Shown: piece after piece, positions 1-64,000 of the stretch
Numbering within the stretch: position 1 is the stretch's first letter
Layout: the number at the start of each line of letters is the position of its first letter
DNA from: Allacma fusca
Taxonomy: Eukaryota; Arthropoda; Collembola; Symphypleona; Sminthuridae
Reading direction: 5' to 3'
DNA: 64,000 nt
NCBI GenBank assembly: GCA_947179485.1
Contig: OX359245.1
Span: forward strand, 67,133,067 to 67,197,066
Notes under the pieces: model-generated
Seen by the model: the letters and a program-made list of their open reading frames with translations, nothing else
Told to the model about the DNA's origin: nothing
Database searches by the model: none
Made by a program: the position numbers and the translations under genes

Positions 1-131
1 GTAGTTTGTTAGCCTATCAGAAGAATTATATTTACATAATAGTTTCGTTTGAGCTGTTTATACAATTCATTTTTATACTCCTAAACCTCATATTTATAAT
101 ATTACGGATTGTTTATTATGATGCTACTTAC

Positions 132-806
132 TTTTTCATTTTTGGTCCACATTTCAGTCCAGGGTTTCTTTTTGGCTTTTTCAACGCCACCCAGTAGAAT
201 CAGACCAAAAAATCCTAAAATCTCCGTCACAGTTACATCACGCCAAAGTCTTGGCTTCCCAGTTGGATGATTCTTATTCCAATTTATGACACAAAAATGA
301 GCCCATTTGTTCGTCCAATTGCAAATACTTTTTGTAGTATCTTGGCTGATCATTAATTTGAAGAAGTCCAATTTCGTTCGATTTTTGTTTTCAGGGACAT
401 TGGCTTCATTTTTCGGCCCGTCTTGAAAGTCTTGCAAACTAAATCTCCAAGCATCTAAAGGTGCTCTGGGCACTCTTGTGGTCCATTGAGTTCCATCACG
501 TCCAGCAAAAACATTTCCTGTTTCTTCAAGGTCTGGATCCTCGTCCTGTTAAACATAATTTTATAAGCACATACCGATAGTCCGGGTAAATATTCTAATA
601 GTAGAATTCTTCCAGTTATTTAATTTTACACATTTTCTACTACCTACCTCACTTGAAGATAAAATGGCGTCTTCAACTTGAGCTTCTTCGGTAAATACAC
701 CCTCACTTTCGTGATCCTCATCATCAGTTGAATCACTCAATGTTCCACTTTGGTTTAGACAGGTGTAATTAACTGCCTTTCGGGGTCTTAAACGACGTCC
801 TGCCAT
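132..806 (-). CDS. piggyBac-type transposase or derived gene, 5' part (partial)
   Basis: Two exons are visible: 806..648 (53 codons from ATG) and 545..132 (138 codons). They are joined by an intron with donor GTAGGT and acceptor AACAG, and a further donor (GTAAGT) follows at 131, so the rest lies before base 1. The N-terminus is basic then acidic, ending in a Ser/Asp/Glu-rich stretch. Exon 2 carries the start of the piggyBac DDE region: residues reading FFKLMIS, then a TN-W-A pattern, then WRDVTVTEILGFFGLILLGG, typical of the Transposase_1_7 (PF13843) fold. The catalytic aspartates would lie outside the window. All splice joins keep phase 0. It could be an active element, a decayed copy or a domesticated piggyBac-derived gene. 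The introns and lack of visible stops favour a gene-like copy. The family call is from motif memory, not a search. Confidence 0.7.
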
Positions 807-1138
807 TGCAACAATATCTTTGACTCTGCCCTTTATTTTTATTTTGAGTACAGCAAAACCAAGTGCAATGCTTAGAATGGTTACTGTAAGCCAAACGTTG
901 TGATACGTATTAATTTGGAGCACGCTTTTATTACGAGTATTTAAATAATTTGTACTTCAAAAAGGACATTTGCATATATTATTGCAGTATTACAGGTGAA
1001 CAGTAATGTCGTACTGGTTTTGCATTCATAAATGATTTCACATTCTTTGCAGCTGATATACATACATTTTTACTGCTAGTTTCATTACTGGTTCGGTTAC
1101 TACACAATTAGTGTGAAATAGTGTCCAGAAGTCATATA

Positions 1139-3178
1139 CAGGATAAACTCGATATAACGGGTGGCTCTACAACGGAAATTTAGTTACACCGGACAGATTT
1201 AGTTGTCCCAGCAATGCTCCTATATAACAAATGCTAAAAATATTGCATATACCGGACATTTGTATACCGGAAAATTAGTTATAACGGACACACTTTGAAG
1301 CCCTTTGGAAACATTTTTCATGCATATAACGGATTTTAGGCGGAAATTTATTACAAAATAGTCTATAAATCGTTGCACATACATTTTGGTTGAATGAATT
1401 GAAGAATTCTTGAAAACTTGCATGTTTCATCTATTTAGTTTGGATGTCTTGCAATTTGTTTAGTGTTAAAATGTCCGAAAAATCAAACCGAGTTTAAATT
1501 TTGGAGAAAAAGCAAGTATAATATTTGAAATTCAAAGTGGGAACTCTCAAACTCAAGTATGAAAAAATCGTGCTCTATCAACCAGAGAGAATGATATTTG
1601 AAAGAAATTTTTTAAGTGTTCACGTAAAAATAGACCGAAATGATAAAATCCCAACAACCAATAACTAAGTTTTTGCGTGTAGATCAGGCCTGGCATTCAA
1701 GTTCAAATAAAACTTGACAAGTTCGGGTTACAAGTTAATTTGAACTTGACACTGAAATCTCAAGTTCGGGTCAACATGAAATTTGAACTTGATTTTAAGG
1801 CTCGAATCAAGTTCATGGTCAGGTCTTCATTATATACTTGACATCAATATCATGATCAAGTTCGGATCACATAACCCCAAAACCATGAACATGAACTTGA
1901 CTTTTCATGGTCAAGTTCTTATATTCATATAAAACGCTATAGATAATCGTTCTTATGCAGCTGTCCTTGCTGAAGCTGTAAACTAAACGCTAATTTAAAT
2001 CACAGCGTTTTCGCGTGCAAATGCTAGACCGGTATTTCTGTGTTTTCAACGAGGAACGTGCTCCCCGCTCAAATATTACAAGCTAAATCCTGTTGTATTT
2101 TCTTCTACACAACATCTTGTCAATTTTAACTTGATTTAAATTTTTGAATAATCATATTATTATAAAAACAACTGGAAAATGAGCACATCTGAAAAGTCTC
2201 AACAGTGCGAAGAAGATGCTGATCCTGGAAGTCTAACTGCATCAAGTAGCCGGAAAAAATTACCTAAGGTCCACAAGCATTTCACATTTTGCGATTCTAC
2301 AAAAACCATTCAGCTGCAAACACTGCTCGTAAGTGTATTCAAATATATATATATATACCTGTTTCAGTTGTCCTGGCACAGACCTACTAACTCCTAAAAG
2401 AATGTTAGAAGACAGCATTTGTGTTTGTCTGTGCTTGAAGGGATGGTTGAAATTCAAATCTCAAACCAATTTTGATGAAATCCATGCATCATTCAAAACA
2501 TTCTACGGGAAATCTAGTTATTTTTATATTCTCTTATTATAAGTTTTATCAATCATTACTTCTAAATTTTGATATTCAATTTTAAAAAATAAAAGGAAAT
2601 TAGATCTCAGGTAATTTGTTAGCCTTTCTAATTATAAGTATACATACAACACTATAACTAGAAATTCAAGTCCATGGTCAAGTTCATGGTCAAGTTCATG
2701 GTCAAGTTCGTGGTCAAGTTCATGGTCAAGTTCATGGTCAAGTTCCATTCATGGTCAAGTTCGCCGAAATTAACTTGATTATGTGAACTTGATTACTCCG
2801 GTTCGTACCTACTTTTAAAAAATTAAGTTCAAGTTCGGATCTTAATTATGGTGATATAATCAAGTTGGGGTCAAGTTCAAGTGCGAATCATGAGTTGAAC
2901 CGAACTTGAGGCCAGGCCTGGTGTAGATGAATATTAAATTATTATACTTCTATATTCAATCAATTCAATGTCTCTACAGTTGAATAATTATTATATTATT
3001 AGTCTGGTGTTTCCATGTCGTATTTCGATGAATTTAACTCAATATTCCTAATAAGACTTATTTGTCATTTCGGAAATTATATAACGGATAAAATCCGTTA
3101 TGTGCATACAACGGAAATTTTGTATAGCGGACAAATTTTACCGGTCCCCTGGGAATCCGTTATATCGAGTTTTTCCTG
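1139..3178. mobile_element. pogo/Tc-like non-autonomous element, interrupted by a hAT-like insertion
   Basis: The left end reads CAGGATAAACTCGATATAAC. The right end is its near-perfect inverted copy (one mismatch in the first 22 bases). Both ends are flanked by TA (1137-1138 and 3179-3180), the target duplication of the Tc1/mariner/pogo superfamily. Internal degenerate copies of the terminal motif (ATAACGGA, CGGAAATTT) recur near both ends. After removing the nested element (1685-2920) and one copy of its 8-bp duplication, the element is 796 bp. There is no transposase ORF, so it is non-autonomous. Confidence 0.8.
1685..2920. mobile_element. hAT-like non-autonomous element (AAGTTC-rich), nested
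   Basis: Termini are inverted copies beginning CAGGCCTGGC and continuing TCAAGTTC. They are flanked by a perfect 8-bp duplication GTGTAGAT (1677-1684 and 2921-2928). The 1,236-bp body is filled with AAGTTC/GAACTT motifs in both orientations, including a tandem ATGGTCAAGTTC array at about 2650-2760. No transposase is recognised. The insertion is inside the 1139-3178 element, so it is the younger of the two. Confidence 0.85.
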
Positions 3179-3194
3179 TACAAGAATTAAATCC

Positions 3195-3450
3195 TAAGGG
3201 CTATTGAAGTTCAAGTATAACTTAAACAGTTCACGTGCGTATCAAGTTCAAGTCACGTCAATTGAAGGAAATTTTATAAATGGAAGCTTGAACACCATGC
3301 TCAAGTGAAATTACAATGTGAATTTTGAAGTTCAAGTTCCATTAAGTTCAAGTTAGTAATTTATTTCTTGATGGCAAATTCAAGTCAAATTCAAGTACAT
3401 TGAATATAAATACTTGAATAAAGTTTGAATATAACTTGAATATAAAAATA
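3195..3450. repeat. AAGTTC-rich repeat remnant
   Basis: This block has dense AAGTTCAAGT motifs of the same kind as the 1685-2920 element, but no terminal repeats or target duplication could be found. It is likely an old decayed relative. Confidence 0.4.
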
Positions 3451-6400
3451 AAATAAATAAATGAAAACCGATGTAAGCATTGTGCAATCAGTGGCAACAT
3501 TGCATCCCGGCAAAAATAGTATTCGGAGTGAATCAATATTATTGATAACTTGTTGTTGTTTTGATTGTATCGGCATTAAATTCGCATTTTGGATATCTAG
3601 TGGTCGAGAATAGTTCCTGTACTGTTTTCGTGCTTTGAACAGTAATTATTCAATCTTTATTTATTAAAGGTTCCGACTTATTGTTTTATAAATGTGTTCT
3701 TGATACTCGAGGCTCTCGTTCCATTAAAAAACGAGCAGAAGCGATTGTTTTCTTCACCTGTTCTGAAGATAGCAAGAAGTTTAAACGCAACTTATTATTC
3801 CCTGCAAGGATAATTTTTACTGATAATAAACATGATGCCATAGATGAACTACGAGCAGTCTTACGAATTATTATTGTTTAAGAAAAAATTAACGGCGACA
3901 AATAGTCATGAATATAACTGATGGTTACATAACAGATGAGTGCAACACTAACGTGCATAGGCCAATTATATTACTGTTAACCTCTTAATTATGTAAATTA
4001 GTAAATTAGACTCCAGTGTTTACTTTCAATTATCATTGATTACTATTCAGGAGCCGACATTTAAAACAATGGCTTTCTTGGGTACTTCATAATTTTCTCA
4101 GAAATGTGTGCAAGAAAAGCACTTGCACTCGTATTATTGTCCTACACATGTTAGTAAGTAGGATGTATGTTGCACTCCTAGGGTAGTGCTGAGAAAATCT
4201 GGAATAAAATTTAGTAGATTCAATGTTTTAGTCCTTCATCAAGTCCAATGCCCCTGCATTTTATCCTGCCGACATCCCACAATCACATAGATGCCGCAAG
4301 ATTTTCTCTTATCGCACCTCCACGATTACATTGGTACCGTCTTATCAATTACTTGAAAGCGGGTCCAAAACGTTTTAGTAATTTTATAAGTTATGATCAA
4401 GTTCAAGTTCTATAAAATGAACTCCGTGCTCCATTCAAAATACAATCTAATATCTTCGACCAAATTTTTACTTTCATGCACTAATTGCAACATTAAGTGG
4501 GATTTTAAACTGATGCACCAAATATTATAATAGTAGAGGAAATGGAGCCGTAGGAAGATAGTAACGCCCATGACTGCTAAAAGCTGACGTCATACCATTG
4601 ACACAACGTCATTTGGGGATGACTCATAATGTAATCTCTTCGGATGAGGCCCGATCAGTGGATTTTTCTATATTTGTACTATATTAGCTCATTTATGGGG
4701 GGGTTTTCATGCAAATTTAATAGTATTACTCTACTTCATTACATTTTTATTTGAAATCCCAAAGCAATTGTTCATAGGGCTTACTAATTAATTATTTAAA
4801 AAGTGTGATGCCATGGCACCACACTTCGGGCGGTAAGGGTTAAATAGTGAAGCTCATCAACGAAGAATTTCAAGAGGGAAGTTCTTGGGATTCAATTTAA
4901 TTATTTTCATTGGGAGCGTAACATTACAATTATTTGAAGACGTATTACGAGATAAGATCGGAATAAATTTACATTTATTAGCAGATCCATTTCTTAACGC
5001 TACAAGTACCCAGGGTTGTTCATTTAAAAACGCCAAGGCATTTTATGCAGGCATTTTCAATTCTGGGTATTTATGACACTTTGAGTATTTATTGAGGTGA
5101 ATATTTATAACATTTTAGAATGAAAAATATCATTCCTTGCACGCAATATTTATATTTCAATCCCTTTGATTAATCTTGATAATTTTGATGTTAAAAGAAC
5201 TTGACAGACATCTGAACTTGGCGTTCAAAACTTCCATGGGGTTGCATTTTAGTCCTATTTTGCCTGCATTTTTCGAAAATCTGCGTCTGGGGCTTCATAA
5301 ATGTGAGAGACAGTTTACGAATGTTTGTTTTATAAAGCTGTAATATAAAGTAAATATTCAATATTGCCTCCCACATTTATTTCCTGAAACCGCAATATTT
5401 GACTTGGAAAAATTATGATCAACTCAATTTTTCCGTATAACATTTTCTATACACAGAGTTCGATTAGCCGGGAAAAAAATTGTTTCTTGTTCTCCAAGTT
5501 GAAAAGCAAGTTATGGAGAGTTTAGTATTAAAGAATCCGTCCCAATTCCAATAAGCGAGAACACATTTCATTTCATTCAGCAAGTTATTATTTTGGGGTA
5601 GTAGGATTTGAATTTCGCCAGTGTTTATTAAAAAAATCCCAAAATGCCTTAAATAATTTTTTCAAAAAATTCAAATAGGATGTCTTTAACGCCTAGGGAA
5701 AATTCCCAAAATCCCGGACACTTTTAATGGAGGTCAAAAAATTGACAACTTAAAATTTTTCAGCTGGGCAGGCTAATGTCGTCGGGGATTTTAAATCGGC
5801 CAAACTTCCAGTACCCGAGTAACACCCGGGTACACACAATAGATACTCGGGTACGGGTACAGGTTTTGGGTACATTACGGGTACGGGTAAATTGTGGGTA
5901 CAGGTACTACATTGTATTTTCAGGTACGGATACGGGTACTGAAATAATTTACCCGGGTACTCGGGTATGGGTACGGGTATAGGTACAGCATTTTGTAGTA
6001 CCCGATATTCGGGTACGGGTATGGGTACGGGTACACGGTTTCTGTACCCAGTCCGAGCACTGGTGGGCATGGCTATGATATGTTGTTTCATGTAGAATAG
6101 AGGACGCTGTAAGGTCTAAGGCCAAATCGACTTAATAAATCATTATTATATTATGTAGAATAAACTTATGTTGTAGTTACCTACCTATGAAGTTCACGTA
6201 TTAACGTTTATTCAACTTGATTGCTTCTTTGTTCAAGGAAATGTTACTGCAGTTATATTAGTAATTCAAATCGGGTTTCAAATAATGTCGGACCGTTTAA
6301 ACATGCTGTTATCCTACATGTGGAGGAGTGACGTATAATATATTTAAGGTATTAAAGAAAAATAATTTAAGCACCCCGATTTTTTAGTAAAAAACATACA

Positions 6401-6598
6401 CTTCTTTATTGTCTCCGCGGATGAGCTGCTACAAAATTAAATAACTGGAAGTGTGTATGACAGTTAGGAATAATTTGAATTGTACACTCCATGCATGCCA
6501 CAATTCATGCAATTAAGTAGTTCGTTAATTGAACGTTTCTGATATATTTCCAGATTTGACTGAGTGAACTCAAAACTTATCAATTTATGTAACCAATG
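3451..6598. other. gene-poor interval
   Basis: No convincing gene was seen. It holds only short unsupported ORFs, one of about 66 codons at 3681-3881 without family features, and a GGGTAC-motif block at 5811-6062 listed separately. Confidence 0.5.
5811..6062. mobile_element. GGGTAC-motif hAT-like element, left end truncated
   Basis: This is a dense array of GGGTACGGGTA motifs, ending at the right in TCCGAGCACTG. That is the inverted form of the CAGTGCTCGG terminus seen intact at 61421-62256. The left end begins within motif sequence (CAGTACCCGAG) and no matching 8-bp duplication was found, so it looks like a truncated copy of that family. Confidence 0.6.
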
Positions 6599-7182
6599 CA
6601 AAGGTGTCCAAATGACTCAGCCTATCCTGTATCCTTCCTGTTCATAAAATTTTAACAGAGCCTACATATAATTATGCCTACATTTTAACCGCCGAATAGA
6701 TCAGCCTGTCCTACATCCTTCCTATATGGGGACCTCCACCTACATATTAGCCTACATTTCACTGACAAATTAGCTCAACGAATTCTACTCCTTTCTTCAA
6801 GTGAATGTTCTTTTCGTAACTGACAGACTATTTAATAGCATTCTACTGTAATAAATTAAAAGTCCTGTCTCAAGTAAATGGGGTTGAAATAAAATAGTTT
6901 AAGTTTAGTCAACTTGGCCAAACCCTAAGAGCAAAATAGTACGGATCTTGATTTGGTTTACGCCGAAAATAGTGTCAAAATTTTATAAGATTGTTCAAAA
7001 AGGGATGTCGCACTTAAGATTTCCTTCAGTTACCACTTAACCGAATATTTACAAGTTTTAATTTCGGTGAGGTTTCAGCGCATATCAAGGGCTATTTTGC
7101 CTACAAGCCTCTGTAATAAAATTCTCGCATCCTATAAATAGCTTACAAATAAGCCTATATGTAGGATAGGCGTACACCTTTG
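6599..7182. mobile_element. hAT-like non-autonomous element, CAAAGGTGT family, copy 1
   Basis: Inverted termini CAAAGGTGTCC / CAAAGGTGTAC are followed inward by GCCTA(T/C)CCT motifs. Flanks match over 7 of 8 bases (AACCAATG at 6591-6598, AACCAATT at 7183-7190). The 584-bp body has no transposase. Subterminal GCCTACAT/TGTAGG motifs are repeated on both sides. Confidence 0.75.
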
Positions 7183-9048
7183 AACCAATTAGTTTGAATT
7201 GTACTGTTTGACAAATGCAATTAACGTGAATGAACGTGAATGTCTAGCAATGATTAAGAGGTCTGAATTGAGCTGAATGTGCGAATAAGTATTACGGAAC
7301 TCTGATTTAGCGTAGTGTTCCTTATGCTTAAACTGCAAAGAACTAAATATTTTCGACAGATATCCCTGAAATACTTATCAAGAAACTTTTAACTCAAGCT
7401 AGCATTTAAAAACAAAATGGGTATTTTAAATTGTATATTCATGCTTGAACTGAATGAATTGACGAGACGAATAATCTGAACGTGAATTTAACTTTTTCTT
7501 TTAACGCTCAAATTGAGTGAACGTGACTGGACGCAAGAATACCTACGTAAGAATTGAACTAAGTGTGAATGGTATAACCAATAACAACGAACTGACAATG
7601 AGTATGAGTGAACGCTGCGCAGAAGAAAATAAAATTAACTGAACGTGAATTGAACTTTCCCCAAAGCTGCACGCATGGTACAATCTTCGTTCTGAGACTA
7701 TCCTTAACCAAAAATCCCCCTACGCGTTGAAAACCGCCACAGGGAAGCCTAAAACAAAAACAGTTTGTTAACGTGACTTTAAAGACAACTAGGTATATAC
7801 ATAGTATATTTTTTTGTCATAAACCTATGTGAACGATTTTTGCATACAGAATAATGCATTCAATGTATAAAAAATTAAAGCAAAGATTGAGATAGATTTT
7901 GTTTTTCATATTTTCGGATGGGTGGGTTACATGACAATAGTTGAGTTAACTTAAAATCTAAAGTTTCTTCCTCTGTAACAATATATATTGGGAAAGGTTT
8001 TGGAAAATGTGTAAAACCTACTTTCACACGTCAGTCCCGCTAAGGGGAAACAGTAAAAGTTATGCAATTTCCTCAGTTTTTACCACATTGTTTCCAGTTG
8101 TTAAAAAATGTGTTCCATTTTTGTAGCTTAAAAGGTTCGGAGTCAGCGTTCAAGTAAGTAAAGTACCGTATGATTTTTAGGAAAATGTATACCTTGGGAT
8201 GTTTAAAAATTTTCTATTTTTTACAAATATTTGTTGGCACTTGGTGGTTGGAACTCTTATTGTCTTTCCAGGGAGCTTTATCACAGGTACTTATCTACGT
8301 TGAGATCTGCGAGCATGGCCCCTGCAGACATTTGGAACGGTTGTGGGGTTTCATCTTTACTATCAGATATATGCAAAAATGTAGTTGTAGCTGTTCATGT
8401 TGCCATTTTTCACAAACATATTTCGGGCATTGTGACAAATTTTAAGGGAATTTATTTCAGTTCAATTTCTTCTTTCAGTTATAATTTGCTCCCATGCGAT
8501 TTAGAATTATAAAGCTAAGTTTATATAAATTGTTTTAAAATATTTTAAACTATTTTAGCTTCTTTTTTTTATTTTTTCAATACGTTTTGAATCTAAAACT
8601 TTAATTAAGAATCCACTAAAAATTCTGAAGAAATTTCGTACAAACTAGGGCCATCAAATTATTTTTACCGTTGCCTTTGACATCTGCTAATGGAGAAGAC
8701 GATGGGGTACCCTGCTTATTGGATAAATCAATAATGTTAATTATCTAGCACTTTTCGGTGTAATGCTTTGATTCGCCTGTCATTTTATGGACTTGTCAGA
8801 AAGCCTGGTAATTTCTTTACGGTATAGATACAATTTTGTATTTTGAAAGTTTGGAAGGCATGACAGCTAATTTTTGCTGGAATATAGGAATATTAAATAT
8901 TTTTAATTCGGATTTTATATTTTAGCTATGGAAGTTGAGAGTACTGATAAATGAGCTCAAAACCTCAGTGACTGTGACTAAAAAATCGTTTCGTGGACCT
9001 CGTGTTTACTCTTTAATGTACCTACAAATGTTCTATATTCTCGTAAGG
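7183..9048. other. gene-poor interval
   Basis: No gene is recognised. Two overlapping ORFs of about 90 codons at 8170-8512 lack any family pattern and were not called. Confidence 0.5.
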
Positions 9049-9746
9049 CAAAGGTGTCCGCCTATCCTACATATATGCCTATTTGTAGGCTGTTCCTAGG
9101 GTGCAAGGATTTTACTGAAGAGGAGGCAAAATATGTTGCAAGAGTATGCACTTTACCCCAAGCCCACAAAATAGGTAGGCTCAACCGTCATAGAATTACA
9201 GGCAAGTGTATGTAGACTACTGAAGCATGTAATTTTCATTTAATGGCATATGGATTGGGTAACATGAAAATTAAAAAAAAATCTGCACCTGATTTTTGTA
9301 GATTGTATGTTTTATGGTGCGTATTAAGAGTTAAAAGTTGGTGCCTCTTGAATTTGATTTGGTTGAAATCTCACAGAAATTTAAAGTTCTAAATATTCCG
9401 TAAAGTGAAAAGTCTATATTGACCTTTTGAGTGAATATTTGCGTTCGAACACAATTCAATTTTTACAGAGGATTCACTACGATAAATATTTCAGTGATTG
9501 GAATAAAACTTTTTTATTCCAATCACATTGAATTAAGACAGGGTTTTTAAATACAGAACCATCGAATGTCTACATTTAATTATGCCTGTACGTAGGGTTA
9601 TATGTAGGCTTGGTGTTCCCCATATAGGAAGGGTGTAGGATAGACTGACTTACAATTCTGATTAAATGTAAGCATATATGCAGACTCGGTCCAAATTTTA
9701 AAAATAGGAAGGATGTAGGGTAGGCGGAGTCGTTTGGACACCTTTG
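9049..9746. mobile_element. hAT-like non-autonomous element, CAAAGGTGT family, copy 2
   Basis: Termini are CAAAGGTGTCC and its inverse. A perfect 8-bp target duplication TCGTAAGG lies at 9041-9048 and 9747-9754. Length is 698 bp. Subterminal sequence is the same GCCTAC/GTAGG motif set as copy 1 at 6599-7182. A perfect 15-bp-arm hairpin sits inside (9494-9526). No transposase is seen. Confidence 0.88.
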
Positions 9747-9754
9747 TCGTAAGG

Positions 9755-11134
9755 AAAAGAACATCCTGATTCAGCATTCGTTCCTTCCTTCCACTCATAA
9801 TCTCAAATCTTTCTCACACTACGATAACCAAACTCTATAGAGTGGTCATACGGGTGCACATAACGGCATAGCGTGTTTTTTAAAGCGTATTAACATTAAC
9901 ACCAGTAGTTCCCTGAGCAGATGTTTTTTCGAGTATGACTTCAGTCTCAGTCCACTTGACTCTTCATACATCATTGAGGAAAATATCCCTCTTCACAACA
10001 TGGGTAAATGAATTGAAAATACTGCAGCTACAGTTAACTAGCCTACAGCCTACATTCACCTTTCAGATTTTTTATCCTACAACATTGCCTAGAAGTACGT
10101 ATTAATTAAACATTTTCCTCTTTGCCTGCTTCCAAAATAATGTCATCAACCTTCCTATGCACTCTAGCCTATTTGTAGGGTCTATGCTTGCAGACCAATT
10201 AGTACTGTGAGTGGAAAGATTTAATTACAATTTTAACATTGTCCGTTCAACCACACCTACGCGAATAATTTCCCTCTGGTCAGGGTGCAATGAGCTGTAT
10301 TTAGTCACATTCCCATGGGAAGGATTCTCCAGAATATTTATTTCCTTTACTAAATTCCAATTTTTGCAAGTAGTCTAGAAATTATTGCTGAATATTCTTT
10401 TAATGTGACGAACAATTTTACTGATTTCACATGTTAGATACTAATTGTAAGTAACGGTACGAGAAATAATAATTGCACTGAAACCCCATATGATGTCTTT
10501 CTTCAAGACTGACATAATAAAAGCAGGAAAGCCCGTGATATCATGTTGTTATTGGGAAACTAGTTTGAGCTGCATATTATACGTTATTACATCATATTCT
10601 TTCGTGAACATTCATATTTTCCTTCACGCACATTTTTAAACGTACAGCAATAATAAATTGATCTGAACGGTTCTTATCATTTTAGCAACCATGGCCAAAA
10701 GTAGGCACAAGTATCTTAAACACTACATCATTTGAAGGTTAGTGTAATATAGCACCTGAATCTAGAATGTTAATACGCTCAATCTATTGAAACACTGCAA
10801 ATGACTACAAAGTTTTAATCATCCATCAGAAATCTAATATTATATTTGGTAATTCCATCTGTTTCCGTAAAACTTTATATTGCATAATCAATGGAGGAAA
10901 TCGAATGAGCATGGAAAAATGCATCTATTTATAGTTAATAAAAATTGCACTCACAAGAAATTTCTTCCCTACTTAAGCTCAGACTCACAAGGAAAAGTAG
11001 CAGTTCACAATTTGATAAAAACTTGGTAGTATTAAATAGTCTATTTTTCTATTATAATTAGCAGATACGTATACGTGCAGTAGATATCGTGAAAAATATT
11101 TTTCTGCTCATTGTCAGTGCACACATCCTTGACA
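9755..11134. other. interval upstream of the desaturase gene
   Basis: No gene is recognised. Fragments resembling the GCCTA/TGTAGG motif set occur near 10140-10200 but without termini. The desaturase promoter should lie near its 3' end, but no clear TATA or initiator could be assigned. Confidence 0.4.
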
Positions 11135-13134
11135 ATGGAAGTTCTGAGAAGTGAAACTGAAATAAAAACTAATAAAAATATTTTCAAAAGGGATTTTGAA
11201 ATATTTGACACTATTAATCCTGGAATGGTATTTGTGGTTGCTATATTCCATGTTTTGGCATTTTATCAACTGGTACTCGTGTACAACGGGGATTTTGCTT
11301 GGAGATTTTTTATTTATCGTAAGACAATCAATGAGCTCAATTGTCATTAATTTTTAAGCAACTTTATGGCCTTATCTACTACGATGATATAATTTTGCTG
11401 TTCCAGAGGTCGTGGTGTCTATTGCAATTGGTCTTTCGATTACCGCAGGCGCCCACAGACTCTGGTCACATAGATCCTACAAAGCGAATCTGCCCCTACG
11501 AATACTGTTGATGACGCTCAATACCATGAATTTTCAAGTAATTTTGTGCAGGATTCTGTGTTGAGTTATTTTTTTAAGGTCGTGTTCAAAGCACGTAGCA
11601 TGGATGTCGGGTTGCCTGTAAACATATCTGCTGAATCACTGACACTGGGAAGTTTAGATGTGTGTCCATCTCAGCAGGGTTGGAAAAACACGGATTTTAT
11701 GAATAAAGGCCAAGCCAGTGGCAAGAAATGGTAACAACCGGTTTTTATTGGACAGTGGATTTATTTCTGTAGCATTAATAATGACCATTTTATACCAACC
11801 TGTACAACAGGTTTAGGCCCGTTAGAATAAGTTTTTAGCCAATAAAGACCAGGCCATTTCTTGCCACTTGGCAGCCCTGTGTTCATGCATGCGTAATATT
11901 AACCATGCCGGTGGTACGTTTTCGTTAAAACCAGTTTTTATTGGACAATGGATTTATTTCGACAATATTAATTATGGCCATTTTAAACCAACCTATACAG
12001 CAGGTCGAAGTCGGTTAGAACCGAATTTTAACCAATAATAACCAGGCCATTTCTTTCCAATTGCCAACCTTGTCCATCTGTTTTAGACCGGTCGTAGAAA
12101 TATACAGATACGCAAATGTGTACTATTGTACGGGAATAGGAACGCACAGCAGGTGCCATCTAACGATTTATTTTCTGTTCCAATGAAATTTTTTATTGTT
12201 AAAAGGGCCTACGAATCATCAGGCGCTAGGTGTCAAAAGATCTTCTATGTACAGGATTCAAAAAATTTACAACCGTTCTGGAGTTGCGATGTGTAAGTAT
12301 AGGTATTTGATAAAGTTTTTATAAATACAGGGCCCGTTGTACACCTGGACCCGTTGGCACCGTCAACACCACAAATTCTCTGACACGGATGGAGACCCCC
12401 ATAACGCCAGGAGAGGATTCTTTTATTCACATATTGGATGGGTCATACTTTATGACCATCAAAAGTTCCTGAGAAATTCGGCTGGTCAGATTAAAACGGC
12501 AGACTTGGAAGCTGATGGGGTTGTAATGTGGCAAAATAGGTAAACGTTGTTTCCTTATTGTAAATATTACCGTTTCTTTATTTCCTATTGAAACGTTAAT
12601 ATTGGTGCTTTAATTGTGCAGGAATTATGTCTGGTGGACTGGATTTTTGCTAATAGCACAAATCGTGCTGCCATTGATCTTGGGCTTGGAAACTTCTGTC
12701 GTTCGAATAATTTCTGCAATAAGTTTTGGAGTTTGTGTAAACGTTTTTGCAGCAGGGTCGGTTAATAGCTTCGCCCACATTTGGGGACATCGACCTTATG
12801 ACAGGTATGAAATGTTTTGATGGCTTTCTATGCGCGACCGTATTTGCAAGAAAGCGTCAAACGGTCTACTGTTTTTAGGTCCATCCTTCCATCGCAGAAT
12901 GCTTGGGTATCATTATTGGCCCTGGGTGAGGGATGGCACAATTACCATCATGCTTTTCCATGGGACTACAAAACTTCCGAGTATGGAGTGAAGTTGAACT
13001 TGACGAAAACGTTCATAGAATTTTTCTATTTTATTGGATGGGCATCTGATCTCAAAACTGCGTCGGGTGAGCTGGTAGCAAAAAGAGCAGAAAGGACTGG
13101 TGATGGCTCGTATGATGCGCATAATGTGAAATGA
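11135..13134 (+). CDS. acyl-CoA delta-9 (stearoyl-CoA) desaturase
   Basis: Five exons: 11135-11318, 11407-11537, 12331-12539, 12622-12804 and 12879-13134. They total 963 nt and encode 320 residues, all with GT-AG introns. The product is an ER-membrane di-iron desaturase that introduces a cis-delta-9 double bond into acyl-CoA. The three histidine boxes are present: HRLWSH (exon 2), HRQHH in WHRQHHKFSDTDGDPHN (exon 3) and HNYHH (exon 5). The conserved NSFAHIWGHRPYD segment is in exon 4. Hydrophobic stretches before box 1 and in exon 4 fit the usual membrane topology. The start at 11135 is the first ATG; the N-terminus is short, so the protein is somewhat smaller than typical insect paralogues. 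Intron 2 hosts a repetitive insertion (11673-12072). A polyadenylation signal AATAAA lies at about 13212. No broken residues were seen. Confidence 0.93.
11673..12072 (+). mobile_element. hAT-like element in desaturase intron 2
   Basis: It runs from CAGGGTTGG to the inverse CCAACCTTG. Near-matching flanks are TCCATCTC (11665-11672) and TCCATCTG (12073-12080). The body contains two related halves, each with a GGTTTTTATTGGACA-like segment followed by CCAGGCCATTTCTT. So it looks internally duplicated, or like two related copies with the junction at about 11880. No ORF. Confidence 0.6.
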
Positions 13135-13511
13135 TAACAAAATTCAAGAAACAATTCCGAACAAAATTATTATTAGCAATATTTTATATTTATGTTAATG
13201 TGTCATTGCATAATAAAACGTTTTAATATTGTCATCTTGACGCATTACGAATTGACTTTGTATTCAACCTTGATTGCTTCTTTGTTCAAGCAAATTTTAC
13301 TGCAATTATATTTGAAACTTAAGTCGTATTTCAAATAATGTCAGACCATTTAAACAAACTGTTTTCCTAAATATTGATCAGTGACTCGTAATATATTTAA
13401 GGTACAGCAAAATAATTTAAACACTCAATTTTTTTAGTAACATTAAATTGACTATAAAAATACAAATACAATTTTCTTCTGATATCTTTTGTATAGCTGT
13501 GAAGTTCCCTA

Positions 13512-16500
13512 CTAAATTAATGCAGTCAGGTTGACAATACGGGAGATCTGGTTTTCTGTGACATTGCCCGAATAAGATCGCAAACTACCATTTTCGGACC
13601 GTTGTCGTATCCCGGGTACTTCAGGCTTAATCCTGAATTGCGAGCCGCTTGAATTTTCATTAGCAGGAACTGCAGGAGGTGGCACACCCAAAAGTTCCTG
13701 GACTCCCATCAAAATGCCACTAAAACGACCAAGGTTGATTCCACTGTCAGCAATGTAATTGACGATGGGTCGGGCTAGCGCAAATATAAAATCAAAGTTA
13801 ACATTTGCAGCCGCCAAACCATCCAAGAGAGGCTGGACAACTTGCAAAAGTGAGAATAGATCGATGTTTGAACTCCCGCCAGCGCCAGAACTTCCACCAC
13901 CAGTCAGACCTGACAACAGACCCGAAATCCCTCCACCTGCACCCTGCGTACCATCCAGAAGTCCCCCAAGTAATCCTCCATTCTCACCCCCAAATAGCGC
14001 ACTCAATGTGGTAGGTATTAACTTCAAGAGGGGCTCGATTTCTATAGTAGCTAAAATGCTGAACAATGGCTTAATCAAGTTGTAAGTCATGGCCAAATCC
14101 AACCCTGGCGGGAAGAAGGAACGGAGGACATTATGTACTGTTGGGAATAATTTAATAAACCGGAAGGAATCATTGGGTTCAATTGGGACAAATGTATCGG
14201 ATGGGGTCGCCCAAGTCTCCTTAATTAAATCTGCCGCCTTTTCCCCAATCATGAGGCACGCTGCCTGGGTTCCGGCAACGGGAATCACTGGCATCACCGA
14301 TGCATCGACGACGCGCAGATTTCGAACGCCTATTACTCGAAGCTCGGGATCGACTACAGCGTGACGGTTATCGGATTTCCCCATTGCGGCTGTGCCAACA
14401 AAGTGATGCTGGGAGATTGACATGTGACGAATGTAACACTCCCAGTACTCATCACTTCGAAACAGACGATTCTCACAGCCTGGAAAAGCAGCAGAGGCAA
14501 GCTGAGCACCAACGCTTCGAAATGCTTCAGTTTCTTCTACAAGCCTTAAATTCATGTTGATAGCTGCGGATTCATATTAATAAAATACACTGATATTGAG
14601 CATTTGTGAGACAGGATTGAGTTACAGGAAAAATTTAGTCTTTGAAGGTCTTCTTGGGATCACATATTTTGCTTACCTTCAATTGTCCGATTAATGTCCG
14701 CATAATCTTGGTAATACTGCGGGTCGATCCAACTTTTGTCCAAGGGTTTTGTTGACTTCAAACCAATCCAGCCTTTGGATTTAGGTCTTCCAACACTCAC
14801 TACCACATGGAAGGCATCTTGTCCCCGATGGGCTCCCCAGTATTTCCAGCTCACCTCGGTGTTTATATTCGTGTAATGAGCGACATGGGCGGGGAACCAT
14901 TTGTGTATGCCAAACGTTGTGAGCGCAGAGACTAAATCCGGCCAGTCACCCTCCCCATTCTCCTTCGCATGCTCAGAGGAGGTTATTCCAATAGCTTGAT
15001 GTCCAGTTGTAGTCAAAGGACCTTGCTTGTCCAGAAGGTAACGCAAAAATGCCCTCGGGGTCAGATCTCGATCAACAAGGATGCTCTTCGGCTCAGTCAT
15101 TAAAAATGGTCCTAGCAGAACTGAAACGTGGTCCTGCAGGTTATGACCCACACCCGGCCTATCAGTTTTAACTTTAACCTGATTCAAAACACAAAAACGG
15201 GCAAAAATAATAATAAATCAACTGAGATTGCCAAGATTTTTCAGCAATACAAAAATATTTAAAGTTAATAGCAAATGCCAGAAACATACTCCCATATTCC
15301 AAAGCTTCTCTCCAGGTCCGATACCCGACAGCAAAAGGATCTTCGGTGTCTGGAGCGCACCTGCAGAAAGGATAACCTCTTTGGTTGCAAAAGCGCTGTG
15401 TCGCTCGTTGAAACGGTCGTACTCGACTCCATACACTTCATGATCGTCTCCACGAATGAGCAGCTATATAAAATTAGCATTTTACATTTTTTAAAGATTG
15501 AGTACCTGGAAGTGTGTATGACAGTTGGGAATAATCTGAATTGTGCATCTTCATTCTGAGGCAATCCTTAACCCAGATATTTTTAAAACTTCCAAAAACT
15601 GCTTAAACTACCGACATTGCATGTACTCCAGAGTTATAAATTATTGTTTTATTCCAACCTTTTTACCTTATTAACATGAGCATACTTGTAAATCACCAGG
15701 TTGCGCCGCTTCCTCGAAGATTCAATATAGGATTCAAATACTGCATCCCGCTTCCCCTTTCGTGTTGCCAAATGCCCCACATCGAAGCCTGCAAAACAGT
15801 TTTTGAAAGTTACTGCCAATACAGCAGGAAATATAGACACGTTTTGTTTGGGGAAAATTCACCTTGGGTGTAATATCCGTTAATGTCCGCGTTCTGGTAG
15901 CCAAGTTCGTTGGCCCCCTTTAAATAATTATCCACCAGGGGTCTGTACTGAGCGGGTTCAACGTGAACTGGTCCTCCGACCCCGTGCATGTCGCCTATTA
16001 CCACAAGTATATACACCACTGTTAGGAAATCTTATGTGGATATATTATCTGGAATTATTATTATTCTGATCCGAGAATTATTAATAACCAAGAGTAAAAT
16101 GTCACTACAGGGAAAAGTTGCAACATTACTCTACAATTCATGCAAAATAAGCAATCAGACCCCCCGACGCCGACATCACATGATCACATAATTCACAATA
16201 GACGCTTCCAGCTTAGCTTTTAGATACCCTTGGCAATAAAAATGCTTCATTGGATTTATCAAAAAAAAGGGCGTTACAAACCTTCTTGCCACTCCCCTTC
16301 ATAATCCTCACTCCTAATGAAATACTTCAAAACGTTTGCATAGCTCCAGGAGGGATCGCCAGTTATATTGGCCCAGTTGTCAAAGTCCAGGGAGTTCCCT
16401 CGAGTGTGAAGCATGTAGTTAATGTTCGAGGACCCACCCAAAGATTTCCCTTGTGAAAGCAAGGCCGTCTTTTGATCAACATGAGATATTCAAATTCGTA

Positions 16501-17622
16501 TTTTAAAATTCAGAAATCCCTTTAAATACTGAGCCCAAGTATGTGGAAACAAGAGGAAGCATAGGAAATCTGAGTGCAATTTTACAAATCGACCAAGAGC
16601 TTCACCTGTTTGTCCATGGCCAAGCACGCCCCAATTTGAGGGACGGAGTGGTGTTGCCAATCAATTTCCTTATAGTTAACGATAACTGGAGCAGTAGCGG
16701 GAATGCCTTGCATAGGATGAGGCTCACCACCTGCCTCCAGGAGCAGCACTTTCCAGTTGGGGTTTTCGGACAGTCGACTAGCTACCACAGCGCCAGACGA
16801 GCCCGAACCAACTAATCATATAAGCAATAATTGTGTGTATTATTGCCTTATAGCGACCCCTGGTTTTAGTGGTACCCAAAGATCCGCCCGGGTCTTTACA
16901 TGCTAATTTATACCCCTAAGACGACGCAATATTATAAAGTCAGCATATTATTGAAGCAATATTTCTCAAGCAACGTCAAGTATTTGGGAAATATTCTTTT
17001 TAAGGTTTTTATTTTTATTTTTACTTTATTAATAAAAATGGAAATGTTCTACGTGATGTTGTTAAAATCAAAGTTTTTATAGTTTGTATACATTTTGTAA
17101 CACATTGTGACGGGGTCTGGTTCAAACCGATTATACCCAGTCTGGTCCAAAATTGGACCCCTATAACTGACCCGGGTCAGACCGATGATATTCCTAACCA
17201 TGAACACGTTTTCTACAGAGACCTTCCACTTTTTAGCGCAGTGTTAATTTTTGGAGCACTGTACACGTAACAAATTTTGATCTTCTCTAGCCCACTCTTA
17301 TTAATTACAGAAACTTTTCTATCTATTTGAAACTGATGTCGGATATGTGAGCCATTTATTGTTCAAAAATCTTACCCACAATGAAATCAAATGTATCGGA
17401 ACTCTTGTCAAATCTGACTTGCATACGTGCAGCAAAACGGTCTCCATAATCCCACGTGCTCAATAGCATCCCCATTTGAAACAAAAATCCATACACGATA
17501 CTGGCAAAAGCAACGTTTGAGAACATTCCGTTGGCTGAAGTCTTCAACGGTCGTAAAATAGGCTTTATTTGTTGACTTATTTTTCGAAGGTTACCAAAAG
17601 TCTCTAAAATATTCGCCGCCAT
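13512..17622 (-). CDS. GMC-family FAD oxidoreductase (glucose dehydrogenase-like) with long C-terminal extension
   Basis: Eight exons (minus): 17622-17376, 16811-16606, 16468-16282, 15994-15863, 15788-15667, 15463-15290, 15178-14677 and 14563-13512. They total 2,622 nt and encode 873 residues. The ATG has a strong context (ACCATGG). Residues 1-75 hold a hydrophobic anchor-like segment. The FAD-binding motif DFIVVGSGSSGAVVASR spans the exon 1/2 junction. Further GMC marks are GKSLGGSSNINYMLHTRG (exon 3), LSAGALQTPKILLLSGIG (exon 6) and DRPGVGHNLQDH (exon 7). At the active site His577 in HHFVGTAAMG is kept, but the second catalytic position (usually Asn or His) aligns with Gly621. The normal fold ends near residue 641. 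About 232 further residues follow, with a Gly/Leu-rich core (GGLLGGLLDG) and hydrophobic segments. Known relatives oxidise sugars, alcohols or ecdysteroids; the substrate here cannot be told. Confidence 0.9.
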
Positions 17623-19767
17623 GGTGAGACTTGCAGTTCTACACTGTCAATGAATCTTCAACTGTTACACACTGTTCCGGGATTTTTGCAAAAAAAAAAA
17701 ACAGAACAAAAAATCCAAATCCCACGAAGAAAATCAAAGATGTAGCTCTGTCATGTCAGCTTCGGAGAGCAGCACGTTCAATTGCTTCTTTTGACGACTG
17801 ATGAAGGCATACTAATTAAATGAGCAACACATTTTTAAAGGTCCACAGGCACTCATTGCTGGTATCATGCAAGACATTTTGGACAGCCGGCCAAATCCAA
17901 TCCTTTGAGTACTAATGTATAGTGTAGTAACAGAAGCTACATATGTACACACAGGTACTAATTGGTACTTGGCCACACAGTCATTAATTAAGGTTTGTTC
18001 AACTCCAACATTTTTGGGGACCAGAGGCTGAGGTTATATTTTTAACCTGAATCCCATATGGGCTATAATCTATAATAATTCTGACCAAAATGATAAAAAA
18101 AAACAATAGCCAAGATCTGCAAATATATCAGTTAAAAGAAACACTTGAACTTGTTAAATTCTTGCGAAAGACGGAGTGAGCATTTGTTAAAATTAAGGAG
18201 CAAAACTATAGTCATAAAGAATTACATTTCCTCCAATCCCGTAATTATTATTATTATTTTTACTATACGGATAGTCACTCTTGCTTTTAGTCGCTCTGGC
18301 ACGTGTAAATGCTCCTCAGCACTTGATAAGTATAGCTGTAATGAAAGACTTGGATAAACCCAAACATTTTTCATTAGAGGAGGTAATGAGACCGTACCTG
18401 AAGTACCTATCGTCCCAATTCAAGCATGAAGATACGAATTATATGTTCAGTGCCATATGGCTAATAATATTCTACAAAGCATGAGCTTATTTACCTTGAA
18501 ATTTATATAGTGTCAGTGCCAATAATAATAATGGTTAAATAGGTTCATAGCTAATTTACACCTACATAAAATTACTTTATAGCCCTGTCTTCCAATTATG
18601 TTCATCACTCAAGAGGGAAATCTCACCCTGAGACTTTGCAAGCACCTAAGTTTTAAAGCACTGTTGATTTATTGTTTTATAATCGGATGAAGATATACAT
18701 GAATTTACTTCGTCAATAAATAATTACATTTAAATAATGCAGACTGGAAAGATTTCTCACCGCATGAATAATCCTGTGAGCGGCAGGTCTGACCAGAAAA
18801 AAACTTTTAATTGTGACCCACAAAAAAAGGCTTTCCTGAACAATTTTACTGTTGCGAGATGAAATGAAATTGAAAATGTTGGAGAATGAATGACATTTTT
18901 GATGAAATATTTCCAATAAAAATAAATTATGATCATAAATAAAATATGAGTTTTATCCCATCAAGTTATGCTTGTAAGCAATGAGTTTTTGAGCTCAATA
19001 CAAGCTTTATGTAACGTAGTAATAATCAATGTTGGAAAGGGGCAGCCAAGCGCTTCAAATTTTTTTTTGCATCATCTATGTAAAGAGTATCTCATTGCTT
19101 CTTTTAAAAATAACTACGTGAGCGTATCCAACCGACGAATCACCCAGTAAGGTTTACAATACAATTAAAAATCAAAGGTATTAATCTGAGCAATTCGTGC
19201 GAAAGCTATAATTTTCTTTAGATACATGTAAGTTGAATACTTATTTATGTGTATACCTTTGCCATTTCAATATTACAATAAAAATGTACACAAAATTCGT
19301 GCAATTCTTGTAGGGCTTATGTGGTTTCACTTGTTTCACTGTATTTATGTATCAATGTCATCAGGGGATTTTGAATGCAGTTACATAATCAGGTACTTAA
19401 ACACATAATAAAATCCCGTTTAGTCTCTAATGAATTTTTGTGGATTTTATGTAATGCTGCACAACTTATTCTGTCAATTAAGCCGCTGGCATAAATACTT
19501 TTACAGAAATTTTCAAGAAATCGATTTCCGGGCGAACTTCATATGGGCAAATTTCCTGTGCACACATATCTGTATAAGGGCAGACCTGAAAAAAAATAAA
19601 ATGTAATTTTAATTGAGACATTTGCTGATCAGGATAAAAATTTTAATTGGGGTTCAACGGGACAGTGTCCGAACCCAAATATCTGAGAGCCTGTAGATAA
19701 AATGATCTTATAATAACGCTGCAGTCTATTACGTGCATATTGCATAGCAATAAAATTTATTTGTACA
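17623..19767. other. gene-poor interval
   Basis: This is the upstream region of the GMC gene. It is AT-rich with homopolymer runs. No coding, RNA or transposon feature could be supported. Confidence 0.4.
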
Positions 19768-20954
19768 TAGGGTATGTCGATTGAAAATGCCCTGCAGTAT
19801 TTGCCTGCCCAAATGAAAATGCCAAAAATGCCTGCCCACATGCCCAAAATTGGGTAAGTGGGCAGCTTTTGAAAATGCCCTGATTTTGGGCATTTTGGGC
19901 GGGGAAAATTGGGCATTTTGGGGCATTTTGTTGTCGCGACACCAAAATTGGATTTATAGCGTATATTCAGAATATCCATCCACATGGATGGAAGCGCAAC
20001 TAAGGAAAAGTTACAATTGTGAATGTCTGGTTATTCGCTTGTTCGTTAATAGATATATTATAATGGCAAAAACAGCCAAATCAATTTAATTTCCTTGACA
20101 TGCAGTGATATCATTTATCACTCCTATGAAAATAAATTTCTATGTAAACAATAATATGAAATAAATTTACATATGCGTCACTGTCGGGCGGGCAGAAATA
20201 CTAAGAAGTACTACTAATGTAAAAATCTGATGGTATTGGATCAGTCAAAATTTAAATGGGTGATGAAGCTGAATTTTATACTCAGTTTATTCTACATCAC
20301 TATTGTCTGCAGTTTGTAACGATCAGCCAAAAATGGCTCGAGTATACCAAAACCAATATACATCCTCCGTACAGGTCCCCCAAATATTGTTGTTTGTAGT
20401 TTTATGGTGTATAGAACAATTTACGGTATGGGTTCAAATTTTAACCGAAAAGACATTTCTGATCGCAGTAGTATACATACTTGTATAGGGGTATGTGAAT
20501 AATCCCAGGATGGTGTAAGTTCATTTTATATCGTCTGCAGTTTGGCAAAATAGTTCCTAGAATAATTTAATTTATACTGTAGCCGTATCGTGTACAGGTG
20601 TTTCACAAATTTTAATGTTCAATATGACCTATGGTATCTCATCACCGGTTGAATTAACTTCGTCAACATAATGACATAAATATAAATCTAATAAAATTTT
20701 CAAGGTAATTTCGAGCGCTTTTTCTCCAAAATTACAAAGAAATTTTCAAATCCATTGTCAAATTGTATAGATTGTGCTGTTATATTCCACGATTCTGCCC
20801 AAAATTTGTCCTCGATGAAAATTCCCAAAATGCCCTTGCCCAATATGCCCTATTATGCCGCCCTCGCCCTGAAATGAAAATGCCCAAAATGCCCTGGCAT
20901 TTTGGGCGGGCAAGTTGCCCAAAATGCCGGGCATTTTCAAATCGACATACCCTA
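19768..20954. mobile_element. hAT-like non-autonomous element (TTTTGGGC-rich)
   Basis: Inverted termini begin TAGGGTATGTCGATT. A perfect 8-bp duplication TTTGTACA flanks it (19760-19767, 20955-20962). Dense GCCCAAAATG/CATTTTGGGC motifs fill 120-200 bp at each end, and the 1,187-bp middle has no transposase ORF. Confidence 0.88.
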
Positions 20955-21255
20955 TTTGTACAACTGCTGCAGTTATATTGTATGGTAATGTTATTTTGAA
21001 ACAATTTATCAAAACAACATTCTTGACAGCTCGGGACAATACAAACAACCAGATCAGATACACTACTGATGTAATTTGTTGTTATTATTTTAAAGAGCTG
21101 AAAGATGTTTTGATTACTAACACCCCTAACAATGACTCTCCAGGAAACTATGGTTAATTATATCCATCGTTATACAATTAAATTGAGACTTTCCCATATG
21201 AAAATATTAAACTGTTCTTTCAAACCTTAGCCTCTAAAAGCAAACAATTTCAGAA

Positions 21256-23195
21256 ATGCCTTTCAAACTTATTTTCTTGTTCAGCCTTCTCGCAGGTAAA
21301 AAAAACAGTCACTTTAAAATCTAATAAAAAATATGTAAGAACAAAAAATTATTTCATTGAGTATATTCAATAATATCGAAGCACTATATTATGCATATCT
21401 ATCTATCCATGTTTTTTTTCAGTACTAACCAGAGCCATGGTAGATTCAAACAGATTAGACAACCGACTGAGAAGAGACAATTTCCGTGTGAAAGAACCAG
21501 TTCCGAAAGCTCGGGGTCTTTTGAAAAGAGTTAAACGATTCGGGTGTTGGCATAGCTGCTTATCCCATCCGAAGCCTTATGTGAAGCAGAGCTCTTGTGA
21601 GGAAGGAGGTTCTTGCAGATGCTTGCTCGACCTCCTGGGTCATGTACACTTCATGGCTTGCGATATCAAAGGTCGGAGCCCAATTGGCTCTGAGACACCC
21701 AGATCTGTCAATATTGGGTACACTGAGTAAAATTGAGCTCACTTTAATTAAACCATAATTCAAAACTTAAACTTCAAAAACGATTTTTTAAAACAGTGCA
21801 CTCTCTTTTAAAGAACAGAACGGAAGGAAGTCAATTTGACAGTTATAGAGGATATTGTAAAGACACCAAAAATAGTACTGCTATAACACGAATTTCTTCA
21901 AATATTTTTACACTGTTGTAATGCAGAGTACTTGGCTCAAAAATTGTTCAAAAATTGTACAAAAATTGTTCAAAAATTGTTCAAAAATTGTTCAAAAATT
22001 GTTCAAAAATTGTTCAAAAATTGCTCTAAAATTGTTCAAAAATTGTTCAAAAGTTGTTCAAAAATTGTTCAAAAAATTTTCAAAAATTGTTCATGAATTG
22101 TTCATAAATTTCTCAAAAATTTCTCAAAAATTTCTCAAAATGTTAATTTGCTCCATTTATAATATCCTTCTGTTTTTAGGGGCATTCTTGTTGAGAGAGT
22201 CTACTGTATACGTAGATCGTCAAAATTTCACAGAAATATAAATATAGTTCTGAATTTTTTTCAGGAATATAACACTGCTCGAGCGGAAGCTTCAGTGCAA
22301 TTACAAAACCTGCTGGCCCGCTGATGAGGATCCAAACCAGATCGGAAAGAAGCAGCTGGTGGAAAGGATTGCTAACATAGTCAGTGGAATTTATTCAGGA
22401 GGGAAATGTAACTGTGGCCAAGAGAAAATTGTAGGCCCTACAGACGTCCGACCAGCGGCGTTAAATCATGTCCATCAAAGGGAAAACTACAAATTTGCAT
22501 TGAACTACCAGACATTCCCCGATGAGGATGGTCAGTGTGTCTGTCGATTTGGGAAATCCATCGAAGGTGAAGGTCATCACACGGAGGAGGACTACAGTGT
22601 AGAAGCTGAGGGTGTCAGTCATCAGGAGATGAACAATCTCGAAAATGATGAGCTCCGGCATGTCTTCCAGTGCGGGATCCGAGGTTGTCGTCACATCGTC
22701 CGCAAAATCAGGAAGAATGACGATGGCTCCGGCGCTCCTTCCAACTCGACAAGGAAACCCTGGTACATGATGGAGTTGGAGAGGAAGCCAGTGATGCCCG
22801 AACACAAGCATGATACTGCCACTACTGTCATCTGTAATTTGAAGACTTGTTGGAGGATAGATGACCAGGGGGATAAAGTGATCACGAAAGAGGACAGTGC
22901 TAATACTCATGCCTCGGACCCAGCCAGGAATTCCATTCAATTGACGTTGAAGCAGAAGCAGACACTGATGAGACAGCGGGACCAGACTTTAGGATCCAAA
23001 AATCACGGACCCACTGTCCACTGTACTCATGGGGTCTGCTCCTGGATCCGTAAAAGCGGTCAACGGAAACGTAAGAACAAGAAGAAGCCATCCACAAAAA
23101 CTGGGATCTCTGGGGATGATATTGTTCCAGGAAAGGACGGTCTTTGCCCTTGCTATAAAGCTTATGTGACCTATTTTAATTGGAGGCATAAATAG
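21256..23195 (+). CDS. secreted cysteine-repeat protein, family not recognised
   Basis: Three exons (21256-21295, 21423-21717, 22265-23195) give 421 residues. Exon 1 encodes most of a signal peptide (MPFKLIFLFSLLA, cleavage likely near residue 18), so the product should enter the secretory pathway. Dibasic sites occur early (KRVKR at 48-52), suggesting propeptide processing just before the first cysteine. Cysteines follow two recurring motifs: C-x4-C preceded by a hydrophobic residue (123/128, 248/253, 302/307, 365/370; a C-x3-C variant at 55/59), and (G/D)-G-x-C-x-C (78/80, 160/162, 203/205, 406/408). The linkers are charged, rich in Lys, Asp, Glu and His. The exon 2 donor (GG|GTACAC) is weak but is the only join that keeps frame. 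If it is not used, exon 2 ends at a stop at 21730, giving a short six-cysteine peptide. AATAAA lies at about 23231. Function unknown. Confidence 0.7.
21936..22141 (+). repeat. 11-bp tandem repeat in an intron
   Basis: About fifteen to eighteen degenerate copies of TTGTTCAAAAA, drifting to TTTCTCAAAAA at the right end. They lie wholly within intron 2 of the cysteine-repeat gene. Confidence 0.85.
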
Positions 23196-23614
23196 AAGCA
23201 ATTTAGATTAATTGTCTCAAAATGGTTCAAATAAATACAGAATTGTTACAAAATTTTGACATACTTCAATTTGTTTGTCGAAATGATATTAGGTCATTTG
23301 GAAATACCGTCCCTTGCTTCCCGTGGTTTTATTTTCCTCGTAATTTGCTAACAATTAACTATTTTAAATAAAAAAAACTGTAAAAAATGATTCAAAGGAA
23401 CGCTCATCATAATTTTTGATAAAAATCATATCATTTATTCCCGGAAAATTGTAAATAGTTTCCGAAATTGGCTTCCGTTTTACATAAAACCTTTTGTGCA
23501 AAGTCCTATAATTTGTTCTAACAATAAATTAAATAGAGCTGAGCCAACTTCGAAATAAGACAAAATATTTTCATGTGTGACAGCGAATTTTGGAGACAGA
23601 GATTAAAAATACAC

Positions 23615-25720
23615 TTAACAAGTTTTGACAACGATGTTGAGAGCTACTTTTAAACCTTCGGTCATTGACACCTTGGCACGGATGTTCCTCGTTTGAATAA
23701 CCAAAGGACCATCTTTTGCCTGCACATATATCACCAAGGGAATTAAAAAAAATTAATCATAGTTTTTTTTTTATGAATACTGCTTCCAGTAGAATGTTTT
23801 AAATCTTACCATGCCATATTTTCGATCCGGGCTGGTACTCCACTGATCATCGCTTGTCAAGTAGACCATTAAATTTGCATCGGTTGAAAAATTGGAGGGT
23901 ACGAAGGCCGCTCCGAATTTATTGCCATTGTTGAATATCTGGAATGCAACCACAAGTCGAAGATCAGTCGTTCCGATGCGGAAGGAAACCAATCCTCCTG
24001 CTCCTTTCCCCCTAAAAATAGTTATCAGAGTTAAATTCAGTACAGTTTTCGAAGACTTCAGCAGAAAATTTCGGAACTATATGCAAAATTTTTACGGACG
24101 AATTATTCATTTTGACTATCAGAACTTCCCTACTTCCTCCCGATATCATTTCAGGTCTTGAGAACGGCTGCTGGCCATTTTCCAAATAACTTGCTGGCTC
24201 GTTTAGGGCAACGTGCAAGAGATTTACTGAAATCCGAACAAAAGGTAAAATTTCCCATCGAAACTTGTAAACAAGGACACTTACCGAGCCTCAGGATTTA
24301 TTTGTGGGTCTGTGTTTCAAAATTTGTATTTAACTTACCAATTTCAAAAATGTAGCCGTAAGGTCCTAAAATATATTGAGAAATATCCAGGATTGACTTC
24401 CCCACGATGGATTTGCCATCCACAACCCCCTGCAGTGATTTGGGCTTGTGGAATGGTACAGCGTCTTCAGTTTTAACATTCTCAAACTTGAAGTTACAAA
24501 TGTCAATTTCAAGTAAGGATTTGGGCCCTCCAGTAAATGCAACTTTCGCCAGAATATCTCCATTCCATACCATAGCGGTCACTGGATCTTTGCTCCACTG
24601 TGTCAATTTAAAAAAATACTTTATAATGAAATATGCAGCAAAAGAGAATAGACTGCATCGTGTAGATCGTTTAGACTGATTTACATCGAAATTTAAAACA
24701 ACCGTAGATATATGAACGTACCGTGACCCATCTTCTATCTGCCATGATCTTCCACAAATTAGAAAAATTGGCTGCTCCCTCAAATGCAAAAGAATTATTT
24801 CCAGTTATCAATTTCATTGGTGCCAACGCAACTGCTAAAAGATTGCTGTTCTGCAGGAGCCACACGACCAAGCGAAGATTTGCTTCGACGATGCAGTAAG
24901 AAAATAACCCATTCATCCATTGACTGTTCGCAAAGTAAAAATAGGTTTTCAAACTTAAATGCTCAATTCATTCCTTCAAATTCCAGCAAAACATGTTTCA
25001 AAGAAATTAAATAATATTACGCACCCAGGAGACGAAAACATCAGAGCTTCCACCGTCCCGGATTCAATTACTTGTGGCAAATCGAAACTCCCCGTGGGCA
25101 TGGAATATGAAAGACCTTGAAGATTATGATCCAAGTAGTTTCCTGATTTACAAAATTACAATTATTTGCTTATAGTTTTGCATGAACATCATTTAAATTA
25201 TTACAGTCTATTATAATATTTTTGCGAACTTACCAATTTGAACAACCACGGCAAATTGGTTCGGAATAGATTCCAAGATCGAAGTCGGAGTTTTACCAAT
25301 TGAGGAAGCTCCTTGAGCAATTTCTTCGGACTCTGTAACAGTTGCGTTAAATTGCTCCAACAAATAATTCTGTTCGTCTCCATCAGTCTCGGATCTAATT
25401 TTATCTCCTGTGGATTCGGGCTCTCCAAAATCGATCTTCGGAGCCAAGTCATCCGGAGAAAGAGGAAAGTGTTCGCGAATGGATGCTGGGTCAACTTCAT
25501 TTAAAGGTTTGAGCAATCTCATTTGGTGCAATATTTGCTCTAAGCGTTCTCTCACACTTGTTTCGTGATGCTCGCCATCCACAGATTCTCCAGAAGTCTC
25601 TTCCCCAATATCTTTGGACCCAATTAGCTCCTTATTGATCTTCTCGCATTCGGCCTTGATATCATTGAGAGTTTGTAGATGTTCACTGATCTTCAGGTTC
25701 ATTTGAATTTCTTCGGACAT
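23615..25720 (-). CDS. internally duplicated two-domain protein, tandem paralogue A
   Basis: Seven exons (minus): 25720-25234, 25142-25025, 24923-24722, 24597-24339, 24226-24100, 24011-23810 and 23719-23615. They total 1,500 nt and encode 499 residues starting MSEE. There is no signal peptide. Residues 1-130 are charged and helix-prone. Two repeats of about 195 residues follow. Each starts with a G-K-rich segment leading to a hydrophobic strand ending in IG (QFAVVVQIG; YGYIFEIG), then a Gly/Pro loop, then a strand of the type L(F/V)S(Y/F) plus LRLVV. Introns fall at the same places in both repeats, with the phase series 1-2-0. Paralogue B at 27175-29262 has the same exon plan. The family is not securely identified. 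The order of strands and the final LNIVV strand faintly recall the actinoporin-like (pore-forming) fold, which is only a guess. The product should be cytosolic or released without a signal. Confidence 0.8.
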
Positions 25721-27174
25721 ATTATGAAGAAATGTCTCCAATGATCTGCGGACGTCGCAATATAATCAGTATTGTTCGTCGTTTTAATGACGTGTATAGC
25801 TTCTTTTTGAATTATTCACACGCTTTGCAGTAATTGAAGAAATATTTAATTTTTATGCAGACACTCGGGAATATGGTTCAGGAAGCTTTCAAAATTGCCA
25901 AATAATCTAAATTTCTGGCAGCTAACGATAACACCGAATAGCATTGGACAACCCAGGTTGTTACTTCTTCCAAAATAGGCAATTACATGGGAAACGAAAA
26001 TGTTCCAAAAATTGACAGTTTCTGGAACAGCACCTACAATAATAAGTAGGAAACAATTTAAAAATTGTCTTCTTTCGAAAACTGCTTAGACAACGGAAGG
26101 TTTCGGAAATTAAAAAAAAATTACGGGTCAACTGCTCTGGTAAAGCACAATTTTTTGAATAAGGGATTTTTTGAAATTTTGCAATCGGGCGGAGTTGGGT
26201 AAATATTCCAGCGCCCATGGTTTAACCTGCATCTGACCCGAATTGCTCTTCATGGACATGTAGATAAAGTGTCAGTTTGTTCCTAATTTCCTAAAAATTT
26301 ACTTAAGTTAAATTTTTTTCAATATTCCGGAATGCCTGAATAAGAACATGATATTTCCTATGAGCTTAATTATCCCTTTTAGGAGAACCTTGAACCGATT
26401 TCAGAAATCAGTATAATATTGCAACTTAATGCAAATTGCAACATTAGACTAATTTTTAAAATGTGTGAAAAAATAGCTATTATTTTTCGAATTTGAAGAG
26501 AAGTCTTCCCCGAAGAAAAATAACTATGAAAGATAAAAAAAATAAATGCCTACTCTTTTTTATGCTCTATACTTTTACTACAGTTGTCTGTTAGCAGTGA
26601 TCATAAAATTGTACGTGTACCATAATTATGTAACCTATCATTTCCTTACAAGGTCAAAAGTTGACAGTTTGACACATACGAGTCACAATGCAGATTGTAC
26701 AATCTAAATTGGGGCATCACCTTATCGTTTTGAAGGCAAGATAACTTAGTGGTAATTATCTTTTCTATTGTAAACTGTAGTGCTGTAATAATTACATATA
26801 GGAAGTTATATTGACTGGTTCTCTGTTATGTTGAAATATTGTCAAGTATTTGCATACAGCAGTATAACAAAGTAACCTTCTGCTGAATTTGCATACTTGT
26901 ATGAAATCATGTGGAAAATTTTTACATGAGCCAAAACTCAGCAAGAAAATCAAAACAAAGTGCTGACTGACTGTTGGAATTATTTTCACGAAAAATAATA
27001 GATTTTAAAACAAGGTAAATTTTTTCCCCTTAAAAATTCTACAATCGTGTGGCATACGAGAGTGCGAGCTGACCAAAAATTAAATGTTCTCAATATGTAG
27101 TTGATTTTATTAGCGATAATTATTATCACTTGCAATTTGAGGAAGACCCTGGGAACGCTTAAAAATATATTCGA
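25721..27174. other. interval between the two tandem paralogues
   Basis: AT-rich with no recognised gene. A splice acceptor-like CCGCAG lies just upstream of the paralogue A start, so a 5' UTR exon may lie here. Confidence 0.4.
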
Positions 27175-29262
27175 TCAGTACGTTTTCAGAACGATTTTCA
27201 GAACTGCCTTTAAATCTTCGGTCATTTCCACCCTGACACAGATGTTTCTCGCCAGAATCACCAATGGACCGTGTTTGGCCTTCAAATCATAATAAATAGA
27301 AATAAAATGATTGCAATTATCATAATTTTGTGCATATAAATAATTAAAATGGCCCCCAATTAAACCCCGATTTACTACAGATTTTTAATTACCATGGCAA
27401 ATTTTCGATCCGGACTGGTACTCCACTGATCATCGCTTGTCAAGTAGACCATTAAATTCCCATCTGTTGGAACATTGGAGGGTACGAAGGCCGTTGCGAA
27501 TTTATTCCCGTTGTTGAATAGCTGGAACGCAACAGCGATGCGAAGATCCGTGTTTCCGATGCGAAAGGAAACTATTCCTCCTTTACCCTTCCCTCTGCAA
27601 TTAATTATTACAAGTTCTTTCTGTCCACAGAAATTTTTAAAAAGTTTGACGATCAACTATTATTTTGTACTAACGAATTGTCCATTTTAACGACGAGTAC
27701 TTCTCGGCTTCCTAAAGACACTACATTGGGTTTTGTAAAGGGTTGTTGACCATTTTCCAAGTAACAGGCTGGTTCACTCAGTGACACGCCCAGGAAGTTA
27801 ACTGGTAACGAAGCAAAGCATTAGTGAGCTTGAGATTGTTTCTTTGAATTGTGCGATACAGATTTCGAAATTCTACAATAATTGAAACTTGCCAAATTCC
27901 AAAATGTAACCATAGTCTTCCAAAAAATATTCAGAGATGACATCGATAGATTTCCCAGCAATAGTCTTCCCATCCATAATTGCTGAAAGACTTGTTTTGT
28001 AGAGTGGAAACGCGTCCTCATTTTTAATATTTTTAACCTTGCAGCTACCGGCTTGAATTATTATGACTGATTTTGGGCCACAGGTGAAATTAATCCGTAT
28101 CACAATGTCTCTATTAGACAAAATCAAGTTGCTGTTTCCCTGCATGGAAATTACTCATATTAAACTCCTCATCGGTGTACCCACTCTTTGCTCTAGTAAA
28201 TTTTGACATCGATACTCGCATCGGAATGCCTTAGTTCGAACTAACCGTAACCCATCTCCTGTCTGCCGATGTTTTCCACATGTTGGAATTCTGTCCTGAT
28301 CCCTCAAACACGAACGGATTATTTCCGAATTGTAAGCTCATCGGAGCCAAAGCAGCTGCCAGGTAATTGGTGTTTTGCTGAAGCCATATTACTAAGCGAA
28401 GGTTCGCTTTAACGATGCAGTACGATAGCAACCCCGTCATCCATTGGCTGTACGAGATGTAATTACACTCATTTAATACACTTGCCAAGATTATGCTTAA
28501 TATTTATCCCTTTTCTTGCCTTTTATGTCCTCGAAGTGTACAGGAAATAAAATTACCTCTGAGATGAAAATACCAGAGCGTCTGACATCCCCGATTCAAT
28601 GATTTCTGGCAAATCCAAAATACTTCCAGCAGGAATATTATGCTCAAGATTTTGAAAATTAACATCCATATGGTTTTCTGTATTAGAAACAATAATTTAT
28701 TCGTAGAAATATTTTAGAATTTTTTGATTCTCATATGATAATTACTTAATTTTAATACGTTGACATATTTAATCTCACCAATGAGTACAACCAGTGCATA
28801 CTGGTTGGAAATATTTTTCATAATCAATTCAGTACTTCTTCCAACTATAGCAGCTCCTTCTTTAAGACTTGCGGATCCTTTGACTACTGTTTTAATTTCT
28901 TCGAGTAAGTGCGCCTGCTCAGCCTCATCGTTCTCAGACCTGATTTTATCCCATGATGGCGCTGCATCACCGAGGCCTTTTCGTGGATAGGGTTCTATCT
29001 TCGCAGGACAGTATTTGTAAAGACCTCCCAAGTCCACGCCCTTAAATTCCATTTGAAGCTTTCGCACTTGCGCTGTAATTCCCCCCAGAAGTTCTTTAAT
29101 CGTAAGTTTCCCCGCATGACCACTGGATTCAGCTCCAGTGTCTTCCTCATTATTCTTTAGACCAAATAAATCTTTATTAATTTTTTCACACGTGGATTTT
29201 ATATCCGTGAGGATTTGTAGATCTTCAGTTCCCTCCTGGCTCGTAATCTCTTCCTCCGACAT
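27175..29262 (-). CDS. internally duplicated two-domain protein, tandem paralogue B
   Basis: Seven exons (minus): 29262-28779, 28677-28557, 28447-28246, 28139-27893, 27801-27675, 27594-27393 and 27279-27175. They total 1,488 nt and encode 495 residues starting MSEEE. Exons 3, 5, 6 and 7 have exactly the lengths of their counterparts in paralogue A (202, 127, 202 and 105 nt), and all six intron phases agree (1,2,0,1,2,0). Conserved blocks include QWM(N/T)GL(F/L)SYCIV, ADRRWVTV and TSDDQWSTSPDRK. The fourth intron appears to use a GC donor (TTTG|GCAAGT) where A has GT. There is no signal peptide. Divergence from A is substantial in the N-terminal 130 residues but low in the last repeat. Function unknown; the same weak actinoporin-fold resemblance applies. 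Confidence 0.8.
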
Positions 29263-30321
29263 ATTATCACAATTTTTACGAAATCTGGATATATTATTGG
29301 AATTAAATTCTCCGAAAGTATGATATGTGAATTTGGAGTCCTTTATAGAATGCAAATCCAAAATTCTTGTGTTTCTATTAGCACACTGTCGGTGAATTCT
29401 AAGCTCGATGCATATATCTAGAGCATGCATGAGTTGTTGTACTCACTAATCTACAAATAGCCTTAAGATAACGGCCATTATCTCCATTATCTGCACTCTC
29501 TATAAGGATGGTTGGTAGTGATCCATTGAAACTTCAGGATATTAGATATTACAAATATAATTGACGTTTTCATACAACCTTTTTACAAAAACCTGGCGCA
29601 GGAAGGAAGACCAATGCTGGTAAACCCTGAGACCTATAGGCTCAAACCTCTTCGTCTCAAGGCACCCCTGAAAATCCGTACTTACGTTTTCAACGACATC
29701 TGTTGACAATTTAAGGAGCCAAATTTTACTTGCAACATGTATACTGATGTGTATTTGAAGGTATCCCAAACTTTTGCAAGTACTGTTGAATTTTTATCTA
29801 ATTTAAGACAGTTTTGAGATCGGCATCCTCAAAATTGACCATTTTATAAGTGAAATCATTTAATGCATTTTGTGCTTCACTCCCCTTGAATTATTCTTGT
29901 AGTACTGGTTGTTAGTGAGAACGAGCCCCTCAAGTTTAATTCTTGACGAAGCTAAAATTATTTATATATTTGATGGTTAGGTAGTAACGGGGTCCCAAAT
30001 TGGAATATGAGTAGACGTTATATCCTTCTTGAATCATGAAATTATGAGACACCTCCCACGATAACGGCCTTAAACTTCACAATACTGCAACGCTGTTCAA
30101 TTCAGTGTTACAACAAATCCTAACGGTATGATTTTAGAATGCTAGAATTAATATATTTATTATCAGCTTTAAATCTACAATTTTCACCCATAAACCGCCT
30201 TTTATTAACCTTGGTCTCAGGCGGATTTACAGTAAAGCAGGTTAAAGTTTAAAATCAGAAAACATATTTATGCAACTATTCACAAATTTGCTATAGTTAA
30301 GAACAAGAATAGCATCAAATG

Positions 30322-30834
30322 TTACATGGAGTAAATGTCCGGATCAATGAGGCCCATTCCATCATTGGGTGTGCCGAAGAGGTCACCGCCCTGTTTTTTA
30401 AAAGGAGTTCCAGGAAGGTCTACATTCGCCCCAGGCTGTTGTTGAAAATACTGAAGCCGTTGTCGTGAGGAATTCCGTTTTTTCACAAAGTGAAAGCAAC
30501 AAGGACGAAAAAGACGTGTTCCACATTTTGTCCGACATTGAGCTCCGCATTTATCGCAACCAATTGCATCCCCCCCACCCTCCTCAACCTCAGCCAGTTC
30601 CTCTCCATTAACTTGTGGAACCACAACCAGATATAACAAAACTGAGCCTGAAATTTAAAAAAAAAATATAATTTACACCCTATAAAAAAAAGCTTAATCA
30701 AAATATTAGTCGGAATTATCATGATTATCAACGTTCTTAGTAATAATTATATAATATTGCTATATAAAGAAATATGAGAAAAAATTTAAACGTAACAAAC
30801 CAACAAGCGCCCCGGTGAATAAGCGCAAATGCAT
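30322..30834 (-). CDS. Trissin: trissin-type neuropeptide precursor 1
   Basis: Two exons (30834-30801 and 30647-30322) encode 119 residues. Residues 1-26 form a signal peptide (MHLRLFTGALVG then a Val/Leu core ending VNG). The mature region has six cysteines at 42, 45, 49, 53, 61 and 62, i.e. C-x2-C-x3-C-x3-C-x7-C-C. This is the spacing and local sequence style (CGTRxFRxCCF) of arthropod trissin, the ligand of a dedicated GPCR with three disulfides. A KKR site follows at 67-69 as the C-terminal processing signal. A 50-residue tail rich in Gly, Pro and Asp ends the precursor. The intron donor is GTTTGT. The gene is intact and nearly identical to copy 2 at 38645-39157. Confidence 0.9.
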
Positions 30835-32252
30835 TTTGATATTCTCCAAACGGAGATGATACTGGGCAAGAAAAAATAAATACTGTCGATAATGCAACTG
30901 CTGATTGTGAGCTATGGTTTCTGAATGTCTGAAATTTGGACTCTGGTGTTTCTTTTATACTCCTCTGCATGTGTTCATTTTTAGACAAACCATTTCCAAA
31001 AATATAATATTCAAATGCTGATGGACTTGATGAGGATTTCCCCTTTGGAACCCATATTAGGATTATGCCGTATTTGCTTTTCTGCCATCGTTAATAATTT
31101 AGTTCACTGGAAAAATAGGTACTTATTCTAAATCTATACTGCAAATTTCAAAGTACTGTAAGATTTGAACAAATTGACTACAAAATTTTTCTCTGGGTAT
31201 TTTATGGACAAGCGAATTAAGCATAGGGCTAATAACAAGGAAGATAAAGTTTAAAACGCATTTTCCAATGTGAACAAATCTGGGAAGCAAATTGAAAAAT
31301 TCACATTCAATTGCGTCAAGAAAAGTTTAAAATGGATATGAAAGTATAAAAAAATTCAGAGGTAATCTCACTATATGTGAAACTCTTTGTAAGTGGATAT
31401 TCTCCTAAGGGGTAAAAGTATTTGGAAATTGGGATTTATTAATGCTACATTATTTCGTTTTGTCAGAGCATCTCAACATACATTTTCCCCATGTATTTTG
31501 TATGGCTTGTCTTGTCCATAGGGGAATCTGTAACTGACCTTAAAATCTTTTTTTTTGTAAATATTTCATGTGATTTTTTTTTTGAATCTTACAATATTTA
31601 CGATAAACTCTGCTTTTGATCATTGATTCTCAGATGCCTTAGCGAATGTATGCAGAATCGGAGGAAAATGTATACACCCAAATGCAAATAACAAGTAATC
31701 TTTCTTGGACGCTGGGCTTTTCTATCAATCCCATTCCACTGTGCACACCAAACTCTATAATCAATAATGGGTTGGAAACTTGATTCCCTCGAACCTTCAA
31801 GTATATATTCTTTCCTGTATTCTGATACAATGGTCAATATTTCCGACACATGACAGTCCAGCAATCTCTGGAAGCTTTGATTTGATCAGTTCGAAAGTCG
31901 TCCATAGAAATGTAAACTTAATTGTAAGAGTTATTCCAGCCCATGTAAATGTTATTATTAAAATTAGGAGCAGCATGTCAAGACAATTCAAGATTAAATT
32001 CAAATAAAATCAGTGGATTCAGAATTGAAATCCACCCCGTGGCCTTTTTTTTGAACAGCTTAATTGGACTTAATCCAATATAATTCCCAGTATATTTAAA
32101 AAGTATATCCTACACGCGCACAACTATAATCTGCCTGACTACATGGGTTGGCTTTAATGGAGTTTTCTGATTGTTCGAAAATATTTACAGAATCCGGTGT
32201 TCATTAATAAATATTCTACTAGTAATTAACAGGGACATTTCATGCAGTTATT
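30835..32252. other. intergenic DNA between trissin 1 and the FAR pseudogene
   Basis: Upstream region of trissin 1, duplicated at 39158-40335. An ORF of 88 codons at 31598-31864 is not preserved in the second copy (single-base length change) and is therefore not called. Confidence 0.5.
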
Positions 32253-32693
32253 TCAAAAACGGCTCAGTCCTTCCGCAAAGTCCTTTATAAAACATTCCCA
32301 GTTTATTTGGGCAAAGTCAGTGTAAAATATTTTGCGGTCATGTGGACTCATTATCTGATACAGGGTTTCCATGTTTGATCCCAGGAACTTCCAATCATTC
32401 AAAGTAAAAATCTTGAAAATATGGGCGAGAAAAAATACTTTCATTTGATGTTTCTGAATTGAAAAATAACTATGTTGAATGTAGTCCTAAAATTTTAATA
32501 CACTATCTAGGGGAAACCACCAGTACTTTTTATTCACGGAGTTGGTCCACTCCTGCGGCATCTTTTGAAAGATTTCCAACACTTCCAACGGTTCCATTGT
32601 AGTTTTGTAGACCTTTTCGTCCACTGGAGTTTTCGAGTGCATTAAATATGCCGTTGAAACATATACAAATGCCTATATGATAATAACGATCAC

Positions 32694-33667
32694 CAGAGCT
32701 ATGCAGTATTTTCAAATACAGTATTTTAAAATACGTATTTTCAGACCACAAAGTATTTTGTATTTTGTATTTCAAAGTTGGTAAGCAGTAAGGAAGTACT
32801 TTGTAATTAGTATTTTGAGAGCCAGGAAGTACAAAAGTATTTGGTATTTACTTACTCTCAATGAAATATGAAATGTAATTCAAATAAAGTATTTTGGTCA
32901 AAATATTTTTCGCTGGTGTTATTTCTGATTTTGACACTGTATGTAGCTTATACGATGTGCAATGTCTATGAAAATTCCATTTTACACATTGGAATAACCT
33001 ACGTTGGAATGAATCTCTTGGCTACATCAAACATGTTCGGATTCTCGATACTGTATATCGTCGTTGAAGAGGTGAAATGGTCTACGTGCGCATGGTTTTT
33101 ACAGCACAGACCTTTTTGCCTCTTCAACAACGATATTTAAGATACGCTGAAGACGAACACCTACTCGATTTAATTTTCAGTAACCAGCCCCTTTTTATAA
33201 TAATTATTCCGAAAATACATTTATTTACTAATAAATAAAAATTTCATATTAATCTGTTACTTCATTAACAGTCAAAACGACTTAAAATATAATAATTATA
33301 ATGGACTGACCTATTCGGCAACCGTTAAACAATTTGTTACTACACATGTCTTAAATGCAGTCTTTGAAGTGACTGTTTTAAAATGTTTGTTCTAGAAATC
33401 GAAAATAGTGAGGTTTAGGTGAGTATTTTAAGAAAAGTATTGTATTTAAAATACAGTATTTTGTATTTGAGTATTTTAAATTTTCGACCAAGTATTGTAT
33501 TTTTATCTGTATTTTAGCAATGTAACCTGAGGTATTTTACTTTGTATTTTGTATTTTCCATATTTTAATTCAGGTATTTTATTTTGTATTTTGTATTTTC
33601 CATATTTTAATTCAGGTATTTTATTTTGTATTTTGGCATCGAAGACCAAGTATTTTCCATAGCTCTG
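32694..33667. mobile_element. hAT-like non-autonomous element (AAAATAC-rich), copy 1
   Basis: Inverted termini begin CAGAGCTATG. A perfect 8-bp target duplication ACGATCAC lies at 32686-32693 and 33668-33675. AAAATAC/GTATTTT motifs crowd both ends. The 974-bp element has no transposase. It lies in intron 2 of the FAR pseudogene and is absent from the corresponding intron of the intact FAR gene, so it inserted after the duplication (or was lost there). Confidence 0.88.
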
Positions 33668-34149
33668 ACGATCACTTTAATACATACACTTCAGTTTGAA
33701 TTGAATTCAATATACCTCTATTAATATTTGTACTAACTTTTAGATTAGTCATTCGTTCTGCAATGGTTAGGACGTTATAAGTGCCACCCACGTTCAGTTT
33801 CACGATTTTTGACACAGCCATATTGAACCTAATTGCAGATGCGCAGTGAATAACTACCTCAACATCCTTGATTAGTTCCAGTGTCGTTTCGTCGAATCCG
33901 CAGTATGGAAGGAACATCTCACCTTGGAGATAGCAAACTTTCTCAACCAAGAAAGGACTGTTTTTCAGGATATTTTCAAAAACCTGAAAGAAAAGAAAAA
34001 TACAAGGCCCGACGAACCTCAAGCAATGCTATAAACACGATACCCTGAACAGCACAATTGGGATCCGAATTTGTTCATCAAGTATTTACCTGTATGGCTT
34101 AAGAAGATCGAATTTGTATTAAAAATGTTGCCTAAAAATACAATTAGAG

Positions 34150-34545
34150 TTCGGACCAGTTCAATTCAAAACTGAAAATTTCAGTTCAATTCAGTTCAGT
34201 TTGGTTCATACAAATGTTGGCTCAGTTCGATACCCAAACTAAACTGAATGGTTCGGTTCGAGCGTAAAACTGAACTGAATCGTTTGGACTGACTGTTGCG
34301 CATGCACAATAAAGCCTGTTTCTCTCGTTCTGAATGACGCACTTCTCATCTCTGACTGTTTCTTTTTAAGGAAGATCTAAGTAAAATGTGATTGCATTTG
34401 CAATGATAGAACAGTACTAGATTGAATAACATATTTAAAATATGATTAAATTGGGATACAAAGAACTGTATACCCCCTATTTAAATAATCTCTCTACATA
34501 TGTACATACATACATAATCAGTTCAGTTCAGTTTCAGTTCATAGA
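34150..34545. repeat. TTCAGTT-motif repeat remnant in FAR pseudogene intron 1
   Basis: Motifs CAGTTCAGTT and AACTGAAC cluster at 34150-34280 and again at 34520-34545. They resemble decayed ends of a motif-saturated element like those elsewhere in the window. No target duplication was found. Confidence 0.4.
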
Positions 34546-34919
34546 GAGAAAAGTACTAGAAAGCTCAGTAAAACCTGACGCAAGTTAATGAAAATAATTC
34601 TGAATTTTTACCCTCTCTCAAATCTTCGAACTTTCTCCGAAGTTCACACAAAGAAGGGTCCCTGAAGGTTATGAGTTTATGGACACGATTTTCTGACATC
34701 TGGGAAGTAACCGCTTTTGAGTCGTAAAAAAATTACTCGGACTAAATTATTATTTATTTGTAAACTGACGGACAACTGATAAATTTGGCCTTAAATCACA
34801 GTATTTACATGTAATTTCAAAAGTTTTGGAATATCGTTTTATCGTTCATCCGTATCCGTATTGGTTTCTCAGAAGGGTAATACAAATAATTATTTCAAAA
34901 TTTTTCCAAAATGATCATT

Positions 34920-35090
34920 CTTTTGTGAATAAAATAGATACTCATGTACGGATAGAGGTTTTGAGTAAAATATGGTTACGGGAAAATTGTTGGTACCGGT
35001 ACTTCGTTTGGATTTCAAATACATGAACGGGTACTGAAAAAAAATTCTCTGTGCTCGGTTACGGGTACACGCTTTATGAACCCCGTATTG
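34920..35090. repeat. decayed GGGTAC-motif element in FAR pseudogene intron 1
   Basis: Degenerate GGTACGGG motifs lie here, with CTGTGCTCGG near the right side resembling the CAGTGCTCGG terminus. The same insertion lies at the matching place in intron 1 of the intact FAR (46560-46700), together with shared flanking sequence. Confidence 0.6.
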
Positions 35091-35383
35091 TAAAGACGAA
35101 CAATGTACATAATTATTCTAACAGGGGCTTTGGGGAAAATGATAGTTTTAATTTGTTTTGTTCTTACCATGGTTCTTACTATAGAATTTACCATATCTGA
35201 ATACCTAAACAGGATGTCATTGTGTGAATCTGACCTCGGTCGGACCAAAATATAAATTTTCCCAATATTGGGACAAGACTGAAGAAGTTTAGCCACCAGA
35301 CACTTTCCTACAAAACCTTGTTGCTCTGTGATGAAAACTGATTTGTTGTTGTAGAATTGACAAATGCCCGTATTGTTAGATAT

Positions 35384-36534
35384 TGTAAGTAAATTGGTAA
35401 AAGAAAATATACTCAAATTCGCCAAATTTAGAGAATATACCAGGAAAATGAATTCCGAGACTTTGTCTTGAATTCCTGTCTGGGCTTTTCTATAAATCCA
35501 TTCTGTGGTGGTAATAAATTATCCGTTCCACGGAAAGTATATACTTAAACAGTGAGTCTACTTTTGATTTCATTTAATCAAAGGTTTCTGATTTAACTTA
35601 TGAATTTATGAATCGTCGCCGTAATTAAATTTTATATTTCTTATTTATGAATCGTTGAAATAAAAATTCAGCTGAATTTACAAGTAATAATATCATTCAA
35701 ATATATGTAAATATGCATTACGTATGAGGTTAGTCGGTTGAAATAAGATGGTGATATATATGTACGTCAAAGCACACTTCTGCTAAATTGATTTCTCATT
35801 TATGACCCTGGGCGATAACTAGTTTTGAATTACTCGGTCCGGGAACGTGGAAAAAATCGTCATGGTCACAGTGAGTGGTACTAATTCTTGAAAATATTTC
35901 ATTCCCGAAAAAACTGCTTGTTTCCCTGGGGTATTTTAAATAAAGAAATGTTGATGTGACTCATTAGAATACGGAAAAACACACAAAGGATGTGTGATAC
36001 GGCTTAGTTGCTACCAGGCCAATTGTCGTAGGAAGAAAAAAAAATTTAGCACACATAAAACTCAAGATTAAACTCCCACACGTTTAGCCCATCAAGCCGG
36101 GAATAATAATTACATTAATTGATAGCAAGGAATCATGCTGTGGGATAACAAAAGTACGACGGACTTATGTCACACAAACTCTTTACGTAATTGCGCAAAA
36201 AAATAATACACTACAAAGAAGTCTGGTAGAAAAGTTCGGTGAATTCTTTTCTTCACTTATATTTTGTTATATCATAATTCCTCATCTGTGTGTATTATTT
36301 GATACATCGTAACATGTGTTTCCCTAGAAGCATACATTTTAGATACACAGCCTTACATACACGTACTGTATGTAGTGAGGGTAAAAGGGTATTCAAAATA
36401 AGCTATCTGTATATACAGAAACAATAAAATAACCGACAGAACTTTCCAATGCCCGGGTATAATGGCATAAAATTCATTCAAATGTCTCAATTCTCAACGC
36501 ATCTAAATACTCGGTAAAATGGTCACGTGTGCGA
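35384..36534. other. upstream region of the FAR pseudogene
   Basis: Collinear with about 47000-48330 upstream of the intact FAR. No gene seen. Confidence 0.4.
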
Positions 36535-36725
36535 GTAGTAAATCACCAAGTTGTACCCGTACCGTATTTTCAAGTCCTTGCACCCGAACCCATAACCTGT
36601 ATCCGTACCCGAAATTTTCAACCAACCAAATTATACCCCGGGTGGTACTCGAAATTGTTCGGGTACACTAAGTCGGTACCGGGGTAGTACTCATACCCGT
36701 AACGATTAACCCAAGTATTACCCAT
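36535..36725. repeat. GGGTAC-motif element fragment
   Basis: TACCCGTACC/GGGTAC motifs lie in both orientations, with no termini or target duplication found. Confidence 0.5.
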
Positions 36726-36871
36726 CCTCTTTGCCAAGAACTGTATCAGTATGAGGGATTATATTAGGTATAGAGCACCACACAACCACTTGAGTCCATT
36801 CGTGTTGAGTATTCAAGCAAGCAAGAAAACTGACGTCTGTAGATTGGAATGGCTATGCGGAAATTTGTTTG

Positions 36872-37140
36872 TTACAATGTCACACATCTCCAGGCAGCGG
36901 CCAAAATTGTATTAATGGTATTGATGATTATTAAAAAAATATATTACAAACGTTTTTAATGTAACAAATTTCATGGGAGTTCTAATTATGACACTCAATT
37001 TTAAAACCACGCATTTTATTATTTTCAGAGAGCTAACTTGTAGCCGGGCGAACAATATAAACTGGCGATTGGTCTTTGAATGATTCCACCAGATTTTCCG
37101 CCTTACGCCTTGAATAGGCATAAGAGTTGGGATCATACTT
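36872..37140 (-). pseudogene. fatty acyl-CoA reductase exon fragment
   Basis: A single FAR exon corresponding to exon 4 of the intact gene lies at about 37140-37038, ending at a preserved donor (ACAA|GTTAGC). The last about 17 codons of exon 5 follow at about 36920-36872. The start of exon 5 and all other exons are missing. The short-chain-dehydrogenase Tyr-x3-Lys motif is changed: DPNSYAYSRRKAE replaces [13 protein letters not shown], so the lysine is arginine. The fragment lies upstream of exon 1 of the pseudogene at 32253-35383. It is therefore either a third FAR copy or the missing block of that copy displaced by rearrangement. Confidence 0.75.
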
Positions 37141-37310
37141 GCAGTTTTGATCCAAAGATTCAGTTCGACTCACACCCGAAAATTTTTCGGAATTTAAATT
37201 TTTCTTCCTGTCCGCCAACACGATTTTATGAACGAGTAGGTAGATAGTATGAGTACGAGTGGTCGTAATGGTAAGAAACGAATATTCACGCGCTCTAGAT
37301 GCATTCTTAC

Positions 37311-37805
37311 TAGTGTTTCTGAACGGTACCAAAACATGGACTCGTCCCGACTCGTTTTCCCGAACCGAAAAAAATCCCAATTCTGTTCCCAAAACCGGAA
37401 CCGGTATTTTCGAGTCCGGGACATTTTTGGTTTCCCGGAACCGATCCGGTAAATAAAAGCGGTTCCCAAACCGGTTCCGGTTCCTTTCCGAACAGTCAGA
37501 AAATGTATATGATTCATTTTTATGGAAGCCAAAATTGTATTGCCTTTTCAAATGATAGTTGACAAATGCTGGCCAAATGCAAGTTTCGCGTTTTCATACA
37601 AAACGGCAGCTTTAACAAACCATTCCCGAAAACTTTCGGTTTTGATTTTTGTACCCGAAACCGGACCGAAATTTGACGGTTCATAAACCGATGACCCGAA
37701 ACCGGACCGAAACGTAACGGTTCTTTAAAACGTTGACCCGAAACCGTACCGGAACCGAAACCGAACCGGAACCTCGGGAATTCCCGATACCGAACAGAAA
37801 CACTA
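37311..37805. mobile_element. hAT-like non-autonomous element (CCGGAACC-rich)
   Basis: Inverted termini TAGTGTTTCTGAACGGTACC / TAGTGTTTCTGTTCGGTATC. A perfect 8-bp duplication ATTCTTAC flanks it (37303-37310, 37806-37813). It is 495 bp and almost entirely made of GGTTCCGG/CCGGAACC-type motifs. No transposase. Confidence 0.88.
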
Positions 37806-38644
37806 ATTCTTACAGTCACAGCTGAAAATTGCCTACATTGCCTGCATAAGTTGTTGTCCACACTAATCTACAAATAGCCTCGAGATAACAGACTTTATCT
37901 CCATTATCTGCAAGTTCCGTAAGTACGATTGATAATGATTCATTGAAAGTTCAGGTTATTAGATACATATTGCAAGAAATATATATAATTTACATTTTCA
38001 TTTTTTACAAGGAAGGAAGACGAATGCTGGAAAACCCTGACACCTACAGGCTCAAACCACTTCGTCTCAATTCTCCCTGTGTGGGTGGGTACTGTTGAAA
38101 GCTAATTTAAGATAGTTATGGGGTCGGCATCCTCATCATTGACCATTTTATAAGTGACAACATTTAACGCATTTTGTGATTCAGTCACCTTGAATTATTC
38201 TTCCAGTACTGGTTGTTAGTGAGAACGAGCCCCTCAAGTTTAATTCTTGACAAAGCTTAAATTATTCTTATATTTGATGTTCACGTGGTATTGGGGACCC
38301 AAATTTGAAAATGAGTAGTCGTTATATCCTTTTTGAATCATGAAATTAGGAGAAACCTCCCATAATAATGGCCTTAAACTTCACAATACTACAACGCTCA
38401 ATTCAGTGTTACAGATACAACACTGTAAACAGCACTTTAAAACTGCATGATTTTAGAATAATTTATAGAATTAGTGTATTTATTATCGGATTTAAATCTA
38501 CAGTTTTCTCCCAAACACTGCCATTTACTAACTTTGGTCTCAGGCGGATTTACAGTAAAGCAGGTTTAAGGTTAAAATCGGAAAAAATATTTACGCAATT
38601 AGTCACAAATTTTTTATAGTTTAGAACAAGAAAAACATCGAATA

Positions 38645-39157
38645 TTACATGGAGTAAATATCCAGATCAATGAGGCCCATTCCATCATTGGGTGTGCCGA
38701 AGAGGTCACCGCCCTGTTTTTTAAAAGGAGTTCCAGGAAGGTCTACATTCGCCCCAGGCTGTTGTTGAAAATACTGAAGCCGTTGTCTTGAGGAATTCCG
38801 TTTTTTCACAAAGTGAAAGCAACAATAACGGAAAAGACGTGTTCCACATTGTGTCCGACATTGAGCTCCGCATTTATCGCAACCAATTGCATCCCCCCCA
38901 CCCTCCTCAACCTCAGCCAGTTCTTCTCCACTAACGTGTGGAACCACAACCAGATATAACAAAACTGAGCCTGAAATTTAAAAAAATCCAATTTACACCT
39001 GCATTAGAAAAATGACTAAATCAAAATATTAGTCGGAATTATTATGATTTTCAACGTTCTTAGTAATTATATATGTAATATTGCTATATAATAAGTATGA
39101 GAAAAAATTTAAACGTAACAAACCGACAAGAGCCCCGGTGAATAAGCGAAAATGCAT
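38645..39157 (-). CDS. Trissin: trissin-type neuropeptide precursor 2
   Basis: Two exons (39157-39124, 38970-38645) encode 119 residues, with the same layout as copy 1: signal peptide, six-cysteine peptide with C-x2-C-x3-C-x3-C-x7-C-C, a KKR site and an acidic/Gly tail. The mature peptide differs from copy 1 at two sites (RTQCG for RTKCG, FRYCC for FRPCC), and the precursor differs at a few more (HVSG for QVNG, LDIYSM for PDIYSM). The splice donor GTTTGT and acceptor CAG are conserved. About 1.2 kb of upstream DNA is also duplicated, so regulation may be shared. No disabling change was seen. Confidence 0.9.
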
Positions 39158-40658
39158 TTTGATATCCTCCAAACGGAGATGATACTGGGCAAGAAAAAAT
39201 AAATGCTGTCGATAATGTAACTGCTGATTGTGAGCTATGGTTTCTGAATGCCTGAAATTTGGACTCTGGCGTTTCTTTTATACTCCTCTGCATGTGTTCA
39301 TTTTTAGACAAACCATTTCCAAAAATATAATATTCAAATGCTGATGGACTTGGTGAGGATTTCCCCTTTGGAACCCATATTAGGATTATGCCGTATTTGC
39401 TTTTCTGCCATCGTTAATAATTTAGTTCACTGGAAAAATAGCTACTTATTCCAAATCTATACTGCGAAGTTCAAAGTACTATAAGATTTGAACAAATTGA
39501 CTGCAAACTTTTTCTCTGGGTACTTTATGGACAAGCGAATTTAACATAGGGCTAATAACAAGGAAGATAAAGTTTGAAACGCATTTTCCAATATGAACAA
39601 ATCTGGGAAGCAAGTTAGAAATTCCCATTCAATTGGGTCAAGAAAAATTTAGTACGGAAATTAAAGTATAAAAAAATTTAAAGGTAATCTCACTATATGT
39701 GAAACTCTTTGTAAGTGGATATTCTCCTAAGGGGTAAAAAAATTTGGAAATTGGGATTTATTAATGCTACGTTATTTCTTCTTGTCAGAGCATCTCAACA
39801 TACATTTTCCCTATTTATTTTGTATGGCTTGTCTTGTCCATAGGGGAAACTCTTACTGACCTTAAAATCTTTTTCAAGTAAATGTTTAATGTGAAAATTG
39901 TTTTGAATCTTGTCCTTACAATATTTACGGTAAACTTCGCTTTTGATCATTGATTCTCAGATGCCTTAGCGTATGTATGCAGAATCGGAGGGAATTGTGT
40001 GCATTAAAATCCAAATACCAAGTAATCTTTCTTGGATGCTGGGCTTTCTATCAATCCCATTCCACTGTGCACACCAAACTTTATAATGGGTTGGAAAATT
40101 GATTCCCTCGATCATCCAAGTATATATTCTTTCCTGTATTCTGGTGTAATGGTCAATATTTCCTACACATGACAGTCCAGGAATCTCTGAATTGATCAGT
40201 TCGAAAGTCGTCCATACAAATGTTATGTAAGAGTTGTTCCATCACATGTAAACGTTAATATTAAAATTAGGAGCAGCAGACAAGTCAAGATTAAATTCAA
40301 ATAAAATCTGTGGATTCAGAATTGAAATCCACCCCAATATATCCTCGAGTTTAACCGATAAATAATCCTAGGGAGTGGTTATTCAACTTCAAACTCATAT
40401 TCAAATTTTTAAACCCCTCAATTAACAAGCTTCAATACACAAATGATTCAGTTGTTAAAACTGTATATTTTTACTTTGTATGTCTTCATATCACTATACT
40501 GTCTGCTACCTTCAATGTTAATACGTCATGTGTGTATAACAGTATCTTATTCGTGTTAGTGTTGTATATGCGTCAAAGACAATACCCCAATAAAACCAAG
40601 TACAGCTTAAAAATTGAGTCATAAGAGCATTATTGATCCTTTAGGGAAAACAGTATCG

Positions 40659-42181
40659 TTAACCTTACAAGCAAAGTCTTCCGATGTAAACTCCAGAACT
40701 GAATGAAAATTGGTGGAATTGTAGGCACTGCTAATAGTGTTCTCACAAGCCACAAACTTTGTGCCATCTCCTCTGGGTTCGGGCAGTAGGACATTTGAAA
40801 GTTTGATTTTTTTTGAAAGTTTGACAGGGGGGACCCTTCCTAGCTCGAATTTTTGCATGTTAAATCCATAAGCGAAATCCATTTTCGCAACTCGAACAAA
40901 ATCCAAACCAATGTTCAGACATGTTCAGACATAAAAATACGCTAGTCTTGTCTTCAAGGGTACACAATTTGAGCAGAAATCAGCCAAATCTCAACATTAT
41001 AGGAATTATTTTGTTCGATTCGTCTGTAATTTGTTTCGTATAAATATTACTGTTTTCACAGTCACAACGGAAAAAATTCGAATCTTGTAACCGCGGGGTT
41101 GTTACATGTAGAGAAAAGCGAGTATGAAAAAGTTACACATGTATGATTCCGCAGTGTCACAAATGCAACAAACCTGTTCTTACACATTGTTATACTTTGG
41201 ACAGGATTATCGATTTTAACATGAGGTACTGTGTCATTATCCGAGCCAGAGTAGAATTAAAATATTCGAAGTTTTTGCAAAATGTGATGAAATATCGAGA
41301 CGGGGAAGGTATTTTTTACGGCCTTAGTGATCAACGAGTATGTTCCTGTAGTTAAACCAGGTTTTTACGTCAATTTAAAGTTTACCGAGATTTCACGATT
41401 TTTTTCGAAATTTCATGATTTTTTTTCGAAATTTCATGATTTATTTTCGGAATTTCATGATTTATTTTCGAAATTTTATGATTTATTTTCGAAATTTCAT
41501 GATTTATTTTCGAAATTTCATGATTTATTTTCGAAATTTCATGATTTATTTTCGAAATTTCATGATTTTTGATTTCGAAATTTCATGAAATTTCAAATTT
41601 TGTGGCGGGGAAAGTATTTTTTAAGATTTTAGTGATCAAGGAATTCGTTTGTGCGGTTAAATGTGATTCTACGTGAATTTGGGGAATTTTTGAAATTTCA
41701 TGAAATTTCATCAAATTCGAAAATTATAATCGCTAAGGCGATGTTGTTTGGCGCTGGTCCAGTCGTTGTAACTCGTTCCGTGCTGGAGCTTTTCGTGGGA
41801 CAAAATCAAAAACGAGCACTTTTACAAAAGCGCTTCGCTTTAATAATATAAAAATATTAACACGTACTTAGCCGCTAAAGCACGTGCAGCGCTGATTGTA
41901 CATATACTTATGTATAGTGACATGTCTGAACATTGGTTTGGATTTGGTTCGAGTTGCGAAAATGGATTTCGCTTATGGGATTTAACATGCAAAAATTCGA
42001 GCTAGGAAGGGTCCCCCCTGTCAAACTTTCAAAAAAAATCAAACTTTCAAATGTCCTACTGCTCGAATCCAGAGGAGATGGCACAAAGTTTGTGGCTTGT
42101 GAGAACACTATTAGCAGTGCCTACAATTCCACCAATTTTCATTCAGTTCTGGAGTTTACATCGGAAAACTTTGCTTGTTAG
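40659..42181. mobile_element. foldback (large inverted-repeat) element
   Basis: Arms of about 265 bp (40659-40931 and 41921-42181) are inverted copies with few differences. They enclose about 990 bp. Each arm contains GACAGGGGGGACCC (either strand) and the phrase GGATTTAACATG. The arms share these, in the same order, with the foldback at 52294-55690, so the two are related families. The centre contains a tandem TTTTCGAAATTTCATGATTTA array. Each arm reads as the same 80-codon open frame from outer to inner side, with no recognised homology. Confidence 0.7.
41385..41600 (+). repeat. 21-bp tandem repeat
   Basis: About nine to ten copies of TTTTCGAAATTTCATGATTTA lie within the spacer of the 40659-42181 foldback. 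Confidence 0.85.
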
Positions 42182-42564
42182 AATAACCGTTTTTTTAGCT
42201 TAAAAATCATTGTTTATCTATTCACTGTTACAAACCTCGTCTCTCCACTCAATTTTCTTCTGCAGTTATTTGGGTTTAATTACGGAGCGAGCTTTGAATA
42301 ACAGTTACACCCAATGTGTTTCGTATCTGTTAGTGTGCGAGATTATATTAAGAGTAGCGCTTTAAATAAACGGAGAGATAGTGCTCGTTAGTAATAAGGA
42401 GTGCTTGGCATGCTACCTTTTGGGCATTGTGTGAGGCCATTGAACTATTAACACGCGGAACTTTAAATAAACGGACAGAAAGTACCATTTAATAATAAAG
42501 ATTGCAATAATTTTGCTACTGCTATATGTTTTAATGCTTTTTGGGCATCAGATTATCTTCGTGC

Positions 42565-42870
42565 TAATGACATGCATTTTGATATCTTTCAAACGGAGAT
42601 GAGACTGGGGCCAGACACTGAGATAAAGAAAACAATACCGATGATAATGCAATTGCTGATTGTGCTCCATGGTTTCTAATTACCTGAAATGTTGACTCTG
42701 GCCTTCAGATTACTCTTTTCTACTTGCTCATTGTCACGGAAAGGCAAAATATTCTGGAAAATAAAATACTCAAATGCTAATGGAATTGGCGGGGATTTCA
42801 CCATTGAAACCTACATTAGGGTTTGCTCTGCTGGTTTTTCTGCTATCGTTAAAAATTTAGCGGAAGACTA
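42565..42870 (-). pseudogene. relic of a third trissin gene (exon 1 and upstream region)
   Basis: The sequence from 42571 (GCATTTTGATATCTTTCAAACGG) matches the start codon and upstream region of both trissin genes (30832-30960, 39155-39260), including TTGCTGATTGTG and ATGGTTTCT. The ATG-CAT start is present, but the following codons diverge at once and exon 2 is absent. It is therefore a relic. Confidence 0.7.
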
Positions 42871-42908
42871 AAAACACTAAGACTTTGGGAAAAATTGACC
42901 CGCAAAAC

Positions 42909-43594
42909 CAGACATGTCCAGCCTTCGAAGGCTAGCCTTCAATGAAGGCTTCATTGAAGGCGGAATATCAATTTTCCAAAGAGTTGAGTAGGGCAGGCGG
43001 GAAGGCTGAATTAATTTGGGAAGGCTGAAGAAAGCCTTCCTAATATTAACAGAAAACGGAAGGCGAAGGAAGGAAGTATGTATGTAAATAAACCCTCTGC
43101 TATACTTAGAAGGCTTCGCGCATGCAATGAGCTACAATAGATAGTTGTAAATACAACAATGAGAGTGTACTAAAACACTACAAATATGCACAAACGTACA
43201 GTTATATAGTGCGCCCACTGTTTCAGTTCGTTTCAAAAAATTCGTTTCGTTTCAGTTTGGACGCTGAAATGAACCGAATTTATTGTTTCTTTTCAGTTCA
43301 CAAAAAAGTGTTCCAGTTCGTTTCAGTTTGCTCGGTGAACTGAAACGAAACGCAAAACGATCGTTTCAGGCACGAAAATTTAAAATGCTTGACATTAAAT
43401 ACTTTATGACCCGGTATTCCCTGCCTAGGTTTATTACGACGTCAGGCATACTTCTAAATGCAAATCTATAACCTTCGGTAGCTCAAAATTGCGGAAGACA
43501 AAATATTTTGAAGGCTGAAGGATGAAGGAATGCGTTTTTTCAAAAAATTGCCTTCGAAGGCTTGAAGGAAGGCAATTTCATTTGGACACCCCTG
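42909..43594. mobile_element. hAT-like element (GAAGGC-rich) with a TTTCAGTTCG block inside
   Basis: The left end is CAGACATGTCCAGCC and the right end is the inverse of CAGGGGTGTCCAAATG. Flanks are near-matching: CGCAAAAC (42901-42908) and CGGCAAAAC (43595-43603). Subterminal GCCTTC/GAAGGC motifs occur on both sides. A separate block of GTTTCAGTTCG/CGAACTGAAAC motifs at 43212-43375 may be a nested element; no target duplication was found for it. Confidence 0.6.
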
Positions 43595-43917
43595 CGGCAA
43601 AACTATGTGTGGTCTTTTTTATGAACAGTTTAACTGACCTTATACTAGTAATACTAACGCAGGATATGAGTAAGAATTAATCAGGTAAATGAAAATTATG
43701 CAAAGAAAATATGCAATTTTACACGTGGATTTAATCCAATATGATTCCCAGTATATTTCAAAAGTACACTATCCAACACGTGAACAATTATAAGCTGAGT
43801 GACACTACATGGGTTGGTCTAATTTAGCCTTCTGATTATTCGAAAATCTTTACAAAGTCCGGTCTGAATTTATAAATATTCCATTAGTAATTAACAGGAG
43901 CATTTCATGGAGTTATT

Positions 43918-46900
43918 TTAAAAACGGCCGAGTCCTTCCGCGAAGTCCTTGGTAAAACATTCCCAGTTTATTTGGGCAAAGTCAGTGTAAAATATTTGGC
44001 GGTCATGCGGACTCATCATCTGACATAGCTTCTGCATGTTTGATCCCAGGAACTCCCAATCGTTTAAAGTAAACATCTTGAAAACATGGGCGAGAATAAA
44101 GGCTTTCATTTGATGTTTGGCCAAACTATAATGTATCAAAATTAACGACAGATTAAACATCTCTGAAGTCGACAAATGAACTCTGATCTCAGAAATTACA
44201 TATCGTACTTTTATCACAATTTATAGAGCAAACTCATTGGTTCCAAATTATTTACCTCGCTTTCCTTCTCTCGCTTCTACAAGCGTTCAGTGGAAATGAC
44301 CTCAGCATAAAAAAAATCTTGGTTTTCAACTGAAAAATGATCTCACTGGTGGAAAAGGCTGGGTATTTCATGTAACGCATAACTGAGTTAGATTTTTTCT
44401 GAGTAGCTTCAAACCCCCATTTTACAATTTTCTCATTCAACACGGTGTTGTCTCCTTTCGGTACACAGTTATAGACGACAAATCCACTGTCGGAACTGGC
44501 GAACAAATAAAAATACTAGTATTAAAACCAGCAAGAAGACTGATATCTATAGATTGGAAATTGGTGTGTTACAATGTCCCACGTCTCCAGGCCGCCGCCA
44601 AAATTGTATTAACGGCATAATCCACTGGTGTGATGGGAGCCCTTGTTTTGGGGTTTATTAGAATAGTTTGATAAGCTCCAGTAAATATCAGGTGATAGAA
44701 TTGACTGATACTGGCACTGGTGTCATTCCATCCTGGAAACGGTCCCTTACATGCAGCTAGAACTAGAGTTGCAAATTACAAAATTATAATAAAACACGTA
44801 GAACAAATGTTTTTCAAGGCAACAAATTTGAGTTGTAATTATGACGCCCTATTTTAAAACAATGTATTTTATTATTTTAAGAGAGCTAACTTGCAGCTGG
44901 TCGAACAATACAAACTGGGAGTTGGTCTTTGAATGATTCCACCAGATTTTCTGCCATACGCTTGGAAAACGAATAAGTGTTGGGATGCTGTTCTAAAATT
45001 CTAAATTAAAAAATAGAACACGTTTTAACGTCTCAACTAGGTTCAATATGGTCCGAGAAATTTGAATAACTATTTATGGGAAACCACCCGTACTTTTCAT
45101 TCACAGAACTGAGCCACTCCGGCGGCATCTTTTGAAACGTTTCCAACGCTTCCAACGGTTCAATTTTAGTTTTGTAGACCTTTTCTTCCACTGGAGTTTT
45201 CGAGTGCATTAAAAATGCCGTTGAAACATATACAAATGCCTGTATGATAGACACGATCACTTTAATACATACTACATACACTTCCGTTCACATTGAGATA
45301 TCTTCATTAACATTTGTACTAACTTTTAGATTAGTCATTCGTTCTGCGAGGCTAAGGACGTTGTAAGTTCCGCCGACGTTCAGTTTCAGGATTTTTGACA
45401 CAGCCATGTTGAACCTAATGGCAGCTGCGCAGTGAATAACTACCTCAACATTCCTGATTAGTTCCAGTGTCGTTTTGTCTAATCCGCAGTATGGAAGGGA
45501 CATCTCACCTTCGAGACAGCAAACTTTCTCAAGCAAGGAAGGACTGTTTTTCATGATATTTTCAAAAACCTGAAAGAAAAAAAAAATACAAAGCTCAAAA
45601 AATAATATAAACACGATACCCTGAACAGCACAATTGCAATCTGGATTGATTCAGCAGAAAATATGTATGACGATAGGATCAAATTTTTATTTTAAAAAAT
45701 GCTTAAAAATATTAATACAGTATCTTTAGGGAAGTATATGGTCGGGTATGGGTACCCACTTCGAGGGAATAACAAGTAGTACCCAACATAAACGAATAAT
45801 TATATCAATCGATGGTCACAACAATTTATATTACGGTATGATATTATCCTAAGAACAGCGACATCTTACGATATGCCTAACTCTTATGTGGGAAAATATT
45901 AAATTTGCTGTTAATGTGGATTCATTCCGCAACCCCTTAATCACATTAGAATTGAATTTTGTTACAAACTTTCGTCATGTTTTCAAATTATGGGAAAATG
46001 CTTGTGAAGTAGTAGAAATAAGTTAGTAAGCTGTTATCAAATTTTAAACTACTATCGAAATATGTCTCTTGTTCAAAAAAAAAATTGAAGGAGCATGAAA
46101 GCTGCAGGAAAGTTTAGAATTCATTTAAAATGCCCAGTAAAACCTGACGGAAGTTTACTGGGACTAAATCTGATTTGCTTTTATAATTCCGAATTTTTAC
46201 AGTACCCTCTGTAAAATCTTCGAACTATCTCCGAAGTTCAAACAAAGACGAGAAGAGTGATGAGTGAATGAGTGAAGAGTCTATGAGTTCATGGACACTC
46301 ATTCATACACACATTTCATATGATCTGGGAAGTAACCACTTTTGAGTTGTAAATTTTAAATAAAATTATTTGAACTAAATTAATAATTATTCGTAAATTG
46401 ACCCACAACTGGTAAATATTGTTTTAAATCCCAATATTTACTTGTAATTTCAAATGTTTTGGAAACTCGTTTTATCGTTCATCCATATATCCGTATGGGT
46501 TTCTTAGAAGGGAAGTACAGATATGTCAAAAATTTCCAAAATGATCATTGTTTAGTGCAAACATAATAGATACTCGGGTACGGGTACAGATTTTAGATGA
46601 AATATGGGTACAGGTACTTCGTTTAAATTTGAAGTAAATGAGCGGGTACTAAAATAATTTACCCCGGTACTCGAGCAAGGGTCAAGGGTTTCTGTACCAA
46701 GTATTGTTCAGAAGAGCGCTGTACGTATTCTAAATGAGGCTTTGGTGGAAATTATAGTTGTAATTTGTTTGATCTTACCGTAGAATTTACCATGTCTGAA
46801 TACTTAGACAGGATGCCAGCCTGTGAATCTGGTAACGGACGGACCAAAATATAAATTTTCCCAATATTGGGGCAAGACTGAAGAAGTTTAGCCACCAGAC

Positions 46901-46982
46901 ACTTCCCTACAAAACCTGTTGCCCCTGTGATAAAAACTGATTTGTTGTTGTAGAATTGACAAATGCCCGTATCTTTAGACAT
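43918..46982 (-). CDS. fatty acyl-CoA reductase (alcohol-forming)
   Basis: Seven exons (minus): 46982-46779, 45569-45324, 45239-45071, 44992-44891, 44762-44573, 44495-44256 and 44125-43918. They total 1,359 nt and encode 452 residues. FARs reduce acyl-CoA to fatty alcohol with NADPH, for wax, cuticular lipid or pheromone synthesis, usually at ER or peroxisome membranes. The Rossmann motif is TGATGFVG (G20, G23, G26) after SVFI. CIVRPAA and GPFPGWND are typical NAD_binding_4 marks. [13 protein letters not shown] and VYVSTAF are the central sheet motifs. The catalytic pair is Y213/K217 in NTYSFSK. Residues 310-452 form the FAR_C (sterile) domain. The exon 3 donor (GTTATT) is weak but is the join that keeps frame. 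Length is a little below the usual about 500 residues; no C-terminal anchor is obvious. Confidence 0.88.
46560..46700. repeat. decayed GGGTAC-motif element in FAR intron 1
   Basis: GGGTACGGGTAC motifs lie at the same intron position as the block at 34920-35090 in the pseudogene. Confidence 0.6.
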
Positions 46983-48616
46983 TGTAAGAAAATTGGTAAA
47001 AGAAAATAGTCTCAAATTCGCCAAATTTAGAGAATATACCAGGAAAGTGAATTCTAAGACTCTGTCTTGAATTCCTGTCAGGGCTTTCTTATAAAGCCAT
47101 TCTGTGACGTAAAAAACGACCGTTCCACGGAATTTGCTTATCTTGAGGCTTAATATCCTGTAAACCCGGATTTCTATTCTTTGAGTTATTTGCACAAATT
47201 TGAATGTACAGTGTGCCCAGAAACCATTGCGCATGTAGTTTTTCCAAGATTCTATGAAATTACAATTTTTTAAGTTATATTTCTGAACAGAATTTCAAAT
47301 AGACTGAATGCATTTCAAGTTACTCAAACATTTTATAGAATTGATTTTTGAATTTTGTTTGTTTCCTCGCTATACCTTTTCTAATTGCTGATGAATGTAT
47401 TTGAAATGCGTTATTTCTTAACCAGAATAAAATTCTGTACAAGAAATATCCTTCAACAATAAATGTGTAACGTCATTAGATATGGGAGAACCTTTAAAAC
47501 AAATGTTATTCAACACCATGGACTTTTGGGCTTAAAGTAATTTATCTTGTATTTAAGTTTATTTCGAACGTGGAAAGTATTAACACTTGCAGCACAAGCT
47601 CACTGATCCATAAAAATCCGTTTTAATTTATTTAATCAATCTGATTTAAAATATGAACTTGTGAATCGTCAACATAATAATTATATTTTGTTTTTCTTAT
47701 TTATGAATTGTTCAAGTAAAAACTTAAAATTCAGATGAATTATCAAACAATAAATAATATCATTTATGTATACGCATGCATTATGTATTACTCGGTTGAA
47801 ATAAGATAGTGACAAGTACGTCCAACTAGAGACTGTTCTGCTAAATTTGTTCCTCATTTATGATTTTGAATGATAACCGGTATTGTTGTACTCGGTTTCG
47901 AAACTCGAAATAGATCGCCATGGTCACAGAAGAAATTATTACTCAATTATATGTAGATATTATACGAATGAATTATTATTACTATTATAAACAGACCAAC
48001 TTGAATAGCTAAATCCTGATTTATTGGGATTGGTACTTATTCTTGAAAATATTCCATTCCCAGGAAATTGCTAGTATACCAGTGGTAATTTACATAAATC
48101 TTAGATTTGGATGCTAATCATTAGCACACTGAAAACCACACGAAGGACTTGTGCTACGGATTAGTTGCTATCAGGACAATTGTTGTAGGAATAAACAAAA
48201 TCTTAAAAATGCAGCACGCGTAAAGCTTAAAAGATTAAACTAACTAATGCAGCAAGCCGGGATTATTATTTTTACTATTTGATAGCAAGGAATCATGCTG
48301 TGGGTGTGGGATAAGAGAAAGAGAGAGAGACACGTACTCATGTTTTCCGTCCACAAGGAATAGGAACATCTAAAAGAAAGAGATCTACTACACTGAAATA
48401 TTCACGTGTATAGGAACGTGTTTTACGACAAAAATAGATAAATAAAATAATTTCATACTCTCACTCTCTCTCTCTGGTTGTTTCTCTTGTCAAAACTAGA
48501 AATGACAAGTGAAGGTGGATTGAATCACCCGGTTGTTTACAATCATTTACTCGGATTCTGCAGATGATCTGGGATACAATCATGCTTGTTGAAAATACCA
48601 AGAATGTCTGCTTATA
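46983..48616. other. upstream region of the intact FAR
   Basis: No gene is recognised; collinear with 35384-36200 in the first duplication copy. A short GAGAGA run lies at about 48315-48330. Confidence 0.4.
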
Positions 48617-49413
48617 CAGTAAAACCTGTATATAGTGGTGTCTCTAGGGAACCTAATATTTGACCGCTATGTACAGTGACCACTATATAGTGCATATATT
48701 AAATGAATATTTTAACGCGTTTAAGAAGACATAATTGAAACGGTCTCATTTTGTTTACACATCACTAATTTTTGACAGTTTAAAATTTTTCAACTTGTGT
48801 TGAGCAAGATATTCTGTATAACGATAATTCTATATAGTAATTCTAAATATTGTTTTTGAATACTACGTGAAATAGCTACCAACTACCGTAAAATTACTGT
48901 ATTATTGAAGCCGGGAGATTCTCCGCAAATATAATTTAAACAAATATAATGTTTCTTCTTCCAAGATTCAATCCAACCATTTCTTGCTGGCAATCCTGCC
49001 TACCACTTTCACTTTGAGATTTTTCAATAATTCTAATATTCTCTATTTTTTCGAAATGGAAATCAAAGTGTTTTTGAACTGTACGTGGTATGGAGGTATG
49101 GTACCGGGAGTATGCTTTATCTAAAAAACCGTAATCTAGAATAATCTTAGAAATCTATAGAAATTATGAGCGACGATTTCGTGTGCACATGGTTTTTAAT
49201 GCTGACCACTGTAGTCAGAGTTCGAAGCATGCCTTTCGTCATGAATGGACATAAGCCCGGGTCCATTATTGACAGGGGACCAGTATAGAGATAACCACTG
49301 TATACAGGGTTAACGTAATGTTAAAACATAGGGTGAATGACGGGGACACATGATACTGGCCACTGTGAACAGAAGACCACTGTATAGGTGGTCACTATAT
49401 ACAGGTTCTACTG
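48617..49413. mobile_element. pogo/Tigger-like non-autonomous element
   Basis: The left end CAGTAAAACCTGTATATAGT and the right end are inverted copies, with TA on both sides (48615-48616, 49414-49415). CCACTGTATA/TATAGTGG motifs are repeated near both ends. The element is 797 bp and has no transposase ORF. Confidence 0.85.
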
Positions 49414-49485
49414 TAGCTGGAATCCCTTGTCTTACTGGCGTTGGACTTGTAAGACAATGAAGATTCTTACACGCATGCCTGGTTG

Positions 49486-51054
49486 TAGTGGTCGGAACAT
49501 TTCAATTCAATTCAAAATTTACAATTCAATCCAGTTCGAATGCTGAACTGGATTAAAATCTGTGTTTCAATTCGGTTCAGTAAAAAACAATTCAATTCAA
49601 TTCAGTTCCCTCTATGAACTAGAGCATCTCGGGCAGTTGAAATTTGCGGGTAAGCCCGTAAAAAGCCCGGCCCGCCCGGGCTTCGGGTGGGTACGGGTAA
49701 AATTTATTACACTTGACGGGTAACGGGCGGGTACGGTCTTTTAAATGCGGTTGAAAAAGACCGTGAAAGCCCGTAAAAGCCCGTGAAAAAATTCATGTGT
49801 GGTACATGCTGGAACAGGGATTGTAAAAGTACATTGGCTTGAATATACATGGAACGACTTTCAAACGTTTGTAATTTTATCTTTGAAAAAAGCCTTGACA
49901 TTCAATGCCAACGAATTAAATTGCAGGAAACAGTCGGAAGATCGCAAGTTTGAAAATCATTTAAACGGATACTTGTTGAATATAGATTTCCATAAATTAT
50001 GTGAAGTGCAATGAGTGCAGGGATATTTTAGCAGGCGATCGCGCTAAGGAGGGACATCAACTCTGGCCAAGCATAATTGTAAGAATTCTGCAGTGGAAGC
50101 AACACCAGTTCTACCAATTTCATTAAAAAAGGCGAAAATGAAAAATTGAATAAGAAAATTGTTCTGGGTCTATAACTATGGATTTACAAGCTGGACTGGT
50201 ATTAGCGGGCGGGCTACGGGCTTTTTTAAATTTTACGGGCCGGGCCGGGCTTTATTGTTGAACTTTAATTTCGGGCCGGGTGGGCACGGGTAAACATTTA
50301 CGGGCCGCGGGCGGGTACGGGCCTAAAATATCCCACGGGGTGATGCTCTACTATGAACTGAACTGAATTGTAAACCATTTGGTTCGCCGGGCATATTTAA
50401 ATACTGCAAAGGTGGCTAGGGTGGCGCGTCAGCTAAGGCCATCTCTCCTTACCCTTTTTATAGTATTACTTTGAGCTGATTTAAAAAATGCAAAATTTTG
50501 AAAAAAATAAAATTTTGATAATTTTTGAAAAAATTAAGCTAGTAGTACTGACTGGTAAGTGTAAAAAAAATCCATTGAAATCGGTGGAAAAGTTAGTCGT
50601 GTTTGATTTTTTTAATTACGAACACGCATTATGATTTCAACCAGTATTCTTTACTGGTCTAACACCTCCAAGAGAGTGGCCTAAAGAATGTTCACAAAAA
50701 GTTTGAACAAAATTGGTTCGGAGGAAAACGTCGGGACGAACAGTTCCAAGCATCCACGGACAACACTATCTTAGAAGGGGGCTGTAGCCACCCTAAAAAT
50801 ATTAACACATTTTAATGCTGGTTATATTGACGCAAAGATGGTGCTAATCTTATCCTTACAATACCGGTTTTGATTGAGCCTGAAATTGTTTTGAATTGGA
50901 ATTCAAAGAAAACAATTCAATTCGATTCAAAAGGTGAATTGAATTATTCGGTTCAGTAAACGAACGAATTGAATTAAAAAATCCCTGAATTGAACTGAAC
51001 TGAATTGAACTGAATTGTAAAATTGCAATTTAAACTGAATTGGTCCGACCACTA
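49486..51054. mobile_element. hAT-like element (TTCAATTCA-rich) carrying a nested element
   Basis: Inverted termini begin TAGTGGTCGGA. A perfect 8-bp duplication CCTGGTTG lies at 49478-49485 and 51055-51062. The ends are saturated with TTCAATTCAATTC/GAATTGAA motifs. A second hAT-like element (49620-50350) lies within the left half. No transposase. Confidence 0.85.
49620..50350. mobile_element. nested hAT-like element (GCCCGTAAA-rich)
   Basis: Inverted termini begin TAGAGCATC. A perfect 8-bp duplication CTATGAAC lies at 49612-49619 and 50351-50358. The body has 731 bp with GCCCGTAAAAGCCCG/CGGGCTTT motifs at both ends. It is inserted in the 49486-51054 element and so is younger than it. Confidence 0.88.
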
Positions 51055-51179
51055 CCTGGTTGTAAACAAGCAAAAATGTTTGAACGGAACAGTATTTTTG
51101 GAGAGGAAATGTATGTACATATGTTTTTATGGAATTATGTGACTTGTTTTAAAATAATCCTGAGGTCTGAATTAGGGCT

Positions 51180-51470
51180 ACTGTACAGGACGAGACGTCC
51201 CGAGGGTTTCGGGGACCGAGTTCGGGACAGTTTCGGGGCAAATGTTTTGTCCCCATGTTATTTTGGGACGATTTTTTTTTGTCCCGAGGATTTCTGGAGG
51301 GGACAGAGTGGTCGGCGGGACAGACAAATTGTCCCCGCTGGAAGCCCTAGCCTTAATTAGAGCTTCCTTCGGGTTTCCGAAATCACGGAAGTTTCTTGTT
51401 CGGAAACGGAACGAAACGTTTTCGGGAAATTGTTTTGGTTCCGTAATTGAACCGGGATAAAACCGGAACA
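51180..51470. repeat. GGGAC/CGGAAC-motif block
   Basis: Clusters of TCGGGAC/GTCCCGA and CGGAAACGGAAC motifs resemble the subterminal arrays of the hAT-like elements. No clean termini or target duplication were found. Confidence 0.4.
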
Positions 51471-51694
51471 TGCGCACTTGTACCCATGTTATTGGGACTT
51501 TGACGATTCAAAGCATCGGTATGGAAAATGTCACACGAAATATACGTCTAAGAACTATATAGTTGTGGCCAATTTTATTCAATATAAGCCCAAAGAATTA
51601 GTTGTGATCAATTTTATTCAATATAAGCCCAAAAAACTAGTTGTGACAAAACAATTGTGTCATCCATTATAAATATCACCGAGTTTTGTAAATA

Positions 51695-51920
51695 AAAATT
51701 TCTTATGGGATTTAACATTAAAAAATTTAAGTTGGACAGGGGATCGACTATTTATCTTCAAGTTAGAATTGAAAAATTCGACGCGATTTACCGCGCAAAC
51801 CAGGGCGAGATGGTCCAAACTTTTGTTCTCTTTGGGACATTGGGCCAGGTACCTATAAGCTTCCACAAAATTTCATTCAGATCCGGAGTGGGCATGTGGC
51901 GAGGGTTACTTGTGAGCTTG
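51695..51920 (+). repeat. solo arm of the foldback family
   Basis: A diverged direct copy of the right arm of the 52294-55690 foldback. It runs from ATGGGATTTAACAT through CGCGCAAACCAGGGCGAGATGG to GGGTTACTTGTGAG. No partner arm lies on its left. Confidence 0.65.
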
Positions 51921-52054
51921 CTCATTAGGAAAGTATACACATATGTATACCATTTTGCTTTTAGTGAAAACTGTATGTAGTTCATTTTGCTTTTACGAAG
52001 GCTTGCAACTATTCCGTTTTACCTTTAATAAAAAAGTCAAGTAGACCATTTTGG

Positions 52055-52230
52055 TTCTAATCGAAATTGCACTTATACCATTTTACATCTAATCGAAATT
52101 GTACATACCATTTTACATCTAATCGAAATTGTACATACCATTTTACATCTAATCGAAATTGTACTTATACCATTTTACATCTAATCGAAATTGTACTTAT
52201 ACCATTTTGTTTCCAATCGAAATTGCAGTT
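52055..52230 (+). repeat. tandem repeat of about 29-31 bp
   Basis: Five to six copies of a unit containing CATTTTACATCTAATCGAAA and a short variable TTGTAC part. Confidence 0.85.
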
Positions 52231-52817
52231 ATACTATTTTGTCTATTCAACGACGATATATTATATAGTACACATTTCTTTACAGTCACACTAACAAGTA
52301 ACCCACGCCCCATGCCCACTAGGGATCGGAATGAAATTTTGTGGGAACTTAGGTACCTGCCCCAATGTCCCAGTGAGAGCAAAAGTTTGTGCCATCTCGC
52401 CCTGGTTTGCGCGGGAAATTGCGCTGAAGCTTTAAATTCTAATTCGTGAACAAAGGGTCCCCCCTGTCCAACTTAAAATTTCTCATGTTAAATCCAATAA
52501 GGAAACTTCATTTTCAAATTTCACGAAAAAATTAAAATGCTTAAAACCTCATTGAAATCCCCTATAATACAATATAAGCATGTTTGCAAATTTGGTTTGG
52601 GCTATCTCGCTCTCGTTTTCGGTGGAAACCGGATTTACGTTAGAAATTTTTTAAAATGATATAAGGGTCCCTCCTCGTCTGCTTTAAAATTTTATATCCC
52701 ATAACATTGGAAACATCCATTGGCTTTCAGAGGAGCTACTCAGCAGACGTCTTTGCCACTGAAGATAAATTTCCCTACACACTGGTCGTCTGTTCTAACG
52801 GGTCATGACCACAATCA

Positions 52818-54115
52818 TGGTCTTCGATGCCAAAATACAAAATAAAATACCTGAATTAAAATATGGAAAATACAAAATACAAAGTAAAATACCTCAGGTT
52901 ACATTGCTAAAATACAAATAAAAATACAATACTTGTTAGAAAATTTAAAATACTCAAATACAAAATACTGTATTTTAAATACAATACTTTTCTTCAAATA
53001 CCCACCTAATCCTCACTATTTTCGATTTCTAGAACAAATATTTTAAAACAGTCACTTCAAAGACTGCATATAAGACATGTGTAGTAACAAATTGTTCAAC
53101 GGTTGCCGAATAGGCCAGTCCATTATTATTATATTTTAAGTCGTTTTGACTGTTAATGAAGTAACATATTAATATGAAATTTTTATTTATTGGTAAATAA
53201 ATGTATTTTCGGAATAATTATTATAAAAAGGGGCTAGTAACTAAAAATTAAATCGAGCAGGTATTCGTCTTCGGCGTATCTTAAATATCGTTGTTGAAGA
53301 GGCAAAATGGTCTGTGCTGTAAAAACCATGCGCACGTAGACCATTTCGCCTCTTCAACGACGATGCACAGTATCGAGTATCTCAACATGTTTGATGTAGC
53401 CAACGGATTCATTCCAACGTATGTTATTCGAATGTGTAAAATGGAATTTTCAGACATTGCGCATCGTATAAGCTACATACAGTGTCAAAATCAGAAATAA
53501 TACCAGCGAACAGTATTTTGAGCAAAATACTTTATTTGAATTACATTTCATATTTCATTGAGAGTAAGTAAATACCAAATACTTTTGTACTTCCTGGCTC
53601 TCAAAATACTAAGTGCAAAATACTTGCTTACTGCTTACCAACTTTGAAATACAAGATACAAAATACTTTGTGGTCTGAAAATACGTATTTTAAAATACTG
53701 TATTTGAAAATACTGTATTTGAAAATACTGTATTTGAAAATACTGTATTTGAAAATACTGTATTTGAAAATACTGTATTTGAAAATACTGTATTTGAAAA
53801 TACTGTATTTGAAAATACTGTATTTGAAAATACTGTATTTGAAAATACTGTATTCGAAAATACTGTATTCGAAAATACTGTATTCGAAAATACTGTATTT
53901 GAAAATACTGTATTTGAAAATACTGTATTCGAAAATACTGTATTCGAAAATACTGTATTTGAAAATACTGTATTTGAAAATACTGTATTCGAAAATACTG
54001 TATTTGAAAATACTGTATTTGAAAATACTGTATTCGAAAATACTGTATTCGAAAATACTGTATTTGAAAATACTGTATTTGAAAATACTGTATTTGAAAA
54101 TACTGCATAGCTCTG
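52818..54115. mobile_element. hAT-like element (AAAATAC-rich), copy 2, left end lost
   Basis: This is the same family as 32694-33667, in inverse orientation. It ends in GCATAGCTCTG at the right. At the left it starts at TGGTCTTCGATGCC, about 19 bp short of the expected CAGAGCTATG end. Both sides are bordered by a 17-bp inverted sequence instead of an 8-bp direct duplication. Confidence 0.75.
53690..54108 (+). repeat. 15-bp tandem repeat array, about 28 copies
   Basis: The unit is TATTTGAAAATACTG, with a T/C variant (TATTCGAAAATACTG) interspersed. The array is an expansion of the subterminal motif of the hAT-like element 52818-54115; the sister copy at 32694 has only about two units here. Confidence 0.92.
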
Positions 54116-54338
54116 ATTGTGGTCATGACCTCATTGTCAGTCAATGAGGTTTTAAGCATTTTTATTTTTTTCGTGAAATTTGAAAATGAAGTTTCCTTAT
54201 TGGATTTAACATGAGAAATTTTAAGTTGGACAGGGGGGACCCTTTGTTCACGAATTAGAATTTAAAGCTTCAGCGCAATTTCCCGCGCAAACCAGGGCGA
54301 GATGGCACAAACTTTTGCTCTCGCTGGGACATTGGGGC

Positions 54339-55617
54339 CATAGATGGGCGTTTTTCTCCCCCTCTGCCTCTTTGTGCGAGGGATGGAATATAGCCTGCTC
54401 GCACTCTCCCTCGTCATCAATCGAGCGACACGTTACGGGTTGTCCTCGTCCTCGCCCTCGTGAGGGGCTACTTTTAAAATACACCCCTCTCCCTCGCACT
54501 CATGAGGGTCCTCGTTATTTTATATTACACGTAAATAACCCCCCCTACAATTTCCTACAATACCTGTGCCTTCAAATAACTTTTTCGCGGACACTTGTTT
54601 AAAATACGACAACTTCAATATGTGTCCACATTCCTCCCAGTTCTGAACGTACGGAACTTTTGGATAGCTTAGAAAGTTTATAAAATTTCCTACAACCAAG
54701 CGTTCAAAACAAATTTTAAAAAAATTGTTGAAATAAACTACTGTATTCAAAATAGTGCCCTTTATTGGTGTAGGATTTACCCAGGTATTTGGGTACAGGT
54801 ACATATTAGGTTTCGTGGTTGACATAATTGTAAAAAGTATAAAAAACTTGAACAATTTACAATGTTTTTTCGATTTTGTCCTGAAAATAACGTAAAAAAG
54901 AAGTTTAAAAATCTAATTCGTCGGTGCCTATCTTCCTTATATTTTAATTGTCGGCAACATGGAAAACATTCAGTAGTCAAACTACAATGTTTTGTTATAA
55001 AAGACATTTTTGTTGGCCTTTGACAATAATTCTTCATTATAATCGATTCAGTAGCTCAGAAAATGGCTATTATTGATCAAAGCTGTTTTCTACGTCTCCG
55101 GTTAATAAAGATTAGTCACAAATAGGTTCCATAACCTCAGACCAGTAATATTCAGTAGTAGGGTCTGAAAACAGCATTAATCGAATATAAAGCCCAGGTG
55201 CCCTTGTTTACAAATGACCATGTCTCCCCGAAATCCTTAAATGAAATTTGTTTCCGGAGTTTAATATGAGAAATTTTAACCTAAAAAAGAGGACCTTTTA
55301 CTTTTAAAAATTAAGACTGGGATTTTTGCGCAGGGCCATAAACCATGTACCTAAGACGTGATGAAGTTGGTCTTGCTACAGAACAATATATGTATGATTT
55401 TAGCATAACGATTAAGGTAAGAGAAGGTCGTGAGGGCTTAAATGTGTACTCTGCCTCCCCCTCTTTCGTTCACATCCTAATCATAGGTCCTCTCCCTCAT
55501 GTTCATGAGGGCGCCTAAAATAAACGTGTACTCGCCATCACCCTCGCAGTTTGTGAGGGCGAGGACGAGGGAGAGGGCGAGGCATCCCTCAATCCCTCGT
55601 GAGGGTGCCCATGTATG
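54339..55617. mobile_element. hAT-like non-autonomous element (CCCTCG-rich)
   Basis: Inverted termini CATAGATGGGC / CATACATGGGC. A perfect 8-bp duplication ATTGGGGC lies at 54331-54338 and 55618-55625. CCCTCGTGAGGG and CCTCGTCCTCG motifs cluster at both ends. It is 1,279 bp, inserted in the right arm of the foldback. No transposase. Confidence 0.87.
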
Positions 55618-55690
55618 ATTGGGGCAGGTACCTAAGCTCCCACAAAATTTCATTCCGATCCCGAGTGGGCATGGGGCGTGGGTTACTTGT

Positions 55691-58687
55691 AAGTCTCTAT
55701 TGATGCTTATTAAACTCCTGGATCACTAGTCAGGTCGTAATAAATATTTAAATTAGGGACGGCATCAATCTTCGGACACGTCAACTTTAATAGATTTTGT
55801 ACCACATGAGTATTCGGAGTCCTTTTGTAGTCGTGCATCTGATATCTGAGTTCCTAAAAGTTTCCTTCGCTGATTCGTCAAATCCAAATGCCTGAAGTTA
55901 CTCGATTAATAGCCCTCGACGGAAGTTAATGTTTTCCCGGGATTGGAAATCTCTAGATAAATAAAGTTTTGAAAACCAATAATAACAATAATAATACATC
56001 ATGTCAGTGTGATGGCTTATATTAGACATATAACACCACACTGAAACTTGAGTCAATTAGCCGAAAATAAATAGATAAGGGATAGTACCCATAAATGAGT
56101 ATATAGGTAGGCAGAAATAACGAGTTAAATAATAGAATATTTATAAAAATATTTGAAATGGTCAAAATTATTGATTCTCCTAAAAGGACTTCATGTCTAT
56201 ACATTTTCATCAAATAATAAAGGACTTAGAGCAATACTACCAGAACTGTTTTAAAGGAAATACGTTACATTTGGGGTAAGACGTGCAGTGTCTAATATGT
56301 ACTCAACTTTACTTCAAATGCAATTTTAAAATTTAAAAAAATTTTACTTCAAACTTTGCTTCAAAGAAATGAGATTACATATTTATGAAGTTTAGAAGTA
56401 TTAAAAAAAGTTAAAGATAATATTTTAAAATACATTGGAATTTAACCCTTTAAGAAACCACCTATAATATATAAGCATATGTGTGTTAGCTTGGCATGAT
56501 AATGTGATATTCCTATTGACACGGTTTATGTATATAATGTATAGACTAGGTGCTCATCATTGTGTAGGCGTGTGCCTGTGCCTGGGACTTGCAATGTTTA
56601 CCTTCCCGCTACAGCTTTGACTTCTCCCACATTGAGCCAGACGAGCACAAATGCCTTAAAGAGCATGAGCGGTACTGGCTGCCTCTCACAAATGCTGTAA
56701 TCTAAGCCCATATCCCATGCTCTGTCTGTGTGTGTACATATTGAGCACAAAATGAACTCAATAAATATCGGCTTCTCTATAATATTTTTCTCCATGTTGA
56801 TAATAACGCTAATTTTTCCTGTCAACAATACCAAATACTAGGCCACTACTGGGCCGCATGGTATTTATGCTCGTTATATGTAATTAAATTAAAATGAGTT
56901 TCTGTGAAGAGCTGTAGTTGGGGGGGGGGAAACAAAACATGAAACACATTTTTGCCTTTACCTTCAGACTGATTCGTGGTACATACTCAACAACTCAACG
57001 ACCGCCAACCGCAGAGAATAATTTTGTCCGGAAAGGAAATACACTCCTGACGGGAAATCAGTTCCTTCGTTTAATATTACGATCCTCCCAGAATCAACGA
57101 ACAAAACAAGTTAGAATTCTCATAGGAATTCGTAGCCTTTGCAATGTTATTGTAACTGACTATTTAGTATTTCAATTGTCCTAGGACAGAAAAAAATTCT
57201 GAGAGAATTGTGGAATGCACTTATGTAACTACAATATAATTAGCCCTTGAGAAAAAACCCACTGATTGGGTTCTGTAAATACGTAAAAAGGCATTCTTAC
57301 CTCAACTGAAATACTCAACTGAAATACTCAACTTAAATTCCCTGAGACATTGAAACAACTTTTGTATTGACCTTTATTGTCTACTGTCTTGGGCTGCTAG
57401 AAATCGCAAATATTTGCAGTGAATGGCAAATATGAAGATAATTCTATTTTTAAATTTTAATGTAAGAGGGTCAAAATTTGAATAATTTTTCTGTATACTA
57501 TAATGAGGGAAAAATTAAAATTGCAATAAGCGGGAGCTCCTTGTAATATTTTTTCTCCTGGCGAGGAATCGTTGTTTCTGGGAGGTCTTGACGTCTTGAG
57601 CAGAGAGAGAGAGAGAGAGAGAGAAAACAAAATTCTTGTATTGTGTAAAACAAAATGAATGAAATCTTGAGAAGCTATATGCTAATGCAAGAATGTCACA
57701 TATAATGAGGATAATGTATGAATGCATGCCCAAAACAGATACTCGACATTCCTGTAGACACTTTTAACAATAATAAATTGAGTTTTAGCATCTGCCTCTA
57801 ACTGAATCAAAATAAAATTTAAAAAGTGTACAACAATACAGATTATTTATATGGGGGGAATAAATTACTTATAAAATGCCTGCTGTTAGGGGAAGGAGGG
57901 GAAATTGGTCGCATAAAAATGTTGGCAATTATATGAATTCATTTTTCATATAATATATACATGGTGATGGTAAGTACTTAGAAAATTTACAAGTGAATAG
58001 ATACATAAAATTGGTACAATCGGTACTCCAAAATTTCCTTCAATAGGGAAATTACATTTTTACTTGGAATAATTATATACAATATTATAGCACGGGAACC
58101 ATTCTAAGACTATATTAATGGAGCTGAAACATCGGGTGCTCCGCGGAGAATTACGTAAAAAGGCTTTTACGCTTTCATACAAAATATTTATTTCAGTACA
58201 AATAAAACTGTGCCACTTGTCCAAACAATCCAAATTGATGGTATACTTTGCATGGAGAAGATACAAGTACATATAATTACTAGAAGTTTAGTCAGCAAAA
58301 CATGTTACAATTTAAGATTACACAAGACCTCAAAATTTGATCTACACAAGTGAAAGGTAAGTTAGTATAGAGTTATCCTGCAACATCAATTTTTATGTCA
58401 GTATATACACATACAACATATATATATATATATGCATGTATACTTGTTAAAACCAAACACTATATCTCATATCTAAGTAAGACCTACTGCCTCCGACCAA
58501 GTAATTTGTTTAGATAGAAATATATGAGAAAATGAAGCAAATTGTAATTATTGTAAGACTATATATAATATAATAATAATAACGGAAACAAGTGTACAGT
58601 AAAAGACAACAAGTCGACGATGGAAATGGAAACTTAGCTTTAGATTATTATTATTATTATTACTCATGTAAAGTTTCAATTCGGTTG
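55691..58687. other. gene-poor interval
   Basis: AT-rich. ORFs of 60-90 codons (for example 56918-57184 plus and 56598-56834 minus) show no family features. It contains a GA microsatellite (57602-57624) and a TA run (about 58420-58432). Part of it is probably the 3' UTR of the zinc-finger gene. Confidence 0.45.
57602..57624 (+). repeat. GA microsatellite
   Basis: An uninterrupted run of about eleven GA dinucleotides. Confidence 0.9.
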
Positions 58688-60089
58688 CTAAGAGTACTTG
58701 ACTACGCCCGTGTGAGTCTCAATGTGCTTCTTGTACTGAAGGTAAACCTCAAAGGAGGCTTTGCACTTGATGCACTTGTACTCATATGAGTCGTACGGGT
58801 TCTTCTTAGATTTACATTGAAGCAGATGCGAGGTGAGTTTGTCATAGCTGGAGAACTTAAGGCCACAATGGGTACATGGGAAATTTTTGTCTTGCGGTGT
58901 GGGCTTTACCCCCACATTCCCAATTGTCCCTGTGACCTTATCCTTGTCCGGAGAAATAATCCCCGAGCTATTTGGTAGATCAGGACTCCTTTCCGGGAAG
59001 CCTTTCCTCCTTCGGTTCCTACTCGATGTAGAGGGCCCTTCCTCAATGATTTCCTCCTCCACAGCTCTCCGCTTCGGCTGATGATTCTCAACTTTCAGGG
59101 GTTTCTTCCCCCGTTTCCGACTGTTAATCACCGTTGTATAGTGTTCCGTGGGTTCGGACTCCGTCAGCCTGGGCTGGACCACGGAGCTCTCATGATTTCC
59201 CGGAGGGAAGCAAGAGCTGGAGTGAGTAATGTATGCAGCAGCATTCCCAAACTTCACCTTGCACTTCCAGCAGTAGTAGTCAAAATCATCTTTGTTGAGC
59301 CCGGAGGATGAGGTTGTGTCGGACTCGGATGAGTCCCCTCCGATTTTGTTCCACTCATTCCCAACCTCATTCCTCAATGTGACGATATTATTGGCTGCCG
59401 GGACTTGCGGCTGGTGAGAGACCATTGAGGACGAGTGAGCAACTTGCTGATTCACTATTGGAATATTTTTGACGGGGCTGGTTGTCGTCGCCGTTTGATT
59501 CATCTGCGTCTGATTCCCCTGATTCGGCACTACCACATAATACTCCACAGGGTTTGTGTAGTAGTTCTGGGTCTCTGTATGATTCGGGATGTGACCTGTG
59601 GCGGGAGGATGCCATGAGGAATGTTGTTGAGTTGTGGGCAAGAAAGTATTTGTTTCCCGTTTGGGTTGAACCATTGGCCTTCAAAAAAATAAATTCAAAA
59701 ATTTGTATACAAGAAATATTAAATTATACAGTAATAATTAATTAATTTCAATTAATTCAATTATGTATAGAGGTACTCCCAATGATATAATTTATCGAGC
59801 CATCAATATATCGATTCTAAGCGCTTACATATATTATTACATATCTCAAATTAAAAATTACAAAATTAGAGGAATAATTATTTATTTCTGATTCAATTTC
59901 TTACCTCGGGTCATTATAGACAACTTCATGTGTTCCACTAAGATTCCTTTGATTCCCATTGAGCTCCTCACGATATTCCTGATGATCATTGACTTGATGA
60001 CAGAATAGCTCAAGCTTGTCGCGGAACACACGCTGACAGTATTTACATACGAACCAGAATCCGGTATATTGAGATCTGGAGGAATCCAT
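58688..60089 (-). CDS. zinc-finger protein with four dispersed C2H2/C2HC fingers
   Basis: Two exons (60089-59905, 59678-58688) encode 391 residues, with a GT-AG join in phase 2. Finger 1 is C15-x2-C18-x12-H31-x4-H36. Finger 2 is C198-x2-C201-x12-H214-x3-C218 (C2HC). Finger 3 is C330-x2-C333-x12-H346-x3-C350 (C2HC). Finger 4 is C364-x2-C367-x12-H380-x3-H384. Between fingers 1 and 2 lies a low-complexity Thr/Gln/Asn/Pro-rich stretch. Between fingers 2 and 3 lies a basic region with nuclear-localisation-like clusters (RKRGKKP, KRR, RNRRRK) and an acidic run EEEIIEE. A nuclear nucleic-acid-binding or regulatory role is likely; targets cannot be inferred. The start is the first ATG in frame. Additional 5' exons upstream cannot be excluded, since the TGA/ATG context was judged by eye. 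Confidence 0.85.
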
Positions 60090-61412
60090 TGTTTTGGTTT
60101 TATTTTGATTTTTAACGACCTTCCTGGAATTTGTGAGGAGGCTTGAAAAGTTGTAGAATGTAGATTCTCTAGGTTTAACTGGATTTTTAGAATGGGGATG
60201 TACTGGGCAACGACATCGCTTCTAGAATTTTTCCCCACTGATTTCTATTGGGATTGTGCAAGTGGGAGCTTTTTGAATGTCGCGGCTGAGCTCTGTAACG
60301 TGATGTGGGCGAGGGTGGCTCGGACGGCCACAGCTGATTGAGTCTAGGGAGGGTGGCTCAGTACGTGGGATAAAATGTCGTTCGTTCATGTTAAGATCCC
60401 TATGAAATTGTAAATTAATTATTAGAGCAAATACAGTGTAGTGTAAGTTACTTCTCGTTTTAATAGATTCATTCATTAGAGCATGATGTCTGGAAGTGCC
60501 AAATATATGCACATATTGCTATTATGTAGCCTCAATGGCTTAGAATGTTTTTTTTGATAGAATAAAATGTAGCTGAGCTAACGGGTTTTATTATACTGAG
60601 AGATTGTTGGATTTTGTAAGCGCTTTTGGAATAAAATAAATGTAATTTAAAAGAATCTCCAAGGCGACTTTGTCTGACTAAATGTAGATCTTATAAGGAC
60701 GATACGGCAGAAAGTTATTTTAGGGATTTTTATGCTAGATGTAGATAACGCTAATGTAATTTTATTTTTAATGGCTCTTATTTTAGACATTTTTTTAGAA
60801 GTGGGTATGAGGTGCTTTTTTATAAGATCATTTTCTCCGCAAAATCAAGGGTAAATATATCTGAGGATTTCTCGAGTCTCGTGTGCTATGATATAATTTC
60901 CACCTCATAAAAGGATATTGGCGTAAGGAGTGGTGGGATTTTTAGAGAAAGATATTCTAGATTACTTGCTTAGGAATACTTAGGATTACGTATCAAAAAA
61001 CATTTTAGGATTGTGATTACGGGATTACATTTTTAACATCTAGGTAGAGGTTATGAGAGTTGACAAGTTACTTGTCAAATTTTTAGATTGCTGCAAGATT
61101 ATCTATATGGAATTACAATTAAATTATTTGGTATTTTAAATTTAGAGCATGGGGCAACTCTCCTAAATTTTTAGATGCGGATTTCTGGTAAATTATAATG
61201 CGGTCTCGAATTTTAAGTTTATGTGCTATCGGACATATTTTGTATTGCAAATAATATGAGTATTCTTTAGAAATCTGGGACTGTATTTTTTGTGTGTGCA
61301 TCTTTTTACATGGGATTGAGGGATTGTATAAAGACTACACAAGGGTTTACAGAACAGAAATCCTGGATTTGTGTAAACTGGTATCCGCTCATCCTTGGTT
61401 ATAAAAGTCTTA
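60090..61412. other. upstream region of the zinc-finger gene
   Basis: No gene was supported. An ORF of 96 codons at 60222-60512 (minus) could be a 5' exon or chance; it has no recognised motif. Confidence 0.4.
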
Positions 61413-61420
61413 CTTATTTC

Positions 61421-62256
61421 CAGTGCTCGGCACGGGTATGGGTAATACTCGGGTAAACGGGTACGGGTACGGGTATGGGTACTACACAGGTACCGATTTT
61501 GTGTACCCGATCAATTTCGGGTACTACCCGGGTACATTTTGTTCGGCTTAAAATTTCGGGTACGGATACGGGTATGGGTACGGGTACAAGGATTTCAAAA
61601 TGGGTATATACCCACCGGGTATAGGGTATAATGGGGTCATTTACTCATACCCACGACCATTGTACTCGAATATTCGGATACTTTGAGAATTGAGACATTT
61701 TGATGAATTTTATACCATCATGCCCATACGTTGGAAACTTTTGTCCGTATTTTTAGTGTTTCTGAATACATATAGCTTAATGTTAATACTCTTTTAACCT
61801 TACAACATACAATAAATGTATTTTAGACTGTAGCTAACATATATGCTTTTAGGGAAACATGAATTTCTACTAGTCTAGTTTTTCTACTCTTCAATGAAAA
61901 TATACAATATCAAATACAGCTCTAGCTAGTCAAAATTACACACTAAGGTATCATGCGTTATTGTACATAACGTACTATACACTGCATTTAGAGAAATCTG
62001 GATATAAAGTACCCGAGTACGAGTACGGGTACTACACTGTGATACCCGAGTATGGGTTTTCGAGTATTTTTCGGGTACGGGTACAATGCGGGTGCAGGTA
62101 CATGGTTTGAGATTACATTACGGGTACGGGTATGAAAAATTTGTACCCGGATACTCGGGTATGGGTACGGGTATAGATACCAGACATTGCAATACCCGCA
62201 CTTCGGGTACGGATACGGGTACGGGTACCGATTTTTCGTACCCGTGCCGAGCACTG
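61421..62256. mobile_element. hAT-like non-autonomous element (GGGTAC-rich), complete
   Basis: Perfect 18-bp inverted termini CAGTGCTCGGCACGGGTA. A perfect 8-bp duplication CTTATTTC lies at 61413-61420 and 62257-62264. GGGTACGGGTA motifs fill about 250 bp at each end. The 836-bp element has no transposase. It is the best-preserved member of the family also seen at 5811-6062, 34920-35090, 36535-36725 and 46560-46700. Confidence 0.92.
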
Positions 62257-62264
62257 CTTATTTC

Positions 62265-63125
62265 TTTCTTCAGTGGTGCATACCCTTACAGCTAGTGAGC
62301 ACTTTAACTAATTAGACCAATTACAGGGTAACCTACATGTAACTTGCATTAGTATACAATAGTCTCATTGAACTTGAAACGCATGAACAATGACGTTACC
62401 ACGAACATCCGTCTGTACATACAGTACATTGCAAGACAAATGTGTGTTGCACTGTTGTTTACTCATTTTATCGGAAATCCATTTACATGTGTTCATGTTT
62501 TGAGGGCTACCATGTAATATGTCATATTCTGGGGCTTAGCACAGCAGTCTTATCCCAGTTCTATCCAATTTGCGGGAAGAATGTTGCAAAGTTTAATTTA
62601 AAGCTATTTCAGTTAAAATTATTGAACATTTTTAATTTTCCCAAGGCTTTATGATAATTCCCATCCTATCGTTTAATAGTGTACAAAAATCTAAATTATT
62701 TACTAAAGGCATGTTGTTGCACCTTATTCAAAATCAATAATCTACAGATCATGAAAAATTTTATGCACGATTCAAAAACGTAAAAATGTTCGACCAATCA
62801 CAGTTCATATATAAAATGTATCTAATACTAACACCCCCCAAATAAATATTTTGTAAACTTATAACGTCAGATATTTTCCCATTTCCCACTCTCTTAAACT
62901 TTTTTTGCGGCACAAAATGCTTGAGATTAAGACCCAATGACTGCCATGCATGTAGCAAGCATTCCAAGAACGTACCAAAAATACATTTCAAATAGTTTAT
63001 TTTAATTTTGGGTTTTTCTGGAATATTATCTTTTAAAAATTGAACAGAAACTGACTTTGAAAACGTTTAATGAAAAAAACTAACAAAGTTACCCCTGTCC
63101 TATGCTGAGAATTTTAAGTGTACTA
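62265..63125. other. interval downstream of the receptor-like gene
   Basis: No gene or repeat recognised. Confidence 0.4.
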
Positions 63126-64000
63126 TTAATTCCTGTAGGCTACTAACAAGCTCGACAAATTGTTAATAACAATAGACAAAATGGTTAGAATTAGGCATTT
63201 GTCCACGTAGAAAAATCCGCCCACACTGATCCTGATGAGTCTCACCGAATTACGATATCTCCGAAACCACGGGTGCGAAATTGTCCTCCATGAAGTCAGC
63301 ATCCCCTTGCAACTTTCGTGAACTTGGCCAAACATCCCAAAAACCAACAATATACAAAACAGCATGGACAGCCCCCCAATAAAGTTTCGAATACTTTGAT
63401 AAACAATTGCCATGAACAGGCGAAAAATTACAACAAAAATACAAACATCGGTCAAGAGTGGCCACAAGCTGTACATTTCTGTAAACAAAGTTTGCAGTAC
63501 CCCAAGATGGCGATACGAGAGACTCATCGAACGAAGCTTTTGCTCGTCCATTGGGGTTGTACTTTCTTTATTTTTCCCCACACTGGAATAAATATAAATT
63601 TTCCTAAAATTAGAAGCAACAAACTTTACTTATGCGTTTAATTAACTGTCAAAAAATTTTTAAGTGTACCACAACTTCTCCAATGACACCGTCATGTACA
63701 ACCCGTACGTTATAGAGTTGATGAAATGAAAGATATACATATATATGTGAAAAAATATGACGTTAAATTGGAGGATTGTGAAGATCAGCTTGGTTGAGAT
63801 TGGCAGATTTTTCCTGCCCATCAGATCCGTAAGGAGGGATGACAATAAGTCTGGACTCTCCGGAGTAAACAGCACCTTCCCCGCCCTTGAAACACTAACA
63901 AAAACAACTATAAACAAAGCAGTGCTTGAGAAAATTTTGATTTTCTGGGCCAAATTCATATCTATGTTGTTGCGAGTTGATTGCGTCTTTTCTCCCTGAT
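63126..64000 (-). CDS. gustatory-receptor-like chemoreceptor, C-terminal part (partial)
   Basis: Two exons are visible: one open to the window edge and ending at 63670 (donor TG|GTACAC), and 63582-63126, joined in phase 2. The protein has several hydrophobic segments of transmembrane length (FSSTALFIVVFVSV, FTILQFNVIFFHIYMYIF, TDVCIFVVIFRLFMAIVY, GGLSMLFCILLVFGMF, CLILTILSIVINNLSSLLV). The C-terminal segment RISVGGFFYVDKCLILTIL resembles the signature region of insect gustatory receptors (small polar residue, Gly-Phe-Phe, acidic, then the last helix). The KLRSMSLSYRHLGVLQ stretch fits the intracellular loop before helix 5. Such receptors are ligand-gated cation channels in chemosensory neurons. 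The canonical TYhhhhhQF ending is not clear (NNLSSLLVAYRN), so the last exon may differ or the protein may be diverged. The start lies beyond the window. Confidence 0.6.

Follow-up and report, generated by a model that had tools for sequence, protein, structure and literature searches.

How two adjacent genes, each encoding a protein with an internal repeat and with the same series of intron phases in both repeats, came to lie side by side in a 64-kb stretch of springtail DNA (the whole of which is called the window here), and what these proteins might do, are the questions raised by this locus.

Structure of the two genes and their surroundings

Gene A (23615..25720, minus strand) and gene B (27175..29262, minus strand) each comprise seven exons that splice to a reading frame without an internal stop, encoding 499 and 495 amino acids, respectively. 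In gene A, exon 1 (25234..25720, 487 nt) encodes the N-terminal extension and the start of repeat 1 and ends in phase 1, with repeat 1 continuing through exon 2 (25025..25142, 118 nt, ending in phase 2) and exon 3 (24722..24923, 202 nt, ending in phase 0) into exon 4 (24339..24597, 259 nt, ending in phase 1), a fusion exon that carries both the end of repeat 1 and the start of repeat 2. Repeat 2 extends through exon 5 (24100..24226, 127 nt, ending in phase 2) and exon 6 (23810..24011, 202 nt, ending in phase 0) to exon 7 (23615..23719, 105 nt including the stop codon). At the protein level the extension occupies residues 1 to about 120, repeat 1 about 121-305 and repeat 2 306-499, the border at 305/306 being our own cut. 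The layout of gene B is the same, with the extension and the start of repeat 1 in exon 1 (28779..29262, 484 nt), followed by exon 2 (28557..28677, 121 nt), exon 3 (28246..28447, 202 nt), the fusion exon 4 (27893..28139, 247 nt), exon 5 (27675..27801, 127 nt), exon 6 (27393..27594, 202 nt) and exon 7 (27175..27279, 105 nt including the stop codon), all on the minus strand.

The phases after exons 1-6 are 1, 2, 0, 1, 2, 0 in both genes, with the introns of A cutting at codons 163, 202, between 269 and 270, at 356, 398 and between 465 and 466. All six intron positions are common to A and B, and the two proteins are 54% identical over their whole length. Eleven of the 12 introns are GT-AG, the exception being intron 4 of B (27892-27802), which follows the fusion exon and is GC-AG. 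The donor after exon 5 of A is weak (GTCCGT), with the same junction also seen in a protein record (P0002, see below). In keeping with these models, the first-pass annotation had described two adjacent seven-exon genes of 499 and 495 residues, the doubled 1, 2, 0 phase series at the same residues of A and exons 3 and 6 of exactly 202 nt in each gene, all of which is borne out by the spliced frames and exon lengths.

Searched by homology, the four repeats matched four records (E ≤ 10), each of them named as Allacma fusca (Collembola, Symphypleona), a globular springtail. Three are B-like, being 98.9% (P0001, over 187 residues), 98.1% (P0003, over 156 residues) and 93.1% (P0004, over 159 residues) identical to B, and the fourth, P0002, is 98.3% identical to A over 173 residues, from which the window belongs to A. 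fusca or to a close relative of it. P0003 and P0002 match junctions 4-5, 5-6 and 6-7 of their respective models, including in P0003 the splicing of the GC-AG intron 4, and P0001 matches junctions 2-3 and 3-4 of B before reading through intron 4 past the end of exon 4. As such the records agree with the models in eight of nine junction cases, with P0001 at intron 4 of B the one disagreement, and the support covers junctions 2-3 to 6-7 of B and 4-5 to 6-7 of A, with 2-3 and 3-4 of A lying outside the records. P0004 aligns with residues 1-159 of B, shares its start methionine and stops close to where exon 1 ends, its last two residues differing, such that junction 1-2 is supported by a record in neither gene. 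All four are 'unnamed protein products' from contigs of 744-972 bp, with no statement of an RNA basis.

Elsewhere in the window, a 313-aa stop-to-stop reading frame (22254-23195, plus strand) is convergent with gene A and ends about 420 bp away from the stop codon of that gene; it contains several cysteines and matched nothing in Pfam. A GMC oxidoreductase on the minus strand (13512-15217) was identified from a PF05199 match in 13512-14576, with an adjoining frame (14660-15217) without a match, and on that strand three frames with fatty acyl-CoA reductase-type (NAD_binding_4) matches lie between 35015 and 47294, possibly as a tandem cluster. The same strand carries a weak transposase match (DDE_Tnp_1_7, E 0.0005, under the curated cut-off) at 102-548 and a C2H2 zinc finger in a 330-aa frame at 58688-59680. 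At 53676-54105 a 15-bp unit is repeated 28.7 times with 97% matches, leaving several frames open on both strands.

Internal repeats and the order of duplication

Alignment of repeat 1 with repeat 2, which the first-pass annotation had proposed as a check, leaves their homology clear. Local alignment scores in the four comparisons were 126, 116, 129 and 124, against shuffle means of 29.5-30.1 (sd 4.6-5.1) and a top shuffle of 63, with the observed score reached in 0 of 1000 shuffles each time. BLASTP gave E values of 2e-11 to 4e-13 in three of the four repeat comparisons and 3.0 for repeat 1 against repeat 2 of A. Introns 1 and 3 fall in identical columns of the repeat alignment (column 53 and between columns 165 and 166) and intron 2 at column 96 in repeat 1 and 95 in repeat 2, an offset of one codon beside a gap with the phase unchanged. 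Judged from these alignments, repeats 1 and 2 are homologous and have their intron sites in common. It is very improbable that the phases are alike by chance or by parallel gain at preferred sites after an intronless duplication, since, for all that the offset of intron 2 would favour this, introns 1 and 3 agree in both column and phase, intron 2 agrees in phase to within a codon and the chance of three random sites among 555 all coinciding is about 4e-8, or about 1e-5 with 3 nt of slack either way.

The nature of the duplicated unit is indicated by exon 4, in which the first ~35 codons complete repeat 1 and correspond to exon 7 (34 codons before the stop), and the remainder encodes the initial ~50 residues of repeat 2, corresponding to the portion of exon 1 that lies in the domain. 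Because this one exon holds the end of one repeat and the start of the next, the exon comparison indicates that the unit was a whole domain, joined inside coding sequence with its last exon running into the first coding exon of the following copy, rather than three complete exons. Of the earlier proposal that a three-exon block duplicated within an ancestral gene, the internal duplication is upheld and the clean three-exon block is not. Both repeats predate the split of A and B, as the two genes share six intron positions and 54% identity along their full length; the fusion is likewise common to them and would therefore have come first, with tandem duplication of the whole gene second, as had been suggested. 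A two-step history of internal and then tandem duplication is well supported by these comparisons.

The comparison of A with B (dN 0.32 and dS 1.34 by NG86, 0.33 and 1.58 by YN00; 152/122/233 differences by codon position over 493 codons) indicates that purifying selection has kept both genes since they were duplicated long ago. The divergence is uneven along the genes, with dS of 1.83, 2.17 and 2.10 in exons 1, 3 and 4 (fourfold sites identical at 8/21, 8/18 and 3/13), 0.75 and 0.69 in the intermediate exons 2 and 7 (6/10 and 4/9) and only 0.40 in exon 6 (23810-24011 against 27393-27594; 18/24), where the copies are unusually close; in exon 5 dS was not computable and 2/13 fourfold sites are identical. 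Gene conversion between A and B in exon 6 is possible, the numbers of sites being small. No further copies were found at E < 1 in the window outside A and B.

The series of events may then have begun with an ancestral gene of one actinoporin-fold (AF) domain, a term that other papers trace to PMC1559445, whose introns already lay at phases 1, 2 and 0. Head-to-tail duplication of this gene, with the copies joined in coding sequence, would have produced the fusion exon 4, and the resulting two-domain gene would then have been duplicated in tandem, with purifying selection acting on both copies and possible conversion in exon 6. A term search of a paper on anemone actinoporin evolution (PMC5198562) found no mention of introns.

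Fold and family assignment

The structure model of repeat 2 shows a beta-sandwich of actinoporin type with flanking helices, which predicts for this repeat the fold of the sea anemone toxins that pierce membranes; the same fold would be expected for repeat 1 from its homology to repeat 2. A model of the full-length protein was discarded (pLDDT 30). The closest folds to repeat 2 are those of pore formers, with sequence identities of 11-15% across the top 15 structural alignments with anemone and coral actinoporins. Fungal fruit-body lectins, Nakanori and TDH resemble repeat 2 in fold less than the crystal and cryo-EM actinoporins do. Aegerolysins, which are reported in some insects (PMC9505663, in part), show weaker similarity, and the viral structure library gave 316 matches at E ≤ 10, none of them at E ≤ 0.001.

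Sequence searches placed A and B in no known family. No Pfam family, PF06369 included, was matched at E ≤ 10 by any of four proteins or six rows, in a search whose HMMER filters discard most matches above about 0.1, and no credible NCBIfam or PDB sequence match to A or B was found. A single NCBIfam match (E 0.094, in one of two members) was judged to be chance, as were PDB profile matches over short stretches to titin (six) and NucS (one) at E 0.027 or worse, a match in two weak pieces to a ribosome-inactivating protein (E 0.0016) and a short match to an aldolase-like chain (E 0.14). Homologue searches with full-length A and B gave none at E ≤ 1 among the best 7998 candidates by shared words, a 320-residue query containing repeat 2 of B gave none at E ≤ 10 among 173 candidates, and the repeat alignment retained 4 of 4212 candidates, all A. 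fusca records; these searches required shared exact words, such that distant relatives in other springtails could escape them. Pattern matches in the contigs of prokaryotes and viruses (53 and 41 stretches) all went unconfirmed.

The proteins also differ from actinoporins in their features. Their mass of 54.5-55.0 kDa corresponds to two repeats and an extension rather than to a single domain of the 20 kDa given for actinoporins (PMC9526159, in part). The P-[WYF]-D lipid-binding motif and RGD, both described for actinoporins (PMC8526580 and PMC8778704, in part), are absent from A and B, with RGD a weak criterion since by the same accounts HALTs and sponge Hi2 also lack it. The segment before strand 1, considered as a possible N-terminal amphipathic helix, has a moment of 0.47-0.48 in repeat 1, with 0.37-0.39 in repeat 2, and in neither case lies at the protein N-terminus. 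Judged by hydropathy only, neither protein has an evident signal peptide, as no 15-residue mean within its first 60 residues reaches zero, and both are probably cytosolic. The N-terminal extension (~115 residues) is acidic (pI 4.6-4.7) and probably helical, with L15, L18, I21, C25, I28 and L32 of A showing a heptad-like spacing when read by eye.

In comparison with FraC, equinatoxin II, sticholysin II and Fav of anemones and corals (PF06369), A and B thus lack the Pfam match, P-[WYF]-D and RGD and are of about 55 kDa. HALT-1 of Hydra (7ekz) belongs to a group in which P-[WYF]-D and some of the aromatic cluster are retained (PMC8526580, in part), unlike A and B, which are without P-[WYF]-D. The moss actinoporin bryoporin (7pud) is a single domain highly similar to anemone actinoporins with its membrane-binding residues conserved (PMC9526159, in part), whereas A and B fuse two domains, carry an N-terminal extension and gave no sequence match. 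Since defining features were looked for and not found in them, A and B are not filed as actinoporins proper and are regarded instead as a novel form of protein with this fold. The earlier suggestion of an undescribed family holds for the sequence, which has no Pfam and no credible NCBIfam or PDB match, and fails for the fold of repeat 2, predicted to be that of actinoporins.

Proposed function and significance

The favoured reading, to which we give a probability of about 60%, is that A and B are cytosolic proteins of about 55 kDa with an acidic helical extension and two fused AF domains, which arose by the duplications described above and have a lipid- or glycan-binding role in defence. The AF domains would have lipid or glycan as their ligand, either on a target cell or on the cell's own membrane, with the fused pair contributing half of an assembly already joined, and the defence role could be exerted by release on wounding or ingestion or by action inside the cell. 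Pore formation is possible and less certain, since helix 1 does not sit at a free N-terminus and A and B are without the known motifs for lipid binding and oligomerisation. It is a little short of an even chance that the genes represent an arthropod branch of the actinoporin fold, with two AF domains and a coiled-coil-like extension in one cytosolic chain, that either serves in defence by assembling from half as many chains as usual or has turned from pores to intracellular recognition.

Two other functions were weighed. An intracellular AF-fold protein that makes no pore and recognises glycans or proteins, in the manner of the fruit-body lectins of fungi or of the lectin-fold domain in fungal HET-B, is rather unlikely. 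Somewhat less likely again is a classical actinoporin-like toxin, secreted or stored, that binds sphingolipid, oligomerises and inserts helix 1. The nearness of its fold to pore formers speaks for such a toxin, as does the absence of RGD and some aromatics from HALTs and sponge Hi2, with HALTs nonetheless lysing cells (PMC8526580 and PMC8778704, in part), but the hydrophobic N-terminal segment is absent, the P-[WYF]-D motif kept by HALTs and Hi2 in these accounts is missing, an extension of ~115 residues stands ahead of domain 1 and a second helix 1 lies inside the chain.

According to PMC8778704 (in part), actinoporin-like proteins are known chiefly from chordates, cnidarians, molluscs, mosses and ferns, with sponges added by that work. 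No arthropod example was found in the literature as judged by titles and the beginnings of abstracts, and a search for the word 'arthropod' in the main text of actinoporin papers including PMC8778704 and PMC9526159 gave nothing. For a cytosolic protein of two fused AF domains as favoured here, the covalently joined pair would offer a natural test of how many domains are needed per pore and whether each inserts its helix. The gene pair likewise provides a clear record of a domain that was duplicated with its introns retained, before the gene itself was duplicated and possibly underwent conversion.
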